DNA from: Bacteroidota bacterium | GTDB taxonomy: Bacteria > Bacteroidota > Bacteroidia > Flavobacteriales_D > Crocinitomicaceae | Length of the DNA: 64,000 bases | Reading direction: 5' to 3' | Assembly (NCBI GenBank): GCA_006226425.1 | Contig: SBGX01000006.1 | Location: 186,001-250,000, forward strand | Made by a program: the position numbers and the translations under genes | Notes under the pieces: generated by a model | Database searches by the model: none | What the model saw: only the letters and a program-made list of their open reading frames with translations | Told to the model about the DNA's origin: nothing | Part shown: in pieces, positions 1-64,000 of the stretch | Layout: each line of letters begins with the position of its first letter | How positions within the stretch are numbered: the first letter of the stretch is position 1

Positions 1-771
1 CTGGCTCCACATGTTGCTGGAAGACACTATTATTTTTCCGGAACAGATGAAGAACGATTACAAGATTTTCAGGCAGCACTGAATCGGGAGGATGTACGGG
101 CAATCGTTTGTGCACGGGGAGGATATGGCTGTGTTCGAATCGTGGATCAACTGGATTGGTCGACGTTTCAGGATCATCCCAAATGGCTGATCGGCTTTTC
201 GGATGTGACAGTGTTTCACCAACGCTTGGAACGTGATGGTATCCGAAGTATCCATGGAACCATGCCACTTAATTACAGAGAGAACAGTAAAGAAGCGATC
301 GAAACATTATTTGAGGCACTTGAGGGTAGACAGACGCAAATAGCTGTGACTCCAGGAATAGACAGCAAGATCGGGAAGGCACAGGGGATATTGACAGGAG
401 GAAATTTGTCAATCATTTACAGCTTGCTCGGAACGGATGAACAAGCAGATTATCGGGGGAAAATTTTATTGATCGAAGACTTGTGCGAGCAGTTGTATCA
501 CATTGACAGAATGTTTTTTGCCCTGAAGAAAGCAGGGGTGTTTGATCAGATCAACGGCATCATCGTTGGTGGCTTTACAGACCTTCGGGACACGAAACCG
601 ACTTTTGGTATGGACTACAAACAAAGCTTGTTGGAAAAACTGCTTGATCGGGACATCCCGGTATGCTTTGACTTCCCTTCCGGACATATTGATGACAACC
701 GCGCATTAATATTGGGCGCGTCGATTTCCCTAGAGGTTGGGGAAGAGGTAACTGTCCGCTATCTGAAGTAG
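1..771 (+). CDS. LD-carboxypeptidase (S66 family, LdcA/MccF-like), 5' end outside the window
   Basis: The open frame runs from the first base, so the N terminus (probably about 45 residues) lies upstream; 256 residues are visible. S66 peptidases cleave the L,D bond between meso-diaminopimelate and the terminal D-Ala of muropeptide tetrapeptides during murein recycling in the cytoplasm; MccF relatives hydrolyse microcin C. The expected Ser-Glu-His triad can be placed. The nucleophile is in GFSDVT (visible residue 67), the glutamate in IEDL (159) and the histidine in SGH (229), and the spacing fits the family. The ARGGYG motif that precedes the nucleophile is present at about residue 45. The first ATG in the visible frame is at 142, but homology clearly continues upstream of it. 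Family assignment is firm; whether it acts in murein recycling or on peptide antibiotics is not decidable here. Confidence 0.9.
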   Translation: MAPHVAGRHYYFSGTDEERLQDFQAALNREDVRAIVCARGGYGCVRIVDQLDWSTFQDHPKWLIGFSDVTVFHQRLERDGIRSIHGTMPLNYRENSKEAIETLFEALEGRQTQIAVTPGIDSKIGKAQGILTGGNLSIIYSLLGTDEQADYRGKILLIEDLCEQLYHIDRMFFALKKAGVFDQINGIIVGGFTDLRDTKPTFGMDYKQSLLEKLLDRDIPVCFDFPSGHIDDNRALILGASISLEVGEEVTVRYLK

Positions 772-849
772 AAAATTCAGGAGGAAATCAACCGTTTTTA
801 GAGCATAGAAAGAAAAGCATGGTATTGTTTTTGCATGTCTGATTATTCG

Positions 850-857
850 TAATTTTG
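850..857 (+). promoter_or_regulatory. Promoter -7 element for the lipoprotein gene at 865
   Basis: TAATTTTG matches the Bacteroidota -7 consensus TAnnTTTG exactly and ends 7 bases before the ATG at 865. A start site at the usual distance would fall almost on the start codon, so the transcript would be leaderless or nearly so. A TTG at 825-827 could serve as the -33 element. Inferred from sequence only. Confidence 0.55.
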
Positions 858-864
858 TCGGGTA

Positions 865-1545
865 ATGAAAAAGGCTTGGATATATCTTGTGATGACGCTG
901 CTGAGCATGACTTCCTGCGTGGAAATTATTGATGATTTAAAAATCAACAGTGATGGGTCAGGAACATTTAAGTATGTCGTGAACCTCAGTTGGAGTAAGG
1001 TAAAAGTGAATTCGGTACTGGCATTGGATAGCCTGGATGGAAAGCGCGTTCCATCCCTGGATGAGATTCGGACAATCATCACGAAATACGAAGAAAAATT
1101 GACTACCAAAGAAGGGATTTCGAATGTGAAGGTCGATGTGAATTATGATGATTTTATCCTGAAATTTCAGTGTGATTTTGAAAATGTGACGTCCCTGCAG
1201 AAAGCGATCCGGGAAATTGCCATGGAACAGAAATTTTCAGGCAATGTGGAAGAGCTGAAGCACACCTGGTTGGTTTGGGATGGACAGAAATTGGTTCGAT
1301 CCGTGCCGACATTAACCCGACAGACGACACAACTGCTCGAAAAGGAGGATCTTTCCGAGCTCAAAAACGGGAAGTATAGTGCGATTACGCGCTTTGATCG
1401 ATCGATCGATCACGCAGAAAACCCTCTGACGGCGATCTCACCGAGCAAGCAGGCCTGCCGGGTGATGACAAACCCTTATGCGCTGATTAATGAACTAGGT
1501 ATTTTGGAAAACACGATCTACCTTGTCAAAGGCGGAGAGGAGTGA
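865..1545 (+). CDS. Putative lipoprotein of unknown function
   Basis: A 226-residue protein with a short N-terminal hydrophobic segment followed by a lipobox-like sequence ending SMTSC (Cys at about residue 18), so it is probably an envelope lipoprotein. The rest is soluble with no cysteine pair or catalytic motif I recognise. The segment after the lipobox (EIIDDLKINSDGSGTF) resembles beta-strand lipoproteins of Bacteroidota. It has its own exact TAnnTTTG element just upstream and is followed after 68 bases by two larger exported proteins on the same strand, which suggests a small envelope operon. A four-copy GATC tandem lies inside the gene at 1396-1411. The function is unknown; I do not assign a family. 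Confidence 0.75.
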   Translation: MKKAWIYLVMTLLSMTSCVEIIDDLKINSDGSGTFKYVVNLSWSKVKVNSVLALDSLDGKRVPSLDEIRTIITKYEEKLTTKEGISNVKVDVNYDDFILKFQCDFENVTSLQKAIREIAMEQKFSGNVEELKHTWLVWDGQKLVRSVPTLTRQTTQLLEKEDLSELKNGKYSAITRFDRSIDHAENPLTAISPSKQACRVMTNPYALINELGILENTIYLVKGGEE

Positions 1546-1613
1546 GTGTGTTGATAACTAAATCTATATAGAAAACTTATTTTTTGTAACTTGAACAATC
1601 TTCTTAACCAACC

Positions 1614-3485
1614 ATGAAAAAAAGAATAGTCGGCTTATTTCTGGGTGTTTTGGCTTCTTTTGCACTGAACGCACAATATTATTCGGAAGATTTTATTCCT
1701 CGGGATGCCATGACCGTTTTGAGTATCAATAATGTCAATTTACTCAAAAAAGTTCCAATGGATGACCTGGTGAAATACGATTTCATGGCCGAGGTGCAGT
1801 CCGAGCTTTTTGATGGATCGACATCCGGAAAAACGCTCAAAGATTCAGGAATTGATTTTGATCAGAAGTTTAACGCCTTTTTCGGAGAGAATCAGAAGTA
1901 TGAAATTTCTGGTTTCACCTTTGGAGTGAAGGACAAAGCAAGTCTGTTTCAGGTCTTTGATGATTTTGACAGACAGGAAAGTTATATTCCTGGGGTAGAG
2001 ATTTATGCACTTTATTACAATTATCTGATCATCAAAGGCAACGTAGCGGTGGTGTTGAGGGTTGATCCAGCATACGAACACCTTTCCTCCATGGCGGATT
2101 CGATTTGGTTTGCTCGCGGAAATGGATACTACTACGGAGATGGAGTAGAACAATGGGATGAATTGATCGAAGAAGAAGTACCGGTCAATGATGAGGTCGT
2201 GGAAGATGAAATTTTTGAAGAAGATTTTACCGATAGTACTGGTATCGAAGATCCAGCCATGATTGAAGGAAAAACTTACTGGGAAATGAAGGACAGCCTG
2301 AGTGTGGAGTTACGCATGAATTACTTTAAAAATATTTTGTGCGACTTATACGAAAGCAATATTAACCTCCGTGGAGAAGATGAAAACTTAGCATCACAAT
2401 TGAATCACCCATCGGATGGGATTTTTTACCTGGATAATTCAAGAGGTTTTAGAAATGCGACAGGGATGTGGCATTTCAAAAGAATGTTTCCGGAACTCTA
2501 TTCCGACATCAAGGAGATTTATACCGGGAATGTCATGCTGGGAGATATTGAGTTGAATGAAAGCTCTATAGACATTCGTTTTCAGGCAAATTACGGAGAA
2601 GCTCTCGGAAGCATTTATGAAAAACTAAATGGAGCGCGTTTTGATAAGAATGTGTTGAAATACATCCATCAGAATTCTACCGGCTTTTTTACTTACAATA
2701 TCAATTTAAAAGAAGGCTACAATCAGGCCTATGATATCATCATCCCAATTTTATCAAAAGAGGATGATCCACGGATTTCCAGTAGTGTATTGATGGCAGA
2801 ACTGGTCAATGAATTCGTGAATACGGACGCAATCTTTGAGACATACAAAGGAAGTATGTTTGGAAGCTTTAACGGTATTCGCAAGGTAAAAACCAGAAAG
2901 ATCGAGTTCTATTACGATGAGGAAACCTTTGAATATGAGGAAAGAGAAATTGATGGTGAGGAAGAAATGCCCGTGTTTACCCTCGGGTTCTCAACCGACC
3001 GGGGAAATATCCCTGAAAAAGTGTTGAATCATCTGGCCAGAATTACTCCTAAATTCAAGAAAATGGAGAATTATTGGGTGGTAGAGGATGCGATTTATAA
3101 TTCTGTTCCACTCTATATTATCAATGAAAATAACTTGCTGATCTTCACAAATGATGCTGATTTGGCGCTCCATCATCATGACGGTTATGGGTCCTCATCC
3201 CTAAAAGGAAAAAAGGCAAAAGCGGCCAGGAAAAGTAAGTTTATGTATGCTTATTTTGATTGGGGACAAGCATTGAATAGTCTTCCGAGAGAGATATTCA
3301 ACCAGAAGCAAAATGAAATTTTGGATGCCATGCGAGGAAAAACCGGATTGATCGAATTGGAATCTTCCAAGACGAGCCGGGAGAAAACCTCTTTTCACTT
3401 GAGTTATAAATATCAGGGGGATTACGATAATTCTGGAAGGTATCTACTGGATTTGGTTAATTCGATCTATGTACTTTCAAAATAA
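1614..3485 (+). CDS. Exported DUF4836-like protein
   Basis: A 623-residue protein with a classical signal peptide (KKR, hydrophobic stretch, ALNAQ cleavage region near residue 20). The segment IPRDAMTVLSINNVNLLKKVP and what follows resembles DUF4836 proteins of Bacteroidota, which have no known activity. An acidic low-complexity stretch rich in Glu, Asp and Val lies around residues 180-220. The C-terminal part describes a soluble periplasmic or surface protein. No T9SS sorting signal is visible. The next gene starts 9 bases after the stop and encodes a shorter protein with the same opening logic, so the two are probably co-transcribed relatives. A near-consensus TA(T)nTTTTG run precedes it around 1578-1586. 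Family assignment is tentative. Confidence 0.7.
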   Translation: MKKRIVGLFLGVLASFALNAQYYSEDFIPRDAMTVLSINNVNLLKKVPMDDLVKYDFMAEVQSELFDGSTSGKTLKDSGIDFDQKFNAFFGENQKYEISGFTFGVKDKASLFQVFDDFDRQESYIPGVEIYALYYNYLIIKGNVAVVLRVDPAYEHLSSMADSIWFARGNGYYYGDGVEQWDELIEEEVPVNDEVVEDEIFEEDFTDSTGIEDPAMIEGKTYWEMKDSLSVELRMNYFKNILCDLYESNINLRGEDENLASQLNHPSDGIFYLDNSRGFRNATGMWHFKRMFPELYSDIKEIYTGNVMLGDIELNESSIDIRFQANYGEALGSIYEKLNGARFDKNVLKYIHQNSTGFFTYNINLKEGYNQAYDIIIPILSKEDDPRISSSVLMAELVNEFVNTDAIFETYKGSMFGSFNGIRKVKTRKIEFYYDEETFEYEEREIDGEEEMPVFTLGFSTDRGNIPEKVLNHLARITPKFKKMENYWVVEDAIYNSVPLYIINENNLLIFTNDADLALHHHDGYGSSSLKGKKAKAARKSKFMYAYFDWGQALNSLPREIFNQKQNEILDAMRGKTGLIELESSKTSREKTSFHLSYKYQGDYDNSGRYLLDLVNSIYVLSK

Positions 3486-3494
3486 GGAAAGCTG

Positions 3495-4832
3495 ATGGCA
3501 AGAAAAGGGCTCTTCATACTCTTTTTATTGGGAGTTTTAGCCGCTTTCTTTTATTTCCGCTTTTATATGCATAACAAGGAGCAGGAACCCTTGTTGATCG
3601 AGCGGATGCCGGAGGGTGACCTCATTGGAAAGGTCGATGTGTTGCAGTTAGCCAGAGAATTGAAGCCTTTCCTGTTCTACAATAAAATCCCATTTCGGGA
3701 CATGCTTTCTTACGAGTTTATTTTGGCGCAGGGGAAGAATTACGGTGTCAATCTACAGGAACCAGCGTACTTTTTCGTCAATGGGGGCGGAGAGGAATGG
3801 GGAGCCATGTTTGCACTGAGTGATAGCAGTAGGGTGAGAGCTGGCTATCAGCGACTCTCAGCAGAAGTGGAGTTAAAAGACACGACGATCGGAAAGCAAA
3901 AGCTAGTGAAAATCAATGGTGAAAACCTCTTTTTGACACATGGTGAAAAATGGCTCATGCTTTATCATGGAAAAAATGTATTTACCTATGTTCATAAAGT
4001 GCTTTATACCAAACGCGGAGAGATCAAGGAGCGATGGAAGCGCTTCCGTGAGATCAAGGAGTTTGAAGGAGAAAGTCTGATCGTTAGTTCGGAAGGAAAG
4101 CAAGTGAGAAAGTATGGTTTTGAAAGCCTGGTGATGAGTCAGGATTGCGATTCGATCCATTTGGATATTAAAGCTTTTGTGAGAAGTTCACTTCCCCTTG
4201 GATTGGAAATGAAGCAACAAGGAATGAGTTTGATGAACCGTGATCAAAGCAAGCGAACAGTTGATCTACATTTGAAGATAGACAGTTTGAGAGGGAAGAA
4301 AAACAACCCTCTGGTGAAACTTCTGAGAGATGCGGGTAAACGAGTAGGCTTTCCGACCGGAGAATTTCTGGAAGCCTGGGAAGGAGACGTTAGTTTCCAG
4401 GAAGGAGGACTGTCTATGGTACGAGAGAAGTATGTAGAAACAGTGATGGATGAGGAATTCAATACAAAACAGGTAGAAAAGGAACGGGAAACCTGGGTGC
4501 CGGCATATTCACTGTTGCTGTCCATGAATGAGAAACAAAAGCAATTTGTAGGGAAACTCTTTGCTAAGGGAATCATGCGGAAAGATCAGGAACATTATCG
4601 TTTACTTACCTCGCCGCCGCTGGTTTTTTATCAGAGAGATGATCATCTCATGTTTTTTTCAGGAATGAAAACACCTGAATTGCTGGATTCGGTATCCAAT
4701 GAAGTGCGTTGGACCGACGGAGATCTGATCTATCATTTTCAATTGGATTCCATTCAGGAAAAGCAGCTTTTCTTCAAGTTAGGCATTCCTTTACTTCCCT
4801 TTTTGAAGAAGCAAAAAATTTTCATGAAATAA
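3495..4832 (+). CDS. Membrane-anchored or exported protein, DUF4836-like relative
   Basis: A 445-residue protein with a single N-terminal hydrophobic segment (residues 6-23) and no obvious signal-peptidase site or lipobox, so it may stay anchored in the inner membrane with the body in the periplasm. After the anchor come ERMPEGDLIGKVDVLQLARELKP and later DMLSYEFI. This parallels the IPRDAMTVLSINNVNLLKKVPMDDLVKYDF region of the preceding gene, suggesting distant homology. Start ATG at 3495 is 9 bases after the stop of that gene, so the two are almost certainly co-transcribed. The function is unknown. A GGGGA-TAT-TCCCC hairpin lies directly after the stop. Confidence 0.7.
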   Translation: MARKGLFILFLLGVLAAFFYFRFYMHNKEQEPLLIERMPEGDLIGKVDVLQLARELKPFLFYNKIPFRDMLSYEFILAQGKNYGVNLQEPAYFFVNGGGEEWGAMFALSDSSRVRAGYQRLSAEVELKDTTIGKQKLVKINGENLFLTHGEKWLMLYHGKNVFTYVHKVLYTKRGEIKERWKRFREIKEFEGESLIVSSEGKQVRKYGFESLVMSQDCDSIHLDIKAFVRSSLPLGLEMKQQGMSLMNRDQSKRTVDLHLKIDSLRGKKNNPLVKLLRDAGKRVGFPTGEFLEAWEGDVSFQEGGLSMVREKYVETVMDEEFNTKQVEKERETWVPAYSLLLSMNEKQKQFVGKLFAKGIMRKDQEHYRLLTSPPLVFYQRDDHLMFFSGMKTPELLDSVSNEVRWTDGDLIYHFQLDSIQEKQLFFKLGIPLLPFLKKQKIFMK

Positions 4833-4845
4833 GGGGATATTCCCC
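4833..4845. repeat. Short perfect palindrome between the DUF4836-like gene and polA
   Basis: GGGGA and TCCCC form 5-bp arms around TAT, touching the stop codon of the upstream gene and lying 9 bases before the polA -7 element. No T-run follows, so it is not a standard terminator. It could be an operator or a weak attenuating hairpin. Confidence 0.4.
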
Positions 4846-4854
4846 GTAGTTGTT

Positions 4855-4862
4855 TAGTTTTG
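4855..4862 (+). promoter_or_regulatory. polA promoter -7 element
   Basis: TAGTTTTG matches TAnnTTTG exactly. A TTG at 4860-4862 that is in frame with polA is part of this element, which argues against it as the start codon and for the ATG at 4902. Confidence 0.65.
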
Positions 4863-4901
4863 GAAAGAAAGCACAATGCTTTCATCAAAAACCAAACGTT
4901 C

Positions 4902-7712
4902 ATGCTAACCCCACAAATTGACAAAAAACTCTTTTTACTGGATGCCTTTGCTTTGATCTATCGGGCCTACTTTGCCTTTGCAAAGAATCCCAGAATTAAC
5001 TCGAAGGGACAAAATACTTCCGCTGCATTTGGTTTCGCCAATGCCTTGATAGACGTCATCCGGAAAGAAAAACCAACGCACATAGCGGTTGTTTTTGATG
5101 CACCGGGGGGAGCAACGAATAGGCAGCAGGATTTTGCCGATTATAAAGCACATCGCGAAGAAATGCCGGAGGATATTCGATCCATGATCGAACCGATTAA
5201 AAAAATAGTTGAATCTTTTCGGATCCCCATTCTGTTGAAAGAAGGCTTTGAAGCGGATGATATTATCGGAACGCTGGCAAAAAAGGCAGAGCAGGAGGGG
5301 TTTACAACTTATATGATGACTCCCGACAAAGATTTTGCACAATTGGTGAGTGAGCATATCTTCATGTACAAACCTGGAAGAGGAGGAAATCCTCCGGCAA
5401 TATGGGGGATTCCGGAAGTACAGGAGAAATTTGAAGTGGAAGATCCGCTTCAGGTGATCGATATTTTGGGCTTGTGGGGAGATGCGTCTGATAATATTCC
5501 TGGAATCCCTGGGATCGGAGAAAAAACGGCAAAAAAGCTGGTCAAACAGTATGGTTCCGTAGAAAACTTGATTGACAATGCGGAAGAACTCAAGGGCAAG
5601 CAAAAAGAGAATGTGATCAACTTTGCCGAACAGGGGAAAATGTCCAAGATGCTCGCAACAATTATTTTGGATGTGGATGTACCATTTCAACCGGAAAAAT
5701 TGATTTTGGAAGACCCGGATGCGGATAAGGTAAAAGAAATTTTTACGGAACTGGAGTTCCGAACCATGGCCAAGCGCGTTATTGGAGAGGAAATTGTTGT
5801 TAGTTCCACAACGACCGCTTCGAACGGAGATGGTCAACTGGATCTATTTGGTAAACAAAGCCTGGTGGAAGAGCAGGAGGCCGTGGAAACTTCGGATCTA
5901 AAGACCATTGCTACCGAAAAACCGAAGTATCACCTGGTGAGCACGAAGGAGGAAAGAGAGGAACTTCTGAAACTGATTATGAATGAGAAGCAGGTCTGCT
6001 TTGATACTGAAACCACCGGCATTGAGCCACTCGAAGCGGAGATGGTTGGAATGTCTTTCTCTTTTAGGGAGAAGGAAGCCTATTATGTAGCATGCCCGGA
6101 AGACCAGATAAAAACGAAAGAAATAGTTGATCAGTATCGGCCTTTTTTCGAATCTGGTAAGATTGAGAAGATTGGGCATAACATGAAGTATGATGCTCAA
6201 ATTCTAGCCAATTACGATGTCGAATTGAAAGCTCCGTATTTTGACACCATGATTGCTCACTACCTGATTCAGCCGGAGTCCAAACAAAGCATGGACTTTC
6301 TTTCGGAGTACTACCTGAAGTATCGACCAATCTCGATTGAGACAATTCTCGGGAAGAAAGGAAAAAATCAAGGGACCATGCGTGATAAAACGGCCGAAGA
6401 AGTCGTTGATTATGCCTGTGAAGATGCGGATATCACCTTTCAATTGAAACAGCTATTTGAGCCAGAAGTCCAAAAGGAACACCTGAAGGAGTTGTTCTAT
6501 GAACTTGAATTGCCCCTGATGATGGTGCTTTGCCGTATGGAGCGGGAAGGTGTGGCCATCGATGTGGATCATCTGGAGAAATTGTCCGTTCGATTGGAGC
6601 AAGAAGCGATCGAGCTGGAGCAAAAGGTGAAGGAACTGGCGGGCATGGATTTTAACCTCGATTCACCTAAACAATTAGGAGATGTGTTGTTTGAACACAT
6701 GAAGATCTCTTCGAAAGCCAAGAAAACCAAAACAGGACAATATTCCACCTCCGAAGACGTACTGGAGAAGTATCGGAAAGATCATCCGATTATTGAAATG
6801 ATTTTGGAATACCGACAGGCCCGGAAGTTGAGAAACACGTATGTCGGACCCCTCCCAACGATGATTTTGAAAAAGGATGGGCGTGTTCATTCACATTTCA
6901 TGCAGACGGTGGCAGCTACTGGAAGGCTGAGTTCCAATAACCCGAACTTGCAGAATATTCCGATCAGGACAGAGAAAGGAAGAGAGATTCGCAGGGCTTT
7001 CATTGCACGTGATAAAGATCATCTGCTCATGTCGGCAGATTACTCGCAAATTGAGCTGCGAATCATTGCGGCGATGAGTGGGGATGCCTCCATGATCAAG
7101 GCCTTTAAGGATGGCCAGGATATTCACGCCGCTACGGCTTCCAACGTGTTTCATGTGCCGATTGAAGAAGTAACTCGAGATCAGCGGAGTGCGGCCAAAG
7201 CGGTCAATTTTGGGATTATTTATGGGCAGTCGGCCTTTGGATTAGCTCAGAATCTTGGAATTAGTCGAACAGAGGCTAAGGGAATCATCGATCGTTATTT
7301 CGAGCAATTTTCGACAATCAAAGGCTACATGGATCAGGCGATTCAGGGAGCAAGGGAGCACGGATACGTGGAAACCATCATGAAACGTAGGCGCTATTTG
7401 CCGGACATTAATTCAGCGAATGCCGTGGTCAGAGGTTTTGCAGAACGAAATGCCATCAACGCTCCTATTCAGGGTTCTGCCGCTGATGTTATCAAGTTGG
7501 CAATGATTAAAGTGGATGAAGCGATGAGGAAGCAGGGAGTTCGTTCCAAGTTGTTGTTGCAGGTACATGATGAACTCGTTTTTGATGTGCACAAGGAAGA
7601 ACAGGACCTGATGAAAAAGCTGGTCAAAGAAGCAATGGAAGGAGCCGTTGAATTATCGGTGCCGATGGTTGTCGAAATGGAGTTGGCCGAAAATTGGTTG
7701 GAAGCACATTAA
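4902..7712 (+). CDS. polA: DNA polymerase I
   Basis: A 936-residue family A polymerase with all three domains, which fills gaps and removes RNA primers in replication and repair. Residues 1-290 are the 5'-3' flap exonuclease (acidic motifs such as EADDIIGTLA and GDASDNIPGIPGIGEKTA). About 350-540 is the 3'-5' proofreading exonuclease, with its catalytic acids intact: FDTETTG (Asp368, Glu370), NMKYDA and YACEDAD. So, unlike the Taq-type enzymes, proofreading should be active. About 550-936 is the polymerase. Motif A is DYSQIELR (Asp713), motif B is R762-S-A-A-K766 followed by NFGIIYGQ, and motif C is QVHDELVF (His889, Asp890). I chose ATG 4902 because the in-frame TTG at 4860 lies inside the -7 promoter element. 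A bidirectional terminator hairpin follows the stop. Confidence 0.97.
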   Translation: MLTPQIDKKLFLLDAFALIYRAYFAFAKNPRINSKGQNTSAAFGFANALIDVIRKEKPTHIAVVFDAPGGATNRQQDFADYKAHREEMPEDIRSMIEPIKKIVESFRIPILLKEGFEADDIIGTLAKKAEQEGFTTYMMTPDKDFAQLVSEHIFMYKPGRGGNPPAIWGIPEVQEKFEVEDPLQVIDILGLWGDASDNIPGIPGIGEKTAKKLVKQYGSVENLIDNAEELKGKQKENVINFAEQGKMSKMLATIILDVDVPFQPEKLILEDPDADKVKEIFTELEFRTMAKRVIGEEIVVSSTTTASNGDGQLDLFGKQSLVEEQEAVETSDLKTIATEKPKYHLVSTKEEREELLKLIMNEKQVCFDTETTGIEPLEAEMVGMSFSFREKEAYYVACPEDQIKTKEIVDQYRPFFESGKIEKIGHNMKYDAQILANYDVELKAPYFDTMIAHYLIQPESKQSMDFLSEYYLKYRPISIETILGKKGKNQGTMRDKTAEEVVDYACEDADITFQLKQLFEPEVQKEHLKELFYELELPLMMVLCRMEREGVAIDVDHLEKLSVRLEQEAIELEQKVKELAGMDFNLDSPKQLGDVLFEHMKISSKAKKTKTGQYSTSEDVLEKYRKDHPIIEMILEYRQARKLRNTYVGPLPTMILKKDGRVHSHFMQTVAATGRLSSNNPNLQNIPIRTEKGREIRRAFIARDKDHLLMSADYSQIELRIIAAMSGDASMIKAFKDGQDIHAATASNVFHVPIEEVTRDQRSAAKAVNFGIIYGQSAFGLAQNLGISRTEAKGIIDRYFEQFSTIKGYMDQAIQGAREHGYVETIMKRRRYLPDINSANAVVRGFAERNAINAPIQGSAADVIKLAMIKVDEAMRKQGVRSKLLLQVHDELVFDVHKEEQDLMKKLVKEAMEGAVELSVPMVVEMELAENWLEAH

Positions 7713-7745
7713 AAAAGGAGGAGCTTTTTGATTACTCCCCCTTTT
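7713..7745. terminator. Bidirectional terminator between polA and the convergent membrane-protein gene
   Basis: AAAAGGAGGAG (7713-7723) pairs with CTCCCCCTTTT (7735-7745) with one mismatch, around an 11-base loop. A-tract and T-tract flanks let it work on both strands, as expected between two converging genes. Confidence 0.7.
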
Positions 7746-7753
7746 GTTACGCA

Positions 7754-8944
7754 TTAAGATTTAGCCTGCACGTAGCAGAGATAGTTGTTTTCGGTATGTG
7801 CCAATTGCGTTTGTATTTGGACGAATTCCTGAAGAAGAACCGATAATACCGTTTCTCGAAGCCAAAGTTTGTCCACCGCGATCAGTCGCTCCGGTTGATC
7901 CGGAAAGTAGCTTTTGACAAGCGTGTTGTAATCTTCGATTTGCTTTCTCAGTTCTACCTGAGAGAAGGGGCCCCGAGCATGCTCAAATTCCTGTCGGACG
8001 ATTCGATTGTCGTTCAGTCTTTTGATGTCTTTGAAAGGAATACTCCGTGCCTTTTCGATACTTACCCCCTCAGAAACGGCCACCAAATGGTTTCGGGTTT
8101 CCTCGAGGTGTTCATTTAGTTTTGAGCTGGCACGGTGAAAACGAATAACAGAATCATCATCCGCCACTTTTTGAAGCAAAAGTGAATTTGCTTTGGCCAG
8201 ATCTTCCTTGTGGGAATAGAGGTAATCATGTGTGGCAAAAAAGCTGCTTTTCAGTGTTGCACTGTAGCCTAGATTGATCATGGCAAAGAGCAAACTCCCG
8301 AGAGCCATCATGAGCACTGAATTGACAATGGTGTTGAAGCGAATTTCCGGCCTCCTGATCCGACTCATGAAGTAGATCGGGACATAAGCAAAAACGAATA
8401 CGGAAATTCCGCCCAGCATGAGTATGTTGGCAGCTGGCCAGTGCATTAGTTTGAAAACCATTCCCGAACTAGTAATGATTCCCAGGAGGAATCCAAAGCT
8501 CAGGACCCACTTATCCGTTCGCTCCTCTTCATCACGGAACTTGAGGACGATCATCAGTGGTAGAAAAACGAGTGCAAAAAAGAGTCCCCCCAAGATGATC
8601 ATGGCGGCAGCACCCGGTAAGTGAAAGATTTTGAAAATGGCCCCAAGAAGTGCAAAAAAAGTGGCAGCTATACCTGAGTATTTTAAGGTCTTTTTCATGG
8701 CGTAAAAATTTTTAAACGTTAGCAAATTGTCTGTTTCATCCTGTATTTCCTTCAATTCCATTTGAAAGAAACGAGGAAGCATTCGTTCATAGAACGCAAA
8801 GAAATTGTCCGATTCGGTCAACTCCTGCTCGACGATACAGCACATGTGATCCAGTAGGTTATCTTGCAGATCTTCAAGAATCACCCCACGTGCCCGGATA
8901 TCATCCAGCATGAAGTCAACTTCCTCTTCTTTAACCCTGTACAT
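7754..8944 (-). CDS. Membrane protein with HAAS-like N terminus, partner of the PadR regulator
   Basis: A 396-residue protein. The first 80 residues are a soluble helical domain with the DLQDNLLDHMCCIVEQEL signature. This resembles the HAAS-type domain found in membrane proteins encoded beside PadR regulators. Roughly residues 88-215 contain about four to five transmembrane segments, with two similar FKxxHxPxA stretches (FKIFHLPGA and FKLMHWPAA), suggesting an internal duplication. The C-terminal 170 residues are a hydrophilic, probably coiled extracytoplasmic region rich in Glu, Lys and Arg. The ATG lies inside the end of the padR gene (14-base overlap), so translation is coupled. In known PadR pairs the membrane partner responds to envelope state and the regulator controls both genes. 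That role here is an inference. Confidence 0.75.
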   Translation of the reverse strand: MYRVKEEEVDFMLDDIRARGVILEDLQDNLLDHMCCIVEQELTESDNFFAFYERMLPRFFQMELKEIQDETDNLLTFKNFYAMKKTLKYSGIAATFFALLGAIFKIFHLPGAAAMIILGGLFFALVFLPLMIVLKFRDEEERTDKWVLSFGFLLGIITSSGMVFKLMHWPAANILMLGGISVFVFAYVPIYFMSRIRRPEIRFNTIVNSVLMMALGSLLFAMINLGYSATLKSSFFATHDYLYSHKEDLAKANSLLLQKVADDDSVIRFHRASSKLNEHLEETRNHLVAVSEGVSIEKARSIPFKDIKRLNDNRIVRQEFEHARGPFSQVELRKQIEDYNTLVKSYFPDQPERLIAVDKLWLRETVLSVLLQEFVQIQTQLAHTENNYLCYVQAKS

Positions 8945-9281
8945 GACCCGATTTGGTTTGTAGATCCAACAAAAATCTCATCGTTTCAATGAAATCAGCG
9001 AATTCATTCACCCGTTCGGTAGCCGTGTTCTTTCCCTGTTCCGTCAGTTTGTAATATTTTCGGACGCGTTTCCCCATGTACTCTTTTTCGGTTTCTAGTT
9101 CACCGTTTTTTTCGAGTGCATGAAGCGTGGGGTACAAAGCACCTTCCGTGATTTGAATTTTTCCTGCTGTTAGTTCCTTTACCTTTTGGGTAATTTCATA
9201 ACCATACATTCTTCCCTGCTTTTTCAAGAGTTCGAGAACGATGGTTTTCAGGGTTCCTTTTATGAGCTCAGATGTATACAT
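8931..9281 (-). CDS. PadR family transcriptional regulator
   Basis: A 116-residue winged-helix protein from the ATG at 9281. It contains the PadR core YGYEIT, followed by ITEGALYPTLHALEKNGELETE and the wing region GKRVRKYYKLTEQGK. The frame can be extended 12 residues upstream, but that would run through the -7 promoter element at 9286-9293, so I start at 9281. PadR proteins are dimeric repressors that often control their own operon; two matching inverted repeats (9291-9311 and 9321-9343) over and upstream of the promoter are the obvious candidate operators. It overlaps the downstream membrane-protein gene by 14 bases. The transcript appears to be leaderless. Confidence 0.9.
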   Translation of the reverse strand: MYTSELIKGTLKTIVLELLKKQGRMYGYEITQKVKELTAGKIQITEGALYPTLHALEKNGELETEKEYMGKRVRKYYKLTEQGKNTATERVNEFADFIETMRFLLDLQTKSGHVQG

Positions 9282-9285
9282 AAGA

Positions 9286-9318
9286 CAAAGATACATAACA
9301 ATCTTATGTATTTCCAAA
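9286..9318 (-). promoter_or_regulatory. padR promoter (-33 and -7 elements)
   Basis: On the minus strand TTTG (9318-9315) and TATCTTTG (9293-9286) are 21 bases apart, a good match to the Bacteroidota -33/-7 arrangement. The -7 element ends 4 bases before the ATG, so the start site would coincide with the start codon. Confidence 0.65.
9291..9311. promoter_or_regulatory. Candidate PadR operator 1 (inverted repeat)
   Basis: ATACATAA-N5-TTATGTAT is a perfect inverted repeat with 8-bp arms. It covers the spacer between the -33 and -7 elements and overlaps the -7 element, the classical position for a repressor site. Confidence 0.65.
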
Positions 9319-9320
9319 TA

Positions 9321-9343
9321 AATACCTAAGAAAATTAGGTATT
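9321..9343. promoter_or_regulatory. Candidate PadR operator 2 (inverted repeat)
   Basis: AATACCTAA-N5-TTAGGTATT is a perfect inverted repeat with 9-bp arms and the same 5-base spacer as operator 1. The half-sites differ at one core position (ATACATAA against ATACCTAA). The two centres are 31 bases apart, about three helical turns, which fits two dimers on one face of the DNA. Confidence 0.6.
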
Positions 9344-9346
9344 AAA

Positions 9347-9377
9347 AATTAATTAACTGATTATCAAATAATTAATT
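9347..9377 (-). terminator. Possible AT-only hairpin at the end of the glycosyltransferase operon
   Basis: AATTAATTA (9347-9355) pairs with TAATTAATT (9369-9377) over a 13-base loop. On the minus strand it overlaps the stop codon at 9376 and is followed by a short T-run. The stem has no G or C, so it would be weak. It might equally be a protein-binding site. Confidence 0.3.
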
Positions 9378-10374
9378 AGTCATAATTTTCTGTATCGTTG
9401 ATCTCGAGTCCGCCCCATTCAAGCAGATGGAAGCCGGATCGTTGGAATTTTGGCCATTTTTGAGGATTGACCTCCAGATGTTTAGGATATTCTTCGAAGC
9501 CCTGAAACAGGAGATATAATTGAAACAATTTTTCAGGAGCCGGGTCGATCTGATAGCTGGAAAAGATTTGACAGTCTTCCTGAAAGGCAAATTGGACGAA
9601 ACAATACCTGGATTTGCTCATTCGTGGTGCCCAATAAGTGATAAAATCAGTCTGTTCGGTGCTGTTGAGCCCCAGGTAACTCAGTTTTTCTTCCAGGTAA
9701 GGAAGGATTTCTTCACTGGTTAGGATGCACCCGAAGATTTGTTGATGTTCATCTTTCAGAAAAGAACGAAGCTTAAGTTGTGCGTCCCAAAATAGGTAGG
9801 GATAATGTTTTCCGTGTTGGTCAACCCACTCGTTGTCGATCAGACTTAGGTTCCAGCTTTGATTCTGGTTTAGTTTGGGATAGCTGAATTGGATCGCTCC
9901 CGGAGTTTTGAGTTGAATCTTTAGGTGTTGATCCTTATCTGAGTACCCATAAACAACAGGTTTTTCAAGATAGACGGGGTCCTCGTCTTCCTGACTCAGG
10001 AGCATCTGTACGGTGATTCGATGCTGGTCATGGATTTGATAGCTTTCAAAGGCACTTTCCTGATAGCCAAACGATCGGAACCAGACATAATCAGAACTGA
10101 TCGGAAGAAGCAATTCAAAATATCCGTCTTTTATAACTTGTGCCTGTTGATCTTTTGGGGTAATCACAACTCTCATGATCAGATCTCTAACATCCTGAAG
10201 TGAACTGACTTGTCCTCTCAGGACATAATGTCCTTTGGGAATTTGTCCGTCCAGGCTATCGGATAGTACAGCACCCCAGGGGTAAGCATCATAGGTTTGT
10301 GAAAGGCTATCTCCCTGTCCCTTCAAGGTGAAGGAAAAGAGGATGAGCATGCAGGCAAGTAATTTTGTATTCAT
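9376..10374 (-). CDS. Exported protein of unknown function
   Basis: A 332-residue protein with a signal peptide (MNTKLLACMLILFSFTLKGQ, cleavage near residue 20). Residues about 45-140 look like a beta-sandwich of the carboxypeptidase-regulatory type (GHYVLRGQV, then DGYFELLLP), a fold common at the N terminus of Bacteroidota outer-membrane proteins. The rest has no recognisable motif and only three scattered cysteines after the signal peptide, so no conserved metal site is apparent. It is the last gene of the minus-strand run and starts 36 bases after the GT9 glycosyltransferase stop, so it probably belongs to the same transcript. I do not assign a function. No T9SS sorting domain or lipobox is visible. 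Confidence 0.65.
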   Translation of the reverse strand: MNTKLLACMLILFSFTLKGQGDSLSQTYDAYPWGAVLSDSLDGQIPKGHYVLRGQVSSLQDVRDLIMRVVITPKDQQAQVIKDGYFELLLPISSDYVWFRSFGYQESAFESYQIHDQHRITVQMLLSQEDEDPVYLEKPVVYGYSDKDQHLKIQLKTPGAIQFSYPKLNQNQSWNLSLIDNEWVDQHGKHYPYLFWDAQLKLRSFLKDEHQQIFGCILTSEEILPYLEEKLSYLGLNSTEQTDFITYWAPRMSKSRYCFVQFAFQEDCQIFSSYQIDPAPEKLFQLYLLFQGFEEYPKHLEVNPQKWPKFQRSGFHLLEWGGLEINDTENYD

Positions 10375-10410
10375 ACAGGGGAGTACAATTATGTGATCAA
10401 AAGGTTCAAC

Positions 10411-11418
10411 TCAGACACTTTTCAGAACCTGATCGACGCTTATTTTTTCAATGCAGTGGCATTTCTCTCCCTTTTTACAAGTCGGACATTCCGGATCGTT
10501 CACTAAAAAAGTAGCCTTCAGGCCAAGTGCTTTCCACCGTCCAGGGTGAATGGGTCTTCTGGATGAAAACAGTCCGATGGCTCTAATACCGGTGACTCCA
10601 GCCAGGTGGTATGGCCCTGTACTGCAAGCAACCAGTGCCTTGGCCTGGGAGATTAGGACAATCAATTGCTCCAAACTCAGGCGACCACTTAGATCAAGGC
10701 ATTTTTCTTCATGAGGAAGTTGATCCCGAAATAGAAGTCCTTCTTTTTCTGTACCGGTAAAAACGGCAGTATATCCTTTTGAGATGAGTTCCCGGGAGAG
10801 TTGTATATAGTTCTCGAGAGGCCACTCCAGGGCACTTCCCTGGGATTTTGGGTGCAGAACGACAAAGTTAGAGAGAGACTGTAAGTCTGGTGGAAGTTCA
10901 ATGTCCGGTGTCTGAAAATGTGTACTGGTCCATTGACTAATTTCCTTCAAACTGGGAAGTTCCTCCAGACCAAGCGGTTTGCATAAATTGAAACTCAGGG
11001 CTGATTCGTGTAACTCGGAACGCTTTCGTGTGAAAGAGACACGGTGGTTGCAGGTCAGCAAATGAAAGCTTCGGTGCGAGGTTCCAATGCGATGTGGCAC
11101 TTTGGCTCGATGCATTAGACGTGCAATGTCTTTGTTTGGAAAAACGTGGATACAGCAAAAAATATCCTGTGATTTGATCTGTCTGATACGCTCTTGTTCG
11201 CTTTGATTGATCAGATCATCCCAACAAATAATTTCGTCAATCGGTAGGTAACAGGAGACGACGGCTTTGGTATAAGATCGACAGAGGAATAGGATGCGAC
11301 TTTCAGGAAATTGTTTTTTTATCCAACTGCAAATGGGAAGCGTCAGAACCACGTCGCCAATGCTGTCTGTGCGACTGATCAGAATGGTTTTTCCATGAAA
11401 GTCCGGCGTCTGTTTCAT
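10411..11418 (-). CDS. Glycosyltransferase family 9 (heptosyltransferase-like)
   Basis: A 335-residue GT-B fold enzyme of the ADP-heptose:LPS heptosyltransferase type. The N-terminal motif KTILISRTDSIGDVVLTLPI is the GT9 acceptor-side signature with the catalytic-region Asp. The C-terminal domain carries the donor-binding ACSTGPYHLAGVTGIRAIGLF motif (the family's STG-P-H-A stretch). A C-terminal cluster PECPTCKKGEKCHC has four cysteines and one histidine and could bind a metal. It starts directly after the stop of the GT2 gene, with no gap. GT9 enzymes add heptose or a similar sugar to the lipopolysaccharide core on the cytoplasmic face; the actual sugar here is unknown. Confidence 0.88.
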   Translation of the reverse strand: MKQTPDFHGKTILISRTDSIGDVVLTLPICSWIKKQFPESRILFLCRSYTKAVVSCYLPIDEIICWDDLINQSEQERIRQIKSQDIFCCIHVFPNKDIARLMHRAKVPHRIGTSHRSFHLLTCNHRVSFTRKRSELHESALSFNLCKPLGLEELPSLKEISQWTSTHFQTPDIELPPDLQSLSNFVVLHPKSQGSALEWPLENYIQLSRELISKGYTAVFTGTEKEGLLFRDQLPHEEKCLDLSGRLSLEQLIVLISQAKALVACSTGPYHLAGVTGIRAIGLFSSRRPIHPGRWKALGLKATFLVNDPECPTCKKGEKCHCIEKISVDQVLKSV

Positions 11419-12183
11419 CTACTGATCCTGTTCACGTTTGAGTTTTCTGATCTTCTTGTACTTAAGGAAGGTGGCGTAAGCAGAGATCCGGCAGATTACG
11501 AAGCCTGTTTTTCCATCCAGGATGCCCAAATGAATGAAATAATCCTTGATGAATTTGACCACGGGACTAAATATCAAGGTGATCCAGGGGGCTTTTTTTC
11601 CTCGTTTAAATTGGGCTTCGGCCAGAATGGTGGTGAAGTACTCCACCTGCTTATAATGATCCTCACGTGTATAGTAACTGTAATGGAGGATGTCTCCATG
11701 GAGTCTGGAGGTGTTTTGATCGCCTTCAAAGAGCTCGTACTTGTCGTGTGGGTTATCTCCTCCCCAAGCACCTTTTCGTGAGTCCCAGAGCCTTAATTTT
11801 CGATCTGGGTACCAACCACAGTGATGTACCCACTTCCCACAATAATTCGTCAGCCGATTCATGTAATAACCATCGGAATTCCAGTTGTTTTTAACCTGAA
11901 TAATCGATTGCCTGAGGGTTTCGTCGAGGGCTTCGTCAGCGTCCAAAGAGAGCACATGGGGGTATTGAGCCTGTGTAATCGCCCAGTTCTTTTGTTCGAT
12001 GTGTCCTTCAAAAGCATGTTCGACAAAACAGACTCCAAATTCTTCACAAATGGCTCTGGTACGATCCTTTGAAAAGGAATCGACAACAACAATATCGTCT
12101 GCAACGCCCTGAAGTGATTCAAGGCAACGGGCAATGTTTTTTTCCTCGTTAAATGTGATGATTACCGCCGAGATTGGGATCAT
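11419..12183 (-). CDS. Glycosyltransferase family 2 (WaaE/KdtX-like)
   Basis: A 254-residue GT-A enzyme. ISAVIITFNEEKNIARCL is the N-terminal nucleotide-sugar binding strand, DDIVVVDSFSKDRT the following acidic loop, and SLDADEALDE the DxD-type metal motif. This matches the WaaE/KdtX group, which adds glucose to the inner lipopolysaccharide core. It lacks transmembrane segments and is probably peripheral on the inner membrane. Its stop codon abuts the ATG of the GT9 gene, so the two are translated from one message and probably act one after the other on lipopolysaccharide core. The sugar and acceptor cannot be read from sequence. Confidence 0.9.
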   Translation of the reverse strand: MIPISAVIITFNEEKNIARCLESLQGVADDIVVVDSFSKDRTRAICEEFGVCFVEHAFEGHIEQKNWAITQAQYPHVLSLDADEALDETLRQSIIQVKNNWNSDGYYMNRLTNYCGKWVHHCGWYPDRKLRLWDSRKGAWGGDNPHDKYELFEGDQNTSRLHGDILHYSYYTREDHYKQVEYFTTILAEAQFKRGKKAPWITLIFSPVVKFIKDYFIHLGILDGKTGFVICRISAYATFLKYKKIRKLKREQDQ

Positions 12184-12221
12184 GGTCTATGCAAGCTCTG
12201 GACAAAGAAACAAAGATTTTG

Positions 12222-13280
12222 TCAATTGGCCTCCACGCTTTTCAGAATCGCCTGAATTTCACGGAGTGGATGGGTCCAGCTCACCGTTGGTGGGGCATCG
12301 ACATAACCACTGACGCATACGAGCTTTCCCTGTTTGTTCCGAAAATGAAAGGCCCAAAAGGCGCCACCCGTACTGTAGGCCGATTCTCCGGTAAACTTGA
12401 ACATGCCGCGCATTTCAAAACCTTTGGTAGTTTTTTTGCGGTTCCAATCCATACTTCCTTCCGGATAAATAACAGAAGCATATTGGGTGCCCATGTATAT
12501 CCCTGGAATTTCGTGCTTGAAATTGTACTTCATCATGGTGTCTCTGGCCTGGAGGAGATTAGAAAGTTCAAATTGACTGGAATCAATGTAGGGGTATTGA
12601 TAAATACAGATTCCGCTTTGGATGAAATTGGAGGTTTGTCCGTGGTTTTCTCCAAATTGCATCGGTTTGGCATCCGTTGGAAACTCGACCCGGTAAAAAT
12701 TTTCACGCTGTGTGACCAACTTGGAACCTTTTGGTAAAGCCATATCAAGCCCAAATTTTTGCTTGATTTGACGACAGATCGTTTGGTTCTTTTCGCGTTG
12801 GAAGCGTTCCTCCAGTCGTTGCCATTCGTTCTCATCAAAAGTACGATGTACTGCGGCGAGATGATTTTTTAAACTGTATTCCAGTTGTTGGTAGTCTTTG
12901 GCTTTGACTCGAACAACCAACTGACCCTGGGCCCAGGTATCTAACTCTTTGGTAATTTCGCTTTCTTCTCCCTGGTATTTGGGGTCAATTTCGACAAACA
13001 TGAGGTTTCTCCATCGTTTGTTCCCCTTTTCAAAAGCTCCCGGAGTTCGGTGGATTAGCTCGAAGGTGACGACGTCCGGGAAATAAGGCATGATGAAACG
13101 GGTCATATTCGTGTCCAGGTAGGCTTTGGCAGGACTATTCCAGATACCATTTTCACATACCAGAAGGATTTCGCCGACTTTTCCAGTTGCTTTTAGTCCG
13201 AATTCCCGGGCATCATAACGTTGGTTGCAGCCGCTCAAAGTGATCGTGAGGAGCAGAAGAAGTGGAATGATGTACCTCAT
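12222..13280 (-). CDS. DUF4837 family lipoprotein
   Basis: A 352-residue protein with a lipoprotein signal (hydrophobic stretch then LSGC, Cys at residue 18). The pattern KATGKVGEILLVCENGIWNS and later TPGAFEKGNKRWRNLMFVEI matches the DUF4837 family, widespread in Bacteroidota and of unknown function. It lies 37 bases downstream of the lytic transglycosylase and 38 bases upstream of the GT2 gene on the same strand. That placement suggests a role in envelope growth or lipopolysaccharide handling; this is context only. No catalytic motif is visible. Confidence 0.8.
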   Translation of the reverse strand: MRYIIPLLLLLTITLSGCNQRYDAREFGLKATGKVGEILLVCENGIWNSPAKAYLDTNMTRFIMPYFPDVVTFELIHRTPGAFEKGNKRWRNLMFVEIDPKYQGEESEITKELDTWAQGQLVVRVKAKDYQQLEYSLKNHLAAVHRTFDENEWQRLEERFQREKNQTICRQIKQKFGLDMALPKGSKLVTQRENFYRVEFPTDAKPMQFGENHGQTSNFIQSGICIYQYPYIDSSQFELSNLLQARDTMMKYNFKHEIPGIYMGTQYASVIYPEGSMDWNRKKTTKGFEMRGMFKFTGESAYSTGGAFWAFHFRNKQGKLVCVSGYVDAPPTVSWTHPLREIQAILKSVEAN

Positions 13281-13317
13281 AATTTTTAAGGATTACAGTA
13301 CAAAAATTGCACCAAAA

Positions 13318-15033
13318 TCACCGAACGCGAATTCGTTGTCCCACGCGGATGCGGTCTGGATTGACAGAAGGATTTAATTTTCGCAGTTGCGCTGGGCTCA
13401 GATTGTGTCGCAAGGCGATGCGGTTAAACAAATCTCCAGATCGAACCGTGTAGTATTTCTTCCCGGTGGCGGGTTTGGCAACTGTTTTCGTAGGAGCAGG
13501 TTTAATTTCTTCCACGGGAGCAGGGTTCGGAATCATGCCTTCCTTGCTCAATTTAACGACCGTTTTGATCTTTAATTTTTGATCAATATTGATCCAGTTG
13601 TCCTTGAGGCCGTTCCATTTCCGAACGGAATCAACAGAAACGTTGTAGACCCTTGAAATGATCTGAATACTTTCATTTTTCTTGACCACGTGTTCTATTT
13701 CTACCAGGGAATCATAGTGGATGGTTCCCATAATAGAATCTGGTCGGGCTTTTGTTTTGGGCGGGTCTGGTGGATAAATCTTAAGTGTTTTTCCAGCAAC
13801 GAGACGTGCCGAACGAAGATGATTCCACTTCATGATGTCCTGTGTCGTGACACTGTATTTCGAAGCAATCAAATGGATTGTTTCTCCTTTTTTGATGCGA
13901 TGGTATTGAACTCCGTTTGAGGGGCTTTCTTTTTCCGCAATCAATGAAACACCTTCACCATACAACTTCTTTTCCAGGGCGATCAAACTGTCTTCCAAAG
14001 CAACCAGGCGGCCAATTTTTTGAAGTGGACCGGTGAGACATTGACTGGGTTTTGTTTTCGGGATGTAGGTGCGCTTATAAATGGGGTTAAAGGATTTAAT
14101 ATCCTCCAAAGGCCAGGAAACCAACTTTTCGATGCTTTCCATGTGGACACCTTCCTTCAGGCAAATGGTATCCAATTGTGCGCGGTGTACTTTCGGACTC
14201 ATAGGAAGGAGGTTGTTTTCCTTGTGATAAGTCATCAGGTAAGAAGCGGCGATGAAATTAGGAACATAGCCTTGTGTTTCTCTGGGCAAAAACGGGCGAA
14301 TTTCCCAATAGCTCGTTTTTCCACCCGAACGTCGAATAGCTTTATTGACGTTACCAGGCCCGGCATTGTATGCAGCCAAAGCGAGATTCCAATCTCCGTA
14401 GATATCGTGCAGTTTTTTGAGGTAACGACAAGCGGCATCCGTGGCTTTGATGGGGTCCATGCGCTCATCGTAGTATGAGTTTTCGTTGAGACCGTACATT
14501 TTTCCGGTGCGATACATAAATTGCCAGAGTCCAAGGGCTCCTGCACGCGATTTGACCTGTGGTCGCAAACCACTTTCGATCACCGAAAGGTACTTGAGTT
14601 CCAGTGGGAGGTCGTATTTGTCCAGCATTTCTTCGTACAAATCGAAATAAAGCTTGGACCTTCCGAGAGCAATACGGATAAAGTGTCTTCTTTTGTGAGC
14701 AAAGAAACGGATAACGGAAAGGGTAGATTCGTTGCAATCCAGATGAAAAGGAGAAAGTTCATTCATCTCGCTCAGCTGGGCGCACAATTGAGAATCCGTA
14801 AATTCCGGAATTTCATCTTTTTCCAGTTTCAGTGCTTTTTGAATGGAATCGTAATTCGGGTCTTTGGCATAATCATCCAGAAAGGCCTTGAGGGATTGCT
14901 CAACTGTTTTGGCAAAAGGGGTTCCAGCGTCCAGGCTATCCTTGGAATTTGGTTTGTGCACACCGAATTGAGCAGACAATTGAAAGGATGCCGCTAAAAA
15001 AGAGAAAAGGAAAATCCAGTGTCTAAATACCAT
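13318..15033 (-). CDS. mltD: Membrane-bound lytic transglycosylase D-like protein with three LysM domains
   Basis: A 571-residue exported murein hydrolase. A signal peptide (FLFSFLAASFQLSAQ) is followed by the SLT/GH23-type domain at about residues 100-290. The catalytic glutamate is in VIESGL (Glu153), followed by KSRAGALGLWQFM and the AYNAGPGNVNKAI motif. Three LysM peptidoglycan-binding domains follow at about 385-430, 455-500 and 530-571, the last ending the protein. Lytic transglycosylases cleave the MurNAc-GlcNAc bond leaving a 1,6-anhydro product. I use ATG 15033; an in-frame TTG at 15048 overlaps the gatA stop. Cleavage after Ala-Gln suggests a soluble periplasmic enzyme, not the lipoprotein form seen in E. 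coli MltD. Confidence 0.9.
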   Translation of the reverse strand: MVFRHWIFLFSFLAASFQLSAQFGVHKPNSKDSLDAGTPFAKTVEQSLKAFLDDYAKDPNYDSIQKALKLEKDEIPEFTDSQLCAQLSEMNELSPFHLDCNESTLSVIRFFAHKRRHFIRIALGRSKLYFDLYEEMLDKYDLPLELKYLSVIESGLRPQVKSRAGALGLWQFMYRTGKMYGLNENSYYDERMDPIKATDAACRYLKKLHDIYGDWNLALAAYNAGPGNVNKAIRRSGGKTSYWEIRPFLPRETQGYVPNFIAASYLMTYHKENNLLPMSPKVHRAQLDTICLKEGVHMESIEKLVSWPLEDIKSFNPIYKRTYIPKTKPSQCLTGPLQKIGRLVALEDSLIALEKKLYGEGVSLIAEKESPSNGVQYHRIKKGETIHLIASKYSVTTQDIMKWNHLRSARLVAGKTLKIYPPDPPKTKARPDSIMGTIHYDSLVEIEHVVKKNESIQIISRVYNVSVDSVRKWNGLKDNWINIDQKLKIKTVVKLSKEGMIPNPAPVEEIKPAPTKTVAKPATGKKYYTVRSGDLFNRIALRHNLSPAQLRKLNPSVNPDRIRVGQRIRVR

Positions 15034-15044
15034 GCTGTTTAAAA

Positions 15045-16472
15045 TCAAATCGGTTCGTGGGTTTTTTGATCACAGAACGATTTCGCGAAATCAAACAATT
15101 CTTTTTCGGCAAAGTTTCTCCCCATGACCTGAATTCCGAAAGGCATTCCCTTGGCGTCTTTTCCAAAAGGAAGCGAAATAGCCGGATGACCGGTCAGGTT
15201 GGCATGAACCGTGAAAATGTCCTGAAGGTACATTTGGATCGGATCTTTGACAGAGTTGATGGCAAAGGCAGTGCCTGGGGTGGTTGGGGTCAATACAAAA
15301 TCGTACTGATCCAGAATCTCATCTGTTTTATTCTTTAATAATCTGCGAACTTGCTGTCCTTTGTTGAAATATGCATCATAATAACCATGTGAGAGCACAA
15401 AAGTTCCCGTCATGATTCTTCTTTTGACTTCCATTCCAAATCCTTCCGAACGGGAAGCCTTGTATGTTTCTTCCACTCCCTGTGCATTTTGGGAACGATG
15501 TCCATAATGAACTCCGTCAAAACGCGAAAGATTCGAAGAGGCCTCTGCAGTGGTCAGGACATAATAAGTGGGAACAAGGTATTCTAAATAAGGGAAAGAA
15601 ACTTCTTCCACCTCATGTCCCAGGTCTTTTAAGAGTTGGATATGTTCTAAGAGGGAAGTTTTAATTTCTTCGTCGAGTCCATCAGTTTCTAGCGTTTCTC
15701 GGATCACGGCAATTTTTCGCTTTCCCTGATCAGCACTGACTCCCCAGTTTTCTCCTTTATCTTTGGAAGAACTGGTGCTGTCCATCGGATCTTTTCCGGC
15801 CATGATCTCACTCACAAGTGCTGCATCCTCCAATGAGTTGGCAAAAGGTCCAATCTGGTCAAATGAAGAAGCATAAGCAATCAAACCATACCGGCTGATT
15901 CGCCCATAACTGGGTTTAAACCCATAAGTTCCGGTAAAGGATGCTGGTTGTCGAATAGAGCCTCCGGTATCACTTCCCAGAGCTACTGTACAAAGTTGTG
16001 CGGCGACAGCTGCTGCCGAACCTCCTGAAGACCCACCTGGCACACAGGTTTCATCCAGTGGATTTTTGACCGGGCCGAAAGCGGAATTTTCATTGGAACT
16101 TCCCATCGCGAATTCATCGCAGTTGGTTCTTCCGATAATCACAGCGTCTTCATCAATGAGGCGTTGCAGTGCCGTTGCGGTATATAAAGACTCGAAATTT
16201 TCTAAAATATGGGAAGCAGCAGAAACATGATGTTGTCGATAACAAATGTTGTCTTTGATGGCAATTACCATCCCGGCAAGCTTTCCGGCTTTTCCGGCGG
16301 CCAGTTTCAAATCGATTTCTTCTGCCTGTTTTCGGGCAGAATCCTCAAATACTTCCAAAAAAGCATTCAAATGCTGGTGGTCCTCGATGCGCTTTAGATA
16401 GCTTTCGACAATCTCCAAAACAGAGACACCTGAAGAAAGTGCTTTTTGAACTTCAGAAAAACGAGCGTACAT
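15045..16472 (-). CDS. gatA: Glutamyl-tRNA(Gln)/aspartyl-tRNA(Asn) amidotransferase subunit A
   Basis: A 475-residue amidase-signature enzyme that releases ammonia from glutamine for conversion of mischarged Glu-tRNA(Gln) to Gln-tRNA(Gln). The Ser-cisSer-Lys triad is intact: Lys73 in AIKDN, Ser148 in GGSSGGS and Ser172 in GSDTGGSIRQPAS. The spacings (75 and 24 residues) are those of Staphylococcus GatA. The Asn118-Cys-Asp-Glu-Phe-Ala-Met stretch is also conserved. gatB and gatC are not nearby, which is common where the three genes are dispersed. It starts 11 bases after the tatA stop, so the two are probably co-transcribed, although they share no pathway. Confidence 0.96.
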   Translation of the reverse strand: MYARFSEVQKALSSGVSVLEIVESYLKRIEDHQHLNAFLEVFEDSARKQAEEIDLKLAAGKAGKLAGMVIAIKDNICYRQHHVSAASHILENFESLYTATALQRLIDEDAVIIGRTNCDEFAMGSSNENSAFGPVKNPLDETCVPGGSSGGSAAAVAAQLCTVALGSDTGGSIRQPASFTGTYGFKPSYGRISRYGLIAYASSFDQIGPFANSLEDAALVSEIMAGKDPMDSTSSSKDKGENWGVSADQGKRKIAVIRETLETDGLDEEIKTSLLEHIQLLKDLGHEVEEVSFPYLEYLVPTYYVLTTAEASSNLSRFDGVHYGHRSQNAQGVEETYKASRSEGFGMEVKRRIMTGTFVLSHGYYDAYFNKGQQVRRLLKNKTDEILDQYDFVLTPTTPGTAFAINSVKDPIQMYLQDIFTVHANLTGHPAISLPFGKDAKGMPFGIQVMGRNFAEKELFDFAKSFCDQKTHEPI

Positions 16473-16483
16473 GAATGGCTGAA

Positions 16484-16666
16484 TTATTTTTGCTCTTCCG
16501 GAGCTGTTTCAGCGGATTTGTCTTCCGTCTTGGAGGCATCTTTAAACTCTTTGACCCCTTTTCCAAGTCCCTTCATAAGTTCTGGAATTTTTTTTCCTCC
16601 AAAAAGTAGCAGAACGACTCCCAAAACCAAAACCACCTGCCATGGACCAAATACTCCTAAAATCAT
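16484..16666 (-). CDS. tatA: Sec-independent (Tat) translocase subunit TatA
   Basis: A 60-residue protein with the TatA/Hcf106 layout: one N-terminal transmembrane helix (about residues 5-22), the hinge [16 protein letters not shown], an amphipathic helix (KEFKDA) and a charged tail. TatA rings form the pore that lets folded proteins with twin-arginine signals cross the inner membrane. ActB in this window has a twin-arginine-like signal (RRDFLKFLG), so it is a likely client. I use ATG 16666; the codon before it is an in-frame GTG. tatC is not in the window. An exact TAnnTTTG element upstream gives it a promoter inside the nadK-gatA run. Confidence 0.95.
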
Positions 16667-16696
16667 CACAATTTCTAATTAGAATGTATAATGATG

Positions 16697-16704
16697 CAAA
16701 GGTA
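16697..16704 (-). promoter_or_regulatory. tatA-gatA promoter -7 element
   Basis: TACCTTTG on the minus strand is an exact TAnnTTTG match, about 30 bases upstream of the tatA ATG and downstream of the nadK stop. A small hairpin (CGCTT/AAGCG, 16705-16718) sits just upstream of it. Confidence 0.6.
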
Positions 16705-16750
16705 CGCTTTTTTAAGCGATTTAAAAATTAATCTGTGGATGCAAAGATGC

Positions 16751-17629
16751 TTAATTGCGAATATCGTAACCCCAGGACATTTTGTTTCGGATGGTATCCA
16801 GAAAGTTCTGATCCAGGAACTTGACGACGTTGATCATGAAATTGGCCTTGGTGATGATGATTTCTTCCCCCTGCGAGATACTTTTGGAATTGGAGTCCAG
16901 GCTGATCAGATATTTTCGTTCGCGACCTTCTACACTCAATCGGATCGGGAATTTATCAGGAACCACCATGGGGCGCATATTCAGGTTGTGCGGAGCGATT
17001 GGTGTTAAACAGTGTACCTGACAACCCGGAGTAATGATTGGTCCTCCACAACTAAGATTATAGGCTGTGGAACCCGTAGGGGTTGAAACGATCAGACCGT
17101 CTGCCCAGTATGAGTTCAGGTATTTGTCTTCCAAACTGGCATGAACGGTGATCATGGATGCAGCATCCTTTTTATGAAGAGTCACTTCATTCAGGGCCAG
17201 ATTGTCTTCTCCAAAAAGGTTTTGTTGCGTTGAAATCCGAAGCATGGAACGCTCCTGGAATTCGAATTCTCTGTTTTTGATCTGTTCAAAGGCTCTTTCC
17301 AGGTTTTCTGCATTGACATTGGCGAGGAAACCCATGCGCCCTTTGTGAACTCCCAATACCGGAACTCCACTATCGCGAACATAGCTCACGGTTTTGATAA
17401 AAGAACCGTCTCCACCCAGGCTAATGGCGAGATCTACACCACTTTTTAGATCATGGTGGCTTTGAAATGCAGGATAGTCTTCACCCAGGCCAGTTTTTTT
17501 GACGTATAAATCTTTGAACTTTTCTTCCAGGATAGGTTTCCAGCCAAATTGTTCCACTGTGGCAAAAACATGCTTAAAGAAAGAAGCGTTTTGTTTGGTT
17601 ATTTTCCGTCCGTAGATAGCAATGTTCAT
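16751..17629 (-). CDS. nadK: NAD kinase
   Basis: A 292-residue cytoplasmic enzyme that phosphorylates NAD to NADP. The hallmark GGDG motif is at residues 72-75 in ISLGGDGSFIKT, followed by GVPVLGVHKGRMGFLANV. The NE motif is in LALNEVTLHK, and the STPTGSTAYNLSCGGP stretch contributes the nucleotide pocket. Length is normal for the family. It begins 7 bases after the stop of the CBS-domain gene, an arrangement that suggests one transcript. The 84-base gap to tatA contains a separate promoter. Confidence 0.96.
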   Translation of the reverse strand: MNIAIYGRKITKQNASFFKHVFATVEQFGWKPILEEKFKDLYVKKTGLGEDYPAFQSHHDLKSGVDLAISLGGDGSFIKTVSYVRDSGVPVLGVHKGRMGFLANVNAENLERAFEQIKNREFEFQERSMLRISTQQNLFGEDNLALNEVTLHKKDAASMITVHASLEDKYLNSYWADGLIVSTPTGSTAYNLSCGGPIITPGCQVHCLTPIAPHNLNMRPMVVPDKFPIRLSVEGRERKYLISLDSNSKSISQGEEIIITKANFMINVVKFLDQNFLDTIRNKMSWGYDIRN

Positions 17630-17636
17630 GGATCGT

Positions 17637-18299
17637 TTACATATTTAGGTAATTGATCAATGCATCATACCTCCATTTCAAATCTTCCTTGAAACTACTT
17701 CTCTGGAAAGAGGCACGAATCGTATAATCGTAGCGTTCAAAAGTCCGAATGATCCGATCCAATTCAAATTGATTGATCTTTAGCGTCACTTCCAATTTCG
17801 TTGAGTCCGGAGAAGACATCAGGTAGGAACTGAGGATGCGCGCGTTATTGCTTTCCACAATTTGCGCAATTTGCGCCAGCGAATAATCACTTTGGTTCAC
17901 TTCCAGGACCAAAATACCTCCTGCTTCCTTGATACTTGTGGTGTTGGCAATTAAATGACCAAGTTCGTGGATACTCGTACAACCCAGATATGTTTCGTCC
18001 TGGGCCAGGATGGGAACAACTGAAATATGATGTTCTGAAATTCGGTTAAGGACCTCATAAATGTGCGCGTCTTCCAACACATAAGGTCGGGGAAGATGGT
18101 CAAACAATTCGTCCAGGCTTTTTTCCAGGTTTTGCTGATCGAGAATGGCTGTTTCAGATACCACCCCAACAAAATTATTATTCTTCATCACAGGTAAGTG
18201 GGAGACCTTGAATTCTTCCATCCAACGAAGAGCTGTTACCCCTGTATCAGTATGTTTCAGAGGAGGAATGACGTCACTGATGAGTTGTCGTGCGATCAT
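17637..18299 (-). CDS. CBS-domain protein with ACT-like C terminus
   Basis: A 220-residue cytoplasmic protein. Two CBS motifs occupy about residues 1-125 (PPLKHTDTGVTALRWMEEFKVSHLPVM, then LEDAHIYEVLNRISEHHISVVPIL). Residues about 135-205 look like an ACT-type regulatory fold (GGILVLEVNQSDYSLAQIA, then a run of alternating strands and helices). CBS pairs sense adenine nucleotides and ACT domains sense small ligands such as amino acids. The gene directly precedes nadK and is divergent from pdxJ, so it might tune cofactor (NADP) supply; that is inference. A one-base-short near match TACTTTG to the -7 consensus lies just upstream. Confidence 0.82.
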   Translation of the reverse strand: MIARQLISDVIPPLKHTDTGVTALRWMEEFKVSHLPVMKNNNFVGVVSETAILDQQNLEKSLDELFDHLPRPYVLEDAHIYEVLNRISEHHISVVPILAQDETYLGCTSIHELGHLIANTTSIKEAGGILVLEVNQSDYSLAQIAQIVESNNARILSSYLMSSPDSTKLEVTLKINQFELDRIIRTFERYDYTIRASFQRSSFKEDLKWRYDALINYLNM

Positions 18300-18378
18300 A
18301 GGAACGCAAAGTAATCATTTTCTTTCAAATGCCATGGAAGGAAGAACGAAATATGTATTTTCCCCGGTAAAGTCTCTT

Positions 18379-18396
18379 TAAATTTGGCTAATTTTG
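18379..18396 (+). promoter_or_regulatory. Tandem -7 elements upstream of pdxJ
   Basis: TAAATTTG (18379-18386) and TAATTTTG (18389-18396) both match TAnnTTTG exactly, 10 bases apart. The second contains the in-frame TTG at 18394, which favours the GTG at 18421 as the pdxJ start. Confidence 0.55.
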
Positions 18397-18420
18397 ACAA
18401 GAAATCAAATCCCAGAGAAA

Positions 18421-19146
18421 GTGCAGAAACAATGTCGTCTGAGTGTCAACGTAAACAAGGTAGCCACCTTACGCAATGCGCGGGGGGGGAGCCTTCCGAA
18501 CCTGATTGAAGTAGCCAGGGATTGTGAGCGCTTCGGAGCCGAGGGAATAACGATTCACCCGCGTCCGGATGAACGTCACATTACCAGGGAGGACGCCTAT
18601 GCTCTGAAAGAAATCGTGACGACGGAATTTAATATCGAAGGATATCCAGACGAGCGATACATGGAAATCATCAAGGATTTGAGACCTGAACAGGCCACCC
18701 TGGTTCCCGACCCTCCCGGGGTACTGACCTCTAATGCGGGCTGGGATACGGAGAAAGAACAGAAAAGGCTTTCTCAGATCATTGACCAGTTGCACGACTG
18801 GGGTGTTCGGAGTTCTATTTTTGTTGGAACAGATCTCCGGATGATGGAATATGCGGCAAAAACGGGAACACAACGAGTCGAACTCTATACAGGTCCCTAT
18901 GCCGAAGCATATAACCAGGGTCGAGAGCAGGCGGTTGAGCCTTTTGTAAAGGCTGCATTGTTGGGGAAAGAATTGGGAATGGGGATCAATGCGGGACATG
19001 ATTTAAACCTGGACAACCTCGCATATTTGAACGAGCGAATCCCTTTCCTGGATGAAGTTTCTATTGGGCATGCACTGATTTGCGACTCCCTCTATTTGGG
19101 TCTGGAAAATACGATTCGACTCTATCGAAAATGCCTGGAAAATTAG
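18421..19146 (+). CDS. pdxJ: Pyridoxine 5'-phosphate synthase
   Basis: A 241-residue TIM-barrel enzyme that condenses 1-deoxyxylulose 5-phosphate with 3-amino-2-oxopropyl phosphate in vitamin B6 synthesis. The family opening [18 protein letters not shown] is followed by [12 protein letters not shown] (phosphate and catalytic residues) and a C-terminal GHDLNLDNL loop. No ATG precedes the conserved region in frame. GTG 18421 is my choice, because the in-frame TTG at 18394 is part of a promoter element. An 8-G tract at 18482-18489 encodes the conserved Arg-Gly-Gly and is a slippage risk. The stop codon overlaps the trxA stop on the other strand by 3 bases. Confidence 0.93.
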
Positions 19147-19439
19147 ATGGAGGCTTCGATCTTTTTTAAGAAGGTAGCATAGTCCATTCCTCCGGACTGA
19201 CGCCATAAAATTTCTCCCTTTTTGAAAAGAATGAAAGTGGGAACTCCCCGGATTTTAAATCTGGCAGCTGCTTCCTGATTTTTATCCACATTAATTTTCA
19301 GGATGCGTACTTTACCACCCAATTTGTTTTTCAATTGGTCAATGATGGGGCTCATAGCTTTACATGGACCACACCAGGTGGTGTAAAAATCTACCAGGGT
19401 GGGGGTATCTGAATTAATGATTTCCTGAAACCGACTCAT
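19143..19439 (-). CDS. trxA: Thioredoxin
   Basis: A 98-residue thioredoxin with the redox motif [12 protein letters not shown] (Cys23, Cys26) and the conserved cis-proline in [12 protein letters not shown]. It lacks a signal sequence, so it acts in the cytoplasm reducing disulfides. The ATG at 19439 lies inside the 3' end of the DUF983 gene (26-base overlap in a different frame), so translation is probably coupled to that gene. The active site is standard. At 98 residues it is slightly shorter than E. coli TrxA (about 108). Its stop overlaps the convergent pdxJ stop. Confidence 0.93.
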
Positions 19440-19815
19440 GTTTACCAAATTTTGGGTTGTACTTGGAAAAGAAATTCATCCAAACCATACGACTGGCCCG
19501 GTACGTAATTGGAGCCATTAGGATGAGTGCAGCAGCAATGACTCCGATGAAGACCCCTGAATGAGCATTCGGGAAGAGTAAATAGGTAACTACAAAGCAA
19601 AACACGGAAATGGCAACCGTTAGCGCATAGCTCACATACATGGCACCATACCAAAAACCTTGTTCAATTTCATATTTGTGTCCACAGTGACTACAATTCT
19701 CATGCATTTTGTCGAATTCCCGGATGCGATAGGCTTTACTACTTTTAAAGACGTCTCCCTTAAGGCAAACGGGACATTTTCCTTTTAGAATACTGTATAA
19801 TTTGGGGCTCTTCAT
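19414..19815 (-). CDS. DUF983 family membrane protein with zinc-ribbon-like N terminus
   Basis: A 133-residue protein. Two Cys pairs (Cys14/Cys17 in CPVC and Cys41/Cys44 in CSHC) form a probable zinc ribbon, then two transmembrane segments (about residues 58-78 and 84-104) precede a basic C terminus. This is the DUF983 layout, found across Bacteroidota and Proteobacteria with no established function. It overlaps trxA by 26 bases, which links a membrane zinc-ribbon protein to a cytoplasmic disulfide reductase; a role in redox handling of its cysteines is possible but unproven. An exact TAnnTTTG element lies at 19841-19848. Confidence 0.85.
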   Translation of the reverse strand: MKSPKLYSILKGKCPVCLKGDVFKSSKAYRIREFDKMHENCSHCGHKYEIEQGFWYGAMYVSYALTVAISVFCFVVTYLLFPNAHSGVFIGVIAAALILMAPITYRASRMVWMNFFSKYNPKFGKHESVSGNH

Positions 19816-19840
19816 AACTAACAGGATAAATCTGAAAAGA

Positions 19841-19848
19841 CAAAATTA
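19841..19848 (-). promoter_or_regulatory. DUF983-trxA promoter -7 element
   Basis: TAATTTTG on the minus strand matches TAnnTTTG exactly, 25 bases upstream of the ATG at 19815, leaving a leader of about 20 bases. Confidence 0.6.
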
Positions 19849-19892
19849 AGGAGATTCAATGAACAAGGAAATGACTTTTATCAGTTTCAGGT

Positions 19893-20312
19893 CTAGTACA
19901 TGTCCATGAAGCCTTCTGTTTTTTCAAAAATCTGATCAACAGGCTCCCAGAGTTCAATTCGATTTCCTTCCGGGTCGGAAATATGAACGAAGCGTCCATA
20001 CTCGTAGCTTTCGACTTCATCCAGTACCTGAACATTGTATGACTTCAGCCGGAGGAGGAAATCATCCAGGTTTTGCACCCGAAAGTTGAGCATGGCCAAC
20101 TGTTTTTGTTCCCCAAAATAGGAAGATTCCAGGTCAAAAGTCCCCAGTTGCAAAAAGGCCCGCTGAGCTACCAGAGCGTTATATGCGAACAACACCCCGT
20201 AATCATTGCTTTCAAGTCCCAGAACTTCCCGGTACCATTCGTTCATCTTTTTTGGGTCTTTGAATTTTAAAAAAATTCCTCCCAAACCAATGATTTTTCC
20301 CTCGTTCTCCAT
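19893..20312 (-). CDS. VOC/glyoxalase-fold protein
   Basis: A 139-residue single VOC domain. The first half opens GLGGIFLKFKDPKKMNEWYREVLGLE and the second half contains LNFRVQNLDDFLLRLK and VHISDPEGNRIELWEP, the typical beta-alpha-beta-beta-beta module ends. The glutamate in IELWEP is at the usual metal-ligand position. The substrate cannot be told from sequence; relatives are often annotated as glyoxalase or bleomycin-resistance proteins without evidence. It stands alone between DUF983-trxA and a divergent peptidase gene. A one-base-short -7 match (TAGTTTG) precedes it. Confidence 0.85.
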   Translation of the reverse strand: MENEGKIIGLGGIFLKFKDPKKMNEWYREVLGLESNDYGVLFAYNALVAQRAFLQLGTFDLESSYFGEQKQLAMLNFRVQNLDDFLLRLKSYNVQVLDEVESYEYGRFVHISDPEGNRIELWEPVDQIFEKTEGFMDMY

Positions 20313-20443
20313 CTTTTTTTGCTTTAGTTAGGTCCAAACTACGAATTTATTCACATAAAATATCATGAGCTTGATCGAAACAGGAAATTTTTTGAAAGGG
20401 TCTATTCGGGGATATACGGAAAGGAAAGCCTTCCTTTTTTAGC

Positions 20444-20451
20444 TACTTTTG
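20444..20451 (+). promoter_or_regulatory. Promoter -7 element for the S9 peptidase gene
   Basis: TACTTTTG matches TAnnTTTG exactly. It includes the in-frame TTG at 20449, supporting the ATG at 20476 as the real start. Confidence 0.6.
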
Positions 20452-20475
20452 AACAGATTGTTAAAACAACAAATT

Positions 20476-22893
20476 ATGAAGCAAATCTTTTTCGCCTGGA
20501 TAGGCTCTTGCCTGATGATTCCTTTTTTATCGGCGCAAGAGGCTTTGAGTTATCAAAAGCCACCCAAAGAAATTCTTGAATTAGTCGATGTAGAACGAGC
20601 TCCTTCCGTTAGCATGGATTCTAAACATGAATATGTGTTGTTTAGTTACCGGCCAATGTACAAGAACCTGGAAGACCTTTCCCAGGATGAGTTAAGACTG
20701 GGCGGATTACGAATTAACCCCAATCATTATGTTTCGAGCAGAATCACTTATGTGAACAAGCTGGCTCTTAGGAAATTCGGAGAAGAAAATATGATTGCCA
20801 TTAAGGGTTTACCAGCGAATGCAAGAATCAGCTACCTGACCTGGTCTCCAAATGAAAAGTGGATCGCGTTTGCGAATACGGTTGCAGATGGATTGGAGCT
20901 ATGGTTATTGGATGTTGAAAAAGCTGAGGCAAAGAAACTAGGTGGGGGATATATGAATGCCTGTTTGGGTAATCCGATCTCCTGGTTCAAAAACAGTGAA
21001 TCGATTTTGGTGAAAATGAGGCCAAAAAATGCCGGAAAGTTGGTGCTTAATGAAAAGGCACTTCCCAAAGGTCCAACGGTTTCGTTCTCCGAAGAAGGAG
21101 AAAAGGCGCAGAACAGAACATACCAGGATTTATTGAAAAACAAGCAGGATGAGGCCAATTTTGAAAATCTGGTCAAATCGGAATTGGTACAGGTAAGTGT
21201 TGTCACGGATTGGTCTTACCACTGGATGGATAGTGACCTCTTCGATGATGTGCGTTTTTCTCCAGATGGAAAGTACGTGTTGATCAGTACGATCAACAGA
21301 CCTTTTTCCTACATTGTGCCATACGGGCGTTTTCCTTCTAAGTGGAGCGTATATGACCAGACAGGGAAATTTGTCCACGAAGTCAATGACGTTCCGTTAA
21401 GAGAGGTTTTACCGAAAGGTTTCATGTCTACTTCGCCAGGTAAGCGCTGGATGAATTGGAGAGCAGATAAAGCTGCTTCGCTTTACTTTATCAAAGCGCT
21501 GGATGACGGAGATGCGTCTAAAGAAATGGAGTACCGGGATGAACTGTATAGCTGGGAAGCGCCATTTCAGTCCGAACCGGTGGCATTAATGAAGACCAAA
21601 CAACGTTTCTCCGGGATTACCTGGGGAACGGATGAAATCGCTGTTGCATCAGACTACTGGTGGAATACCCGAAATACAAAAACCTATTTATTCAATCCGT
21701 CCAAACCTGGAGGAACAGCCAAAATTTTGTTCGACCGCAACTATCAGGATCAATACAGTGATCCGGGAGAAATGGAAACGAAAAGAACGGAATTTGGGAC
21801 CTATGTACTGAACCTGGAGAAGGGCAAAGTATTCCTGATAGGAGATGGTCATACAGAGAAAGGCCAGTTTCCCTTTATAGACCAAATGGACTTGATGAGC
21901 GGAAAGAAAAAACGATTGTATCAGTCCACCTATACCGATAAGAAAGAGCGAATTTTGTCCATTTTGGATGCGGCCAAAGGTCAGGTACTGGTGCGGATCG
22001 AATCACAGAATGAGTATCCAAATTATTTCCTAAGAAACTGGAAGGGAAAGAAAGAACCTGTACAACTAACTCAGTTTGAGAATCCTTTTAAAAGTATTGA
22101 AGGGGTCCACAAAGAGTTGATTAAGTACAAACGAAAAGATGGATTGGAACTATCGGGAGAGCTTTACCTGCCATTGAGTTATGAGAAGGGGAAGAAGTAT
22201 CCCATGATCATGTGGGCCTATCCACAGGAGTATAAAGACAAAAGCAGTGCCTCGCAGGTGACGACCAATGCCAGCGAATTCATCTTCCCTTATTATGGGT
22301 CTCCGATTTATTGGGTCACCAGAGGATATGTGGTGCTAAATGATGCGGCATTTCCAATTGTAGGAGAAGGAGAAACGGAGCCAAATGATAGCTTTATTGA
22401 GCAATTGGTTTCCAATGCCGAGGCGGCCATTGACGCGGTAGATAAACTGGGATATATTGACCGGAAACGAGTAGCGGTTGGAGGACACTCATATGGTGCC
22501 TTTATGACGGCAAATCTATTAACACATTCCGATCTGTTTGCCTGTGGGGTAGCACGGAGTGGTGCTTATAACCGGACCCTGACCCCTTTTGGTTTTCAAA
22601 GTGAAGAACGGAGTTACTGGGAGGCCCCACAAGTTTATAACACTATGTCCCCCTTTATGAACGCAAACAAAATGGATCATCCAATTCTATTGATTCATGG
22701 TCAGGCAGACAATAACCCGGGAACTTTTACCCTGCAGAGCGAACGTTATTTCCATGCCCTGAAAGGAATGGGAAAACCGGCCCGTTTGGTCTTACTACCC
22801 ATGGAGAGTCACGGCTACGCAGCCATTGAAAGCATTCTGCATGTGCTTTGGGAACAGGATCAATGGTTTGAGAAACATTTGAAAGCAAAATAA
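20476..22893 (+). CDS. Exported S9 family (prolyl oligopeptidase-type) serine peptidase
   Basis: An 805-residue protein with a signal peptide (KQIFFAWIGSCLMIPFLSAQ). The N-terminal two thirds are a beta-propeller-like region (repeated strands such as LTWSPNEKWIAFAN and VRFSPDGKYVLIST). The C-terminal 230 residues are an alpha/beta hydrolase with the S9 triad: Ser672 in GGHSYGAF, Asp745 in GQADNN and His779 in ESHGYAA. It resembles the S9 group annotated as glutamyl or acylaminoacyl peptidases; the specificity is not readable. S9 enzymes cleave short peptides, and this one is probably periplasmic, as no T9SS tail is visible. It is a single-gene unit with its own promoter and a strong terminator. 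Confidence 0.92.
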   Translation: MKQIFFAWIGSCLMIPFLSAQEALSYQKPPKEILELVDVERAPSVSMDSKHEYVLFSYRPMYKNLEDLSQDELRLGGLRINPNHYVSSRITYVNKLALRKFGEENMIAIKGLPANARISYLTWSPNEKWIAFANTVADGLELWLLDVEKAEAKKLGGGYMNACLGNPISWFKNSESILVKMRPKNAGKLVLNEKALPKGPTVSFSEEGEKAQNRTYQDLLKNKQDEANFENLVKSELVQVSVVTDWSYHWMDSDLFDDVRFSPDGKYVLISTINRPFSYIVPYGRFPSKWSVYDQTGKFVHEVNDVPLREVLPKGFMSTSPGKRWMNWRADKAASLYFIKALDDGDASKEMEYRDELYSWEAPFQSEPVALMKTKQRFSGITWGTDEIAVASDYWWNTRNTKTYLFNPSKPGGTAKILFDRNYQDQYSDPGEMETKRTEFGTYVLNLEKGKVFLIGDGHTEKGQFPFIDQMDLMSGKKKRLYQSTYTDKKERILSILDAAKGQVLVRIESQNEYPNYFLRNWKGKKEPVQLTQFENPFKSIEGVHKELIKYKRKDGLELSGELYLPLSYEKGKKYPMIMWAYPQEYKDKSSASQVTTNASEFIFPYYGSPIYWVTRGYVVLNDAAFPIVGEGETEPNDSFIEQLVSNAEAAIDAVDKLGYIDRKRVAVGGHSYGAFMTANLLTHSDLFACGVARSGAYNRTLTPFGFQSEERSYWEAPQVYNTMSPFMNANKMDHPILLIHGQADNNPGTFTLQSERYFHALKGMGKPARLVLLPMESHGYAAIESILHVLWEQDQWFEKHLKAK

Positions 22894-22927
22894 AAAAAGG
22901 GGCGGTCATTTTGAATCGCCCCTTTTT
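22894..22927. terminator. Strong bidirectional terminator
   Basis: AAAAAGGGGCG (22894-22904) and CGCCCCTTTTT (22917-22927) form a perfect 11-bp stem with a 12-base loop. It sits between the convergent S9 peptidase and chalcone-isomerase-like genes and has A/T tracts on both sides. Confidence 0.9.
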
Positions 22928-22943
22928 ATTTAGTCCTTTCTTT

Positions 22944-23510
22944 TTAGACTTTTCCAAGCATTCCTTTTTTGAGCGTACCATCTGCGGGACGAGTGCCTAA
23001 CCAAATGGAGAAAAGCGCTTTTTTGAATTCAAGTCCGGGAACCCTTGTCAGGACCTGTCCATTCTTTTTGACGTATGTACCACGACCGGGAACATAATTC
23101 AGATGAATCTTGTCTCCCTTTTTGAAGGCAGCACTGAAAGCATCCATGAATAATTTGATTTCTTCTGAGGTCGCTGTACCGTGACTGGCCTTTTCAAAGC
23201 CCTCACGAACAGTTTCGACAAATTTGTCACGCGTTACTTTGTTTGAGACGAGTTCAATGTGAATCCCCATGAGGGCATCGTCCTCAATGATTTTATTGGC
23301 ATCCATGGAAGGACGTTTGAGGTAGAGTGCACTGACGTAGAGATCGATCATGTATTTTTCTCGCAAGCCAGCTCCATTGTAGATAAGTGTTTTTTCAGCA
23401 ACCTCCACTTTTGCAGGGAAACTGACTCCGGCAACCGTTCTTTTCTGAGCTATCGAAAAGGAAGAATTTACTCCCCAGAAAAGGCAGAGTAAGACGACAA
23501 CTTTTTTCAT
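22944..23510 (-). CDS. Exported chalcone isomerase-like protein
   Basis: A 188-residue protein with a signal peptide (cleavage near FSIAQ, residue 22). YNGAGLREKYMIDLYVSALYLKRP and the C-terminal VPGLEFKKALFSIWLGTRPADGTLKKGMLG match the bacterial chalcone isomerase-like fold (Chalcone_3 type). Plant chalcone isomerase closes a flavonoid ring, but bacterial exported members have no established substrate and probably bind lipids or fatty acids, as some plant relatives do. It is a single gene. It is divergent from a tiny lipoprotein gene with a 59-base gap that must hold both promoters. No TAnnTTTG match is obvious there. Confidence 0.82.
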   Translation of the reverse strand: MKKVVVLLCLFWGVNSSFSIAQKRTVAGVSFPAKVEVAEKTLIYNGAGLREKYMIDLYVSALYLKRPSMDANKIIEDDALMGIHIELVSNKVTRDKFVETVREGFEKASHGTATSEEIKLFMDAFSAAFKKGDKIHLNYVPGRGTYVKKNGQVLTRVPGLEFKKALFSIWLGTRPADGTLKKGMLGKV

Positions 23511-23569
23511 CTGTTTTAATTTTTTAATTTAGTGTGTATTCGAAATTTACAAGAAATAATCATACCAAG

Positions 23570-23833
23570 ATGAGAAAAGGCTATCAGATTGCTCTTTGCG
23601 CAACACTTTTATTGACTGCATGTGATAATCCAAATGAATGGACAGAAGAGCGTAAACAAATTGTGAAAGATAAGTGTGACAATGATTTATATGACTGCGA
23701 TTGTTTCCTCGAAAAAACGGTGAATTTTTTCCCAGAGGCGCAAGACTACAATAAGACACTTGAGAACGAATCCGAGAATCAGGAAAAGGTGGACTCCTAC
23801 TGGGAAGAGCTTGATGCCTGTATGAAAGAATAG
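23570..23833 (+). CDS. Small cysteine-rich lipoprotein
   Basis: An 87-residue protein from ATG 23570. It has a lipobox (LLLTAC, Cys at about residue 18), and the mature part carries four further cysteines in the pattern DKCDNDLYDCDCFLEK plus DACMKE near the end, so two disulfides are possible once in the periplasm. The mature region is strongly acidic. I recognise no named family, although small lipoproteins with a CxC core are common in Bacteroidota. A GTG at 23534 is in frame but would put a hydrophilic extension before the signal. It is divergent from the chalcone-isomerase-like gene and convergent with the barrel gene, 2 bases apart. Confidence 0.7.
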   Translation: MRKGYQIALCATLLLTACDNPNEWTEERKQIVKDKCDNDLYDCDCFLEKTVNFFPEAQDYNKTLENESENQEKVDSYWEELDACMKE

Positions 23834-23835
23834 TG

Positions 23836-25554
23836 CTAGAAACGGAAGCTTATACCTCCAATGACCTGAAAGCCCAGGACAGGATAATTATACCAACGCG
23901 CGTAGCGTTGTGCGGCGAAATTGTTAAACTGTAAAAAAGCCGAGAAACGATTCGTATAGCGGTATTCCGCCTCGAAGTTAAGATCCAGAATAGTTCCCAG
24001 GTTTTTTGCATAGACGCCGTTTTTTTCCTGGTCACTTTCCGTGGCGCTAAAGACCTGTGCTTTGCGATCAAATGCAGCGGAGGCATCCAATTTAAATTGC
24101 AGGGGAATGTCCAATGAATACTTCAGGGAAGTATTTAACTCGAAAGCTGGTAAATTCCAGGGAAAAGCCTCATTTTTCGTTTGGTAGATATGGTAGCACC
24201 CGGCTGCCTGGATTTGTAGTTTTTCTACTTCATAGATCAGGGAGGCATTCAACGCGATCTCATTGATGTCGTCATAAATCACCCGAAAGCGATTGGATCG
24301 GGAGTACAGAGTGTCCTGAACGAAGAGCGCTTTATTTTTGATCAATCGATAGCTTGCGCTGGTGTTGAACATGAACTTATTGGATAGCGTACCCTTCATT
24401 CCTAGTCGGGTATCCATCTGCCTGTTTTCGCTTTGAGGAAGGATTTGAGAAAGAATAAATTCGTTTTGACGACTCAGACTTTTCAATGTTTGTTGTTCGA
24501 GGTCCCCCGAAACAATTAGGTAAGGGATAAAAATGTCATTGAAAAGAGAGTACTTTAATTCTACATCTGGATAGAGATACACCTTGGAAACTGGTTGAAT
24601 GCGGTCGTCATTCACGTCAAGCGCAAGTCGTGCACCAAACTTCATTTTCAGCCGGTTGTTCCGGGCAAAGGTGGTAATGTTTGGGCTTATTAAAAGCTGA
24701 AGATTGTTGTAAACAATGCCGGTATCAATGGCCGAAATGGAGTCTCCGGCGACACCATAAGCAAAGCTATTATAACGGGTAATGAAGTCACTTTGAATGA
24801 TCTCGTCATTGAAGAGGTACCAGATTTTCCCCAGGAAACCAATGTTATTTTCGTGGGCAAACCAATCGCTTAGGCTATCAATTTGTGGTTTTTTGTCGCG
24901 GAAATAATTGTACGATGCACCCAGGGCGTAGTTGAGAGACATACTGTCTTTCCGATGCTTTTCATAATACACAGAAGTACCAAAATCACTGTATCGTTGG
25001 GAGATACTGTCGGCCGGAACGCTGGTTGAGGGAATCCCATACTGATGAAGCCCAAGCGTATTAAAGTGCAAATCTCCTTTGACGGAGTATTTTCGTTCAT
25101 TTAGTTTTCCGGAAAGTTCGATTTGATTGCGGTTGAAGTTGGCAGGGGCGTAGCCATTTACTTTTCCGATCGAGTTCAATTGATGAATCCGGGCATCATA
25201 AACAAATTTTCGGGATCGTGTACTTCCGTAATGTAATTGAAACAGGGGTAGAATAGCATTTCCAAGGCCTAGTCGTACGTAACCGGGATACAATTTGTCC
25301 AGTTTATCGACCAGTTTGATTCGTGCGGAACGAATGGTATCCAGTTCGAATGAGTTATCGTACTTAAGTGTCAGCAAGGGGTATTGAATACTGGAATAAG
25401 GAATAACCGTATCAATCAAATGAGGTTGTTTGGTGATCCGATAGGCCGGCTCAACAGTTCTGTTTCCACTGACTTCCAGGTTGACTTCCTGTGCCTGAAT
25501 TCCGATCACAAAACAAAGTAAGAAAGGAAGTAATATGTGCTTTCTATTAGTCAT
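23836..25554 (-). CDS. Outer-membrane beta-barrel protein, TonB-receptor-like, without plug domain
   Basis: A 572-residue protein with a signal peptide (KHILLPFLLCFVIGIQAQ). After a short N-terminal region it is a long run of alternating polar/hydrophobic strands typical of a TonB-dependent receptor barrel (for example NFNRNQIELSGKLNERKY), ending GFQVIGGISFRF with the C-terminal Phe used by the BAM complex. There is no plug and no TonB box, so it is not a full TonB-dependent transporter. Its ATG overlaps the stop of the 1024-residue TPR gene by 8 bases, so the two are translationally coupled and probably act together. The function is unknown. Confidence 0.8.
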   Translation of the reverse strand: MTNRKHILLPFLLCFVIGIQAQEVNLEVSGNRTVEPAYRITKQPHLIDTVIPYSSIQYPLLTLKYDNSFELDTIRSARIKLVDKLDKLYPGYVRLGLGNAILPLFQLHYGSTRSRKFVYDARIHQLNSIGKVNGYAPANFNRNQIELSGKLNERKYSVKGDLHFNTLGLHQYGIPSTSVPADSISQRYSDFGTSVYYEKHRKDSMSLNYALGASYNYFRDKKPQIDSLSDWFAHENNIGFLGKIWYLFNDEIIQSDFITRYNSFAYGVAGDSISAIDTGIVYNNLQLLISPNITTFARNNRLKMKFGARLALDVNDDRIQPVSKVYLYPDVELKYSLFNDIFIPYLIVSGDLEQQTLKSLSRQNEFILSQILPQSENRQMDTRLGMKGTLSNKFMFNTSASYRLIKNKALFVQDTLYSRSNRFRVIYDDINEIALNASLIYEVEKLQIQAAGCYHIYQTKNEAFPWNLPAFELNTSLKYSLDIPLQFKLDASAAFDRKAQVFSATESDQEKNGVYAKNLGTILDLNFEAEYRYTNRFSAFLQFNNFAAQRYARWYNYPVLGFQVIGGISFRF

Positions 25555-28500
25555 TTTCCTTGATTTCAATGATTGGGGTTTCCGGTACCGTGACTTCTTT
25601 GGGTTTGTTTTTTAGTTGCATTAACTCATCCAACAATTGATTGGCTTCCAGAAGGATTCCGTCCTCCTTGTTCGGGTAGTGCTCAATGACAGATTTCAAA
25701 GAGTACTCTGCCTGAAAGAGGTCTTTATTGGCGAGTTGTATTTTGCTTTCTAGCATGAGCGCCTTAGCGATCCAGTAGTCGTAGCTAGGCTTCATCTGGA
25801 TTAGTTCCTTCACTTTTTTCTCTGAGCGGTCAAAATTCTCGATTTCAAAATCGATCAGGGCACTCATATACTTTGATTCTGCGGCAAAAACATTCGTTGC
25901 ATTTTTGCTTGTCCACTCCAGGGCATCCAGGGCTTTCTCCCCTTCTTTCAGATGGTAGAGGGAAATACCTTCCACAAAGCGGCTTTCAACCCGTACCGAC
26001 TGAGTCGTACCAGGGTTTTCTCTGAGCTTTTGACTGTAAGTGTAGGCATCTGACCAATTCTTCAGGAAGTAGGAAGATCGCATGATTCCCACCAGACTAT
26101 TGTAAGTGACATCCGGGCTTGAGGTGATTTGTTCCAGGACTTTGTAGTATGGAAGAGCTGCTTCATAGTCTCCCTTGTTGAACAAGTATTTCGAGGCCCG
26201 AATGGCGGATAGTTCCGTGAAGTCATTTGTTTCTTTTTCCAGCACCTGACGATACTGGATCAGGGCGAGGCTATCATGACCCTGAACGTAGTGACAGTTC
26301 CCCAGGTAGAAACGGATTTCGCTGACATATTTTCCATCAGAGAATCGACCAAGGTATTTTTCCAGTTGCGGAATAGCTTTTTGGTAATTGCTATCCAGAT
26401 AAGGCTCGACCGCCGTATTGTAGAAAAGTTCTTCCTGATCATCTGGCGTAAATTCAGCGCAGGGATAATCCTTGATGAGTGACTCAATGCGCTCGGGTTG
26501 TCCCTGAACCTTATAGATTTCAACAATTCCTTTGACGATGCGTGCGCAATTGTTTCGTTTTGTTCCGCTTTGTTCCAGAATCTTTTTATAAAGTTTTTCC
26601 GATTCGGAGTAGTTTTTTTCTTTGAAAAGAATGTCCGCCAGTTCAATTTGTGCTTCACTTAGCAGTCTGGATTTTGGGTAGTCGGCGACCAATTGATTAA
26701 AATATTGTTTGGCACGAACGTCTTCGTTTTTAAAGCGGTAACTCAAGCCGACATCATAGATGGCCTGCGCAATATAGGGGGATTTGGTGTGATTGTTTAT
26801 GAGATCAAGTAGGAAGCGGATTTTGCTATCTGTGTCATTCTGGTAACCGAATGTTTTGGCCAAATAATAAAGCGAGTGGTCCTGATGCTTGTGATTCATT
26901 CGGAGATGCTCCGAATAGTAGCGAATGGCCAGGTCGTTCTGTTTGGTTGTGTAGTAAGCATCAGCCAGTCGAACGAGCACATCGGCATGTTGGTCTTTTT
27001 CCTTTTCTCCACTTTGTTGCAGATAAAGTCGGAAATGCTCAATGGCTTCCTGGGGCTTGTCCAGCTTCAGGTAAGCGTATGCCATATTGTACATGGCGTC
27101 TCGACGCATGGAAAGGGTGGCTGAACCAGGGTTTTCCAGAAAGCTTTTGTATCCTGCTACACACAGCGCGTAATTTTTGAGCTGATAGTAGGCATCTGAA
27201 ACCCAATAGCGCGCACTGGCGGATAGTTTTGGGTCGATATCGTATTTAGAAACTTTAGAAAAAGCGTTAATGGCGGCATTGAAATTTGCTTTCCGGAAGT
27301 AGTCGGCACCCTGGTTGAAAGCAATCATTTGATAGGCTGATTTCAGACGAATATCCTTGTCCTGGATTTTGTCCAGTGAACGAAGTGCCAAAGCATAATT
27401 ATTCGTTGAGGTATAAACATTTAGCAAGTACTCATAAACTTCCTTTTTTCGATTCGAATTCGGATACCTTTTCAAGTACAGCTCCAACGCTTCAATGGCC
27501 TCGTCATAAGGATTAATGTCTAGTCGGTAGGACAGAATCGCATAGTTGTAGAGCGCGTCCTCCTGGATTTCGGGATTGATGGAAATGACAGACGCAGCTT
27601 CAAAAGCAGCGCGGGCAGAAGCGTTATTTTTGAGTTTGAGGTACGACTCGCCAATGTGATACAAGGAAATCTGCCCAATGGTATCTTTTTTCCGGGCAAT
27701 GCGGTCGAAGAGGCTAATGGCGTCCTCGTACAACGAACTTTTGTAGAGGGCATAGGCCAACTGATAATCTTCCCCTCTTGTGGTTCGCACCTTTTGGTTG
27801 TATCTGCGTAGATAAGGAACGGATTCATCATACTTTCCAAGCTCATAGTAAGCATCACCGATGAGGTGATTCATTTCGATTTGACTGCTCTCGTCCATGC
27901 CTTCGATGTATTCTGGTCCGAATTTGCAGACATCCTGATAGCGTTTCAATCGGTAAAAGATCTGAACGATATAGCGTTTGGCGATTTGTTGGAATTCATC
28001 CTTTTTGACCAGTTTTTCAAAGCCCTCCAGTGCTTCCTGGTACGCCTGCTGGTCGTAGGCAATGTGTGAGTAATAATATAAGGCTGGGGCGGCGTAACTT
28101 GAACTATCATCTTTGATTTCATAGAAAGCATTGCGAGCCCTGATCATTTCTCCTAACTCATAGTAGGATGTCCCCAATTTATAGTAGTATGCCTGTTTAG
28201 AGCGCTCATTTAGCGAGAAGACCTGAACCTGAGAAAGTTGATCAATACATCGGTGGTAGTTTTTCTTTTGAAAATAATAACCACCCAGCCGGAAGAAAAT
28301 ATCTTCTTTGTAAATGCTTTCCGGATAATTCTGATTGAAACGTTCCAACAAGCCAACTGCGTCATTGTTAAAGAGTTCAATGGCAGAAATGCCTTCATAG
28401 TACAGCGCTTTGATGTAATATGGATCGTTGGGGTCGCTTTGTTGGTTGACGTAGTTCCTGAAAGTCGTTCTGGCGGCAGAGTATTGCTGTTGTTCAAAGA

Positions 28501-28621
28501 GGTCTTCGCCCTGGAAAAAGAGGGCGTTGGGTCCGGCATATTTATTACTAGCCTGTCCGAACAGCATGTTAGCGCTGAGACAGAGAGCCAGAAAAAGGGT
28601 ATATTTTAAACAACTTTTCAT
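25547..28621 (-). CDS. Large exported TPR-repeat protein
   Basis: A 1024-residue protein with a signal peptide (cleavage near MLFGQA, residue 24) and tetratricopeptide repeats over nearly the whole length, about residues 35-990. Typical repeat cores are YYEGISAIELF, YYELGEMIRARNAFY, YKLGTSYYELG and YNMAYAYLKLDKPQEAIEHF. There is no lipobox, so it is probably a soluble or peripherally bound periplasmic scaffold. It is the first gene of a pair with an outer-membrane barrel (8-base overlap) and is divergent from an FtsE-type ATPase gene. A scaffold that recruits envelope machinery to the barrel is a plausible role. PorW/SprE of the T9SS is another long TPR protein, but that is a lipoprotein. Confidence 0.85.
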   Translation of the reverse strand: MKSCLKYTLFLALCLSANMLFGQASNKYAGPNALFFQGEDLFEQQQYSAARTTFRNYVNQQSDPNDPYYIKALYYEGISAIELFNNDAVGLLERFNQNYPESIYKEDIFFRLGGYYFQKKNYHRCIDQLSQVQVFSLNERSKQAYYYKLGTSYYELGEMIRARNAFYEIKDDSSSYAAPALYYYSHIAYDQQAYQEALEGFEKLVKKDEFQQIAKRYIVQIFYRLKRYQDVCKFGPEYIEGMDESSQIEMNHLIGDAYYELGKYDESVPYLRRYNQKVRTTRGEDYQLAYALYKSSLYEDAISLFDRIARKKDTIGQISLYHIGESYLKLKNNASARAAFEAASVISINPEIQEDALYNYAILSYRLDINPYDEAIEALELYLKRYPNSNRKKEVYEYLLNVYTSTNNYALALRSLDKIQDKDIRLKSAYQMIAFNQGADYFRKANFNAAINAFSKVSKYDIDPKLSASARYWVSDAYYQLKNYALCVAGYKSFLENPGSATLSMRRDAMYNMAYAYLKLDKPQEAIEHFRLYLQQSGEKEKDQHADVLVRLADAYYTTKQNDLAIRYYSEHLRMNHKHQDHSLYYLAKTFGYQNDTDSKIRFLLDLINNHTKSPYIAQAIYDVGLSYRFKNEDVRAKQYFNQLVADYPKSRLLSEAQIELADILFKEKNYSESEKLYKKILEQSGTKRNNCARIVKGIVEIYKVQGQPERIESLIKDYPCAEFTPDDQEELFYNTAVEPYLDSNYQKAIPQLEKYLGRFSDGKYVSEIRFYLGNCHYVQGHDSLALIQYRQVLEKETNDFTELSAIRASKYLFNKGDYEAALPYYKVLEQITSSPDVTYNSLVGIMRSSYFLKNWSDAYTYSQKLRENPGTTQSVRVESRFVEGISLYHLKEGEKALDALEWTSKNATNVFAAESKYMSALIDFEIENFDRSEKKVKELIQMKPSYDYWIAKALMLESKIQLANKDLFQAEYSLKSVIEHYPNKEDGILLEANQLLDELMQLKNKPKEVTVPETPIIEIKEND

Positions 28622-28831
28622 TCTTCGTTTCGAAGGGCTTTACTGATCAATTGGTGATGCAATAAATGAGTAAAAGTAGTTTAGAACCACTGCTCATTTT
28701 GAAGGAATTTCAAAAGTTTTAAACGGAAGAGTGTTAAGAGAAAATGAGCGGCGGAACAACTTCCTATATATATAATGGAGAACTTTACCATTGGTTAAAG
28801 AAAGTTCCTGTTTTTTATCAAATCATTGCCT
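28622..28831. promoter_or_regulatory. Divergent intergenic region between the TPR gene and ftsE
   Basis: This 210-base region must contain the promoters of both genes. No exact TAnnTTTG is visible. The nearest minus-strand match is TACTTTTA, near 28675. An AT-rich tract (TATATATATAATGG, near 28768) lies on the plus side. I see no terminator or RNA structure. Confidence 0.35.
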
Positions 28832-29575
28832 GTGGAAGCGATTATAAGTCTGAAGAATGCCCAGATATATCAACGAAACGAATTGGTGTTGAGTGAGATC
28901 AATTTCCAGCTTTCCGAGAACGAGGTGGTGTACCTGATCGGGAAAACGGGGAGTGGGAAAAGCAGTTTACTGAAGACGTTTTTCGGGGAGCTTCCATTAA
29001 AAGAAGGAGAAGGGGAAGTAAGTGGGTATAATTTGAGAAAATTAAGAAGGAAACAAGTCCCGCAGTTGAGGAGAAAGATTGGGATCGTTTTTCAGGATTT
29101 TCAGTTGTTGACTGACCGATCCGTACTAAAGAATCTTTTCTTCGTATTGAAATCTACTGGATGGAAAGACAAGGATTTAATGAAGAAGCGGGCGATGGAA
29201 GTCCTGACCATGGTGGGTCTGGAAGAAAAACAAAATGCAATGCCTTATGCCCTTTCTGGGGGTGAGCAACAGCGGGTAGCGATTGCGCGTGCCTTGTTGA
29301 ATAAACCGGAATTGATTTTAGCCGATGAGCCAACCGGAAACCTGGATCCGGAAACATCCGAAGAAATCATGCGAATTTTAATTGCCTCCGCCAGAGAATC
29401 AAGAGCAGCTGTGGTAATGGCCACACATGATATGGGCATGGTGGAAAAGTTTCCAGGGCGTATTTTGCGAGTGCAGGATAAATCCCTCAAAGAGGTGGGG
29501 CACCTCAATGATTTCAACCCCTTCAATACCTTTTTAGGCTCTGATAGTTCTGGTCCCGATCAGACGGATCACTAA
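28832..29575 (+). CDS. ftsE: FtsE-type cell-division ABC transporter ATPase
   Basis: A 247-residue ABC ATPase. Walker A is GKTGSGKSS (about residues 37-45), the signature is [19 protein letters not shown] (about 141-159), Walker B is [12 protein letters not shown], and the H-loop is ATHD. FtsE with FtsX controls murein hydrolases at the division site. Here ftsX is not adjacent. No ATG precedes the conserved region; GTG 28832 gives the best alignment with family N termini, and a TTG at 28826 adds two residues. The stop codon overlaps the gcvP stop on the other strand by 3 bases. It is divergent from the TPR/barrel pair. Confidence 0.85.
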
Positions 29576-32436
29576 ACTTCAGCTGGTTCTGAATACGATT
29601 CGATGCTTGGACAACTACAGATCAGGTTTCGATCGCCATACGCGTTATCCACTCTTCGTACTGGAACCCAATACTTGAACTCTTTTAGATATTCGACCGG
29701 ATATACAGCCTCTTTCGGGGTATATGGATAGTTCCAGTTCTGATTAATGATACAATCTGCCGTATGCGGTGCGTTTTTCAGCAGGTTGTTCTCCTTGTCT
29801 GCGTGTCCCTTTTCAATATCAGCGATTTCCTGACGAATTTTGATCATCGCTTCAATGAAACGATCCAATTCGTCTTTGTCTTCACTTTCTGTTGGTTCAA
29901 TCATCAGGGTACCTGCAACCGGGAAAGAAACAGTCGGTGCATGGAAACCGAAATCAATCAGTCGCTTGGCAATGTCTGCCACTTCAACATCCGCCGTTTT
30001 CTTAAACTCTCTGCAATCCAGAATTAATTCATGGGCTACCGTATGGTTTTTACCAGTATAAAGCACCGGATAATGGCCTTTTAGACAACTCGCAATATAA
30101 TTGGCGTTCAGAATGGCATTTTCAGTGGATTCTCTCAAGCCTTTGGCGCCGAGCATTTTAATGTATCCGTACGAAATCAATAGGATTAAGGCACTACCAT
30201 AAGGGGCGGCTGAGACAGCGTGAATAGCTTGTTCTCCACCTGCCTGAACAATAGGGTTGCCCGGGAGGAAAGGGGCAAGGTGTTTAGCGACACCAATCGG
30301 TCCCATACCTGGTCCACCACCTCCGTGTGGAATGGCAAAAGTTTTGTGTAGGTTCAGGTGACAAACATCAGCTCCAATGTTCCCGGGATTTGTCAATCCA
30401 ACCTGTGCGTTCATATTTGCACCATCCATATAAACCTGTCCTCCGTTTTCATGAATGATTGAGGTAATTTCCTGAATACGCTCTTCGTAAACGCCATGAG
30501 TGGAAGGATAAGTAACCATCAGACCACCTAAGGTGTCTTTCAGTTCTTCCGCTTTCTGACGAAGTTCTTCCACGTCGATATTCCCCTGGTCGTCACAACC
30601 TGTTACGACTACCTCAAATCCTGCCATGACAGCGGAAGCGGGGTTCGTTCCGTGTGCGGAAGAAGGAATGATCATGTGCTTGCGTTGCTTGTCTCCCCTT
30701 GACTCATGATAAGCTTTTATGACCATTAAACCGGCATATTCTCCCTGGGCTCCTGAGTTTGGTTGCAGCGACATTGCTGCAAAGCCAGTCGATTCACAAA
30801 GGTCTTTTTCCAATTCTCTGAACATCGCATGATAACCTTGTGCCTGCTCAAGTGGAGCAAAAGGATGCAGGTTGGCAAAATTCGGACTGGTGATAGGAAT
30901 CAATTCACTTGCTGCATTGAGTTTCATAGTGCAGGATCCAAGTGGGATCATACTGTGTACAAGCGATAAATCTTTGTTTTCCAGCCGCTTGAGGTAACGC
31001 ATCATTTGAGATTCCGAATGATGGGAGTTAAACACTGGATGCGTCAAAATTTGATCTTTTCGAAGTTCGTTTTCCTTCAAGGAGGCAGTTCTAACAACTT
31101 CGGCGCTCTTACCAGTTAGTTCACTGAATACAGCGATTAGTCTTTCCAGTTCATCAGCGCTTCCCGATTCTCCAAAGCTGATCGTGAACTCTTTTTCGTT
31201 CAGGTAGTTCAGGTTGATCTCCGCCTTTTCAGCCAGTGATTTTAACTGGGAAGTGGAAAGACCATCAGGAAGTTCCAGGCAAATAGTATCGAAATAGAGA
31301 TCATGTTGCAAACGCAGCCCTAATTTTACCAGGGCATCAGCTGCGCTTGCGGCTTTTTCATGAATGGAAAGGGCAATATTTTTGAGTCCTTCAGGACCGT
31401 GATATACGGCGTACATACTTGCCATAACAGCCAATAAAGCCTGTGCTGTACAAATGTTTGAAGTGGCACGGTCACGCTTAATATGCTGCTCCCGCGTTTG
31501 CAAGGCCATTCTCAAGGCAACTTTTCCGTCGGCATCTTTAGATACTCCGATAATTCTTCCTGGAATATGACGTTTATAATCTTCTTTGCAGGCGAAGTAG
31601 GCGGCATGTGGACCTCCATAGCCCATTGGCACACCAAATCGTTGGGAAGAACCTAATACGACATCTGCTCCCAAAGATCCGGGAGAAGGTAACAACACAA
31701 GCGCCATAATATCGGCTGCTACAGCAACCTTGATGTCTTTTTCAGCGAGTCGACTGATGAAGCTTGAAATATCTTTGATGCGACCGTTTTTGTCTGGATA
31801 CTGAATAAGTGCTCCGAAGAAATCTTCACTGGCTTCAAAATTTTCAGGGTTCCCAATAACGAGTTCAATACCCAAATTTGCAGCTCGTCCGGCAACGACG
31901 TCAATCGTTTGCGGGAAAGCAAATTCAGAGATAAAGAAGCGGTTTACACCAGCTTTAACAGCTTGTCTGGAACGGGCATTGAAAAACATGATCATGGCTT
32001 CCGCGGCTGCAGTTCCTTCGTCTAACAGGGAAGCATTGGCGATTTCCATTCCAGTTAAATCCAAAATCATCGTTTGGAAATTCAGTAGAGCTTCGAGTCG
32101 TCCCTGTGAAATTTCTGCCTGATAGGGGGTGTAAGCCGTATACCAACCCGGATTTTCCAATACATTTCTCAAAATAACGGGCGGGACGATCGTCTCAGAG
32201 TAGCCCAGGCCGATATACGATTTGAAAACACGGTTTTGATCACCCAGTTTCTGAACGTGGTTCAGGTAGCTTTCTTCGCTCATAGCGTCTGAAATCTGCA
32301 ACTCATTACCCAACCTGATATGAGCAGGGATTGTTTGGTCGATTAGGGTTTTGATAGAGTCCATTCCAATTCGCTGTAGCATTTGTTCTTGCTGACTTTG
32401 ATTGGACCCAATGTGTCTGTCTGAAAATCCGGTCAT
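29572..32436 (-). CDS. gcvP: Glycine dehydrogenase (decarboxylating), glycine cleavage P protein
   Basis: A full-length 954-residue P protein, the PLP enzyme that decarboxylates glycine and passes the aminomethyl group to the lipoyl H protein. The N-terminal half has RHIGSN and YTPYQAEISQGRLEALLNFQ, and the C-terminal half has the PLP lysine Lys698 in HLNLHKTFAIPHGGGGPG. It is the single-chain form, with both halves fused, as in E. coli and most Bacteroidota. The gene stands alone, and gcvT and gcvH are not nearby. It has a clear TAnnTTTG promoter and converges with ftsE, with overlapping stops. Confidence 0.97.
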   Translation of the reverse strand: MTGFSDRHIGSNQSQQEQMLQRIGMDSIKTLIDQTIPAHIRLGNELQISDAMSEESYLNHVQKLGDQNRVFKSYIGLGYSETIVPPVILRNVLENPGWYTAYTPYQAEISQGRLEALLNFQTMILDLTGMEIANASLLDEGTAAAEAMIMFFNARSRQAVKAGVNRFFISEFAFPQTIDVVAGRAANLGIELVIGNPENFEASEDFFGALIQYPDKNGRIKDISSFISRLAEKDIKVAVAADIMALVLLPSPGSLGADVVLGSSQRFGVPMGYGGPHAAYFACKEDYKRHIPGRIIGVSKDADGKVALRMALQTREQHIKRDRATSNICTAQALLAVMASMYAVYHGPEGLKNIALSIHEKAASAADALVKLGLRLQHDLYFDTICLELPDGLSTSQLKSLAEKAEINLNYLNEKEFTISFGESGSADELERLIAVFSELTGKSAEVVRTASLKENELRKDQILTHPVFNSHHSESQMMRYLKRLENKDLSLVHSMIPLGSCTMKLNAASELIPITSPNFANLHPFAPLEQAQGYHAMFRELEKDLCESTGFAAMSLQPNSGAQGEYAGLMVIKAYHESRGDKQRKHMIIPSSAHGTNPASAVMAGFEVVVTGCDDQGNIDVEELRQKAEELKDTLGGLMVTYPSTHGVYEERIQEITSIIHENGGQVYMDGANMNAQVGLTNPGNIGADVCHLNLHKTFAIPHGGGGPGMGPIGVAKHLAPFLPGNPIVQAGGEQAIHAVSAAPYGSALILLISYGYIKMLGAKGLRESTENAILNANYIASCLKGHYPVLYTGKNHTVAHELILDCREFKKTADVEVADIAKRLIDFGFHAPTVSFPVAGTLMIEPTESEDKDELDRFIEAMIKIRQEIADIEKGHADKENNLLKNAPHTADCIINQNWNYPYTPKEAVYPVEYLKEFKYWVPVRRVDNAYGDRNLICSCPSIESYSEPAEV

Positions 32437-32459
32437 CTTTTCTCGAAATGAATTTCCTG

Positions 32460-32467
32460 CAAAGGTA
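32460..32467 (-). promoter_or_regulatory. gcvP promoter -7 element
   Basis: TACCTTTG on the minus strand matches TAnnTTTG exactly, 24 bases before the ATG. I see no glycine riboswitch structure in this short leader. Confidence 0.6.
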
Positions 32468-32581
32468 CTGAATTTGTAGGAAGGAAGTATTCAAAAAGAG
32501 TCTGAGCGGACAAAAAAAATAAAATTAACGAGGTGCATGAGCTTTTCCCCCGCCAGTCCTGTGTTTAAACGCAAATTCTTT

Positions 32582-32589
32582 TAACTTTG
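32582..32589 (+). promoter_or_regulatory. yebC operon promoter -7 element
   Basis: TAACTTTG matches TAnnTTTG exactly and includes the in-frame TTG at 32587, which supports the ATG at 32614. Confidence 0.6.
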
Positions 32590-32613
32590 TGTAGCAAATT
32601 GAGTCGACAATTT

Positions 32614-33324
32614 ATGGGAAGAGCATTTGAATACCGAAGAGCAGCAAAAGAGAAGCGCTGGGACAAAATGTCCAAGTTATTTCCGAAACTGGGAAAAGCC
32701 ATTACACTGGCAGCCAAAGAAGGCGGAGATGATCCGACGATGAATGCCAAATTGAGAACCGCTATCCAGAATGCGAAGGCAGAAAATATGCCGAAGGATA
32801 ATATTGAAAGTGCCATCAAGAGAGCGACTCAGAAGGATTTTGCGAACTTTTCGGAGATGAATTATGAAGGAAAAGGGCCGCATGGTGTGTTAGTGTATGT
32901 GGAATGTGCGACAGATAATCCAACGAGGACAGTGGCAAATGTGAAGTCCTATTTCAATAAGGCGGGGGGGCAGGTGGTTCCAAATGGATCCCTGGAATTT
33001 ATGTTTTCCAGAAAGTCCGTGTTTGAAATTCAGGCCGGAGAAGACCTGGATATGGAAGAATTGGAATTCAGCCTCATAGATGCCGGATGTGAAGAAATCG
33101 AACGGATTGAAGACACTATTTTTGTTTATGGAGACTATACAGCCTTTGGTACGCTGGCTCAGGAAATAGAAAATCTGGGATTGGAAGTGCTTAAGTCAAA
33201 CCTACAACGTATTCCGACTTCACCAGTAGAATATACAGAAGAACAGTTGGTGGAAATTGAAAAAATGTTGGATAAAATTGAGGAAGACGACGATATTCAG
33301 CAGGTTTTTACCAACATTGCATAG
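32614..33324 (+). CDS. yebC: YebC/PmpR family protein
   Basis: A 236-residue member of the YebC family. It opens [19 protein letters not shown], the variant seen in Bacteroidota, where most bacteria have MAGHSKW. The conserved core includes [17 protein letters not shown] and the [29 protein letters not shown] stretch. The family was described as transcriptional regulators, and later work links it to translation of proline-rich stretches by ribosome binding. A run of seven G at 32964-32970 encodes AGG. It leads a four-gene operon with the RDD protein, rsmI and an oxidoreductase. Confidence 0.93.
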
Positions 33325-33343
33325 AAAAGGAAGCTAAAACGAG

Positions 33344-34081
33344 ATGAAGAGCATCGAATTCACAACAGCCCAGCACGTTAAGATCGAGTATGAGATTGCC
33401 TCGACCGGTCAGCGGGTTGCTGCTTCGATCATTGATTTATTTGCTTTCTTCATCTACTTCCTGATCCTTAGTTTTTCGTTGGGACGATCCTTGTTTCAGT
33501 TCGACTATGGGACCGGCCAGTTCTTGATTCTGTTACTGCTTCGCCTTCCCTGGGTCTTTTACAGCCCGGTGATCGAGTACTTGACTCGCGGACAAAGTCT
33601 TGGAAAGTTTACTTTGGGAATCCGGGTAGTAAAAATCTCTGGAGAGAATGCGGGTTTGAGGGAGTATTTTACGCGCTGGATTTTTCGGGTGGTGGATATC
33701 TGGTTCGGTTTTGGATTTTTGGCGATCCTGTTTTCAAGTACTTCCGAAAGAGGTCAACGATTGGGTGACACCATGGCCAATACCATTGTGATTCGCAAGA
33801 AAAGCAGTCGGCAGTACAACTTGAAAAATGTACTTGGAATAAAAAACACGGAAACGCATCAAACGACCTATCAGGAGGTAATTCGCTTCACGGATGAGGA
33901 CATGATGTTGATCAAAAAAACCCTTCAACGATTGGAAAGACACCCATCCAGAGAAACCAAACAATTTGCAATCGACCTGGCGAATAAAACGGCTGAACAC
34001 ATGGGCCTGGAGGCTACACCGGACAAAAAGGTCGCTTTCTTACGGACGGTGTTACTCGATTACGTTGTACTAACCCGCTAA
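33344..34081 (+). CDS. RDD family membrane protein
   Basis: A 245-residue protein with the RDD signature TGQRVAASIIDLFAFFIYF near residue 25, about three transmembrane segments in residues 28-140, and the LGKFTLGIRVV motif. A 100-residue hydrophilic cytoplasmic tail follows. RDD proteins have been linked to ion transport, but the family is poorly characterised. It starts 19 bases after yebC and ends 4 bases before rsmI, so it is in the same operon. The function remains unknown. Confidence 0.85.
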   Translation: MKSIEFTTAQHVKIEYEIASTGQRVAASIIDLFAFFIYFLILSFSLGRSLFQFDYGTGQFLILLLLRLPWVFYSPVIEYLTRGQSLGKFTLGIRVVKISGENAGLREYFTRWIFRVVDIWFGFGFLAILFSSTSERGQRLGDTMANTIVIRKKSSRQYNLKNVLGIKNTETHQTTYQEVIRFTDEDMMLIKKTLQRLERHPSRETKQFAIDLANKTAEHMGLEATPDKKVAFLRTVLLDYVVLTR

Positions 34082-34085
34082 TTAA

Positions 34086-34760
34086 ATGGCTGAATTGATA
34101 CTTGTGCCTACTCCAATAGGCAACCTGGAGGATATTACCTTGCGTTCTATCCGGATGCTGAAGGAAGCAGACTTTGTGTTTGCGGAAGACACCCGGGTAA
34201 CCAGGCGTCTGTTGAATCATTTGGAAATTGAACAGCAGTTGCTGGCATTTCACGCGCATAATGAGCACAAAATACTTGCCTCGGCCGTGGAAAAGATCAA
34301 AACTGCCAGACAGGTGGTTCTTGTTTCAGATGCCGGGACACCTGGAGTTTCAGATCCCGGTTTTTTGTTGGTGCGAGCTTGTTTGGAAGCAGGAATTCAG
34401 GTGACATGTTTACCAGGACCAGCAGCGTTGATTCCGGCGTTGGTTGGAAGTGGCTTTCCCTGTGACCGATTCTGTTTTGAAGGTTTTCTTCCGCATAAGA
34501 AAGGGAGACAAAGTCGTTTGAAGGCGCTGGCCGAGGAAGAAAGAACGGTTGTTTTGTATGAATCTCCACATCGCCTGGTGAAATGTTTGGCGCAAATTGA
34601 GGAATTTTTTGATCCGGAGCGAGAAGTATGTGTTTGTCGGGAACTGAGTAAAATGCACGAGGAATATCGTCGAGGACCAGTTTCGGAAGTCAAAAAACAC
34701 TATGAGGAACATGCTCCCAAAGGGGAAATTGTAGTAGTAATACAGGGAAAAACAAAATGA
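34086..34760 (+). CDS. rsmI: 16S rRNA (cytidine1402-2'-O)-methyltransferase
   Basis: A 224-residue SAM-dependent methyltransferase that modifies C1402 in the decoding centre of 16S rRNA together with RsmH. The N-terminal LVPTPIGNLEDITLRSIRML, then FAEDTRVTRRLLNHL, and LVSDAGTPGVSDPGFLLV are RsmI signatures. It starts 4 bases after the RDD gene and overlaps the next gene by 4 bases. The length is somewhat short (E. coli RsmI is about 286), as it lacks the C-terminal extension. Some Bacteroidota members have this short form. Confidence 0.93.
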   Translation: MAELILVPTPIGNLEDITLRSIRMLKEADFVFAEDTRVTRRLLNHLEIEQQLLAFHAHNEHKILASAVEKIKTARQVVLVSDAGTPGVSDPGFLLVRACLEAGIQVTCLPGPAALIPALVGSGFPCDRFCFEGFLPHKKGRQSRLKALAEEERTVVLYESPHRLVKCLAQIEEFFDPEREVCVCRELSKMHEEYRRGPVSEVKKHYEEHAPKGEIVVVIQGKTK

Positions 34761-35782
34761 AATCGGAAGCTTATTTTTTGATCCGCTATGGTCAGTCAGA
34801 ACAGGCTTTTGAGCGAAGACCCATAGAATTAGAGTCGGCGAAAGAAGGTGAACTTTGCATCGAAGTAGAATCGTTCGGTTTGAATTATGCGGATGTGATG
34901 GCTCGGAACAAACTATATCGGGAGGCCCCGCCGCTTCCAGCAGTACTGGGTTACGAAGTAGTAGGAAAGGTGGTCGAAGTAGGTTCTTCTGATCAGGAGC
35001 AGTTATTGGATAGACGTGTATTGGCTTTCACGCGTTTTGGAGGATACGGAAAACATGTCGTGACCAAAGTGTCGGCTTGTGTTCCTATAGATGATCTGTC
35101 TGGGAATAAAGCCCTGGCACTGGCCACGCAGTATGTAACGGCATATTATATGTCTGAACATTTAAGCCCACTTAGAAAGGGAGATCACGTACTGATTCAC
35201 GCTGCTTCGGGAGGAGTTGGAATCGCCCTGATTCAATTGGCAAAAAGGGCCGGAGCGACAGTTATCGCCAAAGTAGGTTCGGATGAAAAAATGGAATTTG
35301 CCAGGAATATGGGAGCCGACCACGTGATCAATTATAAAAAACAGGACTATGTTCAGGAAGTTAAAGACTGGCTCGGGACAAAGCGTTTGGATGTTGTTTT
35401 TAACCCGGTGGCTGGCAAAACGTTCAAGTGGGATCTCGGTTTATTGGGCTCTGGTGGACGACTCTTTCTCTATGGTGGATCTGATCTGATGGGCCGGAAA
35501 TGGGGCGTTTTTTCGGGCCTGAATTTCATGAGACAAATGGGCTTGTTGATCCCGATTGCTTTTATGATGCGCTCGAAAAGTCTCTTGGGTGTCAATATGC
35601 TGAAGGTAGCCGATTACAAAGAAGAGGTCTTGCAAAACTGTCTGGAAGAGGTGGTACGTCTGACGCAGAAAGGAGAACTAAATCCGCCAGAAGGAAGGAT
35701 GTTTGATCATAATCAATTGGCCCAGGCACATACACTGCTGGAATCGGGAACTTCGATCGGGAAGATTGGGATTAATTGGTAG
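34757..35782 (+). CDS. Zinc-independent quinone oxidoreductase-like (MDR) protein
   Basis: A 341-residue medium-chain dehydrogenase/reductase. NYADVMARNKLYREAP and VLGYEVVGKVVEVGSS form the N-terminal catalytic fold, then HAASGGVGIALIQLAKRAGA is the NAD(P)H-binding turn. The zinc ligands of alcohol dehydrogenases are absent, which places it in the quinone-oxidoreductase/VAT-1 branch. The substrate is unknown. It overlaps rsmI by 4 bases (ATGA) and ends the operon. Its 3' end overlaps the convergent anti-sigma gene by 11 bases. Confidence 0.88.
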   Translation: MKSEAYFLIRYGQSEQAFERRPIELESAKEGELCIEVESFGLNYADVMARNKLYREAPPLPAVLGYEVVGKVVEVGSSDQEQLLDRRVLAFTRFGGYGKHVVTKVSACVPIDDLSGNKALALATQYVTAYYMSEHLSPLRKGDHVLIHAASGGVGIALIQLAKRAGATVIAKVGSDEKMEFARNMGADHVINYKKQDYVQEVKDWLGTKRLDVVFNPVAGKTFKWDLGLLGSGGRLFLYGGSDLMGRKWGVFSGLNFMRQMGLLIPIAFMMRSKSLLGVNMLKVADYKEEVLQNCLEEVVRLTQKGELNPPEGRMFDHNQLAQAHTLLESGTSIGKIGINW

Positions 35783-36785
35783 CCAAATCATCATCCGCCT
35801 CCGGCGATCTTTTCCGACTGATCTCGAAACGTCCTATTTTAAGGTAAAAACCACCTTGCTTTTCACGTGTAGCTTTGGCATGACGAAAATCTACGTCGGG
35901 ATGAAGGCGTTTCTTGACTTCCTTAGTAATCAGAGGAATTGGGTTTTCCATTTCCTGGAAACTCACGAAAGCTGACGGGATTGCCGTGGAATTTTGAGTC
36001 ACTCCTTGTTCTGATTTCAAATGAAGAGCCGTAATATTTCGAGAAAATTCTTGAGCATGAATGGTTTCAAGCGACTTTAGCTTTAGTGGAAGTACCTGAA
36101 CATCAGACGAAACGCCTTGTTCGGGAACACTTTCTATTCCATGATTTTGATGATCAACGGAAACCTGTTGGGAGACCACCTGTTGAACACCTTTGGCTGA
36201 CTGACTACCTGAAAAGGGGTCCTCTAGGTGATATAGTTGTTCGAAGGCGAGGAAATCCTGTGGCTCATAACTGGAAGAGGCATTTTTGTTGAAAAAGAGG
36301 AACACCCCAATGGAAATGATAGAAGCTGCTACTGCGATTCGGATAAATAGTGGAAGCACAGGTGTTTTCTTGAGTTGAGCTTTGTCTGGAAAATGGATGG
36401 ATGGATCAACACGCAGTTTCGTTGCCTGGTAAAGATTCATGTGGCGAGAAGCCCCAGAATGATTTTGAACAAATTGTTCCAGTTCCTGCTGTTTTTCATT
36501 GCTGAGCAAGTGCTCAACGGATGCCACCATGAAGTCTTCTGCGTTTTCTTGTGTGATAACTTCCGTTTCATCAAAAACGCGCAAGCCTGATTTAAAACGA
36601 TCCGACAATACAGCACGTTCCTCGTCCAGAGAGGGAAGTTGTTCATCCTCCATCTTCAGATGCGGATGTTGCTCCAAAAACTCAAACAGTAAGGATTGTT
36701 CCTGACGACCAAGTTGACCTTCCAGATAATCCAGGTAGAACGCTTCGTAATTGTCTAGATTGATATGTGTGTTCACTTTTTTCAC
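35772..36785 (-). CDS. Probable anti-sigma factor (single-pass membrane protein)
   Basis: A 337-residue protein with a soluble acidic N terminus (YEAFYLDYLEGQL, then the repeat-like DEERAVLSDRFK and ENAEDFMVASVEHLL) and one transmembrane segment at about residues 147-165. The long extracytoplasmic tail is low in complexity. The ATG overlaps the sigma factor stop by 4 bases, the classical sigma/anti-sigma arrangement. The N-terminal domain does not show a clear zinc-binding (ZAS) motif, so it may be of the FecR-like or a Bacteroidota-specific type. The function is inferred from position and topology only. Confidence 0.72.
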   Translation of the reverse strand: MKKVNTHINLDNYEAFYLDYLEGQLGRQEQSLLFEFLEQHPHLKMEDEQLPSLDEERAVLSDRFKSGLRVFDETEVITQENAEDFMVASVEHLLSNEKQQELEQFVQNHSGASRHMNLYQATKLRVDPSIHFPDKAQLKKTPVLPLFIRIAVAASIISIGVFLFFNKNASSSYEPQDFLAFEQLYHLEDPFSGSQSAKGVQQVVSQQVSVDHQNHGIESVPEQGVSSDVQVLPLKLKSLETIHAQEFSRNITALHLKSEQGVTQNSTAIPSAFVSFQEMENPIPLITKEVKKRLHPDVDFRHAKATREKQGGFYLKIGRFEISRKRSPEADDDLATN

Positions 36786-37273
36786 GCTACCAGTTCCTGT
36801 TTGTTTAAGATTTCTTTCAGTGCTTTTCGGGCTCTAAAAATGTAGACCTTTACCTGGGACTCATTGAGTGTAGTGATGTCCGCGATCTCTTTGTAACTAT
36901 ATCCTTCATAGTCCCGCAGTAAAACGACGGATTTTTGAATTTCAGGCAATTTATCCAGCGCCCATTCCAGAATAGCTCCCAGATCAAATTCGCTCGAAAT
37001 TTCCTGTGTGGAAACGATATTTAGATTTGAAACATCTGTGTCTACTATGCGCTTCTCCGTCTTGATCCAATTAATCATGGTATGGTAGGCGGTGGTGAAG
37101 AGGTAAGACTTGATCTTTTCTGCATCAATGTCCCGGTGTTTGTCCCATACCTTCATAAAAGTCTCCTGAACAATGTCCTGCGCGGAGGATTCATTGCGCG
37201 TATGCTTCAGCAGAAAACGGTAGATTCCGTCTGCATACTGATCAACAGCCTGGTTATATTCGCGCGCGTTCAA
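36782..37273 (-). CDS. ECF-type RNA polymerase sigma factor
   Basis: A 163-residue sigma-70 family protein of the extracytoplasmic-function group. Region 2 includes YRFLLKHTRNESSAQDIVQETFMKVWDKH and TTAYHTMINW, and region 4 is LPEIQKSVVLLRDYEGYSYKEIADI followed by the recognition helix NESQVKVYIFRARKALKE. No ATG is available in frame before the conserved region, so it starts with TTG at 37273. The following gene is probably its anti-sigma factor, coupled by a 4-base overlap. PhoH lies 62 bases upstream. The target genes and inducing signal are unknown. Confidence 0.9.
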   Translation of the reverse strand: MNAREYNQAVDQYADGIYRFLLKHTRNESSAQDIVQETFMKVWDKHRDIDAEKIKSYLFTTAYHTMINWIKTEKRIVDTDVSNLNIVSTQEISSEFDLGAILEWALDKLPEIQKSVVLLRDYEGYSYKEIADITTLNESQVKVYIFRARKALKEILNKQELVA

Positions 37274-37335
37274 AAAGTCCCTTTTCGTAGTTGGACAAAG
37301 AAGTTACGGAAAAGTTACAGCAACAGAAAATTATT

Positions 37336-38661
37336 TTACAATAAGTCGTTAGCAAGGTTCGCTAATTCGGAGCGCTCTCCTTTTTCTAGTTTGATGTGTG
37401 CGAATAAATCCTGCCCTTTCAAGCGGTCGATTAAATAAGCAAGTCCACAGCTATGTTCATCCAGGTAAGGTGTATCGATCTGGTGAACATCTCCGGTGAA
37501 TACTATTTTGGTGTTTTCTCCGGCTCTTGTGATGATCGTCTTCACTTCATGTGGGGTTAAGTTTTGAGCCTCATCGACGATGAACAGAATATTGGAAAGG
37601 CTTCGTCCCCGAATGAAAGCAAGCGGGGTAATCACCAGTTTGCCACTATTTTCCATTTCGACCAGGGCTTTGTGTTTCTTCTCGTTTTCTCCAAATTGGG
37701 ATTTGATGAATTTGAGGTTGTCCCACAAAGGTTCCATATAGGGTCCGATTTTGTCTTCGGCCGCCCCGGGCAGGTATCCGATTTCCTTATTGGAGAGCGG
37801 AACAATTGGTCGGGCCAGGATGATCTGCTGGTAGTGACTTTGTTGTTCAAGGGCGCTGGCCAGAGCCAGCAATGTTTTACCTGTACCAGCTACTCCCTGA
37901 AGTGCCACTAGTTTGATGTCGTCTTTCATTAAGGCGTGCGTGGCAAATGCCTGTTCCGCGTTTTTAGCCTTGATCCCATAAATAAACTTCTTCTCAACGC
38001 GCTCAATGGTTAGCTTTTCAGGGTTATAATAGGCCAGAGCAGAAGACTTCCCGTTTTTCATGATGTAGTAACCATTGGAAACTTTTTGCTTGCCTAGTAG
38101 TCCGTTTTCTTCGATGACGTTTTTGGTGAAAAGCTCCCGGATGACGTCAGATTCCATTCCGTCAATGGTTCCAAAGCTGCTATCATCGATTTCGTGATTA
38201 TCTACTTTCCCGGTTTCATAATCCTCCGACTTGAGTCCCAATGCTTTTGCTTTGATCCGGAGGTTGATGTCTTTGGTAACCAAAATAACTTCCGGTTTTG
38301 GGGTTTGCTCCATCAAGGCAAGTCCGGCATTAATGATTTTATGATCGTTTTTCCCGGAGGTAAAAATGTATTCGGCGTTCAAGTCTGTAGGGGTGTGATC
38401 CAATACGATTTTGAAATTTCCCAGGCCATTGCCAATAGGAGTCCACTTGTGCAGACTGTCATTCCCGACCTGTTTATCAATGAATCGAATCACTTCTCTG
38501 GCAGAAAAGTTTTTGGTATCGTTTCCGATCTTGAATTTGTCCAATTCTTCCAGAACAGTGATTGGGATGGCCACATCGTTTTTCTTAAAATTGATAATGG
38601 CCTGGTGGTCGTGTAAAAGGACAGAGGTGTCAAGTAGGTAGATCTTCTTTTTCTTAGGCAT
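37336..38661 (-). CDS. phoH: PIN-PhoH fusion protein
   Basis: A 441-residue protein. The N-terminal PIN nuclease-like domain starts with YLLDTSVLLHD (Asp11) and includes VTKDINLRIKAKALGL. The C-terminal PhoH ATPase has Walker A GVAGTGKTLLALA (residues 256-263) and Walker B FIVDEAQNLTPHE. PIN-PhoH proteins (PhoH2) can act as RNA helicases and ribonucleases. An exact role in this organism is unknown. It lies downstream of hemW and upstream of the ECF sigma gene on the same strand. A one-base-short -7 match (TATTTTG) lies just upstream. Confidence 0.92.
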   Translation of the reverse strand: MPKKKKIYLLDTSVLLHDHQAIINFKKNDVAIPITVLEELDKFKIGNDTKNFSAREVIRFIDKQVGNDSLHKWTPIGNGLGNFKIVLDHTPTDLNAEYIFTSGKNDHKIINAGLALMEQTPKPEVILVTKDINLRIKAKALGLKSEDYETGKVDNHEIDDSSFGTIDGMESDVIRELFTKNVIEENGLLGKQKVSNGYYIMKNGKSSALAYYNPEKLTIERVEKKFIYGIKAKNAEQAFATHALMKDDIKLVALQGVAGTGKTLLALASALEQQSHYQQIILARPIVPLSNKEIGYLPGAAEDKIGPYMEPLWDNLKFIKSQFGENEKKHKALVEMENSGKLVITPLAFIRGRSLSNILFIVDEAQNLTPHEVKTIITRAGENTKIVFTGDVHQIDTPYLDEHSCGLAYLIDRLKGQDLFAHIKLEKGERSELANLANDLL

Positions 38662-38743
38662 GGGGAATTTTTAGGACAAAATACTGCTATTTCACTTCCA
38701 GTCGCCGGAGTCCCGGGAAAGGTTTTGAAAAGAAAAATGTGAA

Positions 38744-39868
38744 TTAGTCCTGAAATAATTGCTGGGCAATACCGTCCGCGAAGAAAAAGGCTTCTTTTGT
38801 CAGTGTCAGCTGATTATCCTTTTGTTGAATTTTCCCTGCTCTGGTAAGTTCCTGAACTTGCTTGAGAAAGGAAGTGCTCAAAGGGAGGTGTTTTTCCAGT
38901 TCCTTCAAAGAAACGCCCCATTTGGTTCGCAGTCCGGTGAGCAAAATTTCATTGAAGCGATCTTTGGGATTCAGGTTTTCCTCTTCAAATGCTCTTTGAC
39001 CTTCTTCGATACCTTTCATGTAAAGCTGATTGGAAGCAAGGTTCCAGGAACGTTGGTTTTTTTGAAAAGAATGCGCCGAGGGCCCAATCCCCTGATAAGG
39101 AACACTTTTCCAGTAACTGCTGTTATGGATGGCTTCGTACCCGGGTATGGCGAAATTGGAAACCTCATATTGTTCGAAACCGGCGGCGTTCAGTTGCTGC
39201 ACGAGCAAATGGAAATGATCACTTTGGATTTGTTCTTCGGCGGGAATGATTTTCCCGGTTTTAACCAGGTGGTGCAATAGGGTCTTTTCTTCAACGGTCA
39301 GGCAATAGGAAGAGATATGTTGAATGCCCAAATCGATTGCTTGATCCAGTTGTTTTTTCCAACGGCCCAATGACATATCGGGAAGCCCGTAGATAAGATC
39401 GATACTGATGTTCTGAAATCCATGTTTTTGAGCCGTTTTAACGCCTTCAACACTTTGTTTGGCATGATGGGCCCGATTCATCCAATCAAGGTCTTTCTGA
39501 TCGAAAGATTGAAGGCCAATGCTCAAGCGATTGACTCCGGCCGTGATCCAGGACTGACAGTTTTCATCTGAAAGGTCGTCGGGGTTACATTCCAGCGTGA
39601 TTTCCGGAGTGGTGGTCAACTGATGAAGTTCCTGAATGAGCTGAATGAGTTTGCTTATTTCGCTAGAATTAAGGAGGCTAGGTGTTCCACCACCAAAATA
39701 GATGCTTTGAATCAATTGGCCATCCAATTCATGAGATCGGTCTTCGATTTCTTTAGCGATGCAAGAAAGCATGCGTTCCCGATATCCCTGATAGTTCGTT
39801 CGAAAGTGAAAGTCACAGTAAGTGCATTTCTGCTTGCAAAAGGGGATATGAATATAGATTCCTGCCAT
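38744..39868 (-). CDS. hemW: Haem chaperone HemW (radical SAM)
   Basis: A 374-residue radical SAM protein. It opens MAGIYIHIPFCKQKCTYCDF with the CxxxCxxC cluster ligands at Cys11, Cys15 and Cys18, and has YFGGGTPSLL and NRLSIGLQSF. This is the HemW form: it lacks the extra N-terminal domain of true coproporphyrinogen dehydrogenase HemN and in other bacteria binds haem for delivery to respiratory enzymes. Start ATG 39868 is chosen over the in-frame TTG at 39883, which is part of the -7 element. The act-cox operon in this window would be a large haem consumer. Confidence 0.93.
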   Translation of the reverse strand: MAGIYIHIPFCKQKCTYCDFHFRTNYQGYRERMLSCIAKEIEDRSHELDGQLIQSIYFGGGTPSLLNSSEISKLIQLIQELHQLTTTPEITLECNPDDLSDENCQSWITAGVNRLSIGLQSFDQKDLDWMNRAHHAKQSVEGVKTAQKHGFQNISIDLIYGLPDMSLGRWKKQLDQAIDLGIQHISSYCLTVEEKTLLHHLVKTGKIIPAEEQIQSDHFHLLVQQLNAAGFEQYEVSNFAIPGYEAIHNSSYWKSVPYQGIGPSAHSFQKNQRSWNLASNQLYMKGIEEGQRAFEEENLNPKDRFNEILLTGLRTKWGVSLKELEKHLPLSTSFLKQVQELTRAGKIQQKDNQLTLTKEAFFFADGIAQQLFQD

Positions 39869-39880
39869 AGCTGATTCCTG

Positions 39881-39888
39881 CAAAGCTA
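39881..39888 (-). promoter_or_regulatory. hemW promoter -7 element
   Basis: TAGCTTTG on the minus strand matches TAnnTTTG exactly and includes the TTG at 39883. The leader before ATG 39868 is short. Confidence 0.6.
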
Positions 39889-39905
39889 GGGATTATAAAG
39901 CAAAA

Positions 39906-39934
39906 AAGGCTGTCCGCGATAAACGAACAGCCTT
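39906..39934 (-). terminator. Terminator of the T9SS Ig-repeat gene
   Basis: ACAGCCTT (39927-39934) and AAGGCTGT (39906-39913) form an 8-bp perfect stem over a 13-base loop. On the minus strand it is followed by a TTTTTT run, as in a rho-independent terminator, 20 bases after the stop codon at 39954. Confidence 0.85.
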
Positions 39935-39953
39935 CTTTTATAAGTGTTAAATC

Positions 39954-42900
39954 TTAGTGATTGATTTGCACTTTTTGAATGTATTTTGCGTCGGCACCTT
40001 TAAATACCAGGTGGTAATTTCCGACAGAAACCTGATCTACGTTCAAGTTCATGAAAGAACCTTTAACAGACCATGTTTGAATAACGCGACCAAACTGATC
40101 AGTCAATTCGATTGTTTCGAATCTTTCCAATTGCTCAGAAGCAATATTCAGCGTAGTATTCGCCGGGTTTGGATAAATGCTGATTTCCAATTGATTGATC
40201 TCATCAACAGAAGCACATCCATCTGCAACAATCGATTGTGCTGCTGATCCTGAACAACCGTTGGCATCTGTTGCCGTATATACAATTGTGTAGATTCCAG
40301 GCTCGAATCCGGCCGCCCATGGGTTGAATGTTGCTCCATCCGCACCGTTGGTTACACCAGCTCCACTATAAACTCCCAGTGCCGGGCTACCTGCAGATAG
40401 TGTAGTTTCATAGTAGTAACAAGTCGTATCTGTTGCTTCCACGTAAGTAACGTTTGGCAAATCATGTACAGTTACTGTGATGGTATCTGTGTTCGCACAA
40501 CCATCTGCTGTAACTCCGGTCACGATAAAGTTGGAAGTAATGGTAGCGACAAAAGGCTGTCCATTAACAATTCCGTTGTTCCACGTATACGTGTCAGCTC
40601 CTGAAGCAGACAAGGTAACCAATGTTCCAAGACATGCTTTGGTATCGTCTCCTGCACTTACATTAGGAAGTGCATTGATTGTCAACATCATGGTATCTGT
40701 AGCAGAACATCCGTTAAAGTCAGTTCCGGTAACAACATAAGCTCCGTCCATGCTAGGAACGAAAGCAACAGCATTGCTTGCTCCGTTTGTCCATGCGTAA
40801 CTAACCGCACCGGAAGCCTCCAGAGTGATTTCCTGTCCAGCACAAATGGTAAGGTCTGGTCCTGCATTTACTGCTGTAGGAGCAGCGTTTAAGCTCACAG
40901 AAACAGCGTCAGAAGAAGAGATACAACCTCCGTTGTCAACCGCAACACTGTATGTACCAGCAGATTTCACCGTGATGGCATCAGTAGTGGCACCGTTACT
41001 CCAGGTATTTCCTCCAGTAGCAGAAGATGTCAAAATAACGCTGTCTCCTTCACAAAGTGCAGTGTTTCCAGTAACGCTAATTGTAGGAGAGGTTGCAGTA
41101 GGGTCATTTACAACAGCTGAAGTTGCGTTAGAAGTACATCCATTGCCATCAGTAAATGTAATGACATAAGTACCTGCACCTGCATTCGCGTAAGAATAGG
41201 GAAGCGTAATACCACTAAGAGTCGTGCTTGAACCATTAATCGTATAAGTCAAATCTCCAGTTGCTGTACCACTTACTTCAAAGCTACCGTCTGCAAGTCC
41301 GCAAACTGAAGGAGCAGTTAGTGCGTTAATTGAAACGACAGGAGCTGCTGTTGCAGTCACAACGATTTCATTTGAAGTGGCGCTACAACCATCCAACGAA
41401 GTTTCACAAGAATACGTTCCTGATGCATTTACCAAAATAGATTGAGTTGTTTCTCCATTAGACCAGGCGTTTCCTGAAGCGTAAGAAGAAGTCAACACAA
41501 CTGAACCTCCTTCACAGAAGTTAACATCTCCACCAGCTGAAATGACCGGAGCCATAAATTCAGTGATTTTAACAGGGTCGGAAGTAGTCATACATCCGTT
41601 GTTTGACGCAGATACGGTATAGACACCAGCGGAACTAACTGTGATGGCCTGAGTTGTTTCTCCATTAGACCATACATTATCACCAGCTGCCGAAGATGTC
41701 AAAGTTACATCTCCACCAGGACAAACTACTCTTGAAGTAGCTGTAATGGATGGGGCGGCAGGATATTCGTTTACAACGATAGTGATTTCGTTTGAAACAT
41801 TTCCTCCAACAGTTACAGAATACGTTCCTGACTGAGAAACAGTAATACTCTGTGTTCCCTGTCCATTAGACCAAAGGTTTCCATCTGAAACAGAAGAAGT
41901 CAGTGTAACAGACTCTCCCTGGCAAATGTTCGTATATCCAGATGCTGTAATAACAGGAATCGGAGAACTTGAAGAAAGTTTAACCGCAATGGCTGTTGGC
42001 TCTCCTCCAAAACCGATGATTCCGAATCCCTGATCTGTTTGAATTGGGAACAAAGGTTGAAGAACAGTGTCGATCACCCATGAGAAATCATCCGGACCGT
42101 ATCCGATGAAGGTGTTTGGATCGTAAGTTGTCACACAGAAAAGGTAACGTTGGTTATCTTCCAGGTCAAAAGACTGGTCAAACTTGGCGTAAACAGTTTC
42201 AAAGTCCATGCTATCCTGTGTGTACTGGTAGATTCCTGTACCAACTTCTTCCAATTGGTCCATGGCAGCATTCGGATCATTCAAATCCGTGAAGTCATCA
42301 TTCCAACGGTATCCATTAATAATGAATTCCTGTCCATTCAATTCCGCATCAGCGTTTGTTGTTGCCGCAAAGTAGATTCCTTCTGCTTTAGCGCGACCAG
42401 CGTTTGCATCACGGAAATGCATACAGGCAGAGAAAGTCGATGTTGTTGCGCTCGGACGGTATCCTGTCGTAGAGGCAGGAAGACCTTCGTCATTCAACGG
42501 AACGTAGGAGTATACGAAGTCAGAAATATGGAAGCCAAAAGTTTTGACGTTGTCAGAGGCATAATCGTCTCCGGCATCTCCATTCAGTGTATAAGTCAAC
42601 GTATATTCCCCACTTAGGTATGCGGAACTTGTGAAAGGTGCAAACTCAACATATACACTATCCCCGGAGGCAATGGCAATATTGTTTTGCGCTTCTGAAT
42701 AAAGTTCGTTTCCAGCATAAGTAATTTTGGCAGAAAGAGAACTCGCTCCCTGTCCAATTGTTCCGTCATTGTAAATCCAGGAACCAATTCTGAAGGTGTA
42801 CTCACCACCATTCTGAGTGAATAGTGAGTGATTGGTAACTGGTGAAGGAACCAAAATGCGGTCATCTCTCAATGAGAGATCAAATTCGAAAAGTCCGTTT

Positions 42901-43394
42901 TTGTTTCCGATAAAAGCAACCACATCTTCTCCTGCTTCTAAACGGGCTCGAAGTAATGCCCCGTCCAACTGACTGATCATTACAACCGGAATAGCAACAT
43001 TTGGTCCATCAGTACCTCCTGCCATTCCAACTGGGTCACCGGGAACGTTATTAATAATAACCACGGCAACTGCACCAGCAGTTTGAGCATTAAAGGATTT
43101 GGTTCCGAACTCACAGTCTCCTCGATAAACAACTGCGATTTTTCCAGTCAAATTATTGACCAAAGGATTACAGCCGAGTGAATCTGCTGCCGTGCCATCG
43201 TCAACCAACATGAGTGTGTCGGTCACTGAGTTGGCCGGGTCCAGAAGGTCCCCGACTCCCCAGGTCCCTGGTTGGGCATAGGTCAGCCCGTAGTTTCCGG
43301 ATATGTCCGCCGGAGCTGTTACGTTAAAGACCACCTGTGCGTTTAACACATACGCCGAAGTGATCATTAACAACGTTAGTAATTTTCGTTTCAT
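39954..43394 (-). CDS. T9SS-secreted surface protein with PA-like domain and Ig/PKD-like repeats
   Basis: A 1146-residue protein with a signal peptide (LLTLLMITSAYVLNAQ). Residues about 60-165 look like a protease-associated (PA) domain (LTGKIAVVYRGDCEFGTKSFNAQTAGAVAVVIIN). Residues about 480-980 hold six Ig/PKD-like repeats, each with a CxGxxVTLxSS start and a WSNG or WxNG core. The last 75 residues are a type A T9SS sorting domain (ISIYPNPANTTLNI to the Lys-rich end). The signal sends it through Sec, then T9SS exports it across the outer membrane, where the sorting domain is removed. The role is probably adhesion or substrate binding; no catalytic motif is seen. It lies 59 bases after a T9SS protease gene on the same strand. 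Confidence 0.9.
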   Translation of the reverse strand: MKRKLLTLLMITSAYVLNAQVVFNVTAPADISGNYGLTYAQPGTWGVGDLLDPANSVTDTLMLVDDGTAADSLGCNPLVNNLTGKIAVVYRGDCEFGTKSFNAQTAGAVAVVIINNVPGDPVGMAGGTDGPNVAIPVVMISQLDGALLRARLEAGEDVVAFIGNKNGLFEFDLSLRDDRILVPSPVTNHSLFTQNGGEYTFRIGSWIYNDGTIGQGASSLSAKITYAGNELYSEAQNNIAIASGDSVYVEFAPFTSSAYLSGEYTLTYTLNGDAGDDYASDNVKTFGFHISDFVYSYVPLNDEGLPASTTGYRPSATTSTFSACMHFRDANAGRAKAEGIYFAATTNADAELNGQEFIINGYRWNDDFTDLNDPNAAMDQLEEVGTGIYQYTQDSMDFETVYAKFDQSFDLEDNQRYLFCVTTYDPNTFIGYGPDDFSWVIDTVLQPLFPIQTDQGFGIIGFGGEPTAIAVKLSSSSPIPVITASGYTNICQGESVTLTSSVSDGNLWSNGQGTQSITVSQSGTYSVTVGGNVSNEITIVVNEYPAAPSITATSRVVCPGGDVTLTSSAAGDNVWSNGETTQAITVSSAGVYTVSASNNGCMTTSDPVKITEFMAPVISAGGDVNFCEGGSVVLTSSYASGNAWSNGETTQSILVNASGTYSCETSLDGCSATSNEIVVTATAAPVVSINALTAPSVCGLADGSFEVSGTATGDLTYTINGSSTTLSGITLPYSYANAGAGTYVITFTDGNGCTSNATSAVVNDPTATSPTISVTGNTALCEGDSVILTSSATGGNTWSNGATTDAITVKSAGTYSVAVDNGGCISSSDAVSVSLNAAPTAVNAGPDLTICAGQEITLEASGAVSYAWTNGASNAVAFVPSMDGAYVVTGTDFNGCSATDTMMLTINALPNVSAGDDTKACLGTLVTLSASGADTYTWNNGIVNGQPFVATITSNFIVTGVTADGCANTDTITVTVHDLPNVTYVEATDTTCYYYETTLSAGSPALGVYSGAGVTNGADGATFNPWAAGFEPGIYTIVYTATDANGCSGSAAQSIVADGCASVDEINQLEISIYPNPANTTLNIASEQLERFETIELTDQFGRVIQTWSVKGSFMNLNVDQVSVGNYHLVFKGADAKYIQKVQINH
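40470..41935 (-). repeat. Six Ig/PKD-like repeats, three of them with near-identical DNA blocks
   Basis: Six copies encode C-x-G-x-x-[VI]-T-L followed by W-[STN]-N-G. A 23-base stretch is identical at 41443-41465 and 41650-41672, exactly 207 bases (69 codons) apart, and a shorter match (CCATTAGACCA) lies in the next repeat near 41860. This indicates recent duplication or gene conversion among repeats. Confidence 0.75.
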
Positions 43395-43453
43395 AAATAT
43401 TAGTTTTAGAGGTTAAAAATATATACTCTTCATAAATAATACAAGGGTCCTAT

Positions 43454-45730
43454 TTACTTTGTAATCATGAGTTTAAGTACCCGTTGACCAATTTCTGTTT
43501 CAATGTGAACGTAATAACAGCCACTAACAAGCTTGTTTTCAATGCTTTGACTGTTTTGAAAGATTCCTGATTTTTGGTAAACCGTTTTACCTGAAATACT
43601 TTGGATCGTGATAGAAAGAAGTTGACTTTCCTCACTTAGAATGGTGAATTGCTCTTTGGCCGGATTTGGTTGAATCTTGACTTTCGGTTCTTTGCTTAAG
43701 CTTTCGATTCCACTGCTTGAAGCGCAAAAGGACTTGACAATCAAACTTCCAAAATCCGCATTTTCAGGGTCCAGACCTGTTAGGGTGTCTCCGCTCAATG
43801 GCTCCACAAGGTAAAAACTACCTGATTCACAGAGATCAGAGGTCATGCCGTCTCCGAGATTGTCTTTCACTCTCAAATCGTAGCAACCCGGATTCAGACA
43901 GAGATTGTGGATGACCGTATACGGTTGGTCCTGCGAATTATAGGGAGCACTTTTGTGGATGACCTGTCCAGACTCGTTCAGTACTTCCCAGGAGGTTTCG
44001 TTGGCATAGCAATCCAGGTTCATAATCAATTGATAGTTCAGACCATTTGGAATCGCCAGGAAGGCTTTTTCAATCGTGTTATTTCCAGGGTTATTATCCT
44101 CTACACCCCCGTTTGGGTTGGAAACAATGACTGAAAGCGTATGATCTCCATCCGGAGTGTTTAACGTTTCCAAAAATATGGTATCTGCATCAAAGAGTCC
44201 GAGATTTCCCGTCCAGTTCAATTCATTCATCGAACCATCAATGCCGTATTGAATGGTCGCACTGGTCAAAGTATCAGTTCCTCCGTTCACCAGAATGACA
44301 TAGGTTTGTGCCACACTGGAACAATGCGGTTCCTCAAGACCTCCAATCAGAGGAAAGAGGAATGGGTCCATTTTATTCTGGACATTCGCATCGATAAATT
44401 CCACGTCTTTACCCTGGGGATCTAACCAGTTACTTAATCGGGTCTGATTGCTTCCTCCGCCGGTCCAGGAAACATTGAATTTTCCGTACATGTCAGATTG
44501 ATCACTGGATAAGCAACCTGAAGCTCCACCGCTGAGTTGTCCAACCACCCGACGTTTGGAATTGAAAAGTGGCGAGCCAGAAGAGCCTCCCTGAGTGACA
44601 CCGTCACTCCAAAAGGCTTTCCAATGTCCATTAGGCGCGGTAGAACCGTTATAGGTACCTTGTTCACAAGCATTGTAACTAATTGTGATTTTTTTAATGT
44701 CCCCATCCGGGTGATGAATACAGGCCGAACTGGTGGCGGGAAAAGGGGATCGATCCCAACCGGCATAAACGACTTCCCAATCGGGTTCAGGAGCACTGTT
44801 TAACTCAATCAACATCATATCTGATCCGGAGTAAGAAGCGCGTAAGACCCCTCCGTTAATGTTATAATGTTCTGGGCCATTGCCTGAACTTGCCGTTTTG
44901 CTACAATCAGCGAGATTTTTCGGAGATTCCCAACGAAAACGGTACACCCAACTTTCGGGGCTTACTCCACAATGTTTGGCCGTAAAGAAATAAGGGATTA
45001 GTTCTCCGGAAGTATTGTTGACCATTGATCCGGAGCAAAAACCACCATTTGAGTTCATAATCATGGCTACAGAGTTCCGTGCCAATTCCCAGCCTATTCC
45101 TTGCGGGCAGTTCACATCGATGTTACAACTTCCTGATGAGTTTAAAGACTTTTCGATAAGATCCTGTGGGCTGGTGAAACCATGAATCGCTCTTCCAATA
45201 ACAAGCTTTGAAAGTCCTTCCTGACTTTTTGGTTCATACAACTCAATGATGAGGTCATCCGTATTGATGAGATCTGTTCCAAGCACTTGGGCCTGATTGT
45301 TGTTTCGGGAAGTGTAAGAACCAACAAAGGCACTTTTGTCAAAGGCGACCAGGGAAAGTTCACATCCCGGAGCTAAAGAAAAGCGGCTGAAAATAAGGTT
45401 CAGACTAACTGCATTGGAAGACTTAATTCTGAATCGATAGATTGCGTTTCCGTTTCTCAGGATGACTTTTTGAGCTGCTTTGAAAAAGTCAATTTCCGCA
45501 TTTATCGGATGGCCGTATTGCTTGATTTTAAAGGCATCTAATTCATTTTGTTCCTGATACAGACTTTTCAATTTTTGATTGGACAGCGCCGGAAGTTTGA
45601 AGGCGGGGATGCTTTCCGAATCAAATTTATTAGTCATTGAAACTGGGAAACGCCCCTGCACCAGCTGCCCGAAGCTTGTTTGGCTGAAGCTAATTATACC
45701 GATCAGTGATATGAGAAGTGCTTTCTTCAT
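43454..45730 (-). CDS. T9SS-secreted trypsin-like endopeptidase (lysyl endopeptidase-like)
   Basis: A 758-residue protein with a signal peptide, a propeptide to about residue 200, and an S1-type peptidase domain with the triad His253 in FTAKHCG, Asp304 in SGSDMMLIEL and Ser384 in GGSSGSPLFN. The first residues after the propeptide, SGSCNIDVNCPQG, and the HHPDGDIKKI stretch resemble lysyl endopeptidases (Lys-C type). Lysine specificity is not proven. A CARDB-like or proprotein-type beta region follows (about 450-670), and the last 80 residues are a type A T9SS sorting domain (VKIQPNPAKEQFTI). It abuts the upstream thioredoxin-like gene with no gap. A secreted protease of this kind would degrade protein outside the cell. 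Confidence 0.92.
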   Translation of the reverse strand: MKKALLISLIGIISFSQTSFGQLVQGRFPVSMTNKFDSESIPAFKLPALSNQKLKSLYQEQNELDAFKIKQYGHPINAEIDFFKAAQKVILRNGNAIYRFRIKSSNAVSLNLIFSRFSLAPGCELSLVAFDKSAFVGSYTSRNNNQAQVLGTDLINTDDLIIELYEPKSQEGLSKLVIGRAIHGFTSPQDLIEKSLNSSGSCNIDVNCPQGIGWELARNSVAMIMNSNGGFCSGSMVNNTSGELIPYFFTAKHCGVSPESWVYRFRWESPKNLADCSKTASSGNGPEHYNINGGVLRASYSGSDMMLIELNSAPEPDWEVVYAGWDRSPFPATSSACIHHPDGDIKKITISYNACEQGTYNGSTAPNGHWKAFWSDGVTQGGSSGSPLFNSKRRVVGQLSGGASGCLSSDQSDMYGKFNVSWTGGGSNQTRLSNWLDPQGKDVEFIDANVQNKMDPFLFPLIGGLEEPHCSSVAQTYVILVNGGTDTLTSATIQYGIDGSMNELNWTGNLGLFDADTIFLETLNTPDGDHTLSVIVSNPNGGVEDNNPGNNTIEKAFLAIPNGLNYQLIMNLDCYANETSWEVLNESGQVIHKSAPYNSQDQPYTVIHNLCLNPGCYDLRVKDNLGDGMTSDLCESGSFYLVEPLSGDTLTGLDPENADFGSLIVKSFCASSSGIESLSKEPKVKIQPNPAKEQFTILSEESQLLSITIQSISGKTVYQKSGIFQNSQSIENKLVSGCYYVHIETEIGQRVLKLMITK

Positions 45731-46357
45731 CTATTTATTTCGTTTAATGCTACAGCCTTTTGGGCCAGTGGATTCCAAAGAGGGTTTTTGTCCTTTGCTT
45801 AGGTCATTAAAAACCTGGGTCAGGTAAAATTCATCTTTCGTTCGTTTGGGGTCCCATAGGTTGTCAATGGCTCCCTTGTAAATAAGTTTTCGATCTTTAT
45901 TGAAAAGGAAAATGTGTGGGGTTGTCCTTGCTCCAAAAGCATCAGCCAATTTTGAATCCGTGTCCAGTAGGTAAGGCATGCGGTAGTGCTTTTCTTCGGC
46001 CCGTTGTTTCATATCGTCTATGGAATCTCCACGATCTCTTTTTGCCTCGTTGGAGTTAATGAGTACCATTCCGATCTTTATTTCGGACGCCCGGGTATAA
46101 ATTTGGTCGTAATCCTTTTCCCAACCATCAAAGTGATCGCTACCAATTACGAAAGGACAGGTATTGCAGGAAAACACCACCAGAAGCCCGTTTTCACCAT
46201 TGAGTTCCATCAAATTCGATTGAGTTCCCAGGACGTTATCCATTTTTTGTTGTGCCAAAGGCATTTGATCCCCAATCTGAAGCTCATTCAGTTCCAGCAT
46301 GGAAGTGGAGGACAAACTGAACAGCGCCAGCAATGTGATTGAAAGAATTAGTTTCAT
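45731..46357 (-). CDS. Exported thioredoxin-fold (peroxiredoxin/TlpA-like) protein
   Basis: A 208-residue protein with an N-terminal signal (LILSITLLALFSLSSTS). The thioredoxin fold contains the redox pair SCNTCPF (about residues 74-77), followed by the FGARTTPHIFLF cis-proline region. The arrangement GENGLLVVFSCNTCPFV resembles the AhpC/TSA and TlpA groups. It probably acts in the periplasm on disulfides. The stop abuts the start of the T9SS protease gene, which contains several cysteines in its mature domain, so a role in folding that protease is plausible but inferred. The C-terminal tail has one further Cys (KGCSIKRNK). Confidence 0.85.
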   Translation of the reverse strand: MKLILSITLLALFSLSSTSMLELNELQIGDQMPLAQQKMDNVLGTQSNLMELNGENGLLVVFSCNTCPFVIGSDHFDGWEKDYDQIYTRASEIKIGMVLINSNEAKRDRGDSIDDMKQRAEEKHYRMPYLLDTDSKLADAFGARTTPHIFLFNKDRKLIYKGAIDNLWDPKRTKDEFYLTQVFNDLSKGQKPSLESTGPKGCSIKRNK

Positions 46358-46547
46358 ACGTGCAGTTATAAACGTTTAAAGCCCAAAAAGGGTTTGTGAA
46401 TTTAGTGAGAAATCGGCTATAAGGGCTGTTGGAAGCCTTAAAAAGGGCAGGATTCTTGGATTTTTATCTCAATTGTTGTGTTTTGAAAGGGGGGAGATTC
46501 AAGAATAAAGATTAATTTTGAGGGGCTCATAAAAAAGCACAGATCAA
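46358..46547. promoter_or_regulatory. Divergent intergenic region between the thioredoxin-like gene and udk
   Basis: This 190-base region holds an exact plus-strand TAnnTTTG element, TAATTTTG at 46513-46520, 28 bases before the udk ATG. No exact element is seen on the minus side. A small imperfect hairpin of AAGCCC and GGGTTT lies near 46380. I see no coding frame or RNA motif. Confidence 0.5.
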
Positions 46548-47153
46548 ATGATGGTCATTGGAATATGCGGAGGTAGCGGATCGGGAAAAACAACTTTGTT
46601 AAGGAGATTGGCACAGAATTTTTCAGGTCAAAAACCTTCTGTTTTTTCCATGGACAATTATTATAAGTCAATCGAAAAGCAATTGATTGATGAAAATGGA
46701 GAAGTCAATTTTGATTTGCCCACCGCCTTGCATGAGGAAAAACTAGTCTCCGACCTGGATGCCCTGATCAGTGGAGATTCGATCGAAGTGAGGGAGTACC
46801 ATTTTAACTCTCCGCCGGACAAGCACGTACTGATTACCCTGGACCCGTCTGAAATCATTATTGTGGAAGGCCTTTTTTGTATGCATTATCCGGGAGTTCG
46901 CGAAAGATTGGATTATTCGATCTTCATAGATGTAGCACTTGATGTTCAGTTGGACCGAAGATTGTATCGTGATCAGGAAACCAGAGGATATACGCATGAT
47001 GCCATTATGTACCAATGGAATAATCACGTCTTACCTTGTTACGAACAGTTTTTGCTACCGTACAAAGAACAAGCGGATTTTCAGTTTCGGAATGATGCCC
47101 GGGCAGATCAGGATTTTGAACTTTTGGTGAGAGAGATTCGTGAGCGCCTGTAG
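46548..47153 (+). CDS. udk: Uridine kinase
   Basis: A 201-residue kinase that phosphorylates uridine and cytidine in pyrimidine salvage. The P-loop GGSGSGKTTLLRRLA (residues 8-22) and the FSMDNYYKSIEKQ motif are present, followed by the FDLPTALHEEKL stretch, typical of Udk. A second Met at residue 2 makes ATG 46548 or 46551 possible. An exact TAnnTTTG element precedes the gene. The histidine kinase starts 29 bases downstream on the same strand. Confidence 0.93.
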   Translation: MMVIGICGGSGSGKTTLLRRLAQNFSGQKPSVFSMDNYYKSIEKQLIDENGEVNFDLPTALHEEKLVSDLDALISGDSIEVREYHFNSPPDKHVLITLDPSEIIIVEGLFCMHYPGVRERLDYSIFIDVALDVQLDRRLYRDQETRGYTHDAIMYQWNNHVLPCYEQFLLPYKEQADFQFRNDARADQDFELLVREIRERL

Positions 47154-47182
47154 TTAAAACGGGTGATAAAACTGCTTGGCCA

Positions 47183-50100
47183 GTGAAAAAACAGTTGACT
47201 AAATACGGGCTTTATCTATCGGGCGCACTTTTTTTTGTGAGCTTTCTTCTCTACTATCAGGGCCTGGTATCTCCCAACTATGGTTATGAACTGGAAAAGT
47301 TGCAGTCCGTATTCCTGCAAAAGGAGGATGCCCTTGAGAAATACATTGGGAAGAAAGCGGTTCTGATGCGCGAAAAGGGCCTGGAGAACCTTTTGATGTC
47401 CGAGCAGGAAAGTCCTTTTTTTGTCCACATCTATCGGAATGATTCCCTGGTGTTTTGGAATACAAATGCACTTCCGGTATTGAATTTTGCGGACTTACAT
47501 TATCCATCGGATGGCCTGGTCAAACTACAGAACGGATGGTATTATGCGAAATCATTTGAATATTCGAATATCCGCTTTGTGGCATCCTTTCTGATACAGA
47601 ATGATTATGCATATGAAAACGACTATCTGAACAGGGCTTTTGCCCCCGATTTTAAGACGGGGATCAATGCACCAATTGTATTGGAGACAGAATCTGAGTA
47701 TTCAGTCAGGGACAAGAATGGAAAATTTCTTTTTGCGCTGGATCCTCAAGAGGAACTGAGGATAAGTTCGCTGGAACAAAACATCCTCGTTTTTCTACTC
47801 TTTTTTTCGATCGCTATTTTTTGCTTTGCCCTGTATCGCAATAGTCGCGATTGGAATGCCCTGTTCCAGTTTTTGCTTTTAGCGGCAGTGCTACTCGTTC
47901 ACCTGGCATTGGTCCGTTCGGAAGCGTATCGCCTGATGGATGGAACAGCTTTTTCGGATCCAGCTGTTTATGCAAACTCATGGTTTTTCCCCAACCTGTT
48001 GCTCTATTGTTTTAATGCCATGATCTTCTTGTTTGAGGGGACCTTGTTAGTTGCAATTCTGAAAAAATTACCTTCAAAACAGCTGTTTAAATGGCTTAGT
48101 TTGCTTTTGTTCCTGCTATCTCTTCTTGCAGCACATGGGATTGGATATCTGTATTTGTCCATTGTAATGGATTCGTCTATTCCATTTGAGATTGGAAAAC
48201 TCTTTCGTCTGAACATGTTCTCTGTATGGGCAGCGCTCGGAATGGGTCTTCTGTTTTACACCTATTTCATTCTGATCCGTGGATTGATTAAGATGATGCA
48301 GCATCAGCAGTGGAAGAAGACGACCCTGGTGGTCATTTGGTTTTTGAGTAGTATCGGATATTTTCTCTTTGATGTTGTCGGGGGCTTTGAACAGCTTTAT
48401 TTAGGGCTTTGGCCCATGTTGGTCAATGGAGTCATTCTGTTCGTGGAACTTCGGCAGTCTGGTCGTTATGGCTTTAATTATGGCGTGTTGTTGTTGTTAC
48501 TTTTTTCCTGGTACATCGCTCTCAACATTGATGCATTTAATGAGGTCAAAGAAAAAAAGGAACGGGAACTTTATGCCGGGCAGCTGGCTTCAGATCAGGA
48601 TATCCTGACGGAGTTGGAGTATGTGAAGGTACGAGAAAAAATGAAGGAAGATCGATATATTAAACAACTGGTCTCCCCTCAAAAAACCTTGACTTCAACC
48701 GAATTTCAGGATCACATGGAGCGGAGTTATTTCAATGGCTTTTGGGATCGCTATGCTTGTGAGTTTTATCTTTTTGATGGACAGGGGAAGGCTTTGTTGA
48801 GCCATACAAGACAGGATCGGGAACGTCTGGAACAACTCGAAGAAGTGCTGGAAAAACACAGTATCCGTTCGGAGATTGACAGTCAAGTGTTTTACGTCAC
48901 AGACTTCACCAGTCAACTGAGCTATATTGGAAAGCATTCCTTTGATTTTGATGGATCGGAAATCATTCTTTATGCGACCTTTAAGTCGAAACAAATTCCG
49001 GAGAAGATCGGTTTTCCTCGGTTGCTTATTTCCTCTAAAACAGGGGTGTTCTCTTCCCTGGAGAATTATTCGATCGCCAAATATTACAAAGGCAATCTGG
49101 TAAGTCAATACGGAAGATTTTCCTTTCCAACCCGGGAAGAAGCATTGGTGACGGACCGAAAGATCGGCTCTGGTTTTTTTGATGGGGAGGAATATAATCA
49201 CCTGCTCTATCGGAAAAGTGACGATGATGCGGTGGTACTTTCCAGAAAGTTGCCATCTACCTTCCAGTTGCTGACATCCTTTTCGTATCTATTCTGTTTT
49301 TTTGGTTTGCTTTTATTGATCCCACTTGCGGTAAATAATTACAGCACTTTCCAAGTGTCAAAGCTCAGTTTTGCACTGAAAATTCAATTGACCTTTTTGT
49401 CGATCATCATTATTGCTTTGGTCGCATTTGGAATCGGTTCCGGAAAGTTTGTGAGATCACAGTACAACGAGTACTCAAATGAGCTCATCAAAGAAAAGAT
49501 AAAATCAGTACAGGTTGAGGTAAAGCACAAGTTGGAAAAGGAAGAAAATCTGGCGATCAATGAGCAGGGAGCCTACCTGAATTATCTGATGCGAAAATTT
49601 GCCAGTGTATTCGTAACCGACATCAATCTCTACGATAAGCACGGCTACTTACTGGCCAGTTCGAGACCTAAAGTGTATAATGTCGGTTTATTGAGCGAGC
49701 AAATTAATCCAGGAGCGTACCGGCAGTTATACGTCAATAAGAAGAGTGAGTTCATTCATCAGGAACACATCGGAAGCTTGATTTACCTATCAGCTTATGT
49801 GCCCTTATACAATTATGACGGAAAATTTTTAGCCTTCGTCAATTTGCAGCATTTTGGACAGCAGAAAGGCTTTGAACACCAAATCGAAAATTTCCTGGTG
49901 GCCATTATTAATGTATTCATCCTGTTGTTGGCAATTTCCGTGGTTCTGACGATTTTCGTCTCGAACTGGGTGACAGCGCCTTTACGAGAATTGAGACAAA
50001 ACCTGGCAAAAATTCAGTTGGGCAAGTACAATAAACCCATTGAATATCAACCGAATGATGAAATTGGCGCCCTGGTTCGAAATTATAATCAGAAGTTAGA

Positions 50101-50812
50101 AGAATTGGCCTATACCGCAGAACAATTGGCCATAAGTGAGCGGGAATCTGCATGGCGGGAAATGGCGAAACAAGTGGCCCATGAGATTAAGAATCCATTG
50201 ACACCGATGAAGCTGAGTTTACAACATTTACAGCGTGTATATGATCCGAATGATCCGGATTCCAGGCAGAAGATTGATCGGGTGGCGAACTCCTTAATAG
50301 AACAGATTGATGCACTAACGAATATTGCCAATGAGTTTTCGAATTTTGCCAAGATGCCGGTGGGGCAACGGGTCGAATTGGATCTGGTTAGTTTGCTGGA
50401 AGGAACAGTGTTACTTTTTGGGCAACGAGAGGCACTTGAGTTGAGGTTCGAGAGCAAGTTGACTAGGGCAGCAGTTGAGGGAGATAAGGATTTGTTGCTA
50501 CGCGTTTTCAATAATCTTTTGAAGAACGCGATTCAGGCTATTCCGGATGATCGAAAGGGAATGGTTGTCATCGAATTAGAACGAAAAGAAGATCTGTTTG
50601 TGGTGCGCATTTCTGATAATGGAAAAGGGATAGAAGAGGAATTGCAAGGCAAAATTTTTGTGCCGAATTTCACAACAAAGTCAAAGGGAACAGGTCTTGG
50701 ATTGGCGATGGTTCGACAAATCATTGAATTGCATGAAGGGAGAGTGTGGTTCGAGACAAAACCCGGTGAGGGAACGACCTTTCATGTGCAACTTCCGATT
50801 TACCGGGCCTAA
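47183..50812 (+). CDS. Large orphan sensor histidine kinase (NtrY-like core)
   Basis: A 1209-residue membrane kinase. An N-terminal helix (about 10-27) is followed by an extracytoplasmic sensor domain, then a block of about seven to eight transmembrane helices (about 205-455), a second extracytoplasmic region, two more helices (about 690-760), a third extracytoplasmic (Cache-like) domain, a final helix (about 915-935) and HAMP (about 935-985). HisKA has WREMAKQVAHEIKNPLTPMK with His1000. The ATPase domain has the N box NNLLKNAIQAI, then DNGKGI and GTGLGLAM. The start codon is GTG. No response regulator gene is adjacent, so the partner is unknown. Autophosphorylation at His1000 is inferred from the motif. 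Confidence 0.9.
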   Translation: MKKQLTKYGLYLSGALFFVSFLLYYQGLVSPNYGYELEKLQSVFLQKEDALEKYIGKKAVLMREKGLENLLMSEQESPFFVHIYRNDSLVFWNTNALPVLNFADLHYPSDGLVKLQNGWYYAKSFEYSNIRFVASFLIQNDYAYENDYLNRAFAPDFKTGINAPIVLETESEYSVRDKNGKFLFALDPQEELRISSLEQNILVFLLFFSIAIFCFALYRNSRDWNALFQFLLLAAVLLVHLALVRSEAYRLMDGTAFSDPAVYANSWFFPNLLLYCFNAMIFLFEGTLLVAILKKLPSKQLFKWLSLLLFLLSLLAAHGIGYLYLSIVMDSSIPFEIGKLFRLNMFSVWAALGMGLLFYTYFILIRGLIKMMQHQQWKKTTLVVIWFLSSIGYFLFDVVGGFEQLYLGLWPMLVNGVILFVELRQSGRYGFNYGVLLLLLFSWYIALNIDAFNEVKEKKERELYAGQLASDQDILTELEYVKVREKMKEDRYIKQLVSPQKTLTSTEFQDHMERSYFNGFWDRYACEFYLFDGQGKALLSHTRQDRERLEQLEEVLEKHSIRSEIDSQVFYVTDFTSQLSYIGKHSFDFDGSEIILYATFKSKQIPEKIGFPRLLISSKTGVFSSLENYSIAKYYKGNLVSQYGRFSFPTREEALVTDRKIGSGFFDGEEYNHLLYRKSDDDAVVLSRKLPSTFQLLTSFSYLFCFFGLLLLIPLAVNNYSTFQVSKLSFALKIQLTFLSIIIIALVAFGIGSGKFVRSQYNEYSNELIKEKIKSVQVEVKHKLEKEENLAINEQGAYLNYLMRKFASVFVTDINLYDKHGYLLASSRPKVYNVGLLSEQINPGAYRQLYVNKKSEFIHQEHIGSLIYLSAYVPLYNYDGKFLAFVNLQHFGQQKGFEHQIENFLVAIINVFILLLAISVVLTIFVSNWVTAPLRELRQNLAKIQLGKYNKPIEYQPNDEIGALVRNYNQKLEELAYTAEQLAISERESAWREMAKQVAHEIKNPLTPMKLSLQHLQRVYDPNDPDSRQKIDRVANSLIEQIDALTNIANEFSNFAKMPVGQRVELDLVSLLEGTVLLFGQREALELRFESKLTRAAVEGDKDLLLRVFNNLLKNAIQAIPDDRKGMVVIELERKEDLFVVRISDNGKGIEEELQGKIFVPNFTTKSKGTGLGLAMVRQIIELHEGRVWFETKPGEGTTFHVQLPIYRA

Positions 50813-50895
50813 ATCCACCCATTGTTAATATCTTGTTAATTAGCACCTTAAAGTCGTCTGTTTTTAAGGGTTTCCGAAAGTTGTTAAAATTTGTT

Positions 50896-50914
50896 ATTTA
50901 GAACTATTCTAAAT
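50896..50914. promoter_or_regulatory. Inverted repeat upstream of actA (candidate operator)
   Basis: ATTTAGAA-CTA-TTCTAAAT, perfect 8-bp arms, centred about 70 bases upstream of the act -7 element. The position would suit an activator or a distal repressor. No T-run follows, so it is not a terminator. Confidence 0.5.
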
Positions 50915-50970
50915 TAATTGGCTTTTGGTCAAAATTGTCACAAAAGTGTCATTTAATTTATGCTTTATAC

Positions 50971-50978
50971 TAAATTTG
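50971..50978 (+). promoter_or_regulatory. act-cox operon promoter -7 element
   Basis: TAAATTTG, exact TAnnTTTG, about 48 bases upstream of the actA ATG; the only such element I see in the gap. Confidence 0.6.
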
Positions 50979-51025
50979 CGATCGTCATAAAGTGTTTTTA
51001 AGACAGAGGACGAAAAGGATTTTAA

Positions 51026-52372
51026 ATGAAAAGATCTATAAATCAAATGTTTAGAAGTATTAACACATGGTGTTTCGCAGCCTTAACTGTATTGTTTTTG
51101 GCGGGAACCTTCAGCGCGCAGGCGCAGGGAGACGCTTTGTTTAAAGCGAAATGTGCCACATGTCACCAGCCGCACAAGAACGGAACAGGACCTAAGCTGT
51201 TTGAGGTTAGAAAGAAATGGTCTGACGGAGGAGCAGCGGAAGGGTCTATTTACCAATGGGTAAACAACTGGCAGGCTGCAGCAGGAGCAGATCCGTATGC
51301 GCAGTCAGTGTCAACGTGGTCTCCAACGGCGATGACCGCTTTCCCTGAGTTAAAGAAAGAAGAAATCGACGCTATTTTTGATTGGGTTGATGCACAACCG
51401 GACCCGGCTACTTTGGTAGCTGAGGGCGGTGCGGGAGCAGGTGGTGCCGCAGGAGCAACTGAAGAAGAGGAAGGTTCTTCTACCTGGGTTTGGGTAATGC
51501 TAGGCCTGGTTTTCGCTATTGTAGTAGCGGCAGTTAGCGGGGTGCGTCGTCAGTTGAAGTCTGCAGTTGTTGATGCGGATTCAAAAGATGAGCAGTCATA
51601 CGGGCAGGAATTGAGAAGTTGGGCATGGCACAATAAGAGTTATATCGGATTCTTCGGATTGATTTTCGTGGTAGCGATGTTGGTCATGGGGCTTCAGGGA
51701 TTAGGAGAGATTGGAATTTTGGAAGCTTACCAGCCTTCACAGCCAATCGAATTCCCGCATGATATTCACACTGGAGTCAATGGAATCGACTGTAAGTATT
51801 GTCATAATTCAGTGACAAAATCCAGAACAGCGGGTATTCCAACAGTGAACGTTTGTATGAACTGTCACAAACAAGTGAGCGGTCGGACTCCTGAACAAGA
51901 AGAAAAAATCAAGGCGGTTTACGAAGCGGCTGGTTGGAATCCGGAAGGAGCTGGTTCCTACACAGGAAAAACCAAGCCAATTACCTGGAATAAGGTGCAT
52001 GTTTTGCCTGACCACGTTTACTTCAACCACTCTCAGCACGTAGTTGTTGGAGGCTTGGATTGTAAGCAGTGTCACGGAGATATGACCAAGCAAAAAGAGA
52101 CAGCACGTGTAGTGCCTGTTCAGGAACTGAACAAAATTGACGGTAACGTTACATTGTCTCGCCCAACATTGACGATGGGTTGGTGTATCGAGTGTCACGC
52201 TGAAAAAGAAATTCATGCAGGTTCACTTGATGGTAAAAAAGACGGGTATTATGATGAGATTCATAAACGTTTGTTGAACAACGACAGAAGCTTGTACAGC
52301 AAGTACCTGGAAGACGGGAAGATTACCGTAAAAGAATTAGGTGGTTGGGAATGTGCTAAATGCCACTATTAA
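51026..52372 (+). CDS. actA: Alternative complex III subunit A, hexaheme cytochrome c
   Basis: A 448-residue cytochrome with six CXXCH sites, at Cys43, 256, 277, 346, 387 and 443. After the signal peptide (AGTFSAQAQ) there is a monohaem cytochrome c domain (about 36-125), then an Ala/Gly/Glu-rich linker, two transmembrane helices (about 153-172 and 205-224) and a C-terminal pentahaem domain whose last CAKCH is three residues from the end. Alternative complex III oxidises menaquinol and passes electrons to cytochrome c or directly to an oxidase. The extra N-terminal haem domain makes ActA hexahaem; it may shuttle electrons to CoxBA encoded in the same operon. Confidence 0.93.
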   Translation: MKRSINQMFRSINTWCFAALTVLFLAGTFSAQAQGDALFKAKCATCHQPHKNGTGPKLFEVRKKWSDGGAAEGSIYQWVNNWQAAAGADPYAQSVSTWSPTAMTAFPELKKEEIDAIFDWVDAQPDPATLVAEGGAGAGGAAGATEEEEGSSTWVWVMLGLVFAIVVAAVSGVRRQLKSAVVDADSKDEQSYGQELRSWAWHNKSYIGFFGLIFVVAMLVMGLQGLGEIGILEAYQPSQPIEFPHDIHTGVNGIDCKYCHNSVTKSRTAGIPTVNVCMNCHKQVSGRTPEQEEKIKAVYEAAGWNPEGAGSYTGKTKPITWNKVHVLPDHVYFNHSQHVVVGGLDCKQCHGDMTKQKETARVVPVQELNKIDGNVTLSRPTLTMGWCIECHAEKEIHAGSLDGKKDGYYDEIHKRLLNNDRSLYSKYLEDGKITVKELGGWECAKCHY

Positions 52373-52401
52373 TAAATTACTAGAGAAGGCTATAAAGAAT
52401 T

Positions 52402-55400
52402 ATGGGAATGACTAGAAAATATTGGAAGGGTCTTGAGGAGTTACATGAAACTCCGTCATTCATTGAGCAAAGAGACCAAGAGTTTCCACAATCCATGTCT
52501 GTAGACGAGTTTCTGGAAGATGAGAATGTTCAGGAGGCTTCTACAGCACGACGAGATTTCTTGAAGTTTTTAGGGTTTAGTGTTGCGGCAGCTACGGTTG
52601 CGGCCTGTGAGGCTCCGGTGACAAAAGCGATTCCTTATGTCGTGAAGCCGGAGAACGTAACTCCGGGGATGCCGACCTGGTATGCTTCTACCTATTATGA
52701 TGGTGTTTCTTACGCCAGTGTTTTGGTTAAGACACGTGAGGGTCGTCCGATCTTTATTAAAGGAAATAAGGATTTCGGAATTACCAGAGGAGCAACGAAC
52801 CCACAGATTATTGGATCTGTTTTGCCATTGTATGATTCGGCCAGACTGAGAGGGCCGGTGAAGTCAGGAAAAGCAACATCCTGGTCGACATTGGACAAGG
52901 AAGTAATGTCCGGTTTGAAAAAGGCGGCTGGCTCTGGAAAAGTTGTACTGTTGTCTAATACAATCATCTCTCCTTCAACAATGACAGTTGTCGAAATGAT
53001 GAAGACAGAGTTGAACGGAGAAGGAGGAAGTGCTTTTGAACATATTCAGTATGATGCCGTTTCTTACGCAGGAATGCGGATGGCAAACAAAGCTAGCTTT
53101 GGCCTGACAACAGTAAAAGAAGACCCAATGTCTGATGGAGTGATTCCATCGTATGACTTTTCAAAAGCAAAAACAATTGTTTCTGTAGGAGCTGATTTCC
53201 TGGGAACATGGTTGATGCCAACGATATTTCAACCTCAGTATGCTGAGCGCAGAAATCCGGATGGAGAATGGATGTCAAAACATTTTCAATTTGAGACAGT
53301 AATGTCTGTTACGGGATCCAATGCCGATGATCGTGCAATGATCAAGCCGTCTGAGCAAGCAAAAGTGTTGGCTTACATGTTGTCTAAGTTTGGTGTCAGC
53401 ACAGGAGTAGACGCCAAGCTCTCTAAAGAGGCGATGGCTGTTGCTGACAGAGCAGTAAAAGCATTGAAAAAATCCAAGGAAGAATCAGTTGTAGTGGCTG
53501 GTTCTAATAACATGGCGGTTCAGGTGTTGGCAAACAAACTGAACGCAGTACTTGGAGCATACAATAAAACAATCAACTTGAATAATCCTGTTATGATGCA
53601 TGCATCTCAGGATGATAAGATGATGAAGCTGGTTGCTGATGTTGTTTCAGGAAAAGGACCTAAAGCGATCATTTTCTATGGTGTGAACCCGGCATACACG
53701 CTTCCAAATGGAACGGAATTTGCCAAAGCACTGAAATCGGTTGATTTGACAGTTTCTTTCGCGGCTTATGCGGATGAGACAAGCACACATTGTCAGTATA
53801 TTGCACCGGATCACCATGCCCTGGAGGCCTGGAATGATTACAATCCGGTGATGACACACTATGCAATCGCACAACCAACAATTCGTCCTCTTTACAATAC
53901 TGCTTCTGCGCAAGAATCCTTAATGGTATGGGCAGGAAAAGCAAATAGAGGCGGAAAAGACTCTAAAGTTTATTACAACCTGATTAAGTCCAATTGGATG
54001 ACTTACGGTTTCCCAGGACAAACGGAATTTGCAGATGCAGATACCTACTGGAATATGATGATTCATAACAGTTGTTCTGATATGCCTGAGCCGCCAATGG
54101 GAATGCCAGCGTTTAACGACGGAAGTATGTCAGGTCTTTCTGGGAAATTGCCTTCAACGGCAGGCTTGGAAATTGAGATGTACCAAAAGGTAGCTATCGG
54201 AACAGGTATGCAAGCGAGCAACCCTTGGATGCAGGAAATGCCGGATCCGATTTCAAAAGTAACCTGGGACAACTACATTACCATGAACCCGGTTGAAATG
54301 AAGGATGCCTATACGACGGTTTATGACCAGGAGACCGGCTTGAACATGGCAACGGTTAAGGTTGGTTCGAAAGAAGTGACTTTGCCAGTTTATCCGTCAC
54401 CAGGACAAGCATTAGGTACCATTGGTATCGCACTTGGATATGGTCGTGGTGAGAACAACGAAGAAATTGGGAGCGCAGCATATCAGACAAAAGAATACGG
54501 AGGTCACGTAACTGACGAGAATGGAAATCGTGCACCAATTGGAGCAAATGTTTTCCGTTTTGTTCAGACAGAGAACGGAACGATGTCCAACTATGCGAAA
54601 GCCTCGATGGCGAAAGTAGAAGGGATTTATCCGATTGCGGCGACTCAGATTCATCACACGTTGATGGGGCGTCACTCCATCGTTCGTGAGACGACCTTTG
54701 ATATTTACAAATCAAGAGAGAAAGACGCATACAACCCGGATTATAAACTGGGAATGCTGAATCAAAAAGGAGAGCACATCGAAGAAGATCTGGAAAGATT
54801 TGATCTTTGGGATGCGCATCCGGTAGAAAATATTGGTCACCGATGGGGAATGGCCATTGACCTTTCTTCCTGTATTGGTTGTGGATCTTGTTTGATCGCC
54901 TGTCAGTCTGAAAACAACGTACCAGTTGTTGGAAAAGACGAGGTTCGAAGAGGACGTGAAATGCACTGGTTGCGTTTGGATCGTTACTTTGCTTCGGATG
55001 AAGAGGCTGCAGTTGGAACAAAGAAAGACTCCAAAACATTTGATGCAGGTGCGGCAGAGATTGCTGCGGCAAACCCGAAAGTGGTTCACATGCCATTGAT
55101 GTGTCACCACTGTAACCACGCTCCTTGTGAGACAGTTTGTCCGGTAGCTGCAACAACACACAGCAACGAGGGATTGAACCAAATGACATATAACCGTTGT
55201 ATCGGTACACGTTACTGTGCGAACAACTGTCCGTACAAAGTGAGACGATTCAACTGGTTCAACTATCCTTCATACAAGAAGTTTACGCAAGTTAACCCTG
55301 CGCAGGATGATATAGGACGTATGGTTCTGAATCCAGACGTAACAGTTCGAACGCGAGGGGTGATGGAGAAATGTTCTTTCTGTGTGCAAAAAATCCAGGC

Positions 55401-55725
55401 TGGAAAACTGGTTGCTAAGAAAGAAGGTCGACCAGTGATGGATGGAGATGTAACAACTGCCTGTGCAGATGTATGTCCAACCAATGCAATCACTGTTGGA
55501 GACTGGAACGATGTACACTCAAATGTTCGTAAGAGCACAGAAGATAAGCGAGCTTATCAGGCCCTGGAAGAGGTTGGTGTGAAGCCGAACGTTTGGTACA
55601 AAGTAAAAGTTCGTAACGAGAAGAATGATGTGTTAGGAGCCCTGCAAGTTGTGAAAGAGCATGGACACGGTGGACATGAGGAGCACGGAGCACATCATGG
55701 AGAAGAAAATAAAGGTCATCATTAA
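52402..55725 (+). CDS. actB: Alternative complex III subunit B, iron-sulfur protein
   Basis: A 1107-residue protein. A twin-arginine-type signal (RRDFLKFLGFSVAAATVAAC) is at about residues 50-70. The long middle part (about 75-800) is the molybdopterin-oxidoreductase-like fold that in ACIII has no Mo cofactor. Four clusters of cysteines follow (CIGCGSCLIAC from Cys824, CHHCNHAPCETVCP, CIGTRYCANNCP, CSFCVQKI with CADVCP), fitting four Fe-S clusters. The last 23 residues are rich in histidine (KEHGHGGHEEHGAHHG). It carries electrons from the quinol site towards ActA. The signal fits export by Tat, whose tatA is at 16484. Confidence 0.95.
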   Translation: MGMTRKYWKGLEELHETPSFIEQRDQEFPQSMSVDEFLEDENVQEASTARRDFLKFLGFSVAAATVAACEAPVTKAIPYVVKPENVTPGMPTWYASTYYDGVSYASVLVKTREGRPIFIKGNKDFGITRGATNPQIIGSVLPLYDSARLRGPVKSGKATSWSTLDKEVMSGLKKAAGSGKVVLLSNTIISPSTMTVVEMMKTELNGEGGSAFEHIQYDAVSYAGMRMANKASFGLTTVKEDPMSDGVIPSYDFSKAKTIVSVGADFLGTWLMPTIFQPQYAERRNPDGEWMSKHFQFETVMSVTGSNADDRAMIKPSEQAKVLAYMLSKFGVSTGVDAKLSKEAMAVADRAVKALKKSKEESVVVAGSNNMAVQVLANKLNAVLGAYNKTINLNNPVMMHASQDDKMMKLVADVVSGKGPKAIIFYGVNPAYTLPNGTEFAKALKSVDLTVSFAAYADETSTHCQYIAPDHHALEAWNDYNPVMTHYAIAQPTIRPLYNTASAQESLMVWAGKANRGGKDSKVYYNLIKSNWMTYGFPGQTEFADADTYWNMMIHNSCSDMPEPPMGMPAFNDGSMSGLSGKLPSTAGLEIEMYQKVAIGTGMQASNPWMQEMPDPISKVTWDNYITMNPVEMKDAYTTVYDQETGLNMATVKVGSKEVTLPVYPSPGQALGTIGIALGYGRGENNEEIGSAAYQTKEYGGHVTDENGNRAPIGANVFRFVQTENGTMSNYAKASMAKVEGIYPIAATQIHHTLMGRHSIVRETTFDIYKSREKDAYNPDYKLGMLNQKGEHIEEDLERFDLWDAHPVENIGHRWGMAIDLSSCIGCGSCLIACQSENNVPVVGKDEVRRGREMHWLRLDRYFASDEEAAVGTKKDSKTFDAGAAEIAAANPKVVHMPLMCHHCNHAPCETVCPVAATTHSNEGLNQMTYNRCIGTRYCANNCPYKVRRFNWFNYPSYKKFTQVNPAQDDIGRMVLNPDVTVRTRGVMEKCSFCVQKIQAGKLVAKKEGRPVMDGDVTTACADVCPTNAITVGDWNDVHSNVRKSTEDKRAYQALEEVGVKPNVWYKVKVRNEKNDVLGALQVVKEHGHGGHEEHGAHHGEENKGHH

Positions 55726-55746
55726 TTTAGATTAAAATAGCTTGAA

Positions 55747-57480
55747 ATGCATAAGGAATCAGCAATAAGAGAGCCTCTGATATTAGGTCACAAGACCTAC
55801 CATGAAATCACGGTAGATGTTTGTAAACCGATAGAGGATAAAGCACCTAGAGCCTGGTACGTATTGTTTGCAATTGCTTTGATCATTGCGATCTACGGGA
55901 TAGGTTGTATCTTTTACCTTCTAGGTACAGGTATCGGAGTCTGGGGACTTAACAAAACAATCGGATGGGCCTGGGATATCACCAACTTTGTATGGTGGGT
56001 AGGTATCGGTCACGCCGGAACCCTGATCTCAGCCGTGTTATTGTTGTTCAGACAGAAATGGAGAATGGCAATTAACCGTTCGGCAGAAGCCATGACGATC
56101 TTTGCGGTATTTATGGCGGGTACTTTCCCGTTGATCCACATGGGACGTCTTTGGTTAGGATATTGGGTGTTCCCACTTCCAAACCAGTTTGGTTCTCTGT
56201 GGGTGAACTTTAACTCTCCGCTTTTGTGGGACGTATTTGCGATTTCGACATATTTATCCGTATCTCTTGTTTTCTGGTACATTGGTCTGATTCCTGACTT
56301 CGCTACCTTGAGAGATCGCGTAAAGCGTCCGATTCCAAAGAAAATGTATTCCATTCTATCTTTCGGATGGTCTGGACGTGCGAAGCACTGGAACCGTTTC
56401 GAATTGGTGTCCTTGGTACTGGCAGGGGTTGCAACTCCGCTGGTATTCTCGGTTCACTCGATCGTATCCTTTGACTTCGCCACTTCGGTGATTCCAGGAT
56501 GGCACACCACCATCTTCCCACCATACTTCGTGGCTGGGGCGGTATTCTCTGGATTTGCGATGGTACAAACTCTGTTATTGGTGATGCGAAAAGCCATGAA
56601 ATTGGAGGCTTATATCCACACCAAGCACGTAGAATACATGAACATTGTAATCATGGTAACCGGATCGATTGTAGGTACGGCCTATATTACGGAGTTGTTC
56701 ATTTCCTGGTATTCAGGAGTAGAATATGAAGGATATGCTTTTATGAACCGTGCGACGGGACCATATTGGTGGGCATACTGGTCGATGATGACATGTAACG
56801 TAATCTCTCCTCAGTTGATGTGGTTCAGACCATTGAGAAGAAGCCTTTACTTTACATTCTTTATTTCAATTATCGTAAACATCGGGATGTGGTTTGAGCG
56901 TTACGTGATTATCGTAACATCTCTGCACCGGGATTATCTTCCATCATCATGGAGTATGCATTACCCAAGTCACATTGATATCGGGGTATATATCGGAACC
57001 ATCGGAATCTTCTTTGTGTTCTTCCTGTTGTTTGCACGATTCTTCCCGGTAGTACCGATTGCGGAATTGAAATCTATTCTGAAGTCTTCAGGAGAATCTT
57101 ACAAAAACGGAGATGTACCACATCACACGCCAAGTAACGATGCGCCAGCAGTAGAAGCTCCGGCTCCTGCAAAAGAAGAAAAAGCGGCTGCACCAGCAGT
57201 TTCAGCTGAAGAAATGAAAGAAAAAGCTTCCAAATTGATGGAAAAAATTGGAGCTGCTTCGGGAGATGCCAAGGATGATCTGAAAGCAATTTCAGGAGTA
57301 GGTCCGGTATTGGAAGATAAATTGAACGGCATCGGAATCTTCACTTATGAGCAGGTGAGCAAGATGACCAAAGAAGAATATGATCTGTTGGATGAGTTGA
57401 CAGCTTCCTTTCCAGGACGCGCAGAACGTGATGATTGGGCAGGTCAGGCAAAAGAGTTAATGAATAAATCTAATTCATAA
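55747..57480 (+). CDS. actC: Alternative complex III subunit C (NrfD-like) with C-terminal helix-hairpin-helix domain
   Basis: A 577-residue membrane protein. Residues 1-455 are the NrfD/PsrC-type membrane domain with about ten helices, including WWVGIGHAGTLISA, which contributes to the quinol site, and SVHSIVSFDFATSVIPGWHTT. Beyond this there is an Ala/Pro/Glu-rich linker (about 465-500) and residues 510-575 form a helix-hairpin-helix domain (DDLKAISGVGPVLEDKLNGIGI, then TYEQVSKMT). The extra 110 residues are not part of ordinary ActC. Similar HhH tails occur on some respiratory complex I proteins. Its role here is unknown. Confidence 0.93.
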   Translation: MHKESAIREPLILGHKTYHEITVDVCKPIEDKAPRAWYVLFAIALIIAIYGIGCIFYLLGTGIGVWGLNKTIGWAWDITNFVWWVGIGHAGTLISAVLLLFRQKWRMAINRSAEAMTIFAVFMAGTFPLIHMGRLWLGYWVFPLPNQFGSLWVNFNSPLLWDVFAISTYLSVSLVFWYIGLIPDFATLRDRVKRPIPKKMYSILSFGWSGRAKHWNRFELVSLVLAGVATPLVFSVHSIVSFDFATSVIPGWHTTIFPPYFVAGAVFSGFAMVQTLLLVMRKAMKLEAYIHTKHVEYMNIVIMVTGSIVGTAYITELFISWYSGVEYEGYAFMNRATGPYWWAYWSMMTCNVISPQLMWFRPLRRSLYFTFFISIIVNIGMWFERYVIIVTSLHRDYLPSSWSMHYPSHIDIGVYIGTIGIFFVFFLLFARFFPVVPIAELKSILKSSGESYKNGDVPHHTPSNDAPAVEAPAPAKEEKAAAPAVSAEEMKEKASKLMEKIGAASGDAKDDLKAISGVGPVLEDKLNGIGIFTYEQVSKMTKEEYDLLDELTASFPGRAERDDWAGQAKELMNKSNS

Positions 57481-57485
57481 GAGAC

Positions 57486-58022
57486 ATGGCAGAGAGAGTA
57501 ATATATGCAATGTACGACGATGACGATGTACTGAAGGATGGTGCAAAAAAACTGGTCGCGAAAGGAATCAAAGTGGCCGAAGTATTTTCTCCATTTGCGA
57601 TTCACGGGATTGACCCGATCATCGGTGTAAAGAATACCCGATTGGGGATCATGGCATTCTTGTATGGTATTACGGGAACCATGTTGGCAACAGTTGGAAT
57701 GAGATACTTCATGATTCATGACTGGCCAATGAACATTGGTGGTAAGCCAAACTTCACCTACCTGGATAACATCCTGGCATTCATTCCGGTAACTTTTGAG
57801 TTTACGGTCTTGTGTGCAGCACACGGAATGGCGATAACTTACCTGTTGAGAAACAAGACATTGCCAGGAATGCCGGCTACCAACCCGGATCCACGTACAA
57901 CGGATGACCGTTTTGTAATGGAACTAAGAACATCAGATAATGCTGGATTTACTGTAGAAGAAATCGAAAGCTTGCTGAAGTCAACCGGAGTAGTTGAAAT
58001 TGATCAAAAAGAAGTAAAATAA
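57486..58022 (+). CDS. actD: Alternative complex III subunit D (DUF3341)
   Basis: A 178-residue protein with two transmembrane helices (about residues 53-75 and 95-118) and a hydrophilic C terminus. The opening VIYAMYDDDDVLKDGAKKLVAKGI is the DUF3341 signature that defines ActD. ActD packs against ActC in the known structures and has no cofactor. It starts 5 bases after actC, the tightest spacing in this operon. No cysteine ligands are expected, and none form a cluster. Confidence 0.93.
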   Translation: MAERVIYAMYDDDDVLKDGAKKLVAKGIKVAEVFSPFAIHGIDPIIGVKNTRLGIMAFLYGITGTMLATVGMRYFMIHDWPMNIGGKPNFTYLDNILAFIPVTFEFTVLCAAHGMAITYLLRNKTLPGMPATNPDPRTTDDRFVMELRTSDNAGFTVEEIESLLKSTGVVEIDQKEVK

Positions 58023-58054
58023 GCGTAGCAGACACGTGATAATTTATCGACGAG

Positions 58055-58828
58055 ATGAATAAAGTAGTAAAAATAATTGGACAAGTATCGCTGGCAGTAA
58101 GTGCTGGTTGGATCATCAGTTCTTGTACAGCTGATCCTGATAGCTCCGGTCTGGAGTATATGCCAGACATGTATCGATCTCCGGCTATTGAGCCATACGT
58201 GGATTATGCAGAGATCAGAGGGCGTGTAAACACGGATCAGGCATTGGTACAATCAGCGAAGGTTCCACCTAGCAATACCATTCCTTATTACGGGGTAAAC
58301 AAAGAAGAAGTACTTTACATGCTTCCGTACAAAAGAAAGCCATCAGCGGCATTTGCCAGCACGCATGGTCTGTATGGTTGGGAGTTTACAACGAATACAG
58401 AGGCTGACTACGAATACAATCAGGCGGCAAATGATGCTAACCCACTGAAGCTGACTGCTGAGAATGCAGATCAAATGTTCAAAGAAGGGAAAGCTTTGTA
58501 CGCAGCGAATTGTATGCACTGTCACGGAGAAAAAGGAGACGGAAACGGACCGATGGTGAAGAGTGGTGCCTATACCGGAGTACCTAACTACTCTGAGAAA
58601 GTTGCACTTGGTGACGGACAGTTGTTTTACTCTATTTATTACGGAAAAGGGGCAATGGGTTCACATGCTTCTTTGTTGAACAAAAAGGAAATTTGGACAC
58701 TGGTTCACTACATTCGTAAGTTTCAAAATGCGGATTACGGAAAAGTAGATGCTTCAGGAAATATGGCCGGAGCAGTTGCTGCCCAGGATTCAGTTGCTGT
58801 GGTTCCACAGGATAATAACCAAAACTAA
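58055..58828 (+). CDS. actE: Alternative complex III subunit E, monohaem cytochrome c lipoprotein
   Basis: A 257-residue protein with a lipobox (GWIISSC, Cys at about residue 25). One CXXCH haem site at Cys153 (NCMHCHGEKGDGNGP) lies in a cytochrome c domain, and an axial Met is likely in the following KGAMGS stretch. As a lipid-anchored haem protein on the periplasmic face it is well placed to pass electrons on. Spacing to actD is 32 bases. The C-terminal 30 residues are low-complexity (Ala, Val, Gln, Asn). Confidence 0.93.
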   Translation: MNKVVKIIGQVSLAVSAGWIISSCTADPDSSGLEYMPDMYRSPAIEPYVDYAEIRGRVNTDQALVQSAKVPPSNTIPYYGVNKEEVLYMLPYKRKPSAAFASTHGLYGWEFTTNTEADYEYNQAANDANPLKLTAENADQMFKEGKALYAANCMHCHGEKGDGNGPMVKSGAYTGVPNYSEKVALGDGQLFYSIYYGKGAMGSHASLLNKKEIWTLVHYIRKFQNADYGKVDASGNMAGAVAAQDSVAVVPQDNNQN

Positions 58829-58866
58829 GCACAAGGAGTTAAATATTTATTTGAAAGACGTAAACA

Positions 58867-60078
58867 ATGGAATTTAAAGTAACAAAGAAAGCCAATCTCC
58901 TAACCATTATTCTGATGGTCGTAGGTGCTGTCTTTACGATAACTGGTATCGTTGTCGAAATGGGGCATGATGAGGGACATCATTTGATGCAACGGATTTC
59001 CGGTAACCTGATGGTAAATAGTTTCTTCTTCTTTGCCATTGGTTTGGGAGCCCTGTTTTTCCTGGCGCTACAGTATGCTACGGAAACGGGTTGGTATGCT
59101 TCTGTGAAAAGAGTGATCGAAGCGTTGACCGGGTATCTTCCTTTTGGTGCGGCCATGTTGGCAGCTTCGTTGCTGTTGATCACCTTGATGGATGGAGCAC
59201 ACATCTATATCTGGATGGATCCTGAGTACACGACAGAAGGAAGTGCTCACTACGATGCGATTATTGATGGAAAGTCTGCTTACCTGAATAAAGTGTTTTT
59301 CTGGATCAGAACAGTTGTTTATTTGGCAACATACCTGATTTTCTGGAGAGGATTCAAGAAGCGTTCCATGTTGGAAGATGAAGTAGGAGGAACTGATATC
59401 CACTTTACCAACTATAAAAAAGGAGCTTTGTTCCTGGTGTTCTTTGCGGTTTTTAGCTCAACTTCTGCCTGGGACTGGATCATGTCTGTGGACGTTCACT
59501 GGTTCTCTACCCTGTTTGGATGGTATGTATTCGCGGGAATGTGGTGTTCTACCATGATCGTTTTGGTGATGTTGGTATTGTACTTGAAGAAACAAGGATA
59601 TTTGCCAAATGTGAACGAAAGTCATATTCATGACATCGGAAAATGGACTTTTGCTACCTCTTTCCTTTGGTCATATATGTGGTTCTCTCAGTTCATGCTG
59701 ATTTGGTATGCCAACATTCCGGAAGAGACTACTTATCACTTAATGAGAATCGAAAACTTTAAATTCCTGTATTTTGGAATGTTCATCATAAACTTCGCTT
59801 TCCCAATGGTATTGTTGATGTCACGTGATGCAAAAAGACATGCAGGTATTTTGACTTTCGTTGGTCTGTTGGTTTTGGCAGGTCACTGGATGGATGTATA
59901 TCTGATGTTTATGGCAGGTTCAATGGGTGCTACGGCATACATTGGTTTCATGGAACTGGGAATGATGTTACTGGTCTTAGGTTTCTTTGTTAGGGTCATC
60001 TTAACGAATTTAACCAAAGCACCATTAACTGTGAAGAATCACCCATTCCTGGACGAGAGTATTCACCACGATATCTAA
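58867..60078 (+). CDS. actF: Alternative complex III subunit F (NrfD-like membrane protein)
   Basis: A 403-residue membrane protein with about ten helices, of the same NrfD family as ActC, and the characteristic MDGAHIYIWMDPEYT stretch. ActC and ActF are believed to hold the quinol-binding sites of the complex. It has no cysteine ligands and no cofactor motif. It is followed after 33 bases by coxB. It lacks the HhH tail of ActC. Confidence 0.93.
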   Translation: MEFKVTKKANLLTIILMVVGAVFTITGIVVEMGHDEGHHLMQRISGNLMVNSFFFFAIGLGALFFLALQYATETGWYASVKRVIEALTGYLPFGAAMLAASLLLITLMDGAHIYIWMDPEYTTEGSAHYDAIIDGKSAYLNKVFFWIRTVVYLATYLIFWRGFKKRSMLEDEVGGTDIHFTNYKKGALFLVFFAVFSSTSAWDWIMSVDVHWFSTLFGWYVFAGMWCSTMIVLVMLVLYLKKQGYLPNVNESHIHDIGKWTFATSFLWSYMWFSQFMLIWYANIPEETTYHLMRIENFKFLYFGMFIINFAFPMVLLMSRDAKRHAGILTFVGLLVLAGHWMDVYLMFMAGSMGATAYIGFMELGMMLLVLGFFVRVILTNLTKAPLTVKNHPFLDESIHHDI

Positions 60079-60111
60079 AAAAGAAGTATTCATACATTAG
60101 CATAAAGAAAA

Positions 60112-61374
60112 ATGAGTATCAAGTTAATTACATTAATCGTCATCGTATTAGGAGTTCTTGCCCTTGCTCAGCTGGTAAGAGTATACGAGCTCTCCTCTAA
60201 GTTGAGAAACAGGAGAGAGGAAGACATCACTCATCGGGATAATAAAGCCAATGCAACCTTGATGTTGCTATTTATGATCTTGTCTTACGTTGGGTACTTT
60301 TATTTGATCGCGAAGTTTGGTTGGACAGGTAGAGGTGAAGCGGCTTCCTTGGAAGGTGTTGAAACTGACTGGTTGTTGAATGTCAACTTCATCATCATTA
60401 ATGTGGCATTCTTTTTAACGAATACCTTGTTGTTTTACTTCTCATACAAGTATGTTCGTAAGCCAGGAGTAAAAGCATATTACTATCCGCACAACAATAA
60501 ACTGGAGATGCTTTGGACGGTTGTTCCTGCGATCGTGTTGGCAGTAATCATCATTTTGGGATTGAAACTGTGGAACAATTTGACAGGTGATTCAGCGAAA
60601 GATGCGATCCGCATTGAGTTGTTCTCCAAGCAGTTTGACTGGACAGCACGTTATGCTGGAGAGAACAACAAACTGGGATACTTTGATTACAAATTGACGA
60701 CACAGCAAAATGAGTTGGCACTGAAAACATCGGCCACCCTGGATTCCGCAATTCGTTTGATGGAGTACGGTAGTGCGGATGGAACAGTGATGGGAATCGC
60801 TTTGTTGGAGAAAAAATTGAATGATCCGGCGAATATCTTCGTTCCAGAAGACCGTGAGAAGATGGAAGCTGATTTGGATCGCAAAACAAGATTGTTGCGT
60901 TTGTTGTATCAAATGAGATCAACACACGATGCGAAACATGATGCTTTGGCTTATGACGACATCATTCAGAAGGATACTTTACACCTAATGGTCGATCAGG
61001 AGTATGAATTCAATTTCCGTTCAAAGGACGTGATTCACTCAGCTTATTTTCCTCATTTCAGACAGCAGATCAATACGGTGCCTGGTTTGACAACAAGACT
61101 GAAGTTTACTCCAACGATTACTACTGCAGACATGAAAGACAGGATGAAGAATCCAGATTTCAATTATGTGTTGATGTGTAACAAGATTTGTGGTGGAGCT
61201 CACTACAAAATGAAAATGATCATTGTGGTTGACACACCAGAGGATTATAAGAAATGGTTGGCAGGTAAGTCAACTTTTGGAGATGACTATTTGAAGAAGC
61301 CGGAAGCTCCGGTTGAGATGGCAGTACCGGAAGCACCTGTAGCTGACACAGTACAACAAGTAGCAGTTAAATAA
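60112..61374 (+). CDS. coxB: Cytochrome c oxidase subunit II (CuA)
   Basis: A 420-residue subunit II. An unusual first helix (about 5-25) precedes the two membrane helices of the subunit (about 50-70 and 85-110, 135-155). The cupredoxin domain has the CuA motif CNKICGGAHYKM (Cys356, Cys360, His364, Met367). Between them lies a long hydrophilic insert (about 205-275) with a predicted coiled segment, not seen in mitochondrial subunit II. There is no CXXCH, so it is not a caa3-type subunit. The C-terminal 30 residues are Pro/Val/Ala-rich. Electrons from the ACIII haems should enter here. Confidence 0.95.
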   Translation: MSIKLITLIVIVLGVLALAQLVRVYELSSKLRNRREEDITHRDNKANATLMLLFMILSYVGYFYLIAKFGWTGRGEAASLEGVETDWLLNVNFIIINVAFFLTNTLLFYFSYKYVRKPGVKAYYYPHNNKLEMLWTVVPAIVLAVIIILGLKLWNNLTGDSAKDAIRIELFSKQFDWTARYAGENNKLGYFDYKLTTQQNELALKTSATLDSAIRLMEYGSADGTVMGIALLEKKLNDPANIFVPEDREKMEADLDRKTRLLRLLYQMRSTHDAKHDALAYDDIIQKDTLHLMVDQEYEFNFRSKDVIHSAYFPHFRQQINTVPGLTTRLKFTPTITTADMKDRMKNPDFNYVLMCNKICGGAHYKMKMIIVVDTPEDYKKWLAGKSTFGDDYLKKPEAPVEMAVPEAPVADTVQQVAVK

Positions 61375-61407
61375 AGTATTAAACAACATTAAATAAATCG
61401 ACGATAA

Positions 61408-63216
61408 ATGGGAGCTGTAGCACACGACGAAGCACACGGACATCACGGACATGAGCATCATGACGAGGGCTTTGTATCAAAATACATCTTTAGCCAGGAT
61501 CACAAAATGATTGGGAAGCAGTATTTGATGACTGCTGTGTTTATGGGAGTGATAGCCATGTTGTTGTCTATCTTATTCCGAATTCAGTTAGCCTGGCCGG
61601 GTGAAAGTTCTGATTTCCTGAGCATGTTTCTTGGTGAAACATGGGCACCAGGTGGGGTGTTGAAAGAGAACATGTATCTGGGATTGGTGACAATTCACGG
61701 AACAATCATGGTATTCTTCCTTTTGACAGGAGGTTTGTCAGGGACATTCTCAAACATCTTGATTCCACTTCAGGTGGGAGCGCGTGATATGGCATCAGGA
61801 TTCCTGAACATGCTTTCTTACTGGATGTTCTTCCTTTCATCTACAATCATGGTTACTTCGCTGTTTGTGGAGACGGGACCTGCGATGGCTGGTTGGACAA
61901 TTTATCCGCCACTTTCTTCCTTGCCGCAGGCGGTGGAAGGGTCAGGAGTAGGGATGACTTTGTGGTTGGTCTCTATGGCAATCTTCATTGCATCATCACT
62001 TTTGGGATCTTTGAACTACATCGTAACCGTATTGAACTTGCGTACACGAGGAATGAAAATGACGAGAATGCCATTGACAGTATGGGCCTTTTTGGTAACA
62101 GCTGTATTAGGGGTTCTTTCTTTCCCGGTACTTCTTTCTGCAGCCCTGTTGCTGTTAATGGATAGAACGATGGGAACAAGCTTTTACCTTTCTGATATCA
62201 TTGTAGGAGGTGAAATGTTGGAGAACCACGGAGGTTCGCCACTGTTGTTCCAGCACTTGTTCTGGTTCCTTGGTCACCCAGAGGTATATATCGTATTGTT
62301 GCCAGCACTTGGTCTTTCTTCTGAGATTATTTCAACAAACTCTAGAAAACCAATCTTTGGTTACCGTGCGATGATCGGATCGATTTTAGCGATCGGATTC
62401 CTTTCCTTTATCGTGTGGGGTCACCACATGTTCGTGACGGGGATGAACCCGTTCCTGGGAAGTGTCTTCGTATTCACAACTTTGTTAATTGCGATTCCTT
62501 CAGCGGTAAAAGTGTTTAACTATTTGACAACCATCTGGAGAGGAAGTATCATTTACACTCCAGCGATGTTGTTTGCAGTAGGTTTGGTTTCTACCTTCAT
62601 TACGGGGGGTGTAACGGGAATCATCCTGGCTGACTCCGCATTGGATATCAATACGCACGATACATACTTCGTTGTGGCACACTTCCACATCGTAATGGGT
62701 ATGTCGGCCGTGTTCGGAATGTTTGCCGGTGTGTACCACTGGTTCCCGAAGATGTACGGTAAAATGATGAATACGCGTTTGGGTTATGCTCACTTCTGGA
62801 TTACGATCATTGGAGCATACGGAGTATTTTTCCCAATGCACTTTGTTGGTTTGGCAGGAGCACCACGTCGTTACTATGACTATTCAGTTTATGGAGAATT
62901 CGATTCCAATTCTTTCGAAATGATCATGGATCTGAACGTTATCGTTACGGTATTCGCGATTATTGCAGCAATTGGTCAGGGATTCTTCCTGTTCAACCTG
63001 TTCTACAGTGTCTTCAGAGGACCGAAAGCAGTGCAGAACCCATGGAAGTCCAACACACTTGAGTGGACGACTCCGGTAGAGCACATTCACGGAAACTGGC
63101 CTGGAGAAATTCCTGAAGTTCACAGATGGCCTTACGATTACTCGAAGCCCGGATATGAAGAGGACTTTGTTCCTCAAACAGTTCCCTTGAGAGAAGGAGA
63201 AGAAGAGGGTCACTAA
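61408..63216 (+). CDS. coxA: Cytochrome c oxidase subunit I (A1-type haem-copper oxidase)
   Basis: A 602-residue subunit I. Haem a ligands are His97 (TIHGTIM) and His427, haem a3 is bound by His425 (AHFHIVMG) and CuB by His290, His339 and His340 (GHHMF). The Tyr294 cross-link partner and the proton-channel Glu292 lie in GHPEVY, marking an A1-type enzyme; the K-channel stretch IPSAVKVFNYL is present. The N terminus is histidine-rich (VAHDEAHGHHGHEHHDEG). It reduces O2 to water and pumps protons. The genes for subunit III and IV are not in this operon. A strong terminator follows. Confidence 0.97.
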   Translation: MGAVAHDEAHGHHGHEHHDEGFVSKYIFSQDHKMIGKQYLMTAVFMGVIAMLLSILFRIQLAWPGESSDFLSMFLGETWAPGGVLKENMYLGLVTIHGTIMVFFLLTGGLSGTFSNILIPLQVGARDMASGFLNMLSYWMFFLSSTIMVTSLFVETGPAMAGWTIYPPLSSLPQAVEGSGVGMTLWLVSMAIFIASSLLGSLNYIVTVLNLRTRGMKMTRMPLTVWAFLVTAVLGVLSFPVLLSAALLLLMDRTMGTSFYLSDIIVGGEMLENHGGSPLLFQHLFWFLGHPEVYIVLLPALGLSSEIISTNSRKPIFGYRAMIGSILAIGFLSFIVWGHHMFVTGMNPFLGSVFVFTTLLIAIPSAVKVFNYLTTIWRGSIIYTPAMLFAVGLVSTFITGGVTGIILADSALDINTHDTYFVVAHFHIVMGMSAVFGMFAGVYHWFPKMYGKMMNTRLGYAHFWITIIGAYGVFFPMHFVGLAGAPRRYYDYSVYGEFDSNSFEMIMDLNVIVTVFAIIAAIGQGFFLFNLFYSVFRGPKAVQNPWKSNTLEWTTPVEHIHGNWPGEIPEVHRWPYDYSKPGYEEDFVPQTVPLREGEEEGH

Positions 63217-63238
63217 GCCCTACCAAATAGATGATCAG

Positions 63239-63264
63239 AAAGCCTTTCGTTTGAAAGGCTTTTT
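63239..63264 (+). terminator. act-cox operon terminator
   Basis: AAAGCCTTTC (63239-63248) and GAAAGGCTTT (63253-63262) form a 10-bp perfect stem with a GTTT loop, followed by TT and a T-rich stretch. Strong rho-independent form, 22 bases after the coxA stop. Confidence 0.92.
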
Positions 63265-63265
63265 G

Positions 63266-63273
63266 TATTTTTG
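63266..63273 (+). promoter_or_regulatory. ruvB promoter -7 element
   Basis: TATTTTTG matches TAnnTTTG exactly and lies directly after the act-cox terminator, 19 bases before the ruvB GTG. Confidence 0.55.
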
Positions 63274-63292
63274 ATCCATTACAAAGAGCATC

Positions 63293-64000
63293 GTGGAAGA
63301 TTCATTTGACTATAGAAAGGAGGCGGAAAGCAACCAGGAAAAGGAGTACGATAAAGTACTTCGTCCGCAAGAGTTAAGTGATTTCGCCGGTCAGAGCAAA
63401 GTAGTCGAGAATCTTTCTGTGTTTGTAAAAGCGGCCACAAAACGTGGAGAACCACTTGATCACGTGTTGCTACATGGGCCTCCCGGGCTCGGTAAGACGA
63501 CTTTGGCTAATATTATAGCCAATGAGCTTCGAGTTGGATTTAAAGTGACTAGCGGGCCTGTTTTGGATAAACCTGGAGATTTGGCTGGTTTGTTAACAAA
63601 CCTGGAAAGAGGAGACGTACTCTTTATTGATGAAATTCATCGTTTGAGTCCGGTGATTGAAGAGTATCTCTATTCGGCCATGGAAGACTATGTGATCGAT
63701 ATTTTGATTGACAGTGGTCCGAACGCCCGTACGGTACAAATCGAATTGAATCCCTTTACCTTAATTGGAGCAACCACCCGCTCGGGATTACTGACTTCTC
63801 CGTTGAGGGCTCGTTTCGGAATCAATGCCCGTTTACAATACTATGATGCGAAGGTCTTGACGATGATCGTTGAACGTTCCAGTTTACTATTGGATATTCC
63901 AATCACAGAAGAAGCAGCCTTTCAAATCGCAAGCAGAAGTCGGGGTACCCCCCGGATCGCGAATGCCTTGTTGAGACGAGTTCGGGATTTTGCACAGATC
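63293..64000 (+). CDS. ruvB: Holliday junction branch migration helicase RuvB, 3' end outside the window
   Basis: The frame is open from GTG 63293 to the last base (236 residues visible; about 100 more expected). RuvB is the AAA+ motor that drives Holliday junction branch migration with RuvA. Walker [13 protein letters not shown] is at residues 61-72, Walker B is DEIH (113-116), and sensor I is in GATTRSGLL. The [12 protein letters not shown] opening (residues 23-34) is typical. No in-frame ATG lies upstream. The visible part is intact. ruvA is not next to it. Confidence 0.96.

Follow-up and report, generated by a model that had tools for sequence, protein, structure and literature searches.

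A conserved pair of putative PadR operators at the promoter of a padR-membrane protein gene pair in Bacteroidota

The 64,000-nucleotide stretch of DNA analyzed here (the window) carries, on the minus strand, a padR gene at 8931..9281 and the gene of a partner membrane protein at 7754..8944, which encodes 396 aa and overlaps the end of padR by 14 nt. The padR product (116 aa) is a winged-helix regulator of the PadR-s2 type. It matches PF03551 (2.6e-20; 72.6 bits against a curated cut-off of 27), its recognition helix EGALYPTLHALE agrees with the PadR-s2 signature EGxLYPxLxxLE, and the signature tyrosines Y28 and Y50 are invariant across 25 orthologues. The start codon of padR is the ATG at 9281-9279. 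An in-frame ATG further upstream and the TTG of a 128-aa open reading frame were considered as alternative starts and rejected, since both lie inside the promoter and this region has no ATG in a clade of orthologues with a single operator site. The genome also possesses a second padR (L002, about 1380-1440; G000:C9), which precedes a PspC-like gene. Near its -7 box lies a differing repeat of its own, ATGTA-N8-TACAT, closer to the classical PadR box.

Two palindromes are located upstream of padR, both on the minus strand. Site A, the proximal one, occupies 9291..9311 and reads ATACATAA-GATTG-TTATGTAT; site B, the distal one, occupies 9321..9343 and reads AATACCTAA-TTTTC-TTAGGTATT. Both are perfect and have a 5-base spacer, and their centres, at 9301 and 9332, are 31 bp apart. 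Thus, the two inverted repeats of equal spacing described by the first-pass annotation were right to the base when the sequence was read directly. Their joint motif is ATACMTAA-N5-TTAKGTAT. This motif does not follow the PadR consensus ATGT-N8-ACAT, in which 8-10 bp separate the half-sites; written in the same terms it is ACAT-N9-ATGT, with the polarity reversed relative to the PadR box. Inverted repeats, the form expected for the target of a PadR-s2 dimer, are present and conserved as candidate targets.

The predicted promoter is interleaved with the two sites. A -33 element, TTTG, lies at 9315..9318 (minus strand), as judged from the Bacteroidota consensus, and falls between the two palindromes. 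The -7 box TATCTTTG (TAnnTTTG) is at 9286..9293 on the same strand, which corresponds to -12 to -5 if the A of the padR ATG is the transcription start. Site A overlaps the spacer between the -33 and -7 elements and reaches into the first bases of the -7 box, and site B is directly upstream of the -33 element. In Flavobacterium psychrophilum, the TAnnTTTG boxes of sigma-A were mapped at -12 to -5 (PMC9723704). The -7 box begins 12 nt ahead of the ATG, both here and in the leaderless orthologues, in agreement with this position rule, and the predicted transcription start is therefore the A of the ATG itself (9281, minus strand). Thus, the padR transcript is probably leaderless, and the leaderless -33/-7 promoter that had been proposed is supported by the positions of the two elements, the start itself being a prediction. 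Such a promoter would be of a minority type, since only 5.5% of the mRNAs were leaderless in the F. psychrophilum study (PMC9723704).

The sequence ATGTATACAT at 9272-9281, which overlaps the padR ATG, had been described as a short palindrome. As a palindrome it is not kept and is a by-product; most orthologues have ATGTATTCA. What is kept is a third half-site, TTATGTAT, at 9276..9283 on the minus strand. It repeats site A's right arm directly, 15 bp further downstream, and includes the start codon. In leaderless genes, the same place is occupied by [C/T]TATGTAT, with the ATG serving as the start codon. Since the codons ATG TAT alone could explain this sequence, support for a half-site in leaderless genes comes from the leadered relatives and from one genome, G007. 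Where the start codon of an orthologue is at another position, the half-site persists as TTAKGTA with an unchanged offset. At leadered promoters, a half-site at -2 (TTAKGTAT, up to 2 mismatches) was found in 66%, compared with 3.3% at 604 background TAnnTTTG boxes, and it was scarce at every other offset (at most 12%). In G007, TTAGGTAA comes after an operator pair of the window's type, and no start codon is present there. Its retention at the exact offset in leadered orthologues favours reading the start-codon sequence as a third half-site over reading it as a palindrome.

We analyzed how rare the motif is. The whole window has four perfect inverted repeats in which 8-bp arms enclose a 5-base spacer, and two of them are sites A and B. 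When up to 3 mismatches to the joint pattern were allowed, only these two sites were detected in the window, each with 0 mismatches, against a mean of 0.56 in the shuffled window. In the 3.41-Mb genome, too, sites A and B alone match ATACMTAA-N5-TTAKGTAT exactly. These results, the genome-wide exclusivity and the shuffles, rule out chance AT-rich palindromes. One further near-match in the genome (C4:21286, 2 mismatches) was rejected as an additional site, since it is no more than chance would give; a reversed control pattern matched 9 places per strand.

PadR orthologues were gathered from 99 related genomes and from named public genomes, the latter including Crocinitomicaceae, Brumimicrobium, Fluviicola, Flavipsychrobacter, Puia, Adhaeribacter, Flavobacterium and many MAGs. 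Among 94 non-redundant padR upstream regions, an exact site was detected in 34; with up to 1 mismatch the number rises to 62 and with up to 2 mismatches to 74, whereas shuffles gave 0.0, 0.0 and 0.2, respectively. Absence of the repeats upstream of orthologous padR genes had been named as a result that would refute the proposal; with the motif in 74 of the 94 regions, this was not what we found. About a fifth of the regions have no clear site, and some of these end at contig ends or have the promoter elsewhere. The motif is also linked to the gene. In 48 relatives searched at up to 1 mismatch, nearly all matches precede a padR orthologue, and genomes without an orthologue mostly lack the motif, apart from a few that have single-mismatch matches. 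In 20 of the 94 regions, two sites were detected at a distance of 28-32 bp, and in 18 of these 20 the distance is 30 or 31 bp. The earlier suggestion of an operator pair at this promoter, linked to padR and conserved upstream of orthologues, is supported.

The sites are arranged in three layouts. In layout I, the type of the window, the centres are at about -51 and -20, with an additional half-site at -2. In layout II, found in one sister group (13 sequences), a single site covers the -33 region from -48 to -28, and there is no proximal site. Layout III comprises orthologues with a 5' leader, mostly of about 15-25 nt, in which half-sites at -45 and -30 face left and those at -17 and -2 face right, placed symmetrically and 15 bp apart on each side of a common centre. 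In both layout I and layout III, the start of the proximal site is upstream of the -7 box at a constant distance of 18 bp, however far away the ATG is. Since it moves with the -7 box and not with the start codon, it belongs to the promoter. Thus, on these positions, the palindromes are read as a transcriptional operator and not as a coding or RNA signal. The two-site layout is restricted to one part of the family.

Two genomes, G007 and G028, contain an extra small GldL-like gene before padR, and the double operator is in front of this extra gene. In G007 (L030 1045-1339; G007:C26) the arrangement was read directly, and padR, now second, has no site of its own. In G028 (G028:C116, operators at 10805-10856) it was deduced from the positions of the sites. 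In both genomes, the double operator is several hundred bases upstream of padR. Thus, the double operator follows the promoter of the operon. Elsewhere, near a contig end (L062 158-178; G012:C123), the proximal operator recurs together with a -7 box and a leaderless start, here ahead of another short open reading frame, MYKSKLNSEAF...; this may be a second target or a captured promoter. The wing of PadR varies with the layout as well. The change K71N (GKR to GNR) accompanies the single-site layout, with 12 of 13 sequences classed as GNR compared with 1 of 68 others, and the 13th case, the truncated L028, also reads GNR (residue 71 loci: L017-L028, L112, L137 and L141). This is suggestive of a link between wing residue 71 and operator layout; since the covariation follows one clade, it was not used as proof.

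Since the palindromes are nearly exclusive to padR promoters, linked to padR and kept across Bacteroidota relatives, we consider them the putative operators of PadR itself. We put a probability of about 0.85 on the reading that the adjacent PadR binds sites A and B and represses the padR-partner operon, including its own gene. That PadR is the binder we infer from this exclusivity, linkage and conservation. Binding by another regulator, which would control padR from outside, is improbable. The genome does contain the second PadR, but that protein sits by the PspC-like gene with a different upstream repeat, and the present motif is practically confined to padR promoters and tracks the presence of the padR orthologue across genomes. 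It is more improbable still that the palindromes act as RNA, either terminating transcription of the upstream gene or forming a structured leader. Both would fold as RNA hairpins (z -2.9), and site B is about 33 bp past the stop of the upstream gene. However, both sites are upstream of the predicted padR transcription start, and in leadered orthologues they stay upstream of the -7 box. Moreover, a terminator scan found none, and the upstream gene is conserved in no orthologous locus, the longest upstream reading frame being opposite in 57 of 108. On these grounds the terminator and RNA reading was rejected.

Another alternative concerns the division of labour between the sites. The proximal site may be the sole operator, and the distal site auxiliary or activating, without cooperation between the two. 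Several orthologues (L014, L087, L117 and L124) retain the proximal site alone, and in the sister group the only site spans -48 to -28, across the -33 region. Where a distal site is present, however, its distance is almost fixed at 30-31 bp, as expected for dimers on one face of the helix. A sole proximal operator is possible, although we do not favour it. Since some orthologues carry a single site, cooperativity itself, which the fixed spacing would indicate, is uncertain.

According to the favoured reading, autorepression by PadR, one dimer would bind each 21-bp palindrome, flanking the -33 element. With site A across the spacer as far as the edge of the -7 box and site B directly upstream, RNA polymerase carrying sigma-A would be shut out. 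The third half-site, at the start codon and the first transcribed bases, probably extends the contact, and dimers 30-31 bp apart on the same helix face may aid each other. Repression of the padR-partner operon would constitute negative feedback. The partner, by analogy with PadR-DUF1700/HAAS pairs, would probably relieve the repression on sensing the state of the envelope.

The partner gene lies near the padR stop in nearly every orthologous locus with a readable downstream region, mostly no more than about 15 nt away and frequently with an overlap. Its product combines, in one chain, an N-terminal three-helix domain, two GldL-like hairpins and a GldM-like transmembrane and periplasmic domain. 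The N-terminal domain carries the motif LLDHICCxIE, and its helices span residues 6-18, 24-41 and 48-59 in the structure model. Residues 98-128 match GldL_N; the GldL-like family PF22827 was detected in 40 of 41 partner orthologues. In full-length partners the C-terminal part is related to GldM (profile E-value of 7e-6 to 7sau GldM; PF12081 in 9 of the 41 orthologues), and residues 229-396 superpose on PorM/GldM with a Z score of 17.3 and 2.3 A over 161 residues (model pLDDT 92). The glutamate in the second membrane helix of GldL carries protons. No acidic residue was found at this column in any of the 41 partner orthologues. The true GldL of the genome has the membrane glutamate (STEAVIF), and the true GldL and GldM genes are located elsewhere in the genome.

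The partner had been described as a HAAS-like membrane protein. The membrane protein beside padR stands; the HAAS label finds no Pfam support, and the protein is mainly GldL/GldM-like. HAAS, DUF1700 and DUF1048 gave no match to the partner (P0002) at E-values up to 1, nor to seven N-terminal regions at E-values up to 10, with HMMER filters on. HAAS was absent from the best 25 of the 98 families matched by the 41 orthologues, and no GxP motif, expected in the third HAAS helix, was found in the N-terminal region of P0002. A HAAS structure was absent from the fold search, in which the N-terminal part of the partner was barely tested. By analogy with PadR-HAAS pairs, the partner is likely the sensor that releases PadR.

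Members of the PadR-s2 group bind inverted repeats as dimers, and autorepression is known for several of them. Binding or repression of the own promoter has been described for LftR, LltR, LstR, LmrR and bcPadR1 (PMC6457526, PMC6624303, PMC4534193, PMC3506622). In Listeria, LftR binds its own promoter at a partly palindromic site with a Kd of 6.2 nM, and genes of the lltR operon are up over 100-fold in the mutant (PMC6457526, PMC6624303). As here, a small PadR-s2 gene heads the Listeria operon LltR-lmo0600 (DUF1700/HAAS)-lmo0601 with a multi-spanning membrane protein. Self-repression is known there, whereas it is predicted here, and the phylum and promoter class differ; in the passages of these reports that were consulted, we found no 30-31-bp operator pair or start-codon half-site, and GldL/GldM parts are not reported for the partner (PMC6624303, PMC6457526). 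LmrR of Lactococcus lactis is also a PadR-s2 autorepressor, with several dimers on its own promoter; its half-sites, ATGT and ACAT, are 8-10 bp apart, its partner is an ABC drug pump, and in our case binding is a prediction (PMC4534193, PMC5428041). The HAAS-PadR dyads of the phage-shock/Lia network share the stand-alone PadR and a membrane protein with a short helical N-terminal domain, whereas the present partner lacks a HAAS Pfam match or GxP and has a GldL/GldM-like membrane part (PMC11237479). With the GldL/GldM motor of type IX secretion, the partner shares the GldL_N match and the PorM/GldM fold, but both parts are on one chain and the acidic proton-carrying position is missing. In the literature searched, we found no description of PadR operators in Bacteroidota, of the 30-31-bp pair, the 15-bp half-site ladder, the start-codon half-site or clade-specific rearrangement, or of a motor-dead GldL/GldM fusion as a PadR partner.

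PadR self-repression is an ordinary circuit; here the sequence evidence for it is unusually clear, and the layout and the partner appear new. The motif offers a testable DNA-recognition code for this PadR group in Bacteroidota, whose operator layout seems to have been rebuilt around a conserved promoter between clades. More tentatively, a PadR family widespread in Bacteroidota might read half-sites arranged as a ladder, in steps of about 15 bp and with the core promoter at its centre, the outermost half-site lying at the start codon of leaderless padR genes and the layout rearranged between clades as a 31-bp pair, a nested pair or a single site over -33; its signal might come from a motor-dead single-chain GldL/GldM-like fusion, an envelope sensor derived from the type IX secretion system. 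The switch is linked to a membrane protein family that consists of type IX secretion and gliding motor parts and lacks the proton-carrying residue, which suggests that the padR-partner pair is an unstudied envelope-sensing module.
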